Assembly (NCBI RefSeq): GCF_036711975.1
Contig: NC_091968.1
Location: forward strand, 14,446,001-14,510,000
DNA from: Onthophagus taurus
Taxonomy: Eukaryota; Arthropoda; Insecta; Coleoptera; Scarabaeidae
Reading direction: 5' to 3'
DNA length: 64,000 bases
In this document: in pieces, positions 1-64,000 of the stretch
Position numbering within the stretch: position 1 is the first letter of the stretch
Layout: each line of letters starts with the position of its first letter
The notes under the pieces: generated by a model
Database searches by the model: none
What the model was told of the DNA's origin: nothing
Seen by the model: only the letters and a program-made list of their open reading frames with translations
Program-made: the position numbers and the translations under genes

Positions 1-1120
1 TGGTCGACAGAATTACCGGAACCAAAAGTGATAGAAAGTCCAAACATGTCTCAGAACGGCGTATAACGTCATAATATAACGTTTTGGGCACATTTTGTTT
101 TTTATCTCTAACATGCTCCAATATGTCATTTGGCCCCTGAATATCACAAATATGGTGAACAGAGTTATCGGAACCAAAAGTGATAGAAAGTTCAAACATG
201 GCTCAGAACGGCGTATAACGTCATAATATCACGTTTTGGGCACATTTTGTTTTTTATCTCCAACATGCTCCAATGTGACATTTGGCATCACAATATCACA
301 TATATGGTCGACAGAATTACCGGAACCAAAAGTGATAGAAAGTTCAAACATGGCTCAGAATGGCGTATAACGTCATAATATCACGTTTTGTGCACATTTT
401 GTTTTTTATCTCCAACAATGTGACATTTGGCATCTGAATATCACATATATGGTCGACAGAATTACCGGAACCAAAAGTGATAGAAAGTTCAAACATGTCT
501 CAGAACGGCGTATAACTTCATAATATCACGTTTTGGGCACATTTTGTTTTTTATCTCCAACATGCTCCAATGTGACATTTGGCATCTGAATATCAAATAT
601 ATGGTCGACAGAATTACCGGAACCAAAAGTGATAGAAAGTTCAAACATGGCTCAGAACGGCGTATAACGTCATAATATCACGTTTTGAGCACATTTTATT
701 TTTTATCTCCAACATGGTTCAACATGTCATTTGGCGCCTGAATAACACAAATATGTTCAGCAGAATTATCGGAACCAAAAGTGATAGAAAGTTCAAACAT
801 GGCGAAGAACGGCGTATAACGTCATAATATCACGTTTTGGGCACATTTTGTTTTTTATCTCCAACAATGTGACATTTGGCATCTGAATATCACATATATG
901 GTCGACAGAATTACCGGAACCAAAAGTGATAGAATGTTCAAACATTGCTCAGAACGGCGTATAACGTCATAATATCACGTTTTGAGCACATTTTATTTTT
1001 TATCTCCAACATGGTTCAACATGTCATTTGGCGCCTGAATAACACAAATATGGTCAGCAGAATTATCGGAACCAAAAGTGATAGAAAGTTCAAACATGGC
1101 TCAGAACGGCGTATAACGTC
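1..1120. repeat. 152-bp satellite array, left block
   Basis: About seven head-to-tail monomers of roughly 152 bp. Recognisable landmarks in each are CGGCGTATAACGTCATAATA, GGGCACATTTTGTTTTTTAT and CCAAAAGTGATAGAAAGTTC. Monomers differ at a variable stretch after the T-run (types with ATGTGACATTTGGCATCTG, or with CAACATGTCATTTGGCGCC) and by small deletions. The block runs in from the window edge and is cut at 1120 by the first element. No gene is present; reading frames inside it are by-products of the repeat. Confidence 0.97.
1115..1120. repeat. Target-site duplication of copy A, left
   Basis: AACGTC directly before the element terminus AGTAGTAGAT. The same six bases follow the other terminus, and the satellite consensus has them once (GTATAACGTCATAATA). 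Six bases is the length known for Polinton integration. Confidence 0.95.
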
Positions 1121-1134
1121 AGTAGTAGATAAAA

Positions 1135-1249
1135 GCCGATTCTAGAACCTCCTCTCAGAACCTCAGGTCAAGGTCAAGGCCAAGGTCACGTTGAGTGACC
1201 TTGACCTTGACCTTGCCCTGAGGTTCTGGGAGGAGGTTCCAGAATCGGC
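1135..1249. repeat. Near-perfect hairpin inside the left terminal repeat of copy A
   Basis: Two 55-nt arms (1135-1189 and 1195-1249) flank a 5-nt loop GTTGA. By eye 51 of 55 positions are Watson-Crick pairs, one is a G-T wobble and three are mismatches. The outer arm begins GCCGATTCT and the inner arm ends AGAATCGGC, 14 nt from the element tip. Such a structure could be a cruciform or a terminal replication signal; the role is not known. Confidence 0.9.
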
Positions 1250-1507
1250 TATTGCAAAGGGGGTCGTTGACCAGTAACCTAGACCTAAACAATGACCTTT
1301 ACTTTGAGCTCACCTCAGGTCAAGATCACGTTTAGTGACCATGACCTTGATCAGTAACCTTGACCTGAACAATGACCTTTACTTTGACCTCAACGGAGAC
1401 CTTGAAGTCAACCTTAATTGTGACCATGACATTGACCTTGTACGTGACCTGAAATGAAGGTTACACGACGTGAGTTCATTGAAAACCCCACTTCGGAGGA
1501 GGTATGC

Positions 1508-1541
1508 TTTAAATAGCAGATAGAAAATCGTGTTCAACAGT
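1508..1541 (+). promoter_or_regulatory. Candidate polymerase core promoter in the terminal repeat
   Basis: TTTAAATA at 1508-1515 and an initiator-like ACAGT at 1537-1541, about 31 nt further, lie 24 nt before the ATG. The spacing fits an animal TATA-initiator promoter. TGACCT-type words occupy the preceding 350 bp. Not tested. Confidence 0.5.
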
Positions 1542-1564
1542 ATTGAAGTAAGAGTGTTGTGAAC

Positions 1565-4500
1565 ATGTTGACCTGCGACGTGTGTTACAAAGAGTTTACT
1601 AGACCAGATAATCTTGTGAGACATCAACGCACAGCATGTATTGGGAAACGTCGAAAGGTGGAAGAGGATCAACAAGGAGATGTTATAGTGTGTGAAATAT
1701 GTGATGAACACGTAACCAGACAATGTTATTCCTCACATCTGCGCAGCAACAAACATAAACAGAAAGCCTTCGTAATAATAGATGATGGTGTAGAAAAAAT
1801 AGATTCGATATTTGGAGATAAAATATGTAGTTTTAGAGTGAGCGATCATGAACGGAAGTACGTAGACATGAAGGAATTCAGTAACCGAATTAGAGAAAAA
1901 GTTATCAGTTTGATACAGTCCGTGAGGAATGTAAATGGTAGTTTAAAAGTGAATACGGAAATTTTTGGATTGTATTTCATAAATACGAAGGAAGAAGTGG
2001 AAATCAAATCATTCAACACAAAAAATAAAATTATAACAGTAGCCGTAGACTTGTACCAAACATACGAGGACTTTATGGACGAGATTATGGTGAAAATGTC
2101 GGAATTCCAAGAACGGGACTCAGGTAAGAGTATAAGAATAGAAAAGTAGTAAAATGCGAAACTAAAGGCGTTAATACTGCAGGTTGGACCTTGTTGGAAA
2201 TATTATATCTTGAAGTGAACTGTAACAAGTTTAATCCTACAAGAGCATCGAGCTACATCGACTTACCGACATCCATAAAAGGGAAGAGAGCGGTAATAAA
2301 TGTGCAAAATAACGATAATAAGTGCTTTGCTTGGGCACTGATGTCCGCGCTGTACCAACCCACAGGTTTACCGCAAAGAATATCATCATACCCAGATTAT
2401 AGGGAAACAGAATTAAAGTTTGACTGCGTAACATTCCCAGTACCCATCAGAGACATACCAAAATTTGAGGAAGAAAATAACATTTCAATTAACGTCTATG
2501 GTATAAATTCTTGGTATAATGGAGAGAAAATGGTAGATGATATTGTAACTGTATGTATATGTAAACAGAAACGGGAGCGTCATGTAAACTTATTAGTAGT
2601 CAGCGACAATTTCGGGAATAACCACTATTGTTGGATAAAAAACTTATCTCGACTGATAAATACACAATCATCGACTCATGAACATCAAAGATATATTTGT
2701 GAGGGTTGTTTGCAATACTTTTCAACTGAAGACAAGTTGGTACGACATCAGATGGATGACTGTAAAAAAGTGAAAGCAACAGTACCAAGCGAACAAATAA
2801 AAGTGAATAAGTTCGGACATCTAGAAAAGGAAAATGTTTTACAATTTGAAGGATTTGAAAAAAAAATGAAAGTTCCGTTTGTGGTGTACGCCGATTTCGA
2901 GGCGATTCTGAAACCCTTAACGCCCGAAGAAGGAAAAGTTTACGATGATAATAAACCATATACGGCCCGATGTTTTGAACACGAACCATACGCGTTTGCG
3001 TACTACATTAAGTGTGCTTACGATGATAACTTATCGAAATTCCGAATATACCGAGGGCGAAACGCTGCTCTGGAATTTATTATAAGATTGGAGAAGGATG
3101 TAATAGAGATCTATAAACAACATTTGAGGCAAACAAAGGATATGATACCGCTAAGCTGTCTGGACCAATTTGTACATGAACTGAGTTCCGTATGTCACAT
3201 TTGTGATAAACCAATAAACAAAGAAGAGAAAGTGTGTGATCACGATCACTTGACAGGATTGTATAGGGGTCCTGCGCATTCCGTCTGCAATATAAATTAT
3301 AAATTACCGATGTTTATCCCTGTGTTTTTCCACAACCTGTCGAATTACGATGCCCACATGTTTGTGAAAAGTATTGCCCTAAACAAGGAGGAAGTAGAGG
3401 TGATAGCACAAAACAAAGAAAAATATATTTCTTTTTCCAAAAAAATAGTTGTCGGAGAAACAACCGATAACAAGGGAAAGAAACGCAAAGTGTTTATGAA
3501 AATAAGATTCGTCGACTCGTTTAGATTTATGGCGAGTTCTTTGGAAAAGTTGGTTTCATATTTGGATGATAAGGATTGTGTGGAAGTGAAAAAAAAATTC
3601 AAAGACTCTGAAGAATTTAGATTGATGCGCCAGAAAGGTGTATTTCCATATTCGTTCGTAGATTCGTTTGAAAAGTTGGAGTATAGTAAATTGCCTGATC
3701 ATACACAGTTTTACGACATATTGAGTTCAAGTAATATTTCAAAGGAACAATACTCTAGAGCACAGACTGTATGGAATAAATTTAAGTGTACAACGTTGGG
3801 AGAATACAGTGACCTGTATTTGACGTCAGATGTGTTAATGTTGACTGACGTCTTTGAAAATTTCAGGACAATATCTTTGGAGAATTACAATCTGGATCCT
3901 TGCCATTATTATACTGCGCCCGGGTTTGGGTGGGATGCTCTGTTAAAAATGACAGGTGTAAAATTAGAATTGTTATCAGACATTGACATGTTACACTTTT
4001 TTAAGAAAGGGATTAGAGGCGGTCTCTGTATGTGTGTAAAACGATCTGCAATAGCAAACAACAAGTTCCTTGACGATTTTAACCCGGAAAAACCATCATC
4101 ATATATTCTATACTTGGATGCTACCAATTTGTATGGGTATGCAATGAGTTGTAAATTACCAACAGGCGGTTTTCGATGGTTGTCGAACCAAGAAATAGCA
4201 GATATAGATGTGGAGTGTTTAGATGATGAACACCTTGGTTATGTCTTTGAAGTGGATTTGGAGTATCCCGAAAGGTTACACAACCAGCATGATGATCTAC
4301 CGTTTTGTCCCGAAAACATAATCGCTCCCGGATCGAAGCATCCTAAGTTGATTGCGAACTTACAAAATAAATCGAAATACATAATTCACTATGTAAACCT
4401 ACGTGAATGTGTGAAAAAAGGTCTTAAGCTAACCAAAATACACCGTGCATTGCAATTTCAACAATCGCCGTGGATGAAACCATATATCGATTTTAACTCT

Positions 4501-5397
4501 GAGAAACGAATGAATGCTACGAATGAATTTGGGAAAAATCATTATAAACAAATGAATAATATCGTGTATGGGAAAACGATGGAAAATGTTGAAAATAGAG
4601 TCGATATACGATTAGTGTCACATTGGGAGAATCGTTACAGGAGACCCGGTGCAGAAGCTCTTATCGCAAAGCCGACTTTCAAGTCATCGAAAATTTTCTG
4701 CCATAATTTGGCAGCCATTGAAATGCAGAAGGTGGAGGTCAAATATAACAAACCTCTGTATGTAGGGTTTAGCGTACTGGAATTGTCGAAAGCGGTCATT
4801 TATAACTTTTTTTATAATTTTTTAAAAGAGAAATATGGTGAAAACGTATTATTGTTATATACAGATACGGATTCGTTAATTCTCGAAATATTTACTGAGA
4901 ATGTATACCAGGATATCAAAGAAAATATAGAGATGTTCGATACCTCTAATTACAAGTTAAACAACAGACATAATATTCCTCCAGGGCCGCCGATAGTTGG
5001 AAAAATGAAAGATGAGTACCCAAATACGATATTAACATCGTTTTATGGTACAGGAGCTAAAGCTTATTGTATTAACACTTTGGAAGGAGTTGTCAAGCGT
5101 GCCAAGGGTGTGAAAAAGTATGTTATCGATAAAAACTTAAGTGTTTCAGAATATAAACGGATTATCGAAGATGGAGGTTCTGTGCGAAAAAAGATGTATG
5201 TCTTTCGCTCCTCCTATCACACGATGTATACAGAACTAAAGAATAAAGTGGCGCTCTCTGCACATGACGATAAACGTTACGTGATGGAGGATGGATGTCA
5301 TACGTTAGCTTGGGGAAACTATCTTATTGAAGATCTACGCAGGGAAGATCTTTTGGACAACTTATTGGAGTTGTTAAACGTAAACATGTATGGCTAG
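1565..5397 (+). CDS. Protein-primed family B DNA polymerase (two exons)
   Basis: Replicates the element, presumably starting from a terminal protein. The coding sequence is 1565-2123 joined to 2183-5397, 1257 residues from the first ATG. The 59-nt intron has GTAAGA and CTGCAG borders, is phase 1, and joins the frame cleanly. Exon 1 carries two Cys/His fingers (1574-1760). Exon 2 has a Cys/His finger (2698-2763), Exo I DFE near 2893, an endonuclease VII-like cluster CDHDHLTG near 3235, Exo II HNLSNYDAH (3331-3357), Exo III near 3811-3849, polymerase motif A DATNLYG (4117), YGKTME (4567-4584) and motif C YTDTDS (4858-4875). Every catalytic motif is present. The gene starts where the terminal repeat ends and converges on the integrase. 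Confidence 0.93.
2124..2182 (+). other. Polymerase intron, 59 nt
   Basis: GTAAGAG donor, CTGCAG acceptor and a branch-like ACTAA near 2160. It contains in-frame stops, and its length is not a multiple of three, so unspliced RNA would give only a 196-residue zinc-finger protein. Removal restores one frame across the junction. The donor and acceptor are preserved in copy B (47592-47650). Confidence 0.88.
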
Positions 5398-5548
5398 TTA
5401 AATTGCGATCAGTTAATTTGTAAAAAAAAAAAATACTTGCTTGTATCACAAAACTTGTATATAAAGTAGAAAGTAGGTTGTTAAAAAGGTTACTTGAAAT
5501 AAAATCAACGAAATTAAAAAAAAGTTTTTTATTTTCTTAGTGTAAAAA
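5398..5548. terminator. Convergent 3' ends of polymerase and integrase
   Basis: AT-rich 151 bp between two convergent genes. AATAAA on the + strand at 5498-5503 serves the polymerase. TTTATT at 5528-5533, AATAAA on the - strand, serves the integrase. Two A/T runs here explain a 3-bp length difference from copy B. Confidence 0.75.
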
Positions 5549-6484
5549 TTATAATACATCCTTTTTTGCAATCCAAGAATTATGAGAGCTATCCATTCCC
5601 AACCATTTCACTCGGACTTTATTTCCTTTTCGACGAAGAACTTTTTCAATTAAAAATACATCCGGGTGTTTCACACGTTGTAATTCTTCGTCGTAAAATG
5701 CTCCAAGAATGGGTTCTCCTCTACCATCTTTAATAAGGTAAGTCCTGGGATTAGTATTTTGAACTGTCGCTATGGTGAAAATTTCATTGGACCAAGTTGG
5801 TTGGTAACCTTTAGCAAAAGCGTGTCTGTACTTGCTAATTCGCACGTGTTCCCCCACATTAAATTTATGGTGGTTGGGGTCGACAACTTTAATGGAATTG
5901 TATACAGTATTTAACAGAGCAGATTCATTTCGTCGATTAACAGCTGAAGGTTTCATGTGAATGGTGCGATGTATTGTGTTGTTGTAAGATTTTAGTAATT
6001 TGGGTAGTAAGTCTAACCAGCGATAATTTCCTTGCATACTAAATTCTTTCCACATTTTATTTTTTAGGGTTCTATTAAACCGTTCGATAATCGAGCTTTT
6101 TAAAGTGGAATAGGTGCTGTAATGATTAATGTTAAGTTGTTCCATTAATTTTTGAAAATCGCTATTGTAAAACTCTTTCCCATTATCGGTTTGTAAGTTG
6201 CTCGGAGTAATATTCTTTTTACTATGCAAAATGTCCTTCATAGCTTGAGTAACCTCTTTCCCAGTTTTGGTTTTGAGTGGTAAGGCCCATGCGTATTTTG
6301 AAAAAGCGTTGATAACAGTCAGTATATACTTGTAACCTTTATTGACCGACGCATATGGGATCATTTCAACCAAATCAGCTTGATAAAGATCCAATAGTCC
6401 GTGAAGCAGAACGCGGCGTCGCCGATAATGTCGTCTCGCAGGTGCATGTAGTTCGTTAACGAGATCTCGCTTAACACTAACCAT
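5549..6484 (-). CDS. Polinton integrase (DDE/RVE superfamily) with chromodomain
   Basis: Inserts the element into the genome, producing the 6-bp duplication. 311 residues. The core has D37 in QADLVEM, D100 in LQTDNGKEF and E134 in IIERFNRTLKNKMW, with 33 residues between the last two, the spacing I recall for this integrase group. The C-terminus (about 270-311) looks like a chromodomain (HPDVFLIEKVLRRKGNKV, WLG, SWIAKKDVL), which can bind histone marks and could bias insertion to heterochromatin such as satellite. No HHCC zinc finger is obvious at the N-terminus. Its ATG overlaps the stop of the preceding gene as TAATG. Confidence 0.93.
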   Translation of the reverse strand: MVSVKRDLVNELHAPARRHYRRRRVLLHGLLDLYQADLVEMIPYASVNKGYKYILTVINAFSKYAWALPLKTKTGKEVTQAMKDILHSKKNITPSNLQTDNGKEFYNSDFQKLMEQLNINHYSTYSTLKSSIIERFNRTLKNKMWKEFSMQGNYRWLDLLPKLLKSYNNTIHRTIHMKPSAVNRRNESALLNTVYNSIKVVDPNHHKFNVGEHVRISKYRHAFAKGYQPTWSNEIFTIATVQNTNPRTYLIKDGRGEPILGAFYDEELQRVKHPDVFLIEKVLRRKGNKVRVKWLGMDSSHNSWIAKKDVL

Positions 6485-6891
6485 TACTCTACAACCCCTT
6501 CAATCAACAACTCTACAAGAAAAGGTAGTCCTCCTATCGGTGCATTATTTTTACACTTAATGGTATCTCCGCGTTTGAGTTGGACTCCCTGGAGCGACTT
6601 AATAACGATATCGTTAACAAGTAACTGAACATGAGCGGACTTTACAACATCTTTTATCATACCTTCGTAGAAAGAATTGATGTAATCCGTAATTCCACTT
6701 TTGTTTGTGATTTTATAAAGTTTTGTTTTTGGATCAACATCTCCATCACCACGTAAAGTTAAAATAAATGTTGATGAAGGTTGTAGAACTTCGGATCTTG
6801 CTATGTGGTTCTGTATAACATGGTGGTGAACATGCTTACCAAATTTATCGATAGATGTAGAACCATGTTCACCAAAACGGTTTAAAGGCAT
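6484..6891 (-). CDS. 135-aa protein of unknown function, cistron before the integrase
   Basis: Not recognised. The N-terminus is His-rich (KHVHHHVIQNH, about 19-29), followed by a compact mixed alpha/beta-looking sequence without membrane segment or Cys. It lies between the DUF8207-like gene and the integrase, and the last base of its TAA stop is the first base of the integrase ATG. Both are probably made from one mRNA starting at the TATA box 35 bp upstream of its ATG. Identical in copy B, which suggests it matters for the element, but the role could be structural or regulatory. Confidence 0.75.
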   Translation of the reverse strand: MPLNRFGEHGSTSIDKFGKHVHHHVIQNHIARSEVLQPSSTFILTLRGDGDVDPKTKLYKITNKSGITDYINSFYEGMIKDVVKSAHVQLLVNDIVIKSLQGVQLKRGDTIKCKNNAPIGGLPFLVELLIEGVVE

Positions 6892-6898
6892 ATTGGCT

Positions 6899-6934
6899 TC
6901 TGAAGCGTCACAGAAACAGAAAAAAGTTTATATA
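6899..6934 (-). promoter_or_regulatory. Candidate promoter of the 135-aa/integrase transcript
   Basis: On the - strand TATATAAA (6927-6934) follows the stop of the upstream 386-aa gene within 3 nt, and an initiator-like TCAGA lies at 6899-6903, about 33 nt from the TATA start. The first ATG after it is that of the 135-aa gene. Confidence 0.55.
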
Positions 6935-6937
6935 CCC

Positions 6938-8098
6938 TTAACGAATGACTTGCGCTTCCCGTAATTCCTCTATGAGGGATATAATTTCGTTATGATGAGC
7001 AGTATGACCTGCTGCTTCGGAAGCAAGTAGTAAACGCAACCGATCAACTAATTCGTTCACGTCGTCCCAGTATTCGTACTCTTTAATTGCAGCAGGTACT
7101 AACAACTTATTTAAGTGACCTGATCCAGTTTTAGGTTTTGGCCAATATCGAGCCCAGTACACATTTGGTCTTTGACCCAAGGAAATTGGTTTGATTATGT
7201 TCACAAACTTTTCATTTTCATCATCAGTTATGATACTTTTTGAAGCGTCATAATCTCTTTTATGTACATTCGAACGTTGTAAGATATCTTTGTAATTTCT
7301 CGCATCTGGTAAAGTAAATTTACCCGGTTTATTTTTGAATAACAACTCGTATAACCCCGGTGTTCCTGTATAAGTAAATTCACCCACCAAAATGTTTTTC
7401 CCGTCAAACGTTATTGGTTGATTTGCGATATACAATCCATCGGTAAGTGCACGAACACCGTAAGTTTGATCGAACTCGTTATTTACATCTACTGTTAAAC
7501 CCGTAACATAGGTACGTGGTAAGGGGTCCAGCTGCCCTAAAGCTTCTCTAATAACTGTCTGTTCCATCATTCCCTCCATATTCTCTTTCATGCGCGCCAA
7601 CTGCTCCCTAGCGTCCCGCTCGTAGACATCTAAAGATGTGTCTGACTCACGAACAGAAACCTCAGGTGTAGTATCTCGACCCTCGAACACCTCTTCGTCG
7701 CTGAGAAATTGCGGACTCCGTGCGAGTTCCGGTGAAACATCCATGCTAGCTCCCGGTTTAATGGGTGTTGACGTAACTCTACGTTTAGGTTTCACTCTAG
7801 GAGTTTCCAGTTTAAGTCCTTTAGAAGGTTTCTGCAAGTCAGCCAGTAAGGCTGAGATATCTGGTGACTGCTCCTTTTTCGGGGTAAATAAATCACGTTT
7901 TATCCCGAATTTATTGTCGAGCGCTAATAAATTGACAGTTTGTAATTTTTTGGAAATATCTGTCAGAGGTTCTTTCAGTGGAGCGAGTTGAGCTTCGGCA
8001 ATGGACTGCTTCTGTTTTATATCTCCTTTCAAAGTGCGTATTTTATGTTTAACATCTTCTCGCGCAGCTATTAACTGTTGTGCAACATTACGATTCAT
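6938..8098 (-). CDS. 386-aa DUF8207-like Polinton protein
   Basis: Function unknown. The N-terminal 60 residues look coiled-coil (VKHKIRTLKGDIKQKQ), then a charged, Pro/Ser-rich linker (about 75-150). From about 195 a globular region has YGVRALTDGLYI, TFDGKNILVGEF, TYTGTPGLYELLFKNKPG and NYKDILQRSNVHKRDY, a pattern I associate with the DUF8207 family seen in arthropod Polinton-like loci. The C-terminus ends in Glu/Arg helices. It sits between ATPase and integrase cistrons, a conserved neighbourhood for this family. A scaffold, tail or DNA-linked virion role is possible but not shown. Confidence 0.75.
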   Translation of the reverse strand: MNRNVAQQLIAAREDVKHKIRTLKGDIKQKQSIAEAQLAPLKEPLTDISKKLQTVNLLALDNKFGIKRDLFTPKKEQSPDISALLADLQKPSKGLKLETPRVKPKRRVTSTPIKPGASMDVSPELARSPQFLSDEEVFEGRDTTPEVSVRESDTSLDVYERDAREQLARMKENMEGMMEQTVIREALGQLDPLPRTYVTGLTVDVNNEFDQTYGVRALTDGLYIANQPITFDGKNILVGEFTYTGTPGLYELLFKNKPGKFTLPDARNYKDILQRSNVHKRDYDASKSIITDDENEKFVNIIKPISLGQRPNVYWARYWPKPKTGSGHLNKLLVPAAIKEYEYWDDVNELVDRLRLLLASEAAGHTAHHNEIISLIEELREAQVIR

Positions 8099-8161
8099 AG
8101 TTCAACGTGATAGTGTAATGATCGCACAGAGACTGAGCATGCAGTCGTAAAGTCAATGGTT

Positions 8162-8863
8162 TTACAGTATAATGTACTCATCGAAACCTTTCCGATAGCG
8201 TCCGTTATTTTTATCGCAATCTAAATCAATAACTAATATACCGTGCGGTGTATCCCAACAAGTTCGACAAATTCTGACAAAATCATCCCACGTAATGTCC
8301 CCTAGCAAATGATCGTTGTAAATATGTTTCAAGTTAGTGAGATCTTGTTTAAATAAAACTAAAAGGTTGCAATTGTCACGTAAAAGCTGCTTGGAAATGG
8401 CGCTATAACTTTGAGCGAGTAAAAAAGTATCAACGTTTCTATGACGACCGTATGAAAAATATTCCTTGATAATCTGTTGCTCTGTAGGAGCAATATCATC
8501 AAAAATAATAATTGAATATTCTTTCACCTTTGACGGTGGTAGAAATCGTCCGACATCTGAGTATTCATAATAGCCGCAAGAGCGGATAGGTTTAAGTAAT
8601 TGTCGTAGAAATTCGTATTTGATTTGGTAGAGTGAATTAGAGCACAAATATACATTCAAAAAGCGCAACCCGTTGAGAGCTGTCAATAAAGTTAACATTA
8701 CGTTTGTTTTTCCGGCACCCGAAGAACCAATTATCAAACCACGTTTACATTCCCCACCAAATAATTCGCTATGTCGTTTAAATTTATTTGCAGCGAAGTC
8801 GTTATGAAGATTACAGATTGGTAGTGTTAAAGGTTGGCTAACAAACTTAACGTCTTCAACCAT
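8162..8863 (-). CDS. A32/FtsK-HerA-type DNA packaging ATPase
   Basis: Predicted motor that pumps DNA into the capsid. 233 residues. Walker A is GSSGAGKT (46-53), Walker B is IIIFDD (118-123), and a polar sensor-like FLLAQSY follows near 146. Length and motif order fit the compact packaging ATPases of Polintons, which relate to poxvirus A32. It lies 63 bp upstream of the 386-aa gene on the same strand. Together with the capsid candidates and protease it argues for virion formation. Confidence 0.9.
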   Translation of the reverse strand: MVEDVKFVSQPLTLPICNLHNDFAANKFKRHSELFGGECKRGLIIGSSGAGKTNVMLTLLTALNGLRFLNVYLCSNSLYQIKYEFLRQLLKPIRSCGYYEYSDVGRFLPPSKVKEYSIIIFDDIAPTEQQIIKEYFSYGRHRNVDTFLLAQSYSAISKQLLRDNCNLLVLFKQDLTNLKHIYNDHLLGDITWDDFVRICRTCWDTPHGILVIDLDCDKNNGRYRKGFDEYIIL

Positions 8864-9506
8864 GCTGACGGGTGATACTTGAACGGGAGATTAACAAGAA
8901 ATGAAGTCGTAGTAGAAAACAATGTTTATTTTATCATAAAATGTAGCATACAAAAAATTTCAGCAGATTATTTATTATCATTGTTTCAAAATAATGGTTT
9001 ACAACACTTTAACTATATAAACTGTTAACATTGAGTTTGAAAGTTATTTAAAGCGTGCGTAATATTACACAATATTTATTTTACAATAAGACGTGGTATA
9101 CATAAATTTACAAAATTATTTATTATCATGATTTCAAAAGTATCTGTATGGTTGATGTAGTAGAACCACCAGTGGGTTATTCACATACAGATGTTATGTG
9201 ATTAAACAAAATAAAGCAGTGTAAGTCACAGTACAATTTACACTACTTAGTATTAAATTAACAATAAGTAGATACGGTAAATATTCAAATAAGTAATTAA
9301 TAATACATATTAACAAAAGCATGGGAGCGGTAACAATAAGTAGATACGGTAAATATTCAAATAAATAATTAATAATACATATAAACAAAAGCATGGGAGC
9401 GGAAAAGGTGAAAAGGAAGCGAACTTGTTGTCATATCATCAATTCGAACGATTTTCAGTATCATACAAGGATGGTGTACAAATTTGAAAAAACCACCTAC
9501 AACATA
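8864..9506. other. 643-bp AT-rich intergenic stretch with tandem repeats
   Basis: No gene seen. Two 72-bp direct repeats lie at 9261-9332 and 9333-9404 (each with AAGTAGATACGGTAAATATT and AAAGCATGGGAGCGG). A diverged pair of about 150-bp units sharing TTATTTATTATCAT occupies 8920-9150. AATAAA-type signals on the - strand would end the 186-aa gene transcript. The remainder precedes the ATPase and may hold its promoter. Confidence 0.8.
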
Positions 9507-10067
9507 TTAGTTGCTGAGACATCCCTCCGACAATTCCTCAGTACTTTGATCCTCCTCAAGTTGTGGTTTAAAACAGACTCGAAACAAAGACACACGACAA
9601 CACATCGCACACCAATATTTTTTATTTAAAATAATAGTCTGCAATCGTTCAGAAGATGCATACTTTATTTTCGAGCGCAATTTCACACGACAATCCAGTT
9701 GTAAAACGTTCGTTATACTAATATGGTGTAGGCGGCGTCGACAACGATAGCAAAGGTTGCCCAAATGTGATTCATAAAAAACATACCTTGCTTGATACTG
9801 AAGACCCACTCCGAAAGTTGAACTCCAATCAACCGGAGAACCGTGGAACAACTTATGTACGGTGCCTTGCGACATTTTCTTTCCAAAGCGTTCCACGGTG
9901 GGGAAGCAAACCTCCCCAAGATTGATTCGATCGCCCTTTCGGGATATTCGACGCCAGAAGCATATGTCCCAGCTGTACATTACGTTTAGTAGTAGAGTCT
10001 TTGGTAAAACATCTACTAACCGCAACGTACGGTCTTTACGGGAAATCGTCGAATTAACGCTCTCCAT
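9507..10067 (-). CDS. 186-aa Cys-rich protein, unknown
   Basis: Not recognised. From the ATG at 10065-10067, 186 residues; the frame stays open 12 codons further upstream. The C-terminal half has two CxxC pairs (LCYRCRRRLHH and YWCAMCCRVS) with nearby His, compatible with one zinc ribbon. A TTTTTTTGTCTCTTGCAG run upstream of the ATG looks like a 3' splice site, so the real 5' end may be spliced. It sits between a Pro-rich gene and the AT-rich spacer. Identical in copy B. Confidence 0.65.
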   Translation of the reverse strand: MESVNSTISRKDRTLRLVDVLPKTLLLNVMYSWDICFWRRISRKGDRINLGEVCFPTVERFGKKMSQGTVHKLFHGSPVDWSSTFGVGLQYQARYVFYESHLGNLCYRCRRRLHHISITNVLQLDCRVKLRSKIKYASSERLQTIILNKKYWCAMCCRVSLFRVCFKPQLEEDQSTEELSEGCLSN

Positions 10068-10135
10068 AGCCAACTCCTGCAACGTTAACACTGCAAGAGA
10101 CAAAAAAACTGAACGAGCTTCAAAAAAAAACGCTA

Positions 10136-11293
10136 TTAACCGTTGTCAGGCAGCAGCCTGAGAAGGGACTTATACAGGTTAATTTTGGTGTTGTACATGT
10201 TAAGGATGTTTGAAGAAGCAGCAAAGCAGACGGTGGGATTCTGGTTTACTGCATTCAACGCGTTCACGAAGTGGCGCTTATGATGTTCCAAAGTCGTCAC
10301 TTTGGTTTGCAATTGAGGTTTCAAGCCCAAGATGAAAAAATCCTCTTGGGACAAAAGACTGCTTGCCAAGTTGGTTGTTGAATGCAGAAACGCATCAACC
10401 CATGGGTCGGGATGTGCGGTATTTACAGCTGGAAGATTTTGCCTCTGCGGGATAGTAGGGATAGGTAAAGGTGGTGGGAACACCACATTTTGTGGTGGGA
10501 TAGTTGTGATAGTTGGCGGGCTGTCACGGATGTCGATGGTCACCTCTGGTGGAGATGTAACCACCGTTGCAGGTCTGGTTACTGTAGCGAGTGTAGGTAC
10601 TCTTCGTGTGTTACGGGGAGGTTTGGCTAATGCGTTTCGCAGCAATCTACAGGAGTCTTGTGAAGCAGGAGAAGGGTTTGGGCGGGTAGTTTGTTTCACG
10701 CAACCCCTTGACAACAAGTTGACGCGTTTTTTTATACGGCGGGATGTGTACCGTATGGGTCCACTCGAGAAGACAGGCGAAACACATATCCTATCGGAGG
10801 GTTGGGATACGTCTTCCGTCGCTGGTACAGACGGTGCCGCAAGCACCTGGTTTTCAGCAGGTGCTTGACTTGTGACATCCGTATGTACAATATCTGGAAG
10901 TGGTTGTACCACGTCGGCCTGATTGGTAGCAGGTTCAGGTGGCACAACAACTTCCTGATATGTTCCTTCTTCTCGTATCTCCATACTGATGCGAGTTAAG
11001 CCGTAGGACGACAAGGTTGGACTGGTGGTAACAATCGCACCATTGTCGTTCCCTGGCTGTGACCGGAGCTCATTCATTATTTGCTCGTACAGTGGTGGGT
11101 CTGTAGTGAAATCCTGCATGGTACGACTCAAACCGTCAAAGTTGCCGCTGCAATATAATGGTAACGACGGTAGGCTTGACTCAACAACATTCGTACTGTC
11201 GTTATTGCGTGGCAGCACGGCAACCAGTGGGTCGGTCATACCATCGGTATTATCGCTTGCACGAGCGTGGCTGTTACCAATTAAGTGAAGCAT
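10136..11293 (-). CDS. 385-aa Pro/Ser/Thr-rich protein with PPxY motif, unknown
   Basis: Not recognised. Mostly low-complexity sequence rich in Pro, Thr, Ser and Val (about 85-310), with a basic cluster TSRRIKKR (183-190) that could be a nuclear localisation signal. PPLY at 66-69 fits the PPxY late-domain consensus bound by Nedd4-type ligases. The last 90 residues look helical and globular. GC content is higher than in neighbouring genes. It has a clear ATG and is identical at protein level in copy B, with at least one silent change, which favours a real gene. Confidence 0.7.
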   Translation of the reverse strand: MLHLIGNSHARASDNTDGMTDPLVAVLPRNNDSTNVVESSLPSLPLYCSGNFDGLSRTMQDFTTDPPLYEQIMNELRSQPGNDNGAIVTTSPTLSSYGLTRISMEIREEGTYQEVVVPPEPATNQADVVQPLPDIVHTDVTSQAPAENQVLAAPSVPATEDVSQPSDRICVSPVFSSGPIRYTSRRIKKRVNLLSRGCVKQTTRPNPSPASQDSCRLLRNALAKPPRNTRRVPTLATVTRPATVVTSPPEVTIDIRDSPPTITTIPPQNVVFPPPLPIPTIPQRQNLPAVNTAHPDPWVDAFLHSTTNLASSLLSQEDFFILGLKPQLQTKVTTLEHHKRHFVNALNAVNQNPTVCFAASSNILNMYNTKINLYKSLLRLLPDNG

Positions 11294-11365
11294 AATGGGA
11301 AAGACTTCAAGGAATCAAAAGGGTTACAAAAAATTTGGATTATTTTATTAAAATTATACGTTCGC

Positions 11366-11647
11366 TCACGTCTGACAAGTTTGCAATCCGCTGAAGAACC
11401 ACTTTTCTCAGCGTATAACAATTAATGTCTGAAATCATCACAAACATACATGAAGAAAACCGATAAAAATTGTATTGATGTAACTTACTTTTCAAATGGT
11501 TTTCTATCACGTCTGACAGGTTTGCAATGCGCTGAAGAACCACTTTTCTCAGCGTATAACAATTAATACCTGAAATCATCACAAACATACATGAAGAAAA
11601 CCGATAAAAATTGTATTGATGTAACTTACTTTTCAAATGGTTTTCTA
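11366..11647 (-). repeat. Tandemly duplicated 141-bp exon/intron unit
   Basis: Two 141-bp direct repeats on the - strand (11507-11647 then 11366-11506), with about four differences. Each contains a 60-nt stretch bounded by GTAAGTTAC and GATTTCAG (11570-11629 and 11429-11488), a convincing GT-AG intron. The 81 nt between them would be an exon. No ATG precedes the first donor for about 160 nt. The unit probably forms spliced leader exons, either of the Pro-rich gene or of a small gene of its own that ends with AATAAA at its TAA. Confidence 0.7.
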
Positions 11648-11844
11648 GCAGAAGGCGATTTCTTCGTGGTCGGAAAAACACAGTTTTTAACAAAATCTGT
11701 TATTATTGTAAACACACTTTTTAAGGAATTATCGTCTTTTGTACACTACTATATCACTCAGCGACTGCTGTACACGGAGTGAGGAGTAACCCACTTTCCA
11801 CTACCTTTAAGTACGGGTTAGTGAACAGGTATTTGTCCGGTCAA

Positions 11845-12048
11845 CTGTCTGGGAATGCGAGGTCGTTTAGGTCTTCTCCTTGTTATCGCCTGTGACTGAA
11901 GGGGAGGTCATACTGTCTGGGAATGCGAGGTTGTCCAGGTTTTCTCCTTGTTATCGCCTGTGGCCCAAGGGGAGGTCATACTGTCTGAGAATGCGAGGTC
12001 GTTCGGACCTTATCTTCGCCCGTGACTCAAGGGGGGTTACAATCCCCC
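11845..12048. repeat. Three 68-bp tandem repeats
   Basis: Units at 11845-11912, 11913-11980 and 11981-12048, each starting CTGTCTG(G/A)GAATGCGAGG and containing TTATCGCCTGTG or a variant, and ending near AAGGGGAGGTCATA. The third is the most diverged and runs into the C-rich arm of the palindrome. Copy B has the same three at 37722-37925. Confidence 0.88.
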
Positions 12049-12247
12049 CTCCCCCCTCCCCCCTCCCCTCCCCCTCCCCTGCCCCACCCCTGCCCCACCC
12101 CCCCGCGCGGGCGGTCGCGCGAAGCGCGGTACGGAGCGGAGCGAAGCGGAGCGTAGTTGAGCCCGCGCGGGGGGGTGGGGCAGGGGTGGGGCAGGGGAGG
12201 GGGAGGGGAGGGGGGAGGGGGGAGGGGGGAGGGGGAAGGGGAGGTGA
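12043..12247. repeat. GC-rich palindrome with C-run and G-run arms
   Basis: A C-rich arm (about 12043-12107) is followed by a GC core with GCGGAGCG repeats and a G-rich arm (about 12165-12247) that mirrors the first. The arms could pair into a long hairpin, or the G-rich strand could form quadruplexes. The rest of the element is AT-rich, so composition changes sharply here. Copy B has a version 38 bp shorter with part of the core missing. Confidence 0.85.
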
Positions 12248-12295
12248 AGAGGTTTCTTTAAATAAAACTCATCAATATGGATAAAAAAATAACAT

Positions 12296-12631
12296 TTATT
12301 TCTTTTCTAACGTACATTTAATACAATGCATTTTAGGTGGTGGTGGTCCATCGAAATGAGTTTCCGCACAATCATTATTATAATGTTCAAGACACGGTAA
12401 CTTCATTTGTAACATTTTCGATTGCTGGTAGGCGAACGGTAGTTGGGTCCAAATTCTTCGTAATTCCATAGATGGTACTTTATCGAAATAATACTGTGTT
12501 GGTAAATATTTTAAATCACGAGCTGGAATGTTCGCAAATGAGGCATCTTGTTCATATTTTTTCATTACGCTGTACACTTTCTTGGCAGATGTAAGTGGCC
12601 AACACCCAAACACAGTGAACACTTGTTCCAT
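12296..12631 (-). CDS. 111-aa protein with C-terminal Cys/His cluster, unknown
   Basis: Not recognised with certainty. The N-terminus is helical. The C-terminus has PCLEHYNND, DGPPPPKMHCIKC, a Cys/His set that could bind zinc. It follows the 171-aa gene on the same strand after 50 bp, and in related loci I recall this type of tail attached to that type of protein, so it may be a split second domain. AATAAA overlaps its stop codon (GAAATAAATG), marking the end of the transcript. Confidence 0.65.
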   Translation of the reverse strand: MEQVFTVFGCWPLTSAKKVYSVMKKYEQDASFANIPARDLKYLPTQYYFDKVPSMELRRIWTQLPFAYQQSKMLQMKLPCLEHYNNDCAETHFDGPPPPKMHCIKCTLEKK

Positions 12632-12681
12632 CGCAACCAGCTCTTAACTATCCCCCATTACGACTTGTCTCTGCTTTATAG

Positions 12682-13197
12682 TCACCGACTGTCTTTCGCA
12701 TCCTTGTTTTGCACCCCCTCTTCGACAACTTCTTGTAAGTGGCGTACATTGGAAAGAGCGCACATACTTCTTCGTCGCGAGTGAAAAGCACAGCTCGGTA
12801 TACCCATCTCAAGTTTATAGATACTACCTTCCAACGCAAATATCGGCGCGGAAATAATATGTCTTAAAAATTTAATTTTTTCAGGTCCTTTAACATACAC
12901 TTTCTTGACATTCCGACACAGATATTTGACTATGGCGTCGAATTCCATTGGATGGATAAAACCAACTTTCCAGTCGATGCAATGATGATGTGTCATTAAC
13001 CAGTTTGCAGTATTCCTATATTTAGATGGTAATGAAGCTATACTGCTACTCGGTTGAAAAACGTGGTGGGTTATGCATTTGTTACTATCACATGATGCTA
13101 ATTCTTTAGGTACGAACTGATCTTCGTTGACCATGAAACCTTGTATATCGAGAATTATGTATTGAGTTTTATTTGAATACATCTTGCTTCCGTACAT
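12682..13197 (-). CDS. 171-aa protein, paralogue of the 160-aa end gene
   Basis: Not assigned a function. It shares with the 160-aa gene at 18722-19204 an I(L)DxQGF start, KELA, a HHxFQP segment, W-x(3)-HHH/NxHH, VKGxEK/VKGSQK and a SCAxH(x)nCAxxNV C-terminus, in the same order, so the two are paralogues by descent. The conserved acidic DxQGF could belong to a divergent nuclease-like fold, which is a guess. First ATG at 13195-13197. It lies downstream of the capsid gene after a 176-bp gap holding a TATAAG sequence. Confidence 0.72.
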   Translation of the reverse strand: MYGSKMYSNKTQYIILDIQGFMVNEDQFVPKELASCDSNKCITHHVFQPSSSIASLPSKYRNTANWLMTHHHCIDWKVGFIHPMEFDAIVKYLCRNVKKVYVKGPEKIKFLRHIISAPIFALEGSIYKLEMGIPSCAFHSRRRSMCALSNVRHLQEVVEEGVQNKDAKDSR

Positions 13198-13373
13198 CAA
13201 CACGATTATCCATACTATGCAGCCGTAGAAATCTGTCGCACAACTTATACTCTACGACTTTTTTTTTGTTTACGCTGAATATAGAAGTCTCACATTTCGG
13301 ATGATGAGCTACGGGTGCGATGCGGCTCAGGATCCGATCCAACTACACACTACCAACCCTTCTTTCCCCATAC

Positions 13374-14636
13374 TCAAGTCATTTGTTTGACGATTTTTGT
13401 TAGTGGAGAATATTGAAACGCCTTATCATGTAAAACTAAACAGTATGCTGTGGTACCATCAGGAATCGGATTTTTTGTCGTAAATTCTATCCGTATTTCT
13501 ACCCCACTTTTGTGTAGCGCTTCTGCTTGATATGTACAATCAATTCCAATCAGTGGATAATTTTCAATAAATTGTTTCGGAGTGAGTAATGGTTCTCCTT
13601 CCTTCCCATAGTAGGACTTTTGAAAGCGTGTATACATGTCATATAACACTGCGACACGATTACTATCAAAGTCCACGTTCAGATTATCGTATGGGTAGCG
13701 TTCACCGTTTAGGAATACCGTCAAATTGGTGAGTTTTACATTATCAAAGGTTGCCATGTTCGCCAACTGTTTTCCTTTCTTCTTTGTTTGAAACCCAATT
13801 ATTATAAATCTAGGTGTTTCCAACTGCGGAGCTGTTTTCACAGCCCATGAATGCTTTGTTGTTTGAGGTAAAGAAGGATATTCATGTACTTCCCAACTGC
13901 GAAAAGGTATTTGCAGATCAATATTTCGTCCTGCTATTTTTGTTAGAGCTAATTGTTCTCGTAAGCCTACGGCTAGATGGGGCATTCTCCACACAACTTT
14001 ATCGATTTTTAACTGTAACGGTTCTTCTACCGTATTCACAAGCACATCATTATCATCATTATTACGAATTAACACTAGCTCTTGTCTCACATTCATCACA
14101 ATTGTTTTAAAATCTTCAGCAAACCCTATTAATGTCTTTAGCGGTACACTCAATCCAAAATTTCCATTTTTATCCATTATTGCATCCGTTACAGGGGATG
14201 TTGGGACCACTTGACCTAGCAGATCCTCGCCCATGTTCCAACCTGCGTTCGCCAACTTTATTATATCGTGAGGGGTATACGAAAAGTATCCTTTCATACA
14301 TGATGTTAACCCCACGTTTCTCACTCCATCTATTTGAACACCATTTATAAGATAGCGAATATCACTGAACATAAACGCTACAGGATTATTTATCAATTTT
14401 GCAGTTGCACTAGCATCTTTTGTTGCTTTACCACTCGCATCCAGTTTACGTACGCTCCCTTCCACATACAAAAAACTTTCATGAGGCAATGTGTAATTGT
14501 CTATTTCGGGTATGCCTATACGAATTTCATCATTGTTACCGAAGCTAGTAGAACCAAACGGTTGATGGGAATGATATTCGTAACTTACAATCGAGTTATC
14601 TACTTTTATTTTCTCCGTGACGTTTAAGGACTCCAT
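13374..14636 (-). CDS. Major capsid protein candidate, double jelly-roll
   Basis: 420 residues, predicted to form the main capsomer. The sequence is rich in beta-strand patterns. Landmarks are DEIRIGIPEIDNYTLPHESF (about 35-55), a SDIRYLINGVQIDGVRNVG segment (about 90-110), GWNMGEDLL and KIDKVVWRMPHL. I associate these with the double jelly-roll-like family of arthropod Polinton loci. It is shorter than the 500-650 residues common for other Polinton capsid proteins. Its ATG follows directly on the TAA of the 56-aa gene, last in a tight gene string PLA2-protease-penton-56 aa-capsid. Identical in copy B. Confidence 0.78.
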   Translation of the reverse strand: MESLNVTEKIKVDNSIVSYEYHSHQPFGSTSFGNNDEIRIGIPEIDNYTLPHESFLYVEGSVRKLDASGKATKDASATAKLINNPVAFMFSDIRYLINGVQIDGVRNVGLTSCMKGYFSYTPHDIIKLANAGWNMGEDLLGQVVPTSPVTDAIMDKNGNFGLSVPLKTLIGFAEDFKTIVMNVRQELVLIRNNDDNDVLVNTVEEPLQLKIDKVVWRMPHLAVGLREQLALTKIAGRNIDLQIPFRSWEVHEYPSLPQTTKHSWAVKTAPQLETPRFIIIGFQTKKKGKQLANMATFDNVKLTNLTVFLNGERYPYDNLNVDFDSNRVAVLYDMYTRFQKSYYGKEGEPLLTPKQFIENYPLIGIDCTYQAEALHKSGVEIRIEFTTKNPIPDGTTAYCLVLHDKAFQYSPLTKIVKQMT

Positions 14637-14807
14637 TTATAGTAGTTGAAAACCTAAGTTGCTTAAATACTGACGATTGACGCGTGTTAACTGGGTAGTT
14701 GATTTTCGCTTACTGTTAGGTTTTACATCCTTTCGTACCGTTTTATACATTACTCTATCACCCAGATTTTCCTGTGCTTTTCTTCGAACGTCGTACACTA
14801 TACCCAT
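14637..14807 (-). CDS. 56-aa basic protein between penton and capsid genes
   Basis: From the ATG at 14805-14807, 56 residues, rich in Lys/Arg, ending LSNLGFQLL. No GTG start needs to be assumed although the frame opens 7 codons earlier. It starts 17 nt after the penton stop and its TAA touches the capsid ATG. Its size, charge and place suit a small core or cementing protein, without proof. Identical in copy B. Confidence 0.6.
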   Translation of the reverse strand: MGIVYDVRRKAQENLGDRVMYKTVRKDVKPNSKRKSTTQLTRVNRQYLSNLGFQLL

Positions 14808-14824
14808 ATTAAATACCCTACTAC

Positions 14825-15568
14825 TCACACCGATTTCAAGTGCACTCTCACGGTCACTTCTTCGTCTCTGAAGTTTACCAACTGACCGTCCTGATCAAGT
14901 ATGCGTACTATTAATGTACTAATCACGTTCGTTGTAACAGGTAAGTAAATCGGTTGTTGCGGAGCTTCTATTATTTTAAAACCAGCCGGTACGTTCGGGA
15001 AGAAATGATACAACACGTGCATGGGTTGTCCATTCGTATACGATCCGGAGCTCAAATTACAATAAATTTGTAATGCATTCGTTTTATTTATATTCACGAT
15101 ATGATCCGATTCTGTTATCGTGTTTTTAGGTATAACTTTAGGGTTAAAACCAAGTAAGGAACCGATTGAATTATCGCTAGCAAAATTTATTCGCCGGTTT
15201 GTTTTTATCTCAGCACGTTGCGTATTATTATTACCTCTTATGCGTATCTGTGTACCCGGTGTAGTCACGCTGAGAATATTCCTCGCTGTTAATGTTTTTT
15301 TAACGTATTCGTTAATATCGTTAATATCGTATGTTCCTAGCGGTATTTCAATATTCTCTGTAAAATTTCCCATATGATCTTCATATTGTAAAATATTGTT
15401 TGTTGAATCGATATTAGGTAACGTATTGAACGTTTCGAAATTTAAAAGAGCTAACTCGTATGTACCGAGTTCATTCAAATAAATCGGTGGGTTAAAGTTA
15501 CAAGACAACTCCGACCCCCTTCCGGTGAGCGTAAATGTATAACTTGTATGTATTGTATCTTGTTCCAT
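14825..15568 (-). CDS. Minor capsid (penton) candidate, single jelly-roll
   Basis: 247 residues from the ATG at 15566-15568. The N-terminal segment TFTLTGRGSELSCNF and GTYELALLNFETFNTLPNI is a beta-rich pattern I have seen repeatedly in arthropod Polinton-like proteins beside the capsid gene. The length fits a single jelly-roll vertex protein. LTGR-G near residue 15 fits the adenain cleavage consensus (M/I/L)xGx-G. It starts 20 nt after the protease stop. Identification as penton rests on position and size more than on motif. Confidence 0.62.
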   Translation of the reverse strand: MEQDTIHTSYTFTLTGRGSELSCNFNPPIYLNELGTYELALLNFETFNTLPNIDSTNNILQYEDHMGNFTENIEIPLGTYDINDINEYVKKTLTARNILSVTTPGTQIRIRGNNNTQRAEIKTNRRINFASDNSIGSLLGFNPKVIPKNTITESDHIVNINKTNALQIYCNLSSGSYTNGQPMHVLYHFFPNVPAGFKIIEAPQQPIYLPVTTNVISTLIVRILDQDGQLVNFRDEEVTVRVHLKSV

Positions 15569-15588
15569 TGTTGTTCTCAAGACTAATC

Positions 15589-15981
15589 TTACACGGATAC
15601 TTCCTTGGTATTTAAACTATCTAAGAAATGCAGACACAATTGTCCACAATTTGTTTGATCTTCTTTTTGATATCGTCGATAATTATACCTCACAATATTT
15701 CTCCCCCCATCCGATATAAAATACTTCTCCACTTCAATCGGTGGTCGTAAATCTCCATAACTGTCAAAGTAGTTAACATTTACACCATCCTTGTTGTAAG
15801 CTGTCCAGTGAGTACCGGGACCCGTACGATTATCAAGATTTATTATCCCACTCTCTCGTTTTCGGATTTTCTTCGGTAAATTGTTTCTCATGTACACCCC
15901 ACGAAAGTTTAACAGATCAAGCGCTCGTGCATATCGCCTTAACTCTACATCCGTTAAAGAATGTTGGGGTATTTTTATTAG
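15589..15981 (-). CDS. Adenain-like cysteine protease, read in the -1 frame of the PLA2 gene
   Basis: Virion maturation protease of the adenovirus/Ulp1 fold. Counting from the GTG at 15895-15897, His is in GTHW (30), the acidic residue in FDSYG (D45), Gln in RRYQ (77) and the nucleophile Cys in NCGQLC (84), with Gln and Cys seven apart as in adenain. About 28 codons upstream (ending NFRGVYMRNNLPK) also look like this family, but there is no ATG for them. The frame is open back to 15996 and overlaps the end of the PLA2 gene at a slippery A_AAA_AAC. It is therefore probably made as a frameshift extension, about 430 residues in total. The fallback is ATG 15889-15891, which would lose conserved sequence. 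Confidence 0.88.
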   Translation of the reverse strand, partial: LIKIPQHSLTDVELRRYARALDLLNFRGVYMRNNLPKKIRKRESGIINLDNRTGPGTHWTAYNKDGVNVNYFDSYGDLRPPIEVEKYFISDGGRNIVRYNYRRYQKEDQTNCGQLCLHFLDSLNTKEVSV

Positions 15982-15987
15982 TTTTTT
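15894..15987 (-). promoter_or_regulatory. Predicted programmed -1 ribosomal frameshift site
   Basis: The slippery heptamer A_AAA_AAC is at 15981-15987, in the correct phase of the PLA2 frame, and is followed at once by its TAA stop. After an 8-nt spacer, ATACCCCA (15965-15972) can pair with TGGGGTGT (15894-15901), and TTTAAC can pair with GTTAAA inside the loop. A slip of -1 enters the protease frame exactly. Both copies keep the arrangement. Confidence 0.75.
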
Positions 15988-16880
15988 GCTACAGTTTTAT
16001 AACCACAACCCTTTTTATATGGATTAATAAACATTCCTGTACCAATTTTGTTCGCCCTCTTGGGGCGTTTTAGTCGCTTTGATTTTCGTGATACCGTTTT
16101 CATGACTAGTCCGCAACCTTGCTTATATGGTTTAATATACAAACCGCTGCCGATCGCTTTTGGTTCCATAGCCCGATTGTGACGTTGGGCTTCTTGTAAC
16201 TGCTCCCTTGCTATTTTTGCTTCGTTTACGGTTTTTGCAATAGCTGCTGCACCTCCGCCTAAAGAACCGAGAGCACCCAAAGCTGCAAGTATTAAGGGTA
16301 AAAAACCTCCCGTCTTGGGAATCTTGATTATTTTTCCGCGCGGTTTAAGTATTCTACCTTGATAAGGTTTCAACAGATTGTAACCCACTTGTACATCTCC
16401 CTTTGTATTCGTACTGTTGGTCTGTGCAATCGCTCGCCGCACTAAGTTCATTGCCTGCGTAAACGACAACTTACCGCCACGTTTCAACTTCTGACGAGTT
16501 GTCCCTCTACGTCTTAGGGCACGAATTTGCATTCCCATACCCATTATTGTTTTTCCTTTCATTATCGTTGACACTAACGCCGACGATAGTCGCTCTCCTA
16601 AGCTTGCGTCTTTACTTCTCAACCGCTCTTTCGCCGTCTTATACAACTCTTTATCGGCTATGTGTCGCTCAGCTAAATTCGATGTCGCTGCGTAGGCAAT
16701 ATCATGCGTTTTACAGGCGTCGTCTAATTTATTCACTCCCCGATCTCCACGAACTAATCTCTTTACCAATTTGGTTCCCGGACCGCAATAATTATAACCT
16801 GGCAAATGTAGTTCTATCGGAAGCTTATTGATTAATGTATTCACAATACCTCGACCAGACCGTTTGCTTGATCGATGCAT
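15978..16880 (-). CDS. PLA2-domain minor capsid protein
   Basis: 300 residues. Residues 26-62 hold a parvovirus VP1-type phospholipase A2 core: calcium loop YCGPG (31-35) and catalytic DDACKTHD with His59-Asp60. In parvoviruses this enzyme breaches endosomal membrane during entry. A basic region (119-137) could bind DNA. A Gly/Ala-rich hydrophobic stretch (192-215) resembles a membrane-active segment. Two copies of G-x-G-x-x-I-x-P-Y-K-x-G-C-G (244-257 and 280-293) close the protein. IMGM-G (112-116) and LGGG-A (207-211) fit adenain cleavage consensus. First gene of the capsid string, and source of the frameshift extension. Copy B differs only at residue 265 (Arg to Leu). Confidence 0.87.
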   Translation of the reverse strand: MHRSSKRSGRGIVNTLINKLPIELHLPGYNYCGPGTKLVKRLVRGDRGVNKLDDACKTHDIAYAATSNLAERHIADKELYKTAKERLRSKDASLGERLSSALVSTIMKGKTIMGMGMQIRALRRRGTTRQKLKRGGKLSFTQAMNLVRRAIAQTNSTNTKGDVQVGYNLLKPYQGRILKPRGKIIKIPKTGGFLPLILAALGALGSLGGGAAAIAKTVNEAKIAREQLQEAQRHNRAMEPKAIGSGLYIKPYKQGCGLVMKTVSRKSKRLKRPKRANKIGTGMFINPYKKGCGYKTVAKN

Positions 16881-16909
16881 ACTGTTTCACTGTCCTAACA
16901 TTCATACCA

Positions 16910-16919
16910 TTATATTTAA
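16910..16919 (-). promoter_or_regulatory. Candidate TATA box of the capsid gene string
   Basis: TTAAATATAA on the - strand, 30 nt upstream of the PLA2 ATG, with an ACAGTG initiator-like word about 25 nt on. The AATAAA signals of the preceding transcript lie just before it. The very short leader makes this moderate evidence only. Confidence 0.4.
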
Positions 16920-16994
16920 TAGCTTTCGCACATTATTCGGTGAATATTGGATGGTTAATAATACGCTCACATTTGAAAAAAAATTTTATTTATT

Positions 16995-17219
16995 TTAAGT
17001 CATTACATATTTAAATCTTTCATGAAAAATCTTATTTCTAAATTCGCTGCTTAAGTACAGGTGTAACATATCATTTACATAACTTATTCTATTCTTAAAT
17101 CTAAGACGATCTAAATACATTTCCTCCCAATTACACTTTCGTGATTGTCTATACGCATAAGTCCATGCATACATTCTATGCATCTCATTTTTACTCTCAT
17201 CAATCCGCACCTTACCCAT
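16995..17219 (-). CDS. 74-aa basic protein, unknown
   Basis: Not recognised. Rich in Arg, Lys, Tyr and Met, predicted helical (NEMHRMYAWTYAYRQSRK), without Cys pairs. The ATG lies 4 nt after the stop of the 299-codon frame, so it is the second cistron of that mRNA. AATAAATAAA follows its stop within a few bases and marks the 3' end. Identical in copy B. Confidence 0.62.
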   Translation of the reverse strand: MGKVRIDESKNEMHRMYAWTYAYRQSRKCNWEEMYLDRLRFKNRISYVNDMLHLYLSSEFRNKIFHERFKYVMT

Positions 17220-17223
17220 GTCT

Positions 17224-18123
17224 TTATTGATTGTGAAATAATTTAAACAAATCTACATCCAACAAGATTTTATCGAAATTGTACAACATCACTTCCTTAC
17301 TTATACATATTTGTTCAGAACACGATTCATTGAGCATCGTTAACATATTACGTTTCACATCTCCATCCATTGCAGCTAACGCGTTTATAACACTATCATA
17401 ATATGCTTTGTAATTCACAGTTCTCAATAATTTCAGTCGAGTTGCTACTAAATCTGCTACGTTCCAAAGCTCATGCAACGATTCATATGCAATATATACA
17501 TATTCTCCACCCCTCTCCAACTTTAAAATCTTGCAAACGTTTTCCATCCAATCGCACGATATACTGACACCACACAACACTATCTGCGACGGAGACTGAT
17601 TAGCAAAACTGTTTGTGATTGTTGACTTATACATAATAATGTTGTGCCAATCGTTTTCCGTTAATGTTAAACATTGACCTTTTCCCATTAACCTTACCAC
17701 TGGTTCAAAATGTAAGTCAGCACTTAATCCTATTGCCACACATTTCGTGCGGCTCTTATTTAGTGCATACACTGTTTCCGAAAATAGAGGACCTCTACTT
17801 GCTCTTACTGTACTGTCCGACATGTTGGTTAAGCTCTCCATGTTATCTATTCTCGAAACTACTTCATTATTACCGTTAACACTTTGCGTCATAATAAAAG
17901 GGCTTAAGTCTGCAAACGAATCTTTTCCATCAGCGACCGCTTGCATATTGTTACCACACTCTATAACTGTATTAAACTTTTCTTGTTTTAACACCTCTTC
18001 AGATGCCACGGGTGTCAACGAGGGTTTTATCACCTTTGGACTTATGCTCGCTTTTTTGGACACCGCCTGTTGAACCTCGAGACTTCTCTTCGGTGCTTTT
18101 GTATATTGTTGTCTGGAACCCAC
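17224..18123 (-). CDS. Unknown protein, 240 residues from ATG or 299 from GTG
   Basis: Not recognised. The open frame has 299 codons from a GTG at 18121-18123, but the first in-frame ATG is codon 60 (17944-17946). The early part is Lys/Ser/Pro-rich and disordered; from about residue 100 on it looks globular (VYALNKSRTKCVAIGLSADLHF, SQIVLCGVSISCDWM). A candidate 5' intron (18123-18177, GTAAGT donor, TATTAAT branch-like, TTAG acceptor) ends at the GTG, so an upstream exon or a non-AUG start is possible. The upstream promoter copies the terminal-repeat module. Identical in copy B. Confidence 0.65.
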   Translation of the reverse strand: MGSRQQYTKAPKRSLEVQQAVSKKASISPKVIKPSLTPVASEEVLKQEKFNTVIECGNNMQAVADGKDSFADLSPFIMTQSVNGNNEVVSRIDNMESLTNMSDSTVRASRGPLFSETVYALNKSRTKCVAIGLSADLHFEPVVRLMGKGQCLTLTENDWHNIIMYKSTITNSFANQSPSQIVLCGVSISCDWMENVCKILKLERGGEYVYIAYESLHELWNVADLVATRLKLLRTVNYKAYYDSVINALAAMDGDVKRNMLTMLNESCSEQICISKEVMLYNFDKILLDVDLFKLFHNQ

Positions 18124-18721
18124 TAAGTATATATAACATTAATACTTCTGCTGTAAGACAAGTGTTTATGGACTTACTTGTTCTGCGTTGTTATGTCACC
18201 ACTACGTCGGATGATTTCAATGAAACTAATCTTTTATGAACCTGACTTGCTATTTATGCACATCATTTTAGGTGGGGACGTCACGGTCACAATTAAGGTT
18301 GACTTCAAGTTCTCCGTTGAGGTCAAAGTAAAGGTCATTGTTCAGGTCAAGGTTACTGATCAATGTCATAGTCACTCAACGTGATCTTGACCTGAGGTGA
18401 GCTCAAAGTAAATCCAACCCGGTCATGCTCCACTCCTCCGGGAGCACCCGAGAAGAGTCATCACTCGACTTGAGTACACCAAAAAAAAACATCATGAACT
18501 GCTAACTCGGGGGCGTCGAGTTGACACCATAAATAATACGTTAAAAAGATATGCAATTGTTTATCATTTATTAAAGACGAGTTCAATAAATTAAATGAAA
18601 TTTAATTCGGTTGTTTTTCTTTTCCATTTTATATATTAGGATTAGGAATGTGATACATTTAAATTGAATAAAAAAAGTCAGTACAATAAAAATTAATTTA
18701 TTTAAATTTTAAATTTTAACA
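18124..18721. promoter_or_regulatory. 598-bp intergenic region with an internal copy of the terminal-repeat promoter module
   Basis: 18280-18412 repeats about 133 bp of the subterminal TGACCT-rich part of the inverted repeat, in the orientation that faces the 299-codon gene. A TATA box ATAAATAG (18250-18257) and TCATT near 18222 follow on the - strand. Upstream lie short GTCGAG/CTCGAC inverted words (18440-18530) and an AT-rich tail with AATAAA for the 160-aa gene. No gene seen. Confidence 0.75.
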
Positions 18722-19204
18722 CTAATCTAAATCCATTTTTAAAAATTTTAAAATTAATTTAACATTTTCAATTGCACAACTGCTTTCCGATTTATAATGA
18801 TATGCGCAAGAATTTTGACTCAACGAAAGCAAAGGGCAATATATATTATCTTGTAAATTAATAATCACTGGCTTTACCGATGATAATAGGTCTCTCAATA
18901 CCTTTTCTTTTTGAGATCCCTTTACAAACACCACCTCCACTCCGCATGTATGCTGTTCCAGAATGTCTTTCAGTTGATTATAGGGCACATATCCATTCTC
19001 GTAATGCAAATGGTGTGAGTTATTCTCCTCCCAACGCACTTGTCGACATTCTCGCTTATTGAGTCTTTCATAACTTATATCAGGTTGAAATATGAAATGG
19101 GAAATCGACTCACCATCACCGATAGCCAATTCTTTAACTCGAAATCCCGAAGATAAAGTAAACCCTTGCATATCGATGACTTTAATTGGATTTCTCGATG
19201 CCAT
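18722..19204 (-). CDS. 160-aa protein at the right end, paralogue of the 171-aa gene
   Basis: Function unknown. The ordered shared motifs with the 171-aa protein are VIDMQGF (9-15), KELA (24-27), HFIFQP (36-41), NxHHLHYENGYVP (62-74), VKGSQKEKVLRDL and SCAYHYKSESSCAIENV. It is the first gene inside the right terminal repeat, so its promoter is the repeat itself, the same as that of the polymerase. This suggests co-expression with the replication gene. Copy B has Leu for Ser at residue 63. Confidence 0.72.
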   Translation of the reverse strand: MASRNPIKVIDMQGFTLSSGFRVKELAIGDGESISHFIFQPDISYERLNKRECRQVRWEENNSHHLHYENGYVPYNQLKDILEQHTCGVEVVFVKGSQKEKVLRDLLSSVKPVIINLQDNIYCPLLSLSQNSCAYHYKSESSCAIENVKLILKFLKMDLD

Positions 19205-19261
19205 TATATTTAAGCGATGTAAACTGCTTAAAATAGGAGCTACAAGTTCCTCAATTTCTTT

Positions 19262-19707
19262 ATGTTCACAACACTCTTACTTCAATACTGTTGAACACGA
19301 TTTTCTATCTGCTATTTAAAGCATACCTCCTCCGAAGTGGGGTTTTCAATGGCCTCACGTCGTGTAACCTTCATTTCCGGTCACGTACACGGTCAATGTA
19401 ATGGTCACAATTAAGGTTGACTTCAAGGTCTCCGTTGAGATCAAAGTAAAGGTCATTGTTCAGGTCAAGGTTACTGATCAAGGTCATGGTCACTAAACGT
19501 GATCTTGACCTGAGGTGAGCTCAAAGTAAAGGTCATTGTTTAGGTCAAGGTTACTGGTCAACGACCCCCTTTGCAATAGCCGATTCTGGAACCTCCTCCC
19601 AGAACCTCAGGGCAAGGTCAAGGTCATGGTCACTCAACGTGACCTTGGCCTTGACCTTGACCTGAGGTTCTGAGAGGAGGTTCTAGAATCGGCTTTTATC
19701 TACTACT
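19262..19707 (-). repeat. Terminal inverted repeat, right end of copy A
   Basis: 446 bp, ending GGCTTTTATCTACTACT. It matches the left repeat to the base at its inner edge, where ATGTTC begins. Its own hairpin spans 19579-19693 and its TATA-like box is at 19313-19320. It faces the 160-aa gene, with 57 bp of unique leader between. Confidence 0.95.
19579..19693. repeat. Hairpin inside the right terminal repeat of copy A
   Basis: Mirror of the left-end hairpin: arms of 55 nt around a 5-nt loop, 14 nt from the tip. The arm sequence differs slightly from the left one, yet most pairs are kept. Confidence 0.88.
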
Positions 19708-19713
19708 AACGTC
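19708..19713. repeat. Target-site duplication of copy A, right
   Basis: AACGTC directly after the terminus, equal to 1115-1120. The satellite continues with ATAATATCACG in phase. Confidence 0.95.
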
Positions 19714-22168
19714 ATAATATCACGTTTTGGGCACATTTTGTTTTTTATCTCCAACTTGCTCCAACATGTCATTTGACGCCTGAATAACACAAATATGGTC
19801 ATCAGAATTATCGGAACCAAAAGTGATAGAAAGTTCAAACATGGCTCAGAACGGCGTATAACGTCATAATATCACGTTTTGGGCACATTTTGTTTTTTAT
19901 CTCCAACATGGTTCAACATGTCATTTGGCTCCTAAATATCACAAATATGGTCAGCAGAATTATCGGAACCAAAAGTGATAGAAAGTTCAAACATGGCTCA
20001 GAACGGCGTATAACGTCATAATATCACGTTTTGGGCATATTTTGTTTTTTATCTCCAACATGGTTCAACATGTCATTTGGCTCCTAAATATCACAAATAT
20101 GGTCAGCAGAATTATCGGAACCAAAAGTGATAGAAAGTTCAAACATGGCGAAGAACGGCGTATAACGTCATAATATCACGTTTTGGGCACATTTTGTTTT
20201 TTATCTCCAACAATGTGACATTTGGCATCTGAATATCACATATATGGTCGACAGAATTACCGGAACCAAAAGTGATAGAAAGTTCAAACATGGCTCAGAA
20301 CGGCGTATAACGTCATAATATCACGTTTTGAGCACATTTTATTTTTTATCTCCAACATGGTTCAACATGTCATTTGGCGCCTGAATAACACAAATATGGT
20401 CAGCAGAATTATCGGAACCAAAAGTGATAGAAAGTTCAAACATGGCTCAGAACGGCGTATAACGTCATAATATCACGTTTTGGGGACATTTTATTTTTTA
20501 TCTCCAACATGGTTCAACATGTCATTTGGCTACTAAATATCACAAATATGGTCAGCAGAATTATCGGAACCAAAAGTGATAGAAAGTTCAAACATGGCTC
20601 AGAACGGCGTATAACGTCATAATATCATGTTTTGGGCAGATTTTGTTTTTTATCTCCAACTTGCTCCAACATGTCATTTGGCGCCTGAATAACACAAATA
20701 TGGTCAGCAGAATTATCGGAACCAAAAGTGATAGAAAGTTCAAACATGGCTCAGAACGGCGTATAACGTCATAATATCACGTTTTGGGCACACTTTGTTT
20801 TTTATCTTCGACTTGCTCCAACATGTTATTTGATGCCTGAATATCACAAATATGGTCAGCAGAATTATCGGAACCAAAAGTGATAGAAAGTTCAAACATG
20901 GCTCAGAACGGCGTATAACGTCATAATATCACGTTTTGGGCACATTTTGTTTTTTATCTCCAACATGGTTCAACATGTCATTTGGCTCCTAAATATCACA
21001 AATATGGTCAGCAAAATTATCGAAACCAAAAGTGATAGAAAGTTCAAACATGGCTCAGAACGGCGTATAACGTCATAATATCACGTTTTGGGCACATTTT
21101 GTTTTTTATCTCCAACATGGTTCAACATGTCATTTGCTCCCAAATATCACAAATATGGTCAGCAGAATTATCGGAACCAAAAGTGATAGAAAGTTCAAAC
21201 ATGGCTCAGAACGGCGTATAACGTCATAATATAACGTTTTGGGCACATTTTGTTTTTTATCTCCAACATGGTACATCATGTCATTTGGCGCCTGAATAAC
21301 ACAAATATGGTCAGCAGAATTATCGGAACCAAAAGTGATAGAAAGTTCAAACATGGCTCAGAACGGCGTATAACGTCATAATATCACGTTTTGGGCACAT
21401 TTTGTTTTTTATCTCCAACATGGTTCAACAGGTTATTTGGCTCCTAAATATCACAAATATGGTCAGCAGAATTATCGGAACCAAAAGTGATAGAAAGTTC
21501 AAACATGGCTCAGAACGGCGTATAACGTCACAATATTACGTTTTGGGCACATTTTGTTTTTTATCTCCAACATGGTTCAACATGTCATTTGGCGCCTGAA
21601 TAACACAAATATGGTCAGCAGAATTATCGGAACCAAAAGTGATAGAAAGTTCAAACATGGCTCAGAACGGCGTATAACGTCATAATATCACGTTTTGGGC
21701 ACATTTTGTTTTTTATCTCCAACATGGTTCATCATGTCATTTGGCGCCTGAATAACACAAATATGGTCAGCAGAATTATCGGAACCAAAAGTGATAGAAA
21801 GTTCAAACATGGCTCAGAACGGCGTATAACGTCATAATATTACGTTTTGGGCACATTTTGTTTTTTATCTCCAACATGGTTCAACATGTCATTTGGCGCC
21901 TGAATAACACAAATATGGTCAGCAGAATTATCGGAACCAAAAGTGATAGAAAGTTCAAACATGGCTCAGAACGGCGTATAACGTCATAATATCACGTTTT
22001 GGGCACATTTTGTTTTTTATCTCCGACTTGCTCCAACATGTTATTTGGCGCCTGAATATCACAAATATGGTCAGCAGAATTATCGGAACCAAAAGTGATA
22101 GAAAGTTCAAACATGGCTCAGAACGGCGTATAACGTCATAATATCACGTTTTGGGCACATTTTGTTTT

Positions 22169-24000
22169 TTATCTCCAACAATGTGACATTTGGCATCTGA
22201 ATATCACATATATGGTCGACAGAATTACCGGAACCAAAAGTGATAGAAAGTCCAAACATGTCTCAGAACGGCGTATAACGTCATAATATAACGTTTTGGG
22301 CACATTTTGTTTTTTATCTCTAACATGCTCCAATATGTGATTTGGCCCCTGAATATCACAAATATGGTGAACAGAATTATCGGAACCAAAAGTGATAGAA
22401 AGTTCAAACATGGCTCAGAACGGCGTATAACGTCATAATATCACGTTTTGGGCACATTTTGTTTTTTATCTCTAACATGCTCCAATATGTGATTTGGCCC
22501 CTGAATATCACAAATATGGTGAACAGAATTATCGGAACCAAAAGTGATAGAAAGTTCAAACATGGCTCAGAACGGCGTATAACGTCATAATATCACGTTT
22601 TGGGCACATTTTGTTTTTTATCTCCAACATGCTCCAATGTGACATTTGGCATCTCAATATCACATATATGGTCGACAGAATTACCGGAACCAAAAGTGAT
22701 AGAAAGTTCAAACATGGCTCAGAATGGCGTATAACGTCATAATATCACGTTTTGGGCACATTTTGTTTTTTATCTCCAACAATGTGACATTTGGCATCTG
22801 AATATCACATATATGGTCGACAAAATTACCGGAACCAAAAGTGATAGAAAGTTCAAACATGGTTCAGAACGGCGTATAACGTCATAATATCACGTTTTGA
22901 GCACATTTTATTTTTTATCTCCAACATGGTTCAACATGTCATTTGGCGCCTGAAAAACACAAATATGGTCAGCAGAATTATCGGAACCAAAAGTGATAGA
23001 AAGTTCAAACATGTCTCAGAACGGCGTATAACGTCATAATATCACGTTTTGGGCACATTTTGTTTTTTATCTCCAACATGCTCCAAGATGTCATTTGGCG
23101 CCTGAATATCACAAATATGGTCAACAGAATTATCGGAACCAAAAGTGATAGAAAGTTCAAACATGGCTCAGAACGGCGTATAACGTCATAATATCACGTT
23201 TTGGGCACATTTTGTTTTTTATCTCCGACTTGCTCCAACATGTTATTTGGCGCCTGAATATCACAAATATGGTCAGCAGAATTATCGGAACCAAAAGTGA
23301 TAGAAAGTTCAAACATGGCTCAGAACGGCGTATAACGTCATAATATCACGTTTTGGGCACATTTTGTTTTTTATCTCCAACATGGTTCAACATGTCATTT
23401 GGCTCCTAAATATCACAAATATGGTCAGCAGAATTATCGGAACCAAAAGTGATAGAAAGTTCAAACATGGCTCAGAACGGCGTATAACGTCGTAATATCA
23501 CGTTTTGGGCACATTTTGTTTTTTATCTCCAACTTGCTCCAACATGTCATTTGGTGCCTGAATAACACAAATATGGTCAGCAGAATTATCGGAACCAAAA
23601 GTGATAGAAAGTTCAAACATGGCTCAGAACGGCGTATAACGTCATAATATCACGTTTTGGGCACATTTTGTTTTTTATCTCCAACAATGTGACATTTGGC
23701 ATCTGAATATCACATATATGGTCGACAGAATTACCGGAACCAAAAGTGATAGAAAGTCCAAACATGTCTCAGAACGGCGTATAACGTCATAATATAACGT
23801 TTTGGGCACATTTTGTTTTTTATCTCTAACATGCTCCAATATGTGATTTGGCCCCTGAATATCACAAATATGGTGAACAGAATTATCGGAACCAAAAGTG
23901 ATAGAAAGTTCAAACATGGCTCAGAACGGCGTATAACGTCATAATATCACGTTTTGCGCACATTTTGTTTTTTATCTCCAACATGCTCCAATATGTCATT
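22169..24000. repeat. Satellite segment duplicated at 1506-bp offset
   Basis: The run of monomers starting near 22141 (ACAATGTGACATTTGG type, then CCAATATGTGATTTGGCCCC type) recurs near 23647 in the same order. The offset is 1506 bp, about ten monomers with short variants. The extent is approximate. Confidence 0.65.
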
Positions 24001-24520
24001 TGGCCCCTGAATATCACAAATATGGTGAACAGAATTATCGGAACCAAAAGTGATAGAAAGTTCAAACATGGCTCAGAACGGCGTATAACGTCATAATATC
24101 ACGTTTTGGGCACATTTTGTTTTTTATCTCCAACATGCTCCAATGTGACATTTGGCATCTCAATATCACATATATGGTCGACAGAATTACCGGAACCAAA
24201 AGTGATAGAAAGTTCAAACATGGCTCAGAATGGCGTATAACGTCATAATAAGACGTTTTGGGCACATTTTGTTTTTTATCTCCAACAATGTGACATTTGG
24301 CATCTGAATATCACATATATGGTCGACAGAATTACCGGAACCAAAAGTGATAGAAAGTTCAAACATGGCTCAGAACGGCGTATAACGTCATAATATCACG
24401 TTTTGGGCACATTTTGTTTTTTATCTCCAACATGCTCCAATGTGACATTTGGCATCTGAATATCACATATATGGTCGACAGAATTACCGGAACCAAAAGT
24501 GATAGAAAGTTCAAACATGT

Positions 24521-27500
24521 CTCAGAACGGCGTATAACGTCATAATATCACGTTTTGGGCACATTTTGTTTTTTATCTCCAACATGGTTCAACATGTCAT
24601 TTGGCTCCTAAATATCACAAATATGGTCAGCAGAATTATCGGAACCAAAAGTGATAGAAAGTTCAAACATGGCTCAGAACGGCGTATAACGTCATAATAT
24701 CACGTTTTGTTTTTTATCTCCAACATGGTTCAACATGTCATTTGGCTCCTAAATATCACAAATATGGTCAGCAGAATTATCGGAACCAAAAGTGATAGAA
24801 AGTTCAAACATGGCTCAGAACGGCGTATAACGTCATAATATCACGTTTTGGGCACATTTTATTATTTATCTCCAACATGGTTAAACATGTCATTTGGCGC
24901 CTGAATAACACAAATATGGTCAGCAGAATTATCGGAACCAAAAGTGATAGAAAGTTCAAACATGGCTCAGAACGGCGTATAACGTCATAATATCACGTGT
25001 TGGGCACATTTTGTTTTTTATCTAAAACTTGCTCCAACATGTCATTTGGCGCCTGAATAACACAAATATGGTCAGCAGAATTATCGGAACCAAAAGTGAT
25101 AGAAAGTTCAAACATGGCTCAGAACGGCGTATAACGTCATAATATCACGTTTTGGGCACATTTTGTTTTTTATCTCCAATATGCTCCAATGTGACATTTG
25201 GCATCTGAATATCACATATATGGTCGACTGAATTACCGGAACCAAAAGTGATAGAAAGTTCAAACATGTCTCAGAACGGCGTATAACGTCATAATATCAC
25301 GTTTTGGGCACATTTTGTTTTTTATCTCCAACATGCTCCAATATGTCATTTGGCCCCTGAATATCACAAATATGGTGAACAGAATTATCGGAACCAAAAG
25401 TGATAGAAAGTTCAAACATGTCTCAGAACGGCGTATAACGTCATAATATAACGTTTTGGGCACATTTTGTTTTTTATCTCCAACATGCTCCAATGTGACA
25501 TTTGGCATCTGAATATCACAAATATGGTGAACAGAATTATCGGAACCAAAAGTGATAGAAAGTTCAAACATGGCTCAGAACGGCGTATAACGTCATAATA
25601 TCACGTGTTGGGCACATTTTGTTTTTTATCTCCAACATGCTCCAATGTGACATTTGGCATCTGAATATCACAAATATGGTCAACAGAATTATCGGAACCA
25701 AAAGTGATAGAAAGTTCAAACATGTCTCAGAACGGCGTATAACGTCATAATGTCACGTTTTGGGCACATTTTGTTTTTTATCTCCAACATGGTTCAACAT
25801 GTCATTTGGCTCGTAAATATCACAAATATGGTCAGCAGAATTATCGGAACCAAAAGTGATAGAAAGTTCAAACATGGCTCAGAACGGCGTATAACGTCAT
25901 AATATCACGTTTTGTTTTTTATCTCCAATATGGTTCAACATGTCATTTGGCTCCTAAATGTCACAAATATGGTCAGCAGAATTATCGGAACCAAAAGTGA
26001 TAGAAAGTTCAAACATGGCTCAGAACGGCGTATAACGTCATAATATCACGTTTTGGGCACATTTTATTTTTTATCTCCAACATGGTTCAACATGTCATTT
26101 GGCGCCTGAATAACACAAATATGGTCAGCAGAATTATCGGAACCAAAAGTGATAGAAAGTTCAAACCTGTCTCAGAACGGCGTATAACGTCATAATATAA
26201 CGTTTTGGGCACATTTTGTTTTTTATCTCCAACATGCTCCAATGTGACATTTGGCATCTGAATATCACATATATGGTCGACTGAATTACCGGAACCAAAA
26301 GTGATAGAAAGTTCAAACATGTCTCAGAACGGCGTATAACGTCATAATATAACGTTTTGAGCACATTTTGTTTTTTATCTCCAACATGCTCCAATATCTC
26401 ATTTGGCGCCTGAATAACACAAATATGGTCAGCAGAATTATCGGAACCAAAAGTGATAGAAAGTTCAAACCTGTCTCAGAACGGCGTATAACGTCATAAT
26501 ATCACGTTTTGGGCACATTTTGTTTTTTATCTCCAACATGCTCCAAGATGTCATTTGGCGCCTGAAAATCACAAATATGGTCAACAGAATTATCGGAACC
26601 AAAAGTGATAGAAAGTTCAAACATGTCTCAGAACGGCGTATAACGTCATAATATAACGTTTTGAGCACATTTTGTTTTTTATCTCCAACATGCTCCAATA
26701 TCTCATTTGGCGCCCGAATAACAGAAATATGGTCGACAGAATTACCGGAACCAAAAGTGATAGAAAGTTCAAACATGGCTCAGAACGGCGTATAACGTCA
26801 TAATATCACGTTTTGGGCACATTTTGTTTTTTATCTCCAACACGCTCCAATGTGACATTTGGCATCTGAATATCACATATATGGTCGACAGAATTACCGG
26901 AACCAAAAGTGATAGAAAGTTCAAATATGGCTCAGAACGGCGTATAACGTCATAATATCACGTTTTGGGCACATTTTGTTTTTTATCTCCAACATGCTCC
27001 AAGATGTCATTTGGCGCCTGAATAACACAAATATGGTCAGCAGAATTATCGGAACCAAAAGTGATAGAAAGTTCAAACATGGCTCAGAACGGCGTATAAC
27101 GTCATAATATCACGTTTTGGGCACATTTTGTTTTTTATCTCCAACTTGTTCCAACATGTCATTTGGCGCCTGAATAACACAAATATGGTCAGCAGAATTA
27201 TCGGAACCAAAAGTGATAGAAAGTTCAAACATGGCTCAGAACGGCGTATAACGTCATAATATCACGTTTTGGGCACATTTTGTTTTTTATCTCCAACATG
27301 GTTCAACATGTCATTTGGCTCCTAAATATCACAAATATGGTCAGCAGAATTATCGGAACCAAAAGTGATAGAAAGTTCAAACATGGCTCAGAACGGCGTA
27401 TAACGTCATAATATCACGTTTTGTTTTTTATCTCCAACATGGTTCAACATGTCATTTGGCTCCTAAATATCACAAATATGGTCAGCAGAATTATCGGAAC

Positions 27501-29948
27501 CAAAAGTGATAGAAAGTTCAAACATGGCTCAGAACGGCGTATAACGTCATAATATCACGTTTTGGGCACATTTTATTATTTATCTCCAACATGGTTAAAC
27601 ATGTCATTTGGCGCCTGAATAACACAAATATGGTCAGCAGAATTATCGGAACCAAAAGTGATAGAAAGTTCAAACATGGCTCAGAACGGCGTATAACGTC
27701 ATAATATCACGTGTTGGGCACATTTTGTTTTTTATCTAAAACTTGCTCCAACATGTCATTTGGCGCCTGAATAACACAAATATGGTCAGCAGAATTATCG
27801 GAACCAAAAGTGATAGAAAGTTCAAACATGGCTCAGAACGGCGTATAACGTCATAATATCACGTTTTGGGCACATTTTGTTTTTTATCTCCAATATGCTC
27901 CAATGTGACATTTGGCATCTGAATATCACATATATGGTCGACTGAATTACCGGAACCAAAAGTGATAGAAAGTTCAAACATGTCTCAGAACGGCGTATAA
28001 CGTCATAATATCACGTTTTGGGCACATTTTGTTTTTTATCTCCAACATGCTCCAATATGTCATTTGGCCCCTGAATATCACAAATATGGTGAACAGAATT
28101 ATCGGAACCAAAAGTGATAGAAAGTTCAAACATGTCTCAGAACGGCGTATAACGTCATAATATAACGTTTTGGGCACATTTTGTTTTTTATCTCCAACAT
28201 GCTCCAATGTGACATTTGGCATCTGAATATCACAAATATGGTGAACAGAATTATCGGAACCAAAAGTGATAGAAAGTTCAAACATGGCTCAGAACGGCGT
28301 ATAACGTCATAATATCACGTGTTGGGCACATTTTGTTTTTTATCTCCAACATGCTCCAATGTGACATTTGGCATCTGAATATCACAAATATGGTCAACAG
28401 AATTATCGGAACCAAAAGTGATAGAAAGTTCAAACATGTCTCAGAACGGCGTATAACGTCATAATGTCACGTTTTGGGCACATTTTGTTTTTTATCTCCA
28501 ACATGGTTCAACATGTCATTTGGCTCGTAAATATCACAAATATGGTCAGCAGAATTATCGGAACCAAAAGTGATAGAAAGTTCAAACATGGCTCAGAACG
28601 GCGTATAACGTCATAATATCACGTTTTGTTTTTTATCTCCAATATGGTTCAACATGTCATTTGGCTCCTAAATGTCACAAATATGGTCAGCAGAATTATC
28701 GGAACCAAAAGTGATAGAAAGTTCAAACATGGCTCAGAACGGCGTATAACGTCATAATATCACGTTTTGGGCACATTTTATTTTTTATCTCCAACATGGT
28801 TCAACATGTCATTTGGCGCCTGAATAACACAAATATGGTCAGCAGAATTATCGGAACCAAAAGTGATAGAAAGTTCAAACCTGTCTCAGAACGGCGTATA
28901 ACGTCATAATATAACGTTTTGGGCACATTTTGTTTTTTATCTCCAACATGCTCCAATGTGACATTTGGCATCTGAATATCACATATATGGTCGACTGAAT
29001 TACCGGAACCAAAAGTGATAGAAAGTTCAAACATGTCTCAGAACGGCGTATAACGTCATAATATAACGTTTTGAGCACATTTTGTTTTTTATCTCCAACA
29101 TGCTCCAATATCTCATTTGGCGCCTGAATAACACAAATATGGTCAGCAGAATTATCGGAACCAAAAGTGATAGAAAGTTCAAACCTGTCTCAGAACGGCG
29201 TATAACGTCATAATATCACGTTTTGGGCACATTTTGTTTTTTATCTCCAACATGCTCCAAGATGTCATTTGGCGCCTGAAAATCACAAATATGGTCAACA
29301 GAATTATCGGAACCAAAAGTGATAGAAAGTTCAAACATGTCTCAGAACGGCGTATAACGTCATAATATAACGTTTTGAGCACATTTTGTTTTTTATCTCC
29401 AACATGCTCCAATATCTCATTTGGCGCCCGAATAACAGAAATATGGTCGACAGAATTACCGGAACCAAAAGTGATAGAAAGTTCAAACATGGCTCAGAAC
29501 GGCGTATAACGTCATAATATCACGTTTTGGGCACATTTTGTTTTTTATCTCCAACACGCTCCAATGTGACATTTGGCATCTGAATATCACATATATGGTC
29601 GACAGAATTACCGGAACCAAAAGTGATAGAAAGTTCAAATATGGCTCAGAACGGCGTATAACGTCATAATATCACGTTTTGGGCACATTTTGTTTTTTAT
29701 CTCCAACATGCTCCAAGATGTCATTTGGCGCCTGAATAACACAAATATGGTCAGCAGAATTATCGGAACCAAAAGTGATAGAAAGTTCAAACATGGCTCA
29801 GAACGGCGTATAACGTCATAATATCACGTTTTGGGCACATTTTGTTTTTTATCTCCAACTTGCTCCAACATGTCATTTGGCGCCTGAATAACACAAATAT
29901 GGTCAGCAGAATTATCGGAACCAAAAGTGATAGAAAGTTCAAACATGG
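24521..29948. repeat. 2714-bp higher-order satellite repeat, two units
   Basis: 24521-27234 and 27235-29948 are nearly identical over about 18 monomers, including rare variants such as TTTATCTAAAACTTGC, CGTGTTGGGC and CAAACCTGTCTCAG at the same offsets. A third unit begins near 29949 and is cut by copy B. Confidence 0.9.
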
Positions 29949-30099
29949 CTCAGAACGGCGTATAACATCATAATATCACGTTTTGGGCACATTTTGTTTT
30001 TTATCTCCAACATGGTTCAACATGTCATTTGGCTCCTAAATATCACAAATATGGTCAGCAGAATTATCGGAACCAAAAGTGATAGAAAGTTCAAACATG

Positions 30100-30105
30100 G
30101 CTCAG
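30100..30105. repeat. Target-site duplication of copy B, left
   Basis: GCTCAG, followed by the element terminus AGTAGATAAAAGCC. It differs from the duplication of copy A. Confidence 0.93.
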
Positions 30106-30548
30106 AGTAGATAAAAGCCGATTCTAGAACCTCCTCTCAGAACCTCAGGTCAAGGCCAAGGCCAAGGTCACGTTGAGTGACCATGACCTTGACCTTGCCC
30201 TGAGGTTCTGGGAGGAGGTTCCAGAATCGGCTATTGCAAAGGGGGTCGTTGACCAGTAACCTTGACCTAAACAATGACCTTTACTTTGAGCTCACCTCAG
30301 GTCAAGATCACGTTTAGTGACCATGACCTTGATCAGTAACCTTGACCTGAACAATGACCTTTACTTTGATCTCAACGGAGACCTTGAAGTCAACCTTAAT
30401 TGTGACCATTACATTGACCGTGTACGTGACCGGAAATGAAGGTTACACGACGTGAGGCCATTGAAAACCCCACTTCGGAGGAGGTATGCTTTAAATAGCA
30501 GATAGAAAATCGTGTTCAACAGTATTGAAGTAAGAGTGTTGTGAACAT
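30106..30548 (+). repeat. Terminal inverted repeat, left end of copy B
   Basis: 443 bp. The tip reads AGTAGATAAAAGCC, three bases shorter than the other three termini (AGTAGTAGAT). The hairpin is at 30117-30231 and the TATA-like box at 30490-30497. It faces the 160-aa gene. Confidence 0.94.
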
Positions 30549-30605
30549 AAAGAAATTGAGGAACTTGTAGCTCCTATTTTAAGCAGTTTACATCGCTTAA
30601 ATATA

Positions 30606-31088
30606 ATGGCATCGAGAAATCCAATTAAAGTCATCGATATGCAAGGGTTTACTTTATCTTCGGGATTTCGAGTTAAAGAATTGGCTATCGGTGATGGTGA
30701 GTCGATTTCCCATTTCATATTTCAACCTGATATAAGTTATGAAAGACTCAATAAGCGAGAATGTCGACAAGTGCGTTGGGAGGAGAATAACTTACACCAT
30801 TTGCATTACGAGAATGGATATGTGCCCTATAATCAACTGAAAGACATTCTGGAACAGCATACATGCGGAGTGGAGGTGGTGTTTGTAAAGGGATCTCAAA
30901 AAGAAAAGGTATTGAGAGACCTATTATCATCGGTAAAGCCAGTGATTATTAATTTACAAGATAATATATATTGCCCTTTGCTTTCGTTGAGTCAAAATTC
31001 TTGCGCATATCATTATAAATCGGAAAGCAGTTGTGCAATTGAAAATGTTAAATTAATTTTAAAATTTTTAAAAATGGATTTAGATTAG
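30606..31088 (+). CDS. 160-aa end protein, copy B
   Basis: Same frame and length as its copy A partner at 18722-19204, with one substitution, Ser63 to Leu, in the otherwise conserved NNxHHLHYENG stretch. The leader after the terminal repeat is 57 bp, as in copy A. Confidence 0.7.
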   Translation: MASRNPIKVIDMQGFTLSSGFRVKELAIGDGESISHFIFQPDISYERLNKRECRQVRWEENNLHHLHYENGYVPYNQLKDILEQHTCGVEVVFVKGSQKEKVLRDLLSSVKPVIINLQDNIYCPLLSLSQNSCAYHYKSESSCAIENVKLILKFLKMDLD

Positions 31089-31686
31089 TGTTAAAATTTA
31101 AAATTTAAATAAATTAATTTTTATTGTACTGACTTTTTTTATTCAATTTAAATGTATCACATTCCTAATCCTAATATATAAAATGGAAAAGAAAAACAAC
31201 CGAATTAAATTTCATTTAATTTATTGAACTCGTCTTTAATAAATGATAAACAATTGCATATCTTTTTAACGTATTATTTATGGTGTCAACTCGACGCCCC
31301 CGAGTTAGCAGTTCATGATGTTTTTTTTTGGTGTACTCAAGTCGAGTGATGACTCTTCTCGGGTGCTCCCGGAGGAGTGGAGCATGACCGGGTTGGATTT
31401 ACTTTGAGCTCACCTCAGGTCAAGATCACGTTGAGTGACTATGACATTGATCAGTAACCTTGACCTGAACAATGACCTTTACTTTGACCTCAACGGAGAA
31501 CTTGAAGTCAACCTTAATTGTGACCGTGACGTCCCCACCTAAAATGATGTGCATAAATAGCAAGTCAGGTTCATAAAAGATTAGTTTCATTGAAATCATC
31601 CGACGTAGTGGTGACATAACAACGCAGAACAAGTAAGTCCATAAACACTTGTCTTACAGCAGAAGTATTAATGTTATATATACTTA
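31089..31686. promoter_or_regulatory. Intergenic region of copy B with internal promoter module
   Basis: The TGACCT-rich module is at 31398-31530, TATA ATAAATAG at 31553-31560, and initiator-like TCATT near 31587. The candidate leader intron runs from GTAAGT (31633) to TTAG (31687). An overlapping ATG at 31671 opens only 46 codons in another frame. The first 120 bp are AT-rich and contain the AATAAA of the 160-aa gene. Confidence 0.7.
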
Positions 31687-32586
31687 GTGGGTTCCAGACA
31701 ACAATATACAAAAGCACCGAAGAGAAGTCTCGAGGTTCAACAGGCGGTGTCCAAAAAAGCGAGCATAAGTCCAAAGGTGATAAAACCCTCGTTGACACCC
31801 GTGGCATCTGAAGAGGTGTTAAAACAAGAAAAGTTTAATACAGTTATAGAGTGTGGTAACAATATGCAAGCGGTCGCTGATGGAAAAGATTCGTTTGCAG
31901 ACTTAAGCCCTTTTATTATGACGCAAAGTGTTAACGGTAATAATGAAGTAGTTTCGAGAATAGATAACATGGAGAGCTTAACCAACATGTCGGACAGTAC
32001 AGTAAGAGCAAGTAGAGGTCCTCTATTTTCGGAAACAGTGTATGCACTAAATAAGAGCCGCACGAAATGTGTGGCAATAGGATTAAGTGCTGACTTACAT
32101 TTTGAACCAGTGGTAAGGTTAATGGGAAAAGGTCAATGTTTAACATTAACGGAAAACGATTGGCACAACATTATTATGTATAAGTCAACAATCACAAACA
32201 GTTTTGCTAATCAGTCTCCGTCGCAGATAGTGTTGTGTGGTGTCAGTATATCGTGCGATTGGATGGAAAACGTTTGCAAGATTTTAAAGTTGGAGAGGGG
32301 TGGAGAATATGTATATATTGCATATGAATCGTTGCATGAGCTTTGGAACGTAGCAGATTTAGTAGCAACTCGACTGAAATTATTGAGAACTGTGAATTAC
32401 AAAGCATATTATGATAGTGTTATAAACGCGTTAGCTGCAATGGATGGAGATGTGAAACGTAATATGTTAACGATGCTCAATGAATCGTGTTCTGAACAAA
32501 TATGTATAAGTAAGGAAGTGATGTTGTACAATTTCGATAAAATCTTGTTGGATGTAGATTTGTTTAAATTATTTCACAATCAATAA
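31687..32586 (+). CDS. Unknown 240/299-residue protein, copy B
   Basis: Identical in sequence to the copy A frame at 17224-18123. GTG at 31687, first ATG at 31864 (codon 60). The frame is closed just upstream by TAA at 31669-31671, so any longer protein would need splicing. Confidence 0.63.
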   Translation: MGSRQQYTKAPKRSLEVQQAVSKKASISPKVIKPSLTPVASEEVLKQEKFNTVIECGNNMQAVADGKDSFADLSPFIMTQSVNGNNEVVSRIDNMESLTNMSDSTVRASRGPLFSETVYALNKSRTKCVAIGLSADLHFEPVVRLMGKGQCLTLTENDWHNIIMYKSTITNSFANQSPSQIVLCGVSISCDWMENVCKILKLERGGEYVYIAYESLHELWNVADLVATRLKLLRTVNYKAYYDSVINALAAMDGDVKRNMLTMLNESCSEQICISKEVMLYNFDKILLDVDLFKLFHNQ

Positions 32587-32590
32587 AGAC

Positions 32591-32815
32591 ATGGGTAAGG
32601 TGCGGATTGATGAGAGTAAAAATGAGATGCATAGAATGTATGCATGGACTTATGCGTATAGACAATCACGAAAGTGTAATTGGGAGGAAATGTATTTAGA
32701 TCGTCTTAGATTTAAGAATAGAATAAGTTATGTAAATGATATGTTACACCTGTACTTAAGCAGCGAATTTAGAAATAAGATTTTTCATGAAAGATTTAAA
32801 TATGTAATGACTTAA
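32591..32815 (+). CDS. 74-aa basic protein, copy B
   Basis: Identical to the copy A protein. ATG 4 nt after the upstream stop; AATAAATAAA directly after its own stop. Confidence 0.6.
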   Translation: MGKVRIDESKNEMHRMYAWTYAYRQSRKCNWEEMYLDRLRFKNRISYVNDMLHLYLSSEFRNKIFHERFKYVMT

Positions 32816-32929
32816 AATAAATAAAATTTTTTTTCAAATGTGAGCGTATTATTAACCATCCAATATTCACCGAATAATGTGCGAAAGCTATTAAATATAA
32901 TGGTATGAATGTTAGGACAGTGAAACAGT

Positions 32930-33832
32930 ATGCATCGATCAAGCAAACGGTCTGGTCGAGGTATTGTGAATACATTAATCAATAAGCTTCCGATAGAACT
33001 ACATTTGCCAGGTTATAATTATTGCGGTCCGGGAACCAAATTGGTAAAGAGATTAGTTCGTGGAGATCGGGGAGTGAATAAATTAGACGACGCCTGTAAA
33101 ACGCATGATATTGCCTACGCAGCGACATCGAATTTAGCTGAGCGACACATAGCCGATAAAGAGTTGTATAAGACGGCGAAAGAGCGGTTGAGAAGTAAAG
33201 ACGCAAGCTTAGGAGAGCGACTATCGTCGGCGTTAGTGTCAACGATAATGAAAGGAAAAACAATAATGGGTATGGGAATGCAAATTCGTGCCCTAAGACG
33301 TAGAGGGACAACTCGTCAGAAGTTGAAACGTGGCGGTAAGTTGTCGTTTACGCAGGCAATGAACTTAGTGCGGCGAGCGATTGCACAGACCAACAGTACG
33401 AATACAAAGGGAGATGTACAAGTGGGTTACAATCTGTTGAAACCTTATCAAGGTAGAATACTTAAACCGCGCGGAAAAATAATCAAGATTCCCAAGACGG
33501 GAGGTTTTTTACCCTTAATACTTGCAGCTTTGGGTGCTCTCGGTTCTTTAGGCGGAGGTGCAGCAGCTATTGCAAAAACCGTAAACGAAGCAAAAATAGC
33601 AAGGGAGCAGTTACAAGAAGCCCAACGTCACAATCGGGCTATGGAACCAAAAGCGATCGGCAGCGGTTTGTATATTAAACCATATAAGCAAGGTTGCGGA
33701 CTAGTCATGAAAACGGTATCACTAAAATCAAAGCGACTAAAACGCCCCAAGAGGGCGAACAAAATTGGTACAGGAATGTTTATTAATCCATATAAAAAGG
33801 GTTGTGGTTATAAAACTGTAGCAAAAAACTAA
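32930..33832 (+). CDS. PLA2-domain minor capsid protein, copy B
   Basis: Calcium loop and His-Asp catalytic pair unchanged. The only difference from copy A is Leu for Arg at 265, in the basic linker between the two PYKxGCG motifs. Frameshift heptamer at 33823-33829 and TAA at 33830-33832. Confidence 0.86.
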   Translation: MHRSSKRSGRGIVNTLINKLPIELHLPGYNYCGPGTKLVKRLVRGDRGVNKLDDACKTHDIAYAATSNLAERHIADKELYKTAKERLRSKDASLGERLSSALVSTIMKGKTIMGMGMQIRALRRRGTTRQKLKRGGKLSFTQAMNLVRRAIAQTNSTNTKGDVQVGYNLLKPYQGRILKPRGKIIKIPKTGGFLPLILAALGALGSLGGGAAAIAKTVNEAKIAREQLQEAQRHNRAMEPKAIGSGLYIKPYKQGCGLVMKTVSLKSKRLKRPKRANKIGTGMFINPYKKGCGYKTVAKN

Positions 33833-33916
33833 TAAAAATACCCCAACATTCTTTAACGGATGTAGAGTTAAGGCGATATGCACGAGCGCTTGATCTGTTA
33901 AACTTTCGTGGGGTGT
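33823..33916 (+). promoter_or_regulatory. Predicted -1 frameshift site, copy B
   Basis: A_AAA_AAC at 33823-33829 directly before TAA. The 8-nt spacer is 33830-33837. The possible stem pairs 33838-33845 with 33909-33916, and an inner TTTAAC (33852-33857) with GTTAAA (33897-33902). Identical to copy A. Confidence 0.73.
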
Positions 33917-34221
33917 ACATGAGAAACAATTTACCGAAGAAAATCCGAAAACGAGAGAGTGGGATAATAAATCTTGATAATCGTACGGGTCCCGGTACTC
34001 ACTGGACAGCTTACAACAAGGATGGTGTAAATGTTAACTACTTTGACAGTTATGGAGATTTACGACCACCGATTGAAGTGGAGAAGTATTTTATATCGGA
34101 TGGGGGGAGAAATATTGTGAGGTATAATTATCGACGATATCAAAAAGAAGATCAAACAAATTGTGGACAATTGTGTCTGCATTTCTTAGATAGTTTAAAT
34201 ACCAAGGAAGTATCCGTGTAA
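33829..34221 (+). CDS. Adenain-like protease, -1 frame, copy B
   Basis: 130 residues downstream of the slip point; catalytic residues as in copy A. In-frame GTG at 33913 and ATG at 33919 are the only start-like codons, both inside the domain. Confidence 0.86.
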   Translation, partial: LIKIPQHSLTDVELRRYARALDLLNFRGVYMRNNLPKKIRKRESGIINLDNRTGPGTHWTAYNKDGVNVNYFDSYGDLRPPIEVEKYFISDGGRNIVRYNYRRYQKEDQTNCGQLCLHFLDSLNTKEVSV

Positions 34222-34241
34222 GATTAGTCTTGAGAACAACA

Positions 34242-34985
34242 ATGGAACAAGATACAATACATACAAGTTATACATTTACGCTCACCGGAAGGGGGTCGGA
34301 GTTGTCTTGTAACTTTAACCCACCGATTTATTTGAATGAACTCGGTACATACGAGTTAGCTCTTTTAAATTTCGAAACGTTCAATACGTTACCTAATATC
34401 GATTCAACAAACAATATTTTACAATATGAAGATCATATGGGAAATTTTACAGAGAATATTGAAATACCGCTAGGAACATACGATATTAACGATATTAACG
34501 AATACGTTAAAAAAACATTAACAGCGAGGAATATTCTCAGCGTGACTACACCGGGTACACAGATACGCATAAGAGGTAATAATAATACGCAACGTGCTGA
34601 GATAAAAACAAACCGGCGAATAAATTTTGCTAGCGATAATTCAATCGGTTCCTTACTTGGTTTTAACCCTAAAGTTATACCTAAAAACACGATAACAGAA
34701 TCGGATCATATCGTGAATATAAATAAAACGAATGCATTACAAATTTATTGTAATTTGAGCTCCGGATCGTATACGAATGGACAACCCATGCACGTGTTGT
34801 ATCATTTCTTCCCGAACGTACCGGCTGGTTTTAAAATAATAGAAGCTCCGCAACAACCGATTTACTTACCTGTTACAACGAACGTGATTAGTACATTAAT
34901 AGTACGCATACTTGATCAGGACGGTCAGTTGGTAAACTTCAGAGACGAAGAAGTGACCGTGAGAGTGCACTTGAAATCGGTGTGA
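34242..34985 (+). CDS. Penton candidate, copy B
   Basis: 247 residues, identical to the copy A protein; ATG 34242-34244, stop TGA 34983-34985. Confidence 0.6.
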   Translation: MEQDTIHTSYTFTLTGRGSELSCNFNPPIYLNELGTYELALLNFETFNTLPNIDSTNNILQYEDHMGNFTENIEIPLGTYDINDINEYVKKTLTARNILSVTTPGTQIRIRGNNNTQRAEIKTNRRINFASDNSIGSLLGFNPKVIPKNTITESDHIVNINKTNALQIYCNLSSGSYTNGQPMHVLYHFFPNVPAGFKIIEAPQQPIYLPVTTNVISTLIVRILDQDGQLVNFRDEEVTVRVHLKSV

Positions 34986-35002
34986 GTAGTAGGGTATTTA
35001 AT

Positions 35003-35173
35003 ATGGGTATAGTGTACGACGTTCGAAGAAAAGCACAGGAAAATCTGGGTGATAGAGTAATGTATAAAACGGTACGAAAGGATGTAAAACCTAACAGTAA
35101 GCGAAAATCAACTACCCAGTTAACACGCGTCAATCGTCAGTATTTAAGCAACTTAGGTTTTCAACTACTATAA
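35003..35173 (+). CDS. 56-aa basic protein, copy B
   Basis: Identical to copy A. Its TAA ends at 35173 and the capsid ATG begins at 35174. Confidence 0.58.
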   Translation: MGIVYDVRRKAQENLGDRVMYKTVRKDVKPNSKRKSTTQLTRVNRQYLSNLGFQLL

Positions 35174-36436
35174 ATGGAGTCCTTAAACGTCACGGAGAAA
35201 ATAAAAGTAGATAACTCGATTGTAAGTTACGAATATCATTCCCATCAACCGTTTGGTTCTACTAGCTTCGGTAACAATGATGAAATTCGTATAGGCATAC
35301 CCGAAATAGACAATTACACATTGCCTCATGAAAGTTTTTTGTATGTGGAAGGGAGCGTACGTAAACTGGATGCGAGTGGTAAAGCAACAAAAGATGCTAG
35401 TGCAACTGCAAAATTGATAAATAATCCTGTAGCGTTTATGTTCAGTGATATTCGCTATCTTATAAATGGTGTTCAAATAGATGGAGTGAGAAACGTGGGG
35501 TTAACATCATGTATGAAAGGATACTTTTCGTATACCCCTCACGATATAATAAAGTTGGCGAACGCAGGTTGGAACATGGGCGAGGATCTGCTAGGTCAAG
35601 TGGTCCCAACATCCCCTGTAACGGATGCAATAATGGATAAAAATGGAAATTTTGGATTGAGTGTACCGCTAAAGACATTAATAGGGTTTGCTGAAGATTT
35701 TAAAACAATTGTGATGAATGTGAGACAAGAGCTAGTGTTAATTCGTAATAATGATGATAATGATGTGCTTGTGAATACGGTAGAAGAACCGTTACAGTTA
35801 AAAATCGATAAAGTTGTGTGGAGAATGCCCCATCTAGCCGTAGGCTTACGAGAACAATTAGCTCTAACAAAAATAGCAGGACGAAATATTGATCTGCAAA
35901 TACCTTTTCGCAGTTGGGAAGTACATGAATATCCTTCTTTACCTCAAACAACAAAGCATTCATGGGCTGTGAAAACAGCTCCGCAGTTGGAAACACCTAG
36001 ATTTATAATAATTGGGTTTCAAACAAAGAAGAAAGGAAAACAGTTGGCGAACATGGCAACCTTTGATAATGTAAAACTCACCAATTTGACGGTATTCCTA
36101 AACGGTGAACGCTACCCATACGATAATCTGAACGTGGACTTTGATAGTAATCGTGTCGCAGTGTTATATGACATGTATACACGCTTTCAAAAGTCCTACT
36201 ATGGGAAGGAAGGAGAACCATTACTCACTCCGAAACAATTTATTGAAAATTATCCACTGATTGGAATTGATTGTACATATCAAGCAGAAGCGCTACACAA
36301 AAGTGGGGTAGAAATACGGATAGAATTTACGACAAAAAATCCGATTCCTGATGGTACCACAGCATACTGTTTAGTTTTACATGATAAGGCGTTTCAATAT
36401 TCTCCACTAACAAAAATCGTCAAACAAATGACTTGA
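35174..36436 (+). CDS. Major capsid candidate, copy B
   Basis: 420 residues with no difference from copy A, so both elements could feed the same capsid. Confidence 0.77.
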   Translation: MESLNVTEKIKVDNSIVSYEYHSHQPFGSTSFGNNDEIRIGIPEIDNYTLPHESFLYVEGSVRKLDASGKATKDASATAKLINNPVAFMFSDIRYLINGVQIDGVRNVGLTSCMKGYFSYTPHDIIKLANAGWNMGEDLLGQVVPTSPVTDAIMDKNGNFGLSVPLKTLIGFAEDFKTIVMNVRQELVLIRNNDDNDVLVNTVEEPLQLKIDKVVWRMPHLAVGLREQLALTKIAGRNIDLQIPFRSWEVHEYPSLPQTTKHSWAVKTAPQLETPRFIIIGFQTKKKGKQLANMATFDNVKLTNLTVFLNGERYPYDNLNVDFDSNRVAVLYDMYTRFQKSYYGKEGEPLLTPKQFIENYPLIGIDCTYQAEALHKSGVEIRIEFTTKNPIPDGTTAYCLVLHDKAFQYSPLTKIVKQMT

Positions 36437-36610
36437 GTATGGGGAAAGAAGGGTTGGTAGTGTGTAGTTGGATCGGATCCTGAGCCGCATCGCACCCGTA
36501 GCTCATCATCCGAAATGTGAGACTTCTATATTCAGCGTAAACAAAAAAAGTCGTAGAGTATAAGTTGTGCGACAGATTTCTACGGCTGCATAGTATGGAT
36601 AATCGTGTTG

Positions 36611-37126
36611 ATGTACGGAAGCAAGATGTATTCAAATAAAACTCAATACATAATTCTCGATATACAAGGTTTCATGGTCAACGAAGATCAGTTCGTACCT
36701 AAAGAATTAGCATCATGTGATAGTAACAAATGCATAACCCACCACGTTTTTCAACCGAGTAGCAGTATAGCTTCATTACCATCTAAATATAGGAATACTG
36801 CAAACTGGTTAATGACACATCATCATTGCATCGACTGGAAAGTTGGTTTTATCCATCCAATGGAATTCGACGCCATAGTCAAATATCTGTGTCGGAATGT
36901 CAAGAAAGTGTATGTTAAAGGACCTGAAAAAATTAAATTTTTAAGACATATTATTTCCGCGCCGATATTTGCGTTGGAAGGTAGTATCTATAAACTTGAG
37001 ATGGGTATACCGAGCTGTGCTTTTCACTCGCGACGAAGAAGTATGTGCGCTCTTTCCAATGTACGCCACTTACAAGAAGTTGTCGAAGAGGGGGTGCAAA
37101 ACAAGGATGCGAAAGACAGTCGGTGA
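36611..37126 (+). CDS. 171-aa paralogue protein, copy B
   Basis: Identical to copy A; first ATG 36611-36613. A T/A-run 5' of it is 2 bp shorter than in copy A. Confidence 0.7.
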   Translation: MYGSKMYSNKTQYIILDIQGFMVNEDQFVPKELASCDSNKCITHHVFQPSSSIASLPSKYRNTANWLMTHHHCIDWKVGFIHPMEFDAIVKYLCRNVKKVYVKGPEKIKFLRHIISAPIFALEGSIYKLEMGIPSCAFHSRRRSMCALSNVRHLQEVVEEGVQNKDAKDSR

Positions 37127-37176
37127 CTATAAAGCAGAGACAAGTCGTAATGGGGGATAGTTAAGAGCTGGTTGCG

Positions 37177-37512
37177 ATGGAACAAGTGTTCACTGTGTTT
37201 GGGTGTTGGCCACTTACATCTGCCAAGAAAGTGTACAGCGTAATGAAAAAATATGAACAAGATGCCTCATTTGCGAACATTCCAGCTCGTGATTTAAAAT
37301 ATTTACCAACACAGTATTATTTCGATAAAGTACCATCTATGGAATTACGAAGAATTTGGACCCAACTACCGTTCGCCTACCAGCAATCGAAAATGTTACA
37401 AATGAAGTTACCGTGTCTTGAACATTATAATAATGATTGTGCGGAAACTCATTTCGATGGACCACCACCACCTAAAATGCATTGTATTAAATGTACGTTA
37501 GAAAAGAAATAA
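37177..37512 (+). CDS. 111-aa Cys/His protein, copy B
   Basis: Identical to copy A; AATAAA overlaps the stop codon. Confidence 0.63.
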   Translation: MEQVFTVFGCWPLTSAKKVYSVMKKYEQDASFANIPARDLKYLPTQYYFDKVPSMELRRIWTQLPFAYQQSKMLQMKLPCLEHYNNDCAETHFDGPPPPKMHCIKCTLEKK

Positions 37513-38076
37513 ATGTTATTTTTTTATCCATATTGATGAGTTTTATTTAAAGAAACCTCTTCACCTCCCCTTCCCCCTCCCCCTCCCCCCTCCCCCTCCC
37601 CTCCCCCTCCCCTGCCCCACCCCTGCCCGCGGGCTCAACTACGCTCCGCTTCGCTCCGCTCGCGCGGGGGGGTGGGGCAGGGGTGGGGCAGGGGAGGGGG
37701 AGGGGAGGGGGAGGGGGGGAGGGGGGATTGTAACCCCCCTTGAGTCACGGGCGAAGATAAGGTCCGAACGACCTCGCATTCTCAGACAGTATGACCTCCC
37801 CTTGGGCCACAGGCGATAACAAGGAGAAAACCTGGACAACCTCGCATTCCCAGACAGTATGACCTCCCCTTCAGTCACAGGCGATAACAAGGAGAAGACC
37901 TAAACGACCTCGCATTCCCAGACAGTTGACCGGACAAATACCTGTTCACTAACCCGTACTTAAAGGTAGTGGAAAGTGGGTTACTCCTCACTCCGTGTAC
38001 AGCAGTCGCTGAGTGATATAGTAGTGTACAAAAGACGATAATTCCTTAAAAAGTGTGTTTACAATAATAACAGATT
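37513..38076. repeat. Gene-free centre of copy B: GC palindrome and 68-bp repeats
   Basis: The palindrome spans about 37560-37727. Its core keeps CTCAACTACGCTCCGC but lacks roughly 26 bp present in copy A, and an arm run is shorter; total loss 38 bp. Three 68-bp repeats follow at 37722-37925. No gene. Confidence 0.83.
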
Positions 38077-38122
38077 TTGTTAAAAACTGTGTTTTTCCGA
38101 CCACGAAGAAATCGCCTTCTGC

Positions 38123-38404
38123 TAGAAAACCATTTGAAAAGTAAGTTACATCAATACAATTTTTATCGGTTTTCTTCATGTATGTTTGTGATGATTTCAG
38201 GTATTAATTGTTATACGCTGAGAAAAGTGGTTCTTCAGCGCATTGCAAACCTGTCAGACGTGATAGAAAACCATTTGAAAAGTAAGTTACATCAATACAA
38301 TTTTTATCGGTTTTCTTCATGTATGTTTGTGATGATTTCAGACATTAATTGTTATACGCTGAGAAAAGTGGTTCTTCAGCGGATTGCAAACTTGTCAGAC
38401 GTGA
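38123..38404 (+). repeat. Duplicated 141-bp exon/intron unit, copy B
   Basis: Units 38123-38263 and 38264-38404. Introns 38141-38200 and 38282-38341 (GTAAGT to TTTCAG, 60 nt each), exon 38201-38281 (81 nt). AATAAA lies at about 38420 just before a TAA, and the Pro-rich gene begins at 38477. Confidence 0.7.
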
Positions 38405-38476
38405 GCGAACGTATAATTTTAATAAAATAATCCAAATTTTTTGTAACCCTTTTGATTCCTTGAAGTCTTTCCCATT

Positions 38477-39634
38477 ATGCTTCACTTAATTGGTAACAGC
38501 CACGCTCGTGCAAGCGATAATACCGATGGTATGACCGACCCACTGGTTGCCGTGCTGCCACGCAATAACGACAGTACGAATGTTGTTGAGTCAAGCCTAC
38601 CGTCGTTACCATTATATTGCAGCGGCAACTTTGACGGTTTGAGTCGTACCATGCAGGATTTCACTACAGACCCACCACTGTACGAGCAAATAATGAATGA
38701 GCTCCGGTCACAGCCAGGGAACGACAATGGTGCGATTGTTACCACCAGTCCAACCTTGTCGTCCTACGGCTTAACTCGCATCAGTATGGAGATACGAGAA
38801 GAAGGAACATATCAGGAAGTTGTTGTGCCACCTGAACCTGCTACCAATCAGGCCGACGTGGTACAACCACTTCCAGATATTGTACATACGGATGTCACAA
38901 GTCAAGCACCTGCTGAAAACCAGGTGCTTGCGGCACCGTCTGTACCAGCGACGGAAGACGTATCCCAACCCTCCGATAGGATATGTGTTTCGCCTGTCTT
39001 CTCGAGTGGACCCATACGGTACACATCCCGCCGTATAAAAAAACGCGTCAACTTGTTGTCAAGGGGTTGCGTGAAACAAACTACCCGCCCAAACCCTTCT
39101 CCTGCTTCACAAGACTCCTGTAGATTGCTGCGCAACGCATTAGCCAAACCTCCCCGTAACACACGAAGAGTACCTACACTCGCTACAGTAACCAGACCTG
39201 CAACGGTGGTTACATCTCCACCAGAGGTGACCATCGACATCCGTGACAGCCCGCCAACTATCACAACTATCCCACCACAAAATGTGGTGTTCCCACCACC
39301 TTTACCTATCCCTACTATCCCGCAGAGGCAAAATCTTCCAGCTGTAAATACCGCACATCCCGACCCATGGGTTGATGCGTTTCTGCATTCAACAACCAAC
39401 TTGGCAAGCAGTCTTTTGTCCCAAGAGGATTTTTTCATCTTGGGCTTGAAACCTCAATTGCAAACCAAAGTGACGACTTTGGAACATCATAAGCGCCACT
39501 TCGTGAACGCGTTGAATGCAGTAAACCAGAATCCCACCGTCTGCTTTGCTGCTTCTTCAAACATCCTTAACATGTACAACACCAAAATTAACCTGTATAA
39601 GTCCCTTCTCAGGCTGCTGCCTGACAACGGTTAA
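38477..39634 (+). CDS. 385-aa Pro-rich PPxY protein, copy B
   Basis: Protein identical to copy A although the DNA differs (for example a silent CGA/CGC Arg codon), a sign of a real coding frame. Confidence 0.68.
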   Translation: MLHLIGNSHARASDNTDGMTDPLVAVLPRNNDSTNVVESSLPSLPLYCSGNFDGLSRTMQDFTTDPPLYEQIMNELRSQPGNDNGAIVTTSPTLSSYGLTRISMEIREEGTYQEVVVPPEPATNQADVVQPLPDIVHTDVTSQAPAENQVLAAPSVPATEDVSQPSDRICVSPVFSSGPIRYTSRRIKKRVNLLSRGCVKQTTRPNPSPASQDSCRLLRNALAKPPRNTRRVPTLATVTRPATVVTSPPEVTIDIRDSPPTITTIPPQNVVFPPPLPIPTIPQRQNLPAVNTAHPDPWVDAFLHSTTNLASSLLSQEDFFILGLKPQLQTKVTTLEHHKRHFVNALNAVNQNPTVCFAASSNILNMYNTKINLYKSLLRLLPDNG

Positions 39635-39703
39635 TAGCGTTTTTTTTTTGAAGCTCGTTCAGTTTTTTTGTCTCTTGCAGTGTTAACGTTGCAGGAGTTG
39701 GCT

Positions 39704-40264
39704 ATGGAGAGCGTTAATTCGACGATTTCCCGTAAAGACCGTACGTTGCGGTTAGTAGATGTTTTACCAAAGACTCTACTACTAAACGTAATGTACAGCT
39801 GGGACATATGCTTCTGGCGTCGAATATCCCGAAAGGGCGATCGAATCAATCTTGGGGAGGTTTGCTTCCCCACCGTGGAACGCTTTGGAAAGAAAATGTC
39901 GCAAGGCACCGTACATAAGTTGTTCCACGGTTCTCCGGTTGATTGGAGTTCAACTTTCGGAGTGGGTCTTCAGTATCAAGCAAGGTATGTTTTTTATGAA
40001 TCACATTTGGGCAACCTTTGCTATCGTTGTCGACGCCGCCTACACCATATTAGTATAACGAACGTTTTACAACTGGATTGTCGTGTGAAATTGCGCTCGA
40101 AAATAAAGTATGCATCTTCTGAACGATTGCAGACTATTATTTTAAATAAAAAATATTGGTGTGCGATGTGTTGTCGTGTGTCTTTGTTTCGAGTCTGTTT
40201 TAAACCACAACTTGAGGAGGATCAAAGTACTGAGGAATTGTCGGAGGGATGTCTCAGCAACTAA
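39704..40264 (+). CDS. 186-aa Cys-rich protein, copy B
   Basis: Identical to copy A. Splice-acceptor-like TTTTTTTGTCTCTTGCAG ends at 39680, 23 nt before the ATG. The A/T-run upstream is 1 bp longer than in copy A. Confidence 0.63.
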   Translation: MESVNSTISRKDRTLRLVDVLPKTLLLNVMYSWDICFWRRISRKGDRINLGEVCFPTVERFGKKMSQGTVHKLFHGSPVDWSSTFGVGLQYQARYVFYESHLGNLCYRCRRRLHHISITNVLQLDCRVKLRSKIKYASSERLQTIILNKKYWCAMCCRVSLFRVCFKPQLEEDQSTEELSEGCLSN

Positions 40265-40907
40265 TACGTTGTAGGTGGTTTTTTCAAATTTGTACACCAT
40301 CCTTGTATGATACTGAAAATCGTTCGAATTGATGATATGACAACAAGTTCGCTTCCTTTTCACCTTTTCCGCTCCCATGCTTTTGTTTATATGTATTATT
40401 AATTATTTATTTGAATATTTACCGTATCTACTTATTGTTACCGCTCCCATGCTTTTGTTAATATGTATTATTAATTACTTATTTGAATATTTACCGTATC
40501 TACTTATTGTTAATTTAATACTAAGTAGTGTAAATTGTACTGTGACTTACACTGCTTTATTTTGTTTAATCACATAACATCTGTATGTGAATAACCCACT
40601 GGTGGTTCTACTACATCAACCATACAGATACTTTTGAAATCATGATAATAAATAATTTTGTAAATTTATGTATACCACGTCTTATTGTAAAATAAATATT
40701 GTGTAATATTACGCACGCTTTAAATAACTTTCAAACTCAATGTTAACAGTTTATATAGTTAAAGTGTTGTAAACCATTATTTTGAAACAATGATAATAAA
40801 TAATCTGCTGAAATTTTTTGTATGCTACATTTTATGATAAAATAAACATTGTTTTCTACTACGACTTCATTTCTTGTTAATCTCCCGTTCAAGTATCACC
40901 CGTCAGC
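40265..40907. other. AT-rich spacer of copy B with 72-bp direct repeats
   Basis: Mirror of 8864-9506. The two 72-bp repeats fall at 40367-40510. No gene seen. Confidence 0.78.
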
Positions 40908-41609
40908 ATGGTTGAAGACGTTAAGTTTGTTAGCCAACCTTTAACACTACCAATCTGTAATCTTCATAACGACTTCGCTGCAAATAAATTTAAACGACAT
41001 AGCGAATTATTTGGTGGGGAATGTAAACGTGGTTTGATAATTGGTTCTTCGGGTGCCGGAAAAACAAACGTAATGTTAACTTTATTGACAGCTCTCAACG
41101 GGTTGCGCTTTTTGAATGTATATTTGTGCTCTAATTCACTCTACCAAATCAAATACGAATTTCTACGACAATTACTTAAACCTATCCGCTCTTGCGGCTA
41201 TTATGAATACTCAGATGTCGGACGATTTCTACCACCGTCAAAGGTGAAAGAATATTCAATTATTATTTTTGATGATATTGCTCCTACAGAGCAACAGATT
41301 ATCAAGGAATATTTTTCATACGGTCGTCATAGAAACGTTGATACTTTTTTACTCGCTCAAAGTTATAGCGCCATTTCCAAGCAGCTTTTACGTGACAATT
41401 GCAACCTTTTAGTTTTATTTAAACAAGATCTCACTAACTTGAAACATATTTACAACGATCATTTGCTAGGGGACATTACGTGGGATGATTTTGTCAGAAT
41501 TTGTCGAACTTGTTGGGATACACCGCACGGTATATTAGTTATTGATTTAGATTGCGATAAAAATAACGGACGCTATCGGAAAGGTTTCGATGAGTACATT
41601 ATACTGTAA
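40908..41609 (+). CDS. Packaging ATPase, copy B
   Basis: 233 residues identical to copy A; Walker A and B intact. Confidence 0.88.
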   Translation: MVEDVKFVSQPLTLPICNLHNDFAANKFKRHSELFGGECKRGLIIGSSGAGKTNVMLTLLTALNGLRFLNVYLCSNSLYQIKYEFLRQLLKPIRSCGYYEYSDVGRFLPPSKVKEYSIIIFDDIAPTEQQIIKEYFSYGRHRNVDTFLLAQSYSAISKQLLRDNCNLLVLFKQDLTNLKHIYNDHLLGDITWDDFVRICRTCWDTPHGILVIDLDCDKNNGRYRKGFDEYIIL

Positions 41610-41672
41610 AACCATTGACTTTACGACTGCATGCTCAGTCTCTGTGCGATCATTACACTATCACGTTGAACT

Positions 41673-42833
41673 ATGAATCGTAATGTTGCACAACAGTTAA
41701 TAGCTGCACGAGAAGATGTTAAACATAAAATACGCACTTTGAAAGGAGATATAAAACAGAAGCAGTCCATTGCCGAAGCTCAACTCGCTCCACTGAAAGA
41801 ACCTCTGACAGATATTTCCAAAAAATTACAAACTGTCAATTTATTAGCGCTCGACAATAAATTCGGGATAAAACGTGATTTATTTACCCCGAAAAAGGAG
41901 CAGTCACCAGATATCTCAGCCTTACTGGCTGACTTGCAGAAACCTTCTAAAGGACTTAAACTGGAAACTCCTAGAGTGAAACCTAAACGTAGAGTTACGT
42001 CAACACCCATTAAACCGGGAGCTAGCATGGATGTTTCACCGGAACTCGCACGGAGTCCGCAATTTCTCAGCGACGAAGAGGTGTTTGAGGGTCGAGATAC
42101 TACACCTGAGGTTTCTGTTCGTGAGTCAGACACATCTTTAGATGTCTACGAGCGGGACGCTAGGGAGCAGTTGGCGCGCATGAAAGAGAATATGGAGGGA
42201 ATGATGGAACAGACAGTTATTCGAGAAGCTTTAGGACAGCTGGACCCCTTACCACGTACCTATGTTACGGGTTTAACAGTAGATGTAAATAACGAGTTCG
42301 ATCAAACTTACGGTGTTCGTGCACTTACCGATGGATTGTATATCGCAAATCAACCAATAACGTTTGACGGGAAAAACATTTTGGTGGGTGAATTTACGTA
42401 TACAGGAACACCGGGGTTATACGAGTTGTTATTCAAAAATAAACCGGGTAAATTTACTTTACCAGATGCGAGAAATTACAAAGATATCTTACAACGTTCG
42501 AATGTACATAAAAGAGATTATGACGCTTCAAAAAGTATCATAACTGATGATGAAAATGAAAAGTTTGTGAACATAATCAAACCAATTTCCTTGGGTCAAA
42601 GACCAAATGTGTACTGGGCTCGATATTGGCCAAAACCTAAAACTGGATCAGGTCACTTAAATAAGTTGTTAGTACCTGCTGCAATTAAAGAGTACGAATA
42701 CTGGGACGACGTGAACGAATTAGTTGATCGGTTGCGTTTACTACTTGCTTCCGAAGCAGCAGGTCATACTGCTCATCATAACGAAATTATATCCCTCATA
42801 GAGGAATTACGGGAAGCGCAAGTCATTCGTTAA
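41673..42833 (+). CDS. 386-aa DUF8207-like protein, copy B
   Basis: Identical to copy A. The stop at 42831-42833 is followed after 3 nt by TATATAAA (42837-42844), the candidate promoter of the next transcript, with TCAGA at 42868-42872. Confidence 0.73.
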   Translation: MNRNVAQQLIAAREDVKHKIRTLKGDIKQKQSIAEAQLAPLKEPLTDISKKLQTVNLLALDNKFGIKRDLFTPKKEQSPDISALLADLQKPSKGLKLETPRVKPKRRVTSTPIKPGASMDVSPELARSPQFLSDEEVFEGRDTTPEVSVRESDTSLDVYERDAREQLARMKENMEGMMEQTVIREALGQLDPLPRTYVTGLTVDVNNEFDQTYGVRALTDGLYIANQPITFDGKNILVGEFTYTGTPGLYELLFKNKPGKFTLPDARNYKDILQRSNVHKRDYDASKSIITDDENEKFVNIIKPISLGQRPNVYWARYWPKPKTGSGHLNKLLVPAAIKEYEYWDDVNELVDRLRLLLASEAAGHTAHHNEIISLIEELREAQVIR

Positions 42834-42879
42834 GGGTATATAAACTTTTTTCTGTTTCTGTGACGCTTCAGAAGCCAAT

Positions 42880-43287
42880 ATGCCTTTAAACCGTTTTGGT
42901 GAACATGGTTCTACATCTATCGATAAATTTGGTAAGCATGTTCACCACCATGTTATACAGAACCACATAGCAAGATCCGAAGTTCTACAACCTTCATCAA
43001 CATTTATTTTAACTTTACGTGGTGATGGAGATGTTGATCCAAAAACAAAACTTTATAAAATCACAAACAAAAGTGGAATTACGGATTACATCAATTCTTT
43101 CTACGAAGGTATGATAAAAGATGTTGTAAAGTCCGCTCATGTTCAGTTACTTGTTAACGATATCGTTATTAAGTCGCTCCAGGGAGTCCAACTCAAACGC
43201 GGAGATACCATTAAGTGTAAAAATAATGCACCGATAGGAGGACTACCTTTTCTTGTAGAGTTGTTGATTGAAGGGGTTGTAGAGTAA
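42880..43287 (+). CDS. 135-aa unknown protein, copy B
   Basis: Identical to copy A. Its TAA (43285-43287) shares its last A with the integrase ATG. Confidence 0.73.
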   Translation: MPLNRFGEHGSTSIDKFGKHVHHHVIQNHIARSEVLQPSSTFILTLRGDGDVDPKTKLYKITNKSGITDYINSFYEGMIKDVVKSAHVQLLVNDIVIKSLQGVQLKRGDTIKCKNNAPIGGLPFLVELLIEGVVE

Positions 43288-44222
43288 TGGTTAGTGTTAA
43301 GCGAGATCTCGTTAACGAACTACATGCACCTGCGAGACGACATTATCGGCGACGCCGCGTTCTGCTTCACGGACTATTGGATCTTTATCAAGCTGATTTG
43401 GTTGAAATGATCCCATATGCGTCGGTCAATAAAGGTTACAAGTATATACTGACTGTTATCAACGCTTTTTCAAAATACGCATGGGCCTTACCACTCAAAA
43501 CCAAAACTGGGAAAGAGGTTACTCAAGCTATGAAGGACATTTTGCATAGTAAAAAGAATATTACTCCGAGCAACTTACAAACCGATAATGGGAAAGAGTT
43601 TTACAATAGCGATTTTCAAAAATTAATGGAACAACTTAACATTAATCATTACAGCACCTATTCCACTTTAAAAAGCTCGATTATCGAACGGTTTAATAGA
43701 ACCCTAAAAAATAAAATGTGGAAAGAATTTAGTATGCAAGGAAATTATCGCTGGTTAGACTTACTACCCAAATTACTAAAATCTTACAACAACACAATAC
43801 ATCGCACCATTCACATGAAACCTTCAGCTGTTAATCGACGAAATGAATCTGCTCTGTTAAATACTGTATACAATTCCATTAAAGTTGTCGACCCCAACCA
43901 CCATAAATTTAATGTGGGGGAACACGTGCGAATTAGCAAGTACAGACACGCTTTTGCTAAAGGTTACCAACCAACTTGGTCCAATGAAATTTTCACCATA
44001 GCGACAGTTCAAAATACTAATCCCAGGACTTACCTTATTAAAGATGGTAGAGGAGAACCCATTCTTGGAGCATTTTACGACGAAGAATTACAACGTGTGA
44101 AACACCCGGATGTATTTTTAATTGAAAAAGTTCTTCGTCGAAAAGGAAATAAAGTCCGAGTGAAATGGTTGGGAATGGATAGCTCTCATAATTCTTGGAT
44201 TGCAAAAAAGGATGTATTATAA
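43287..44222 (+). CDS. Integrase with chromodomain, copy B
   Basis: 311 residues identical to copy A; catalytic triad and chromodomain intact. Copy B could therefore still supply integrase. Confidence 0.91.
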   Translation: MVSVKRDLVNELHAPARRHYRRRRVLLHGLLDLYQADLVEMIPYASVNKGYKYILTVINAFSKYAWALPLKTKTGKEVTQAMKDILHSKKNITPSNLQTDNGKEFYNSDFQKLMEQLNINHYSTYSTLKSSIIERFNRTLKNKMWKEFSMQGNYRWLDLLPKLLKSYNNTIHRTIHMKPSAVNRRNESALLNTVYNSIKVVDPNHHKFNVGEHVRISKYRHAFAKGYQPTWSNEIFTIATVQNTNPRTYLIKDGRGEPILGAFYDEELQRVKHPDVFLIEKVLRRKGNKVRVKWLGMDSSHNSWIAKKDVL

Positions 44223-44376
44223 TTTTTACACTAAGAAAATAAAAAACTTTTTTTTTTAATTTCGTTGATTTTATTTCAAGTAACCTTTTTAACAACCTAC
44301 TTTCTACTTTATATACAAGTTTTGTGATACAAGCAAGTATTTTTTTTTTTTTACAAATTAACTGATCGCAATTTAA
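44223..44376. terminator. Convergent 3' ends, copy B
   Basis: Counterpart of 5398-5548, 3 bp longer in its A/T-runs. It has AATAAA for the integrase on the + strand (just after its stop) and for the polymerase remnant on the - strand. Confidence 0.7.
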
Positions 44377-47300
44377 CTAGCCATACATGTTTACGTTTAA
44401 CAACTCCAATAAGTTGTCCAAAAGATCTTCCCTGCGTAGATCTTCAATAAGATAGTTTCCCCAAGCTAACGTATGACATCCATCCTCCATCACGTAACGT
44501 TTATCGTCATGTGCAGAGAGCGCCACTTTATTCTTTAGTTCTGTATACATCGTGTGATAGGAGGAGCGAAAGACATACATCTTTTTTCGCACAGAACCTC
44601 CATCTTCGATAATCCGTTTATATTCTGAAACACTTAAGTTTTTATCGATAACATACTTTTTCACACCCTTGGCACGCTTGACAACTCCTTCCAAAGTGTT
44701 AATACAATAAGCTTTAGCTCCTGTACCATAAAACGATGTTAATATCGTATTTGGGTACTCATCTTTCATTTTTCCAACTATCGGCGGCCCTGGAGGAATA
44801 TTATGTCTGTTGTTTAACTTGTAATTAGAGGTATCGAACATCTCTATATTTTCTTTGATATCCTGGTATACATTCTCAGTAAATATTTCGAGAATTAACG
44901 AATCCGTATCTGTATATAACAATAATACGTTTTCACCATATTTCTCTTTTAAAAAATTATAAAAAAAGTTATAAATGACCGCTTTCGACAATTCCAGTAC
45001 GCTAAACCCTACATACAGAGGTTTGTTATATTTGACCTCCACCTTCTGCATTTCAATGGCTGCCAAATTATGGCAGAAAATTTTCGATGACTTGAAAGTC
45101 GGCTTTGCGATAAGAGCTTCTGCACCGGGTCTCCTGTAACGATTCTCCCAATGTGACACTAATCGTATATCGACTCTATTTTCAACATTTTCCATCGTTT
45201 TCCCATACACGATATTATTCATTTGTTTATAATGATTTTTCCCAAATTCATTCGTAGCATTCATTCGTTTCTCAGAGTTAAAATCGATATATGGTTTCAT
45301 CCACGGCGATTGTTGAAATTGCAATGCACGGTGTATTTTGGTTAGCTTAAGACCTTTTTTCACACATTCACGTAGGTTTACATAGTGAATTATGTATTTC
45401 GATTTATTTTGTAAGTTCGCAATCAACTTAGGATGCTTCGATCCGGGAGCGATTATGTTTTCGGGACAAAACGGTAGATCATCATGCTGGTTGTGTAACC
45501 TTTCGGGATACTCCAAATCCACTTCAAAGACATAACCAAGGTGTTCATCATCTAAACACTCCACATCTATATCTGCTATTTCTTGGTTCGACAACCATCG
45601 AAAACCGCCTGTTGGTAATTTACAACTCATTGCATACCCATACAAATTGGTAGCGTCCAAGTATAGAATATATGATGATGGTTTTTCCGGGTTAAAATCG
45701 TCAAGGAACTTGTTGTTTGCTATTGCAGATCGTTTTACACACATACAGAGACCGCCTCTAATTCCTTTCTTAAAAAAGTGTAACATGTCAATGTCTGATA
45801 ACAATTCTAATTTTACACCTGTCATTTTTAACAGAGCATCCCACCCAAACCCGGGCGCAGTATAATAATGGCAAGGATCCAGATTGTAATTCTCCAAAGA
45901 TATTGTCCTGAAATTTTCAAAGACGTCAGTCAACATTAACACATCTGACGTCAAATACAGGTCACTGTATTCTCCCAACGTTGTACACTTAAATTTATTC
46001 CATACAGTCTGTGCTCTAGAGTATTGTTCCTTTGAAATATTACTTGAACTCAATATGTCGTAAAACTGTGTATGATCAGGCAATTTACTATACTCCAACT
46101 TTTCAAACGAATCTACGAACGAATATGGAAATACACCTTTCTGGCGCATCAATCTAAATTCTTCAGAGTCTTTGAATTTTTTTTTCACTTCCACACAATC
46201 CTTATCATCCAAATATGAAACCAACTTTTCCAAAGAACTCGCCATAAATCTAAACGAGTCGACGAATCTTATTTTCATAAACACTTTGCGTTTCTTTCCC
46301 TTGTTATCGGTTGTTTCTCCGACAACTATTTTTTTGGAAAAAGAAATATATTTTTCTTTGTTTTGTGCTATCACCTCTACTTCCTCCTTGTTTAGGGCAA
46401 TACTTTTCACAAACATGTGGGCATCGTAATTCGACAGGTTGTGGAAAAACACAGGGATAAACATCGGTAATTTATAATTTATATTGCAGACGGAATACGC
46501 AGGACCCCTATACAATCCTGTCAAGTGATCGTGATCACACACTTTCTCTTCTTTGTTTATTGGTTTATCACAAATGTGACATACGGAACTCAGTTCATGT
46601 ACAAATTAGTCCAGACAGCTTAGCGGTATCATATCCTTTGTTTGCCTCAAATGTTGTTTATAGATCTCTATTACATCCTTCTCCAATCTTATAATAAATT
46701 CCAGAGCAGCGTTTCGCCCTCGGTATATTCGGAATTTCGATAAGTTATCATCGTAAGCACACTTAATGTAGTACGCAAACGCGTATGGTTCGTGTTCAAA
46801 ACATCGGGCCGTATATGGTTTATTATCATCGTAAACTTTTCCTTCTTCGGGCGTTAAGGGTTTCAGAATCGCCTCGAAATCGGCGTACACCACAAACGGA
46901 ACTTTCATTTTTTTTTCAAATCCTTCAAATTGTAAAACATTTTCCTTTTCTAGATGTCCGAACTTATTCACTTTTATTTGTTCGCTTGGTACTGTTGCTT
47001 TCACTTTTTTACAGTCATCCATCTGATGTCGTACCAACTTGTCTTCAGTTGAAAAGTATTGCAAACAACCCTCACAAATATATCTTTGATGTTCATGAGT
47101 CGATGATTGTGTATTTATCAGTCGAGATAAGTTTTTTATCCAACAATAGTGGTTATTCCCGAAATTGTCGCTGACTACTAATAAGTTTACATGACGCTCC
47201 CGTTTCTGTTTACATATACATACAGTTACAATATCATCTACCATTTTCTCTCCATTATACCAAGAATTTATACCATAGACGTTAATTGAAATGTTATTTT

Positions 47301-47956
47301 CTTCCTCAAATTTTGGTATGTCTCTGATGGGTACTGGGAATGTTACGCAGTCAAACTTTAATTCTGTTTCCCTATAATCTGGGTATGATGATATTCTTTG
47401 CGGTAAACCTGTGGGTTGGTACAGCGCGGATATCAGTGCCCAAGCAAAGCACTTATTATCGTTATTTTGCACGTTTATTACCGCTCTCTTCCCTTTTATG
47501 GATGTCGGTAAGTCGATGTAGCTCGATGCTCTTGTAGGATTAAACTTGTTACAGTTCACTTCAAGATATAATATTTCCAACAAGGTCCAACCTGCAGTAT
47601 TAACGCCTTTAGTTTCGCATTTTACTACTTTTCTATTCTTATACTCTTACCTGAGTCCCGTACTTCCGTTCATGATCGCTCACTCTAAAACTACATATTT
47701 TATCTCCAAATATCGAATCTATTTTTTCTACACCATCATCTATTATTACGAAGGCTTTCTGTTTATGTTTGTTGCTGCGCAGATGTGAGGAATAACATTG
47801 TCTGGTTACGTGTTCATCACATATTTCACACACTATAACATCTCCTTGTTGATCCTCTTCCACCTTTCGACGTTTCCCAATACATGCTGTGCGTTGATGT
47901 CTCACAAGATTATCTGGTCTAGTAAACTCTTTGTAACACACGTCGCAGGTCAACAT
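44377..47956 (-). pseudogene. DNA polymerase B gene, broken in copy B
   Basis: Collinear with 1565-5397 but inactivated twice. A 253-bp deletion removes most of the second half of exon 1 (join near 47660) and shifts the frame. Further on, a CAA codon has become TAA at 46606-46608, between the exonuclease I region and the endonuclease VII-like cluster. Met to Ile and His to Tyr changes are also seen. The intron borders (47592-47650) and all polymerase motifs downstream of the stop survive, so decay is recent. The longest open parts are 46606-47583 and 44377-46542. Confidence 0.95.
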
Positions 47957-48400
47957 GTTCACAACACTCTTACTTCAATACTGTTGAACACGATTTTCTA
48001 TCTGCTATTTAAAGCATACCTCCTCCGAAGTGGGGTTTTCAATGAACTCACGTCGTGTAACCTTCATTTCAGGTCACGTACAAGGTCAATGTCATGGTCA
48101 CAATTAAGGTTGACTTCAAGGTCTCCGTTGAGGTCAAAGTAAAGGTCATTGTTCAGGTCAAGGTTACTGATCAAGGTCATGGTCACTAAACGTGATCTTG
48201 ACCTGAGGTGAGCTCAAAGTAAAGGTCATTGTTTAGGTCAAGGTTACTGGTCAACGACCCCCTTTGCAATAGCCGATTCTGGAACCTCCTCCCAGAACCT
48301 CAGGGCAAGGTCAAGGTCATGGTCACTCAACGTGACCTTGGCCTTGGCCTTGACCTGAGGTTCTGAGAGGAGGTTCTAGAATCGGCTTTTATCTACTACT
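47955..48400 (-). repeat. Terminal inverted repeat, right end of copy B
   Basis: 446 bp, ending ATCTACTACT with the full tip. Hairpin at 48272-48386, TATA-like box at 48006-48013. It faces the broken polymerase gene, so its promoter is intact although the gene is not. Confidence 0.94.
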
Positions 48401-48406
48401 GCTCAG
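48401..48406. repeat. Target-site duplication of copy B, right
   Basis: GCTCAG, equal to 30100-30105; the satellite then continues AACGGCGTATAACG in phase. Confidence 0.93.
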
Positions 48407-51266
48407 AACGGCGTATAACGTCATAATATCACGTTTTGGGCATATTTTGTTTTTTATCTCCAACATGGTTCAACATGTCATTTGGATCCTAAATATCACA
48501 AATATGGTCAGCAGAATTATCGGAACCAAAAGTGATAGAAAGTTCAAACATTGCTCAGAACGGTGTATAACGTCATAATATCACGTTTTGGGCACATTTT
48601 ATTTTTTATCTCCAACATGGTTCAACATGTCATTTGGCTCCTAAATATCACAAATATGGTCAGCAGAATTATCGGAACCAAAAGTGATAGAAAGTTCAAA
48701 CATGGCTCAGAACGGCGTATAACGTCATAATATCACGTTTTGTTTTTTATCTCCAACATGGTTCAACATGTCATTTGGCTCCTAAATATCACAAATATGG
48801 TCAGCAGAATTATCGGAACAAAAGTGATAGAAAGTTCAAACATGGCTCAGAACGGCGTATAACGTCATAATATCACGTTTTGGGCACATTTTGTTTTTTA
48901 TCTCCGACTTGCTCCAACATGTTATTTGGCGCCTGAATATCACAAATATGGTCAGCAGTATTATCGGAACCAAAAGTGATAGAAAGTTCAAACATGTCTC
49001 AGAACGGCGTATAACGTCATAATATAACGTTTTGGGCACATTTTGTTTTTTATCTCCAACATGCTCCAATATGTCATTTGGCCCCTGAATATCACAAATA
49101 TGGTGAACAGAATTATCGGAACCAAAAGTGATAGAAAGTTCAAACATGGCTCAGAACGGCGTATAACGTCATAATATCACGTTTTGGGCACATTTTGTTT
49201 TTTATCTCCAACATGCTCCAATGTGACATTTGGCATCTGAATATCACATATATGGTCGACAGAATTACCGGAACCAAAAGTGATAGAAAGTTCAAACATG
49301 TCTCAGAACGGCGTATAACGTCATAATATAACGCTTTGGGCACATTTTGTTTTTTATCTCCAACATGCTCCAATGTGACATTTGGCATCTGAATATCACA
49401 TATATGGTCGACAGAATTACCGGAACCAAAAGTGATAGAAAGTTCAAATATGGCTCAGAACGGCGTATAACGTCATAATATCACGTTTTGGGCACATTTT
49501 GTTTTTTATCTCCAACATGCTCCAAGATGTCATTTGGCGCCTGAATATCACAAATATGGTCAACAGAATTATCGGAACCAAAAGTGATAGAAAGTTCAAA
49601 CATGTCTCAGAACGGCGTATAACGTCATAATATAACGTTTTGGGCACATTTTGTTTTTTATCTCCAACATGCTCCAATATGTCATTTGGCGCCTGAATAT
49701 CACAAATATGGTCAACAGAATTATCGGATCCAAAAGTGATAGAAAGTTCAAACATGTCTCAGAACGGCGTATAACGTCATAATATAACGTTTTGGGCACA
49801 TTTTGTTTTTTATCTCCAACATGCTCCAATATGTCATTTGGCCCCTGAATATCACAAATATGGTGAACAGAATTATCGGAACCAAAAGTGATAGAAAGTT
49901 CAAACATGGCTCAGAACGGCGTATAACGTCATAATATCACGTTTTGGGCACATTTTGTTTTTTATCTCCAACATGCTCCAATATGTCATTTGGCGCCTGA
50001 ATATCACAAATATGGTCAACAGAATTATCGGATCCAAAAGTGATAGAAAGTTCAAACATGTCTCAGAACGGCGTATAACGTCATAATATCACGTTTTGGG
50101 CACATTTTGTTTTTTGTCTCCAACATGCTCCAAAATGTCATTTGGCGCCTGAATATCACAAATATGGTCAACAGAATTATCGGAACGAAAAGTGATAGAA
50201 AGGTCAAACATGACTCAGAACGGCGTATAACGTCATAATATCACGTTTTGGCACATTTTGTTTTTTATCTCCAACATGCTCCAATGTGACATTTGGCATC
50301 TGAATATCACATATATGGTCGACAGAATTACCGGAACCAAAAGTGATAGAAAGTTCAAACATGTCTCAGAACGGCGTATAACGTCATAATATAACGCTTT
50401 GGGCACATTTTGTTTTTTATCTCCAACATGCTCCAAGATGTCATTTGGCGCCTGAATATCACAAATATGGTCAACAGAATTATCGGAACCAAAAGTGATA
50501 GAAAGTTCAAACATGTCTCAGAACGGCGTATAACGTCATAATATAGCGTTTTGGGCACATTTTGTTTTTTATCTCCAACATGCTCCAATGTGACATTTGG
50601 CATCTGAATATCACATATATGGTCGACAGAATTACCGGAACCAAAAGTGATAGAAAGTTCAAACATGGCTCAGAACGGCGTATAACGTCATAATATCACG
50701 TTTTGGGCACATTTTGTTTTTTATCTCCAACATGCTCCAAGATGTCATTTGGCACCTGAATATCACAAATATGGTCAACAGAATTACCGGAACCAAAAGT
50801 GATAGAAAGTTCAAACATGTCTCAGAACGGCGTATAACGTCATAATATAACGTTTTGGGCACATTTTGTTTTTTATCTCCAACATGCTCCAATGTGACAT
50901 TTGGCATCTGAATATCACATATATGGTCGACAGAATTACCGGAACCAAAAGTGATAGAAAGTTCAAACATGGCTCAGAACGGCGTATAACGTCATAATAT
51001 CACGTTTTGGGCACATTTTGTTTTTTATCTCCAACATGCTCCAATGTGACATTTGGCATCTGAATATCACATGTATGGTCGACTGAATTACCGGAACCAA
51101 AAGTGATAGAAAGTTCAAACATGTCTCAGAACGGCGTATAACGTCATAATATCACGTTTTGGGCACATTTTGTTTTTTATCTCCAATATGCTCCAAGATG
51201 TCATTTGGCGCCTGAATATCACAAATATGGTCAACAGAATTATCGGAACCAAAAGTGATAGAAAGT

Positions 51267-54200
51267 TCAAACATGGCTCAGAACGGCGTATAACGTCATA
51301 ATATCACGTTTTGGGCACATTTTGTTTTTTATCTCCAACATGCTCCAAGATGTCATTTGGCGCCTGAATATCACAAATATGGTAAACAGAATTATCGGAA
51401 CCAAAAGTGATAGAAAGTTCAAACATGGCTCAGAACGGCGTATAACGTCATAATATAACGTTTTGGGCACATTTTGTTTTTTATATCCAACATGCTCCAA
51501 TGTGACATTTGGCATCTGAATATCACATATATGGTCGACAGAATTACCGGAACCAAAAGTGATAGAAAGTTCAAACATGGCTCAGAACGGCGTATAACGT
51601 CATAATATCACGTTTTGGGCACATTTTGTTTTTTATCTCCAACATGCTCCAATGTGACATTTGGCATCTGAATATCACATATATGGTCGACAGAATTACC
51701 GGAACCAAAAGTGATAGAAAGTTCAAACATGTCTCAGAACGGCGTATAACGTCATAATATCACGTTTTGGGCACATTTTGTTTTTTATCTCCAACATGCT
51801 CCAAGATGTCATTTGGCACCTGAATATCACAAATATGGTCAACAGAATTACCGGAACCAAAAGTGATAGAAAGTTCAAACATGTCTCAGAACGGCGTATA
51901 ACGTCATAATATAAGGTTTTGGGCACATTTTGTTTTTTATCTCCAACATGCTCCAATGTGACATTTGGCATCTGAATATCACATATATGGTCGACAGAAT
52001 TACCGGAACCAAAAGTGATAGAAAGTTCAAACATGGCTCAGAACGGCGTATAACGTCATAATATCACGTTTTGGGCACATTTTGTTTTTTATCTCCAACA
52101 TGCTCCAATGTGACATTTGGCATCTGAATATCACATATATGGTCGACTGCATTACCGGAACCAAAAGTGATAGAAAGTTCAAACATGTCTCAGAACGGCG
52201 TATAACGTCATAATATCACGTTTTGGGCACATTTTGTTTTTTATCTCCAACATGCTCCAAGATGTCATTTGGCGCCTGAATAACACAAATATGGTCAGCA
52301 GAATTATCGGAACCAAAAGTGATAGAAAGTTCAAACATGGCTCAGAACGGCGTATAACGTCATAATATCACGTTTTGGGCACATTTTGTTTTTTATCTCC
52401 AACTTGCTCCAACATGTCATTTGGCGCCTGAATAACACAAATATGGTCAGCAGAATTATCGGAACCAAAAGTGATAGAAAGTTCAAACATGGCTCAGAAC
52501 GGCGTATAACATCATAATATCACGTTTTGGGCACATTTTGTTTTTTATCTCCAACATGGTTCAACATGTCATTTGGCTCCTAAATATCACAAATATGGTC
52601 AGCAGAATTATCGGAACCAAAAGTGATAGAAAGTTCAAACATGGCTCAGAACGGCGTATAACGTCATAATATCACGTTTTGGGCATATTTTGTTTTTTAT
52701 CTCCAACATGGTTCAACATGTCATTTGGATCCTAAATATCACAAATATGGTCAGCAGAATTATCGGAACCAAAAGTGATAGAAAGTTCAAACATGTCTCA
52801 GAACGGCGTATAAAGTCATAATATCACGTTTTGGGCACATTTTATTTTTTATCTCCAACATGGTTCAACATGTCATTTGGCACCTGAATATCACAAATAT
52901 GGTCAACAGAATTACCGGAACCAAAAGTGATAGAAAGTTCAAACATGTCTCAGAACGGCGTATAACGTCATAATATAACGTTTTGGGCACATTTTGTTTT
53001 TTATCTCCAACATGCTCCAATGTGACATTTGGCATCTGAATATCACATATATGGTCGACAGAATTACCGGAACCAAAAGTGATAGAAAGTTCAAACATGG
53101 CTCAGAACGGCGTATAACGTCATAATATCACGTTTTGGGCACATTTTGTTTTTTATCTCCAACATGCTCCAATGTGACATTTGGCATCTGAATATCACAT
53201 ATATGGTCGACTGAATTACCGGAACCAAAAGTGATAGAAAGTTCAAACATGTCTCAGAACGGCGTATAACGTCATAATATCACGTTTTGGGCACATTTTG
53301 TTTTTTATCTCCAATATGCTCCAAGATGTCATTTGGCGCCTGAATATCACAAATATGGTCAACAGAATTATCGGAACCAAAAGTGATAGAAAGTTCAAAC
53401 ATGGCTCAGAACGGCGTATAACGTCATAATATCACGTTTTGGGCACATTTTGTTTTTTATCTCCAACATGCTCCAAGATGTCATTTGGCGCCTGAATATC
53501 ACAAATATGGTAAACAGAATTATCGGAACCAAAAGTGATAGAAAGTTCAAACATGGCTCAGAACGGCGTATAACGTCATAATATAACGTTTTGGGCACAT
53601 TTTGTTTTTTATATCCAACATGCTCCAATGTGACATTTGGCATCTGAATATCACATATATGGTCGACAGAATTACCGGAACCAAAAGTGATAGAAAGTTC
53701 AAACATGGCTCAGAACGGCGTATAACGTCATAATATCACGTTTTGGGCACATTTTGTTTTTTATCTCCAACATGCTCCAATGTGACATTTGGCATCTGAA
53801 TATCACATATATGGTCGACAGAATTACCGGAACCAAAAGTGATAGAAAGTTCAAACATGTCTCAGAACGGCGTATAACGTCATAATATCACGTTTTGGGC
53901 ACATTTTGTTTTTTATCTCCAACATGCTCCAAGATGTCATTTGGCACCTGAATATCACAAATATGGTCAACAGAATTACCGGAACCAAAAGTGATAGAAA
54001 GTTCAAACATGTCTCAGAACGGCGTATAACGTCATAATATAACGTTTTGGGCACATTTTGTTTTTTATCTCCAACATGCTCCAATGTGACATTTGGCATC
54101 TGAATATCACATATATGGTCGACAGAATTACCGGAACCAAAAGTGATAGAAAGTTCAAACATGGCTCAGAACGGCGTATAACGTCATAATATCACGTTTT

Positions 54201-57200
54201 GGGCACATTTTGTTTTTTATCTCCAACATGCTCCAATGTGACATTTGGCATCTGAATATCACATATATGGTCGACTGAATTACCGGAACCAAAAGTGATA
54301 GAAAGTTCAAACATGTCTCAGAACGGCGTATAACGTCATAATATCACGTTTTGGGCACATTTTGTTTTTTATCTCCAACATGCTCCAAGATGTCATTTGG
54401 CGCCTGAATAACACAAATATGGTCAGCAGAATTATCGGAACCAAAAGTGATAGAAAGTTCAAACATGGCTCAGAACGGCGTATAACGTCATAATATCACG
54501 TTTTGGGCACATTTTGTTTTTTATCTCCAACTTGCTCCAACATGTCATTTGGCGCCTGAATATCACAAATATGGTCAACAGAATTATCGGAACCAAAAGT
54601 GATAGAAAGTTCAAACATGGCTCAGAACGGCGTATAACGTCATAATATCACGTTTTGGGCACATTTTGTTTTTTGTCTCCAACATGCTCCAAAATGTCAT
54701 TTGGCGCCTGAATATCACAAATATGGTCAACAGAATTATCGGAACGAAAAGTGATAGAAAGTTCAAACATGACTCAGAACGGCGTATAACGTCATAATAT
54801 CACGTTTTGGCACATTTTGTTTTTTATCTCCAACATGGTCCAATGTGACATTTGGCATCTGAATATCACATATATGGTCGACAGAATTACCGGAAACAAA
54901 AGTGATAGAAAGTTCAAACATGGCTCAGAACGGCGTATAACGTCATAATATCACGTTTTGGGCACATTTTGTTTTTTATCTCCAACATGCTCCAATGTGA
55001 CATTTGGCATCTTAATATCACATATATGGTCGACAGAATTACCGGAACCAAAAGTGATAGAAAGTTCAAACATGTCTCAGAACGGCGTATAAAGTCATAA
55101 TATCACGTTTTGGGCACATTTTGTTTTTTATCTCCAACATGCTCCAAGATGTCATTTGGCACCTGAATATCACAAATATGGTCAACAGAATTACCGGAAC
55201 CAAAAGTGATAGAAAGTTCAAACATGTCTCAGAACGGCGTATAACGTCATAATATAACGTTTTGGGCACATTTTGTTTTTTATCTCCAACATGCTCCAAT
55301 GTGACATTTGGCATCTGAATATCACATATATGGTCGACAGAATTACCGGAACCAAAAGTGATAGAAAGTTCAAACATGGCTCAGAACGGCGTATAACGTC
55401 ATAATATCACGTTTTGGGCACATTTTGTTTTTTATCTCCAACATGCTCCAATGTGACATTTGGCATCTGAATATCACATATATGGTCGACTGAATTACCG
55501 GAACCAAAAGTGATAGAAAGTTCAAACATGTCTCAGAACGGCGTATAACGTCATAATATCACGTTTTGGGCACATTTTGTTTTTTATCTCCAATATGCTC
55601 CAAGATGTCATTTGGCGCCTGAATATCACAAATATGGTCAACAGAATTATCGGAACCAAAAGTGATAGAAAGTTCAAACATGGCTCAGAACGGCGTATAA
55701 CGTCATAATATCACGTTTTGGGCACATTTTGTTTTTTATCTCCAACATGCTCCAAGATGTCATTTGGCGCCTGAATATCACAAATATGGTAAACAGAATT
55801 ATCGGAACCAAAAGTGATAGAAAGTTCAAACATGGCTCAGAACGGCGTATAACGTCATAATATAACGTTTTGGGCACATTTTGTTTTTTATATCCAACAT
55901 GCTCCAATGTGACATTTGGCATCTGAATATCACATATATGGTCGACAGAATTACCGGAACCAAAAGTGATAGAAAGTTCAAACATGGCTCAGAACGGCGT
56001 ATAACGTCATAATATCACGTTTTGGGCACATTTTGTTTTTTATCTCCAACATGCTCCAATGTGACATTTGGCATCTGAATATCACATATATGGTCGACAG
56101 AATTACCGGAACCAAAAGTGATAGAAAGTTCAAACATGTCTCAGAACGGCGTATAACGTCATAATATCACGTTTTGGGCACATTTTGTTTTTTATCTCCA
56201 ACATGCTCCAAGATGTCATTTGGCACCTGAATATCACAAATATGGTCAACAGAATTACCGGAACCAAAAGTGATAGAAAGTTCAAACATGTCTCAGAACG
56301 GCGTATAACGTCATAATATAAGGTTTTGGGCACATTTTGTTTTTTATCTCCAACATGCTCCAATGTGACATTTGGCATCTGAATATCACATATATGGTCG
56401 ACAGAATTACCGGAACCAAAAGTGATAGAAAGTTCAAACATGGCTCAGAACGGCGTATAACGTCATAATATCACGTTTTGGGCACATTTTGTTTTTTATC
56501 TCCAACATGCTCCAATGTGACATTTGGCATCTGAATATCACATATATGGTCGACTGCATTACCGGAACCAAAAGTGATAGAAAGTTCAAACATGTCTCAG
56601 AACGGCGTATAACGTCATAATATCACGTTTTGGGCACATTTTGTTTTTTATCTCCAACATGCTCCAAGATGTCATTTGGCGCCTGAATAACACAAATATG
56701 GTCAGCAGAATTATCGGAACCAAAAGTGATAGAAAGTTCAAACATGGCTCAGAACGGCGTATAACGTCATAATATCACGTTTTGGGCACATTTTGTTTTT
56801 TATCTCCAACTTGCTCCAACATGTCATTTGGCGCCTGAATAACACAAATATGGTCAGCAGAATTATCGGAACCAAAAGTGATAGAAAGTTCAAACATGGC
56901 TCAGAACGGCGTATAACATCATAATATCACGTTTTGGGCACATTTTGTTTTTTATCTCCAACATGGTTCAACATGTCATTTGGCTCCTAAATATCACAAA
57001 TATGGTCAGCAGAATTATCGGAACCAAAAGTGATAGAAAGTTCAAACATGGCTCAGAACGGCGTATAACGTCATAATATCACGTTTTGGGCATATTTTGT
57101 TTTTTATCTCCAACATGGTTCAACATGTCATTTGGATCCTAAATATCACAAATATGGTCAGCAGAATTATCGGAACCAAAAGTGATAGAAAGTTCAAACA

Positions 57201-57350
57201 TGTCTCAGAACGGCGTATAAAGTCATAATATCACGTTTTGGGCACATTTTATTTTTTATCTCCAACATGGTTCAACATGTCATTTGGCACCTGAATATCA
57301 CAAATATGGTCAACAGAATTACCGGAACCAAAAGTGATAGAAAGTTCAAA
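51267..57350. repeat. Higher-order satellite repeats at 2128, 2279 and 4407 bp
   Basis: Rare variants such as TTTTTTATATCCAAC recur at about 51480, 53608 and 55888 (offsets 2128 and 2279). The stretch 51267-52940 recurs at 55674-57347 at offset 4407, including TATAAGGTTTTGGG and the adjoining GGATCCTAAAT monomer. Confidence 0.85.
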
Positions 57351-60300
57351 CATGGCTCAGAACGGCGTATAACGTCATAATATCACGTGTTGGGCACATT
57401 TTGTTTTTTCTCTCCGACTTGCTCCAACATGTCATTTGGTGCCTGAATAACACAAATATGGTCAGCAGAATTATCGGAACCAAAAGTGATAGAAAGTTCA
57501 AACATGGTTCAGAACGGCGTATAACGTCATAATATCACGTTTTGGGCACATTTTGTTTTTTATCTCCAACATGCTCCAAGATGTCATTTGGCGCCTGAAT
57601 ATCACAAATATGGTCAACAGAATTATCGGAACCAAAAGTGATAGAAAGTTCAAACATGGCTCAGAACGGCGTATAACGTCATAATATCACGTTTTGGGCA
57701 CACTTTGTTTTTTATTTTCGACTTGCTCCAACATGTTATTTGACGCCTGAATATCACAAATATGGTCAGCAGAATTATCGGAACCAAAAGTGATAGAAAG
57801 TTCAAACATGGCTCAGAACGGCGTATAACGTCAGAATATAACGTTTTGGGCACATTTTGTTTTTTATCTCCAACATGGTTCAACATGTCATTTGGCTCCT
57901 AAATATCACAAATATGGTCAGCAGAATTATCGGAACCAAAAGTGATAGAAAGTTCAAACATGGCTCAGAACGGCGTATAACGTCATAATATTACGTTTTG
58001 GGCACATTTTGTTTTTTATCTCCAACATGGTTCAACATGTCATTTGGCGCCTGAATAACACAAATATGGTCAGCAGAATTATCGGAACCAAAAGTGATAG
58101 AAAGTTCAAACATGGCTCAGAACGGCGTATAACGTCATAATATTACGTTTTGGGCACATTTTGTTTTTTATCTCCAACATGGTTCAACATGTCATTTGGC
58201 GCCTGAATAACACAAATATGATCGGCAGAATTATCGGAACCAAAAGTGATAGAAAGTTCAAACATGGCTCAGAACGGCGTATAACGTCATAATATCACGT
58301 TTTGGGCACATTTTGTTTTTTATCTCCAACATGGTTCAACATGTCATTTGGCTCCTAAATATCACAAATATGGTCAGCAGAATTATCGGAACCAAAAGTG
58401 ATAGAAAGTTCAAACATGGCTCAGAACGGCGTATAACGTCATAATATCACGTTTTGGGCACATTTTGTTTTTTATCTCCGTCTTGCTCCAACATGTTATT
58501 TGGCGCCTGAATATCACAAATATGGTCAGCAGAATTATCGGAACCAAAAGTGATAGAAAGTTCAAACATGGCTCAGAACGGCGTACAACGTCATAATATC
58601 ACGTTTTGGGCACATTTTGTTTTTTATCTCCAACATGGTTCAACATGTCATTTGGCTCCTAAATATCACAAATATGGTCAGCAGAATTATCGGAACCAAA
58701 AGTGATAGAAAGTTCAAACATGGCTCAGAACGGCGTATAACGTCATAATATCACGTTTTGGGCACATTTTGTTTTTTATCTCCGACTTGCTCCAACATGT
58801 TATTTGGCGCCTGAATATCACAAATATGGTCAGCAGAATTATCGGAACCAAAAGTGATAGAAAGTTCAAACATGGCTCAGAACGGCGTATAACGTCATAA
58901 TATCACGTTTTGGGCACATTTTGTTTTTTATCTCCAACATGGTTCAACATGTCATTTGGCGCCTGAATAACACAAATATGGTCAGCAGAATTATCGGAAC
59001 CAAAAGTGATAAAAAGTTCAAACATGGCTCAGAACGGCGTATAACGTCATAATATTACGTTTTGGGCACATTTTGTTTTTTATCTCCAACATGGTTCAAC
59101 ATGTCATTTGGCGCCTGAATAACACAAATATGATCGGCAGAATTATCGGAACCAAAAGTGATAGAAAGTTCAAACATGGCTCAGAACGGCGTATAACGTC
59201 ATAATATCACGTTTTGGGCACATTTTGTTTTTTATCTCCAACATGGTTCAACATGTCATTTGGCTCCTAAATATCACAAATATGGTCAGCAGAATTATCG
59301 GAACCAAAAGTGATAGAAAGTTCAAACATGGCTCAGAACGGCGTATAACGTCATAATATCACGTTTTGGGCACATTTTGTTTTTTATCTCCGTCTTGCTC
59401 CAACATGTCATTTAGCTCCTAAATATCACAAATATGGTCAGCAGAATTATCGGAACCAAAAGTGATAGAAAGTTCAAACATGGCTCAGAACGGCGTATAA
59501 CGTCATAATATCACGTTTTGAGCACATTTTGTTTTTTATCTCCAACTTGCTCCAACATGTCATTTGGTGCCTGAATAACACAAATATGGTCAGCAGAATT
59601 ATCGGAACCAAAAGTGATAGAAAGTTCAAACATGGCTCAGAACGGCGTATAACGTCATAATAGCACGTTTTGGGCACATTTTGTTTTTTATCTCCAACAT
59701 GGTTCAACATGTCATTTGGCGCCTGAATAACACAAATATGGTCAGCAGAATTATCGGAACCAAAAGTGATAGAAAGTTCAAACATGGCTCAGAACGGCGT
59801 ATAACGTCATAATATCACGTTTTGGGCACATTTTGTTTTTTATCTCCAACATGGTTCAACATGTCATTTGGCGCCTGAATAACACAAATATGGTCAGCAG
59901 AATTATCGGAACCAAAAGTGATAGAAAGTTCAAACATGGCTCAGAACGGCGTATAACGTCATAATATCACGTTTTGGGCACATTTTGTTTTTTATCTCCA
60001 ACATGGTTCAACATGTCATTTAGCTCCTAAATATCACAAATATGGTCAGCAGAATTATCGGAACCAAAAGTGATAGAAAGTTCAAACATGGCTCAGAACG
60101 GCGTATAACGTCATAATATCACGTTTTGGGCACATTTTGTTTTTTATCTCCGACTTGCTCCAACATGTTATTTGGCGCCTGAATATCACAAATATGGTCA
60201 GCAGAATTATCGGAACCAAAAGTGATAGAAAGTTCAAACATGGCTCAGAACGGCGTATAACGTCATAATATCACGTTTTGGGCACATTTTGTTTTTTATC

Positions 60301-63300
60301 TCCAACATGGTTCAACATGTCATTTGGCTCCTAAATATCAGAAATATGGTCAGCAGAATTATCGGAACCAAAAGTGATAGAAAGTTCAAACATGGCTCAG
60401 AACGGCGTATAACGTCATAATATCACGTTTTGGGCACATTTTGTTTTTTATCTCCAACATGGTTCAACATGTCATTTGGCTCCTAAATATCAGAAATATG
60501 GTCAGCAGAATTATCGGAACCAAAAGTGATAGAAAGTTCAAACATGGCTCAGAACGGCGTATAACGTCATAATATCACGTTTTGGGCACATTTTGTTTTT
60601 TATCTCCAACATGCTCCAAGATGTCATTTGGCGCCTGAATATCACAAATATGGTCAGCAGAATTATCGGAACCAAAAGTGATAGAAAGTTCAAACATGGC
60701 TCAGAACGGCGTATAACGTCATAATATCACGTTTTGGGCACATTTTGTTTTTTATCTCCAACATGGTTCAACATGTCATTTGGCTCCTAAATATCACAAA
60801 TATGGTCAGCAGAATTATCGGAACCAAAAGTGATAGAAAGTTCAAACATGGCTCAGAACGGCGTATAACGTCATAATATCACGTTTTGGGCACATTTTGT
60901 TTTTTATCTCCAACATGGTTCAACATGTCATTTGGCGCCTGAATAACACAAATATGGTCAGCAGAATTATCGGAACCAAAAGTGATAGAAAGTTCAAACA
61001 TGGCTCAGAACGGCGTATAACGTCATAATATCACGTTTTGGGCACATTTTGTTTTTTATCTCCAACATGGTTCAACATGTCATTTGGCGCCTGAATAACA
61101 CAAATATGGTCAGCAGAATTATCGGAACCAAAAGTGATAGAAAGTTCAAACATGGCTCAGAACGGCGTATAACGTCATAATATCACGTTTTGGGCACATT
61201 TTGTTTTTTATCTCCAACATGGTTCAACATGTCATTTAGCTCCTAAATATCACAAATATGGTCAGCAGAATTATCGGAACCAAAATTGATAGAAAGTTCA
61301 AACATGGCTCAGAACGGCGTATAACGTCATAATATCACGTTTTGGGCACATTTTGTTTTTTATCTCCAACTTGCTCCAACATGTCATTTGGTGCCTGAAT
61401 AACACAAATATGGTCAGCAGAATTATCGGAACCAAAAGTGATAGAAAGTTCAAACATGGCTCAGAACGGCGTATAACGTCATAATATCACGTTTTGGGCA
61501 CATTTTGTTTTTTATCTCCAATATGCTCCAAGATGTCATTTGGCGCCTGAATAACACAAATATGGTCAGCAGAATTATCGGAACCAAAAGTGATAGAAAG
61601 TTCAAACATGGCTCAGAACGGCGTATAACGTCATAATATCACGTTTTGGGCACATTTTGTTTTTTATCTCCAACATGGTTCAACATGTCATTTGGTGCCT
61701 GAATAACACAAATATGGTCAGCAGAATTATCGGAAACAAAAGTGATAGAAAGTTCAAACATGGCTCAGAACGGCGTATAACGTCATAATATCACGTTTTG
61801 GACACATTTTGTTTTTTATCTCCAACATGCTCCAAGATGTCATTTGGCGCCTGAATATCACAAATATGGTCAACAGAATTATCGGAACCAAAAGTGATAG
61901 AAAGTTCAAACATGGCTCAGAACGGCGTATAACGTCATAATATCACGTGTTGGGCACATTTTGTTTTTTATCTCCGACTTGCTCCAACATGTCATTTGGT
62001 GCCTGAATAACACAAATATGGTCAGCAGAATTATCGGAACCAAAAGTGATAGAAAGTTCAAACATGGTTCAGAACGGCGTATAACGTCATAATATCACGT
62101 TTTGGGCACATTTTGTTTTTTATCTCCAACATGCTCCAAGATGTCATTTGGCGCCTGAATATCACAAATATGGTCAACAGAATTATCGGAACCAAAAGTG
62201 ATAGAAAGTTCAAACATGGCTCAGAACGGCGTATAACGTCATAATATCACGTTTTGGGCACACTTTGTTTTTTATTTTCGACTTGCTCCAACATGTTATT
62301 TGACGCCTGAATATCACAAATATGGTCAGCAGAATTATCGGAACCAAAAGTGATAGAAAGTTCAAACATGGCTCAGAACGGCGTATAACGTCATAATATA
62401 ACGTTTTGGGCACATTTTGTTTTTTATCTCCAACATGGTTCAACATGTCATTTGGCTCCTAAATATCACAAATATGGTCAGCAGAATTATCGGAACCAAA
62501 AGTGATAGAAAGTTCAAACATGGCTCAGAACGGCGTATAACGTCATAATATTACGTTTTGGGCACATTTTGTTTTTTATCTCCAACATGGTTCAACATGT
62601 CATTTGGCGCCTGAATAACACAAATATGGTCAGCAGAATTATCGGAACCAAAAGTGATAGAAAGTTCAAACATGGCTCAGAACGGCGTATAACGTCATAA
62701 TATCACGTTTTGGGCACATTTTGTTTTTTATCTCCAACATGGTTCAACATGTCATTTGGCGCCTGAATAACACAAATATGGTCAGCAGAATTATCGGAAC
62801 CAAAAGTGATAGAAAGTTCAAACATGGCTCAGAACGGCGTATAACGTCATAATATTACGTTTTGGGCACATTTTGTTTTTTATCTCCAACATGGTTCAAC
62901 ATGTCATTTGGCGCCTGAATAACACAAATATGATCGGCAGAATTATCGGAACCAAAAGTGATAGAAAGTTCAAACATGGCTCAGAACGGCGTATAACGTC
63001 ATAATATCACGTTTTGGGCACATTTTGTTTTTTATCTCCAACATGGTTCAACATGTCATTTGGCTCCTAAATATCACAAATATGGTCAGCAGAATTATCG
63101 GAACCAAAAGTGATAGAAAGTTCAAACATGGCTCAGAACGGCGTATAACGTCATAATATCACGTTTTGGGCACATTTTGTTTTTTATCTCCGTCTTGCTC
63201 CAACATGTTATTTGGCGCCTGAATATCACAAATATGGTCAGCAGAATTATCGGAACCAAAAGTGATAGAAAGTTCAAACATGGCTCAGAACGGCGTACAA

Positions 63301-64000
63301 CGTCATAATATCACGTTTTGGGCACATTTTGTTTTTTATCTCCAACATGGTTCAACATGTCATTTGGCTCCTAAATATCACAAATATGGTCAGCAGAATT
63401 ATCGGAACCAAAAGTGATAGAAAGTTCAAACATGGCTCAGAACGGCGTATAACGTCATAATATCACGTTTTGGGCACATTTTGTTTTTTATCTCCGACTT
63501 GCTCCAACATGTTATTTGGCGCCTGAATATCACAAATATGGTCAGCAGAATTATCGGAACCAAAAGTGATAGAAAGTTCAAACATGGCTCAGAACGGCGT
63601 ATAACGTCATAATATCACGTTTTGGGCACATTTTGTTTTTTATCTCCAACATGGTTCAACATGTCATTTGGCGCCTGAATAACACAAATATGGTCAGCAG
63701 AATTATCGGAACCAAAAGTGATAGAAAGTTCAAACATGGCTCAGAACGGCGTATAACGTCATAATATTACGTTTTGGGCACATTTTGTTTTTTATCTCCA
63801 ACATGGTTCAACATGTCATTTGGCGCCTGAATAACACAAATATGATCGGCAGAATTATCGGAACCAAAAGTGATAGAAAGTTCAAACATGGCTCAGAACG
63901 GCGTATAACGTCATAATATCACGTTTTGGGCACATTTTGTTTTTTATCTCCAACATGGTTCAACATGTCATTTGGCTCCTAAATATCACAAATATGGTCA
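57340..64000. repeat. 4560-bp higher-order satellite repeat
   Basis: From about 57340 the monomer order recurs at about 61900 with offset 4560 (30 monomers), including CATGGTTCAGAACGG, TTTTATTTTCGACTTG and TATGATCGGCAGAATT variants. The second unit runs off the window. Confidence 0.85.

What the first reader, a model, noticed from the sequence alone, without database searches (positions are those of the whole stretch)
15894..15996. Protease expressed by a -1 frameshift from the PLA2 capsid gene
The conserved start of the adenain-like domain has no ATG. Its frame overlaps the end of the PLA2 frame and is offset by -1. Exactly in the overlap, and in correct phase, is A_AAA_AAC followed at once by TAA, one of the most efficient eukaryotic slippery sequences (used in gag-pro of MMTV and HTLV). 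Eight nt on, an 8-bp stem with an inner 6-bp helix can form by eye. A retrovirus-like way of dosing a capsid protease in a Polinton would be new to me. Copy B has the same site at 33823-33916.
Basis: partly seen in the sequence, partly recalled or inferred. Interest (0 to 1): 0.88.

Follow-up and report, generated by a model that had tools for sequence, protein, structure and literature searches.

The report
Frameshift-made protease in insect Polintons
Polintons, virus-like mobile elements in this (probably beetle) genome, appear to make their capsid-maturation protease only when ribosomes slip back one base at the end of a neighbouring gene, the same dosing trick retroviruses use for their protease.

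Summary
In the window the adenain-like protease frame has no ATG before its conserved start. It lies in the -1 frame of the PLA2 gene, which ends with an in-phase A_AAA_AAC followed at once by TAA. Window copy B is an inverted duplicate and no independent support. The own genome, however, holds at least 12 Polinton families (129 junction loci examined). In 10 of the 12 the protease is in the -1 frame behind an in-phase slippery heptamer: A_AAA_AAC in nine, the HIV-type T_TTT_TTA in one. Synonymous sites between most families are near saturation, yet all seven bases are invariant in the nine. The protease evolves under purifying selection, also before its first ATG. One family (E) lacks the heptamer and has an ATG overlapping the PLA2 stop (ATGA). 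Of 181 database PLA2 proteins, 144 end in Lys-Asn plus 0-2 residues, as AAA-AAC near the stop predicts; 18 of the others have tails that T_TTT_TTA could encode. A downstream RNA stem is strong in the window's family but not shared by all. Frameshifting is inferred, not measured. One preprint hints at hexon-adenain frameshifting; in the open-access library I found no report of it for PLA2-protease.

The parts
15978..16880 (-). PLA2 gene (zero frame), Met to TAA; PLA2-like domain at the N-terminus, two GxG(L/M)(Y/F)I(K/N)PYK(K/Q)GCG motifs at the C-terminus
   Evidence: ORF and translation; Pfam PF08398 E 2.3e-14
15981..15987 (-). slippery heptamer A_AAA_AAC in phase with PLA2
   Evidence: invariant in nine families
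15975..15980 (-). tandem zero-frame stops TAA TAA directly after the heptamer
15589..15981 (-). adenain-like protease read in the -1 frame after the slip; the open frame extends upstream to 15996; no in-frame ATG before FRGVYM
   Evidence: profile match to adenain 1avp and cysteine protease S273R
15965..15972 (-). 5' arm of the outer 8-bp stem, 8 nt after the heptamer
15894..15901 (-). 3' arm of the outer 8-bp stem
15949..15958 (-). 5' arm of the inner helix
15908..15917 (-). 3' arm of the inner helix
32924..33832 (+). PLA2 frame of the second window copy (one residue differs)
33823..33829 (+). slippery heptamer of the second window copy
33814..34221 (+). protease frame of the second window copy, stop to stop

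Best explanation
The protease is made by programmed -1 ribosomal frameshifting. Most ribosomes end at the stop just after A_AAA_AAC and make the PLA2 protein (putative minor capsid / membrane-penetration protein). A minority slip back one base (AAA-AAC re-pairing as AAA-AAA) and continue into the adenain-like protease, giving a PLA2-protease fusion in a fixed low ratio, in the manner of retroviral gag-pro. SHOWN: overlap, phase, heptamer, missing ATG, conservation of the heptamer where synonymous sites are near saturation, replacement by T_TTT_TTA in another family, purifying selection on the protease. INFERRED: that slippage occurs, its efficiency, the fusion protein, its packaging and later self-cleavage. 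In the window's family a stem 8 nt downstream probably stimulates the slip; several other families have no evident simple stem.
For: Nine families keep A_AAA_AAC in phase at the PLA2 tail. Their seven columns are invariant against 2 of 72 flanking columns. Given the encoded residues, codon usage of the window's element gives AAA-AAC after an A-ending codon in all nine with probability 2.8e-9, or 2.8e-7 if the four related families count once (relatedness otherwise ignored). pS is 0.60-0.92 in 12 of 14 family pairs tested (the other two, K-K2 and C1-C2, are close subfamilies), and protease dN/dS is 0.11-0.19 in the six within-clade pairs. Family C has in-phase T_TTT_TTA instead. 111 of 129 distinct junction loci have heptamer, phase and -1 protease. 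The segment before the first ATG is also constrained (pN/pS 0.08-0.67 in eight pairs). 144 of 181 database PLA2 proteins end in KN plus 0-2 residues, 5 more in KN plus 5 or 9; 18 of the 32 without KN have [LVIF]FL in the tail, which T_TTT_TTA could encode. In the first list of 120 the KN expectation from density elsewhere is 0.027 per protein. A_AAA_AAC is among the most shift-prone heptamers on mammalian ribosomes (PMC5009743, passage). Stem in family A z -3.97; an 8-bp stem at the same places in family B with one pair changed on both sides.
Against: No experiment. No covarying stem in families G/K/I/N, and nothing convincing against shuffles in G, K, I, M and C; family B's overall fold is not better than shuffles either (z -0.68). 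18 of 129 loci fail the strict test: six still carry a heptamer in phase with the protease but their PLA2 side (in L092 the protease too) is broken or altered, two are family E, one is family F (long A run, other frame relation), nine have indels, insertions, substitutions or truncations at or near the junction. Two copies (L048, L117) have PLA2 and protease fused in one frame by small indels, so a constant fusion can at least be integrated. 17 database PLA2 proteins have both KN and xFL, so the two sites are not strictly exclusive, and 14 of 32 without KN also lack xFL. DNA-level evidence comes from one genome; other species are seen as proteins only.
Confidence: 0.92

Rival explanations
1. 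Transcriptional slippage: RNA polymerase slips on the A6-A7 (or T7) run, and part of the mRNA carries an indel that joins the frames.
For: The run is homopolymeric in all ten heptamer families; sequence alone cannot separate this from ribosomal slippage.
Against: The run is only six A in A, B, D, H and M; the C at position 7 is invariant in nine families; the run is in the phase tandem slippage needs. Slippage by polymerase needs neither the C nor the phase.
Confidence: 0.04
2. Termination-reinitiation: the ribosome ends PLA2 and restarts in the protease frame at a near-cognate codon.
For: Family E has exactly this layout with a true ATG overlapping the PLA2 stop, ATGA (L079). Most of the 28 database proteases are called with a Met close to or inside the conserved start (whether these are ATG cannot be seen). 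A and B share an in-frame ATA shortly after the heptamer.
Against: Of 115 loci with the heptamer and an open protease start only 2 have a Met before the conserved domain; by eye no near-cognate codon at one position in all families; does not explain the invariant heptamer upstream of the stop or the swap to T_TTT_TTA.
Confidence: 0.02
3. Splicing joins the protease to PLA2 or to another exon.
For: A database gene model (P0170, Exocentrus) joins PLA2 to the middle of the protease. Splice sites were not tested here.
Against: P0170 drops the conserved protease N-terminus; the conserved -1 overlap with the heptamer is unexplained by splicing.
Confidence: 0.01
4. Lys-Asn is conserved as a protein motif of the PLA2 tail (for example a protease recognition or cofactor peptide), and the heptamer follows passively.
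For: KN is conserved in protein terms across many elements; adenovirus uses a C-terminal peptide of pVI as protease cofactor (recalled).
Against: In the nine families only the codons AAA-AAC after an A-ending codon are found, although AAG (27%) and AAT (59%) are common in the element; family C, without KN, carries the other slippery site.
Confidence: 0.01

Closest known systems
Retroviral gag-pro -1 frameshifting at A_AAA_AAC (MMTV, HTLV; recalled)
   Same: Structural protein gene upstream, virion protease in the -1 frame without its own start, same heptamer, possible downstream RNA structure
   Different: dsDNA, adenovirus-like element; protease is a cysteine protease of the adenain type; PLA2 protein instead of Gag; stimulatory structure not shared between families
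Hexon-Adenain ('Hexain') and Penton -1 frameshift suggestion in adintoviruses (PMC11071296, preprint; passages and section 16 read)
   Same: A -1 frameshift joining a capsid gene and adenain in relatives of Polintons, predicted with KnotInFrame
   Different: Other gene (Hexon/Penton, not PLA2); one sentence, worded as hypothetical, no heptamer or conservation given in the section read
Spodoptera frugiperda Maverick 1 and 2 (PMC5803895; 12 of 15 passages and part 1 of 2 of section 11 read; word check)
   Same: Insect Mavericks with a PLA2-domain ORF (CAP) and a 133-aa PRO ORF of about the same size
   Different: Described there as separate ORFs; the words start codon, methionine, overlap, initiation and in-frame do not occur in the main text; its two uses of 'frameshift' concern errantiviruses
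Haloarchaeal-virus g-t frameshifting (PMC5009743 passage)
   Same: Virus with -1 frameshift; HCTV-2 uses A_AAA_AAC
   Different: g-t genes (tail chaperones, recalled) in archaeal hosts, not a protease

Membership tests
-1 programmed frameshift signal (eukaryotic X_XXY_YYZ type) | in-phase slippery heptamer inside the ORF overlap | tested here: met
   111 of 129 loci
-1 programmed frameshift signal (eukaryotic X_XXY_YYZ type) | downstream ORF in the -1 frame, no start codon of its own, under purifying selection | tested here: met
   2 of 115 copies have a Met before the domain
-1 programmed frameshift signal (eukaryotic X_XXY_YYZ type) | stimulatory RNA structure 5-9 nt downstream | tested here: inconclusive
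   strong in A and H, shared helix in B, not conserved in G/K/I/N, none in K, I, M, C
-1 programmed frameshift signal (eukaryotic X_XXY_YYZ type) | measured frameshift product | not testable with these tools
   needs a reporter, ribosome profiling or peptides
Adenain (C5) cysteine protease | sequence-profile match and catalytic His, Asp/Glu, Gln, Cys in order (catalytic roles recalled) | tested here: met
Polinton/Maverick | double jelly-roll major capsid protein | tested here: met
   PF21738 E 4.8e-105
Polinton/Maverick | rve integrase with chromodomain | tested here: met
   PF00665 E 2.9e-13; PF00385 E 0.0024, below its cut-off
Polinton/Maverick | A32-like packaging ATPase | tested here: met
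   PF04665 E 1.8e-7
Polinton/Maverick | protein-primed PolB | tested here: inconclusive
   1089-aa ORF; the only Pfam hit above cut-off is Endonuclease_7, a domain also listed for the POLB ORF of Sf Mavericks
Polinton/Maverick | terminal inverted repeats | tested here: met
   1112-1566 and 19262-19716, 455 nt, 98% complementary

The most novel reading that the evidence does not exclude
Programmed -1 frameshifting, at one of two alternative slippery sites at the end of the PLA2 gene, is the standard and ancient way in which PLA2-bearing insect Polintons make their adenain protease. This is a gag-pro logic that arose independently in a dsDNA virus lineage, with the protease born as a PLA2 fusion that carries it into the particle.
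Probability: 0.78. Interest if true: 0.85.

Novelty: new variant of a known kind. Interest (0 to 1): 0.8.

Why it matters
It would mean that the virion protease of a large group of Polintons can be overlooked or misannotated for lack of a start codon, and that two unrelated lineages (retroviruses and Polintons) arrived at the same dosing of a maturation protease against a structural protein. Tight dosing and delivery of a protease makes most sense if particles are assembled, so conserved frameshifting is indirect evidence that these elements are or were real viruses, an open question for Polintons. It is directly testable with a small reporter.

Tried and rejected
A universal downstream structure: rejected; G/K/I/N show no covarying stem, K, I, M and C no helix or simple H-type pseudoknot better than shuffles (the pseudoknot scan is a home-made stacking-energy search). 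Extra synonymous constraint just after the heptamer: p = 0.04 in G/K/I/N, p = 0.81 over eight families, so not claimed. Copy B as independent support: rejected. Foreign DNA for the junction: two protease scans and one PLA2 scan of viral contigs gave nothing usable (L119 is a match of 34 query residues at 44% identity and was dropped), and one scan of genome contigs gave none. Internal start at FRGVYM: rejected because the stretch before it is conserved. Pseudogene decay: rejected by 46 identical, open copies among 150 scored matches and low dN/dS.

Full report
WHAT IS THERE. The window carries a Polinton (twice): double jelly-roll capsid protein (PF21738, E 4.8e-105), rve integrase (E 2.9e-13), A32-like ATPase (E 1.8e-7) and 455-nt terminal inverted repeats at 1112-1566 / 19262-19716. 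Its PLA2 ORF (minus strand; PF08398, E 2.3e-14) ends GCA AAA AAC TAA TAA. The protease frame overlaps it in the -1 frame from 15996 and has no ATG before the conserved FRGVYM. The 13-mer AAAAAACTAATAA occurs twice in the window, once per copy, against 0.01 expected in shuffles. The two copies are near-perfect inverted duplicates, so this counts once.

IS IT CHANCE IN THIS ELEMENT ALONE? Not strongly excluded. 13 ORFs with 4383 codons hold 31 in-phase X_XXY_YYZ heptamers, two of them A_AAA_AAC. The case rests on comparison.

OTHER FAMILIES IN THE SAME GENOME. The own 291-Mb genome was searched with six protease queries; each scored 150 of 258-267 candidates, so counts are lower bounds. I fetched 131 junction loci there. 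With the two window copies, and without four duplicates (L119, from elsewhere, was left out), 129 distinct loci were tallied. I sort them by protease similarity into 12 families (my labels A-I, K, M, N). Heptamer in phase at the PLA2 tail with the protease in -1: 111 of 129 (82 A_AAA_AAC and 24 T_TTT_TTA with at least 100 open protease codons; one, L107, scored on A_AAA_AAA but also carrying A_AAA_AAC; four with a broken protease). Many of these are recent copies of A, B and C, so families are the fair unit: 10 of 12 have a slippery site. Nine have A_AAA_AAC (A, B, D, G, H, I, K, M, N; D and N are single loci, M has it in one of two, D is degraded); one, C with subfamily C1, has T_TTT_TTA, and C1 also an in-phase A_AAA_AAA nearer the stop.

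THE EXCEPTIONS. 18 of 129 fail. L085, L086, L092, L117, L128 and L130 still carry a heptamer in phase with the protease, but the PLA2 side is broken or altered (L092's protease is broken too; L128 differs only in the motif I tested for; in L117 the two are fused in one frame by an indel). L044, L048 (natural in-frame fusion), L054, L055, L091, L123, L124, L125 and L126 carry indels, insertions, substitutions or truncations at or near the junction; L125, for example, has the heptamer mutated in a copy with stops in the protease. Family F (L099) has a long A run and a different frame relation. Family E (L079; degraded second copy L127) has no heptamer; its protease ATG overlaps the PLA2 stop as ATGA. 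It coincides with loss of the heptamer, which suggests an alternative coupling (termination-reinitiation) rather than a refutation. Of 115 loci with heptamer and open protease start, two (L080, L093) have a Met before the conserved domain.

SELECTION. In 12 of 14 family pairs tested, synonymous sites are near saturation (pS 0.60-0.92 in either gene; the exceptions are K-K2 and C1-C2), while the protease has dN/dS 0.11-0.19 in the six within-clade pairs and 0.31 in the one between-clade pair not saturated (family D was not included). The segment between heptamer and first ATG is also constrained (pN/pS 0.08-0.67 over eight pairs, six of them 0.26-0.41), so translation enters from upstream of it. 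Across nine families the seven heptamer columns are invariant; of 72 flanking columns two are. Given the residues, codon usage of the window's element gives the observed codons with probability 2.8e-9 (nine families) or 2.8e-7 (six clades); this ignores remaining relatedness.

OTHER SPECIES, PROTEIN LEVEL. Two database searches with PLA2 queries listed the best 120 of 834 and of 2154 hits, 181 distinct proteins including one of this genome, among them Onthophagus taurus, Popillia japonica, Aquatica leii, Anoplophora glabripennis, Tribolium castaneum and Exocentrus. 144 of 181 end in Lys-Asn plus 0-2 residues, three in KN plus 5, two in KN plus 9, 32 lack KN there. In the first 120 it is 106 within the last eight residues, against 0.027 expected per protein. 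In the 144 the residue before KN is always one that has a codon ending in A (S, P, K, Q, A, T, R, I). Of the 32 without KN, 18 have [LVIF]FL in the tail, which T_TTT_TTA could encode; the other 14 are cut short, have Lys runs, or fit neither. KN and xFL avoid each other (Fisher p 6e-7, relatedness ignored) but 17 proteins have both. Three of the 28 database proteases show K-K-L just before the conserved start (P0005, P0007, P0025), as -1 reading through AAA-AAC-T gives; most others are called from a later start and cannot show it. This is inference from proteins; no foreign DNA was obtained. The C-terminus of the Onthophagus protein P0033 is identical to family B, so the host is probably an Onthophagus dung beetle (inference).

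STRUCTURE. In family A an 8-bp stem begins 8 nt after the heptamer and encloses a 10-bp helix (MFE -28.7, z -3.97). Family B has an 8-bp helix at the same two places (4 of 200 shuffles as good), with one pair changed on both sides (A-U to G-C, read), though its overall fold is not better than shuffles (z -0.68). H has a strong fold (z -4.8 on 60 nt, -4.2 on 100) and a candidate pseudoknot (0 of 60 shuffles as good), though its best single helix is matched by 15 of 200 shuffles. G, K, I, M and C show nothing convincing, N is borderline, and G/K/I/N have no covarying stem. The low-energy fold in D (z -6.6) starts about 67 nt downstream. So the slippery site is general, the stimulator is not demonstrated as general.

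THE PROTEASE. Pfam gives no hit. A profile of 22 sequences matches cysteine protease S273R (E 0.00097; African swine fever virus, recalled) and adenovirus adenain 1avp (E 0.0036) with the His, Asp/Glu, Gln and Cys positions aligned.

LITERATURE. In the open-access library only one paper holds both 'polinton' and 'slippery': PMC11071296, which suggests -1 frameshifts in adintovirus Penton genes and 'a similar relationship' for 'Hexon-Adenain (Hexain)' fusions, worded as hypothetical (passages and section 16). PMC5803895 describes insect Mavericks with PLA2 (CAP) and PRO as separate ORFs (passages and part of section 11). PMC10120064, PMC3671162, PMC4028283 and PMC8097293 were seen as passages, which report no programmed frameshift. 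Other searches gave listings only or nothing: (20 of 41 papers listed). Subscription papers are mostly not held. That MMTV and HTLV use A_AAA_AAC for gag-pro is recalled; that the heptamer is among the most shifty is from PMC5009743 (passage).

VERDICT. Best explanation: programmed -1 ribosomal frameshifting from PLA2 into the protease, probability about 0.92, not yet measured.

Noticed in passing
L079 (own genome C11:12462038-12463885) and L127: Family E: no slippery heptamer; the protease ATG overlaps the PLA2 stop as ATGA, a possible termination-reinitiation variant of the same coupling.
   Followed up: partly
L048, L117: Natural single copies in which small indels put PLA2 and protease in one frame.
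   Followed up: partly
window 1120-48401: The whole Polinton is present twice as a near-perfect inverted duplication around a 10.4-kb stretch of the 152/145-nt satellite, a palindrome of about 47 kb.
   Followed up: no
window 15981-16160: The PLA2 tail repeats the motif GxG(L/M)(Y/F)I(K/N)PYK(K/Q)GCG; similar motifs are repeated in several homologs. Possibly a protease cofactor or membrane motif.
   Followed up: no
P0121, P0149, P0152: Polinton PLA2 proteins stored under bacterial records or labels (Enterobacter, Pseudogracilibacillus, 'ribosomal protein S5'), probably insect contamination or wrong names.
   Followed up: no
P0170 (Exocentrus adspersus): A database gene model joins the PLA2 tail to the middle of the protease, dropping its conserved N-terminus: a likely misannotation caused by the frameshift.
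   Followed up: partly
L056, about 67 nt after the heptamer: A 16-bp inverted repeat inside the family D protease frame, next to extra residues (FRGYTPWKFDRN) not seen in the other proteases of the alignment.
   Followed up: no
window 11361-11650 and 11871-12284: A repeat of about 141 nt and a G+C-rich stretch (64% against 39% for the element) inside the element, of unknown nature.
   Followed up: no
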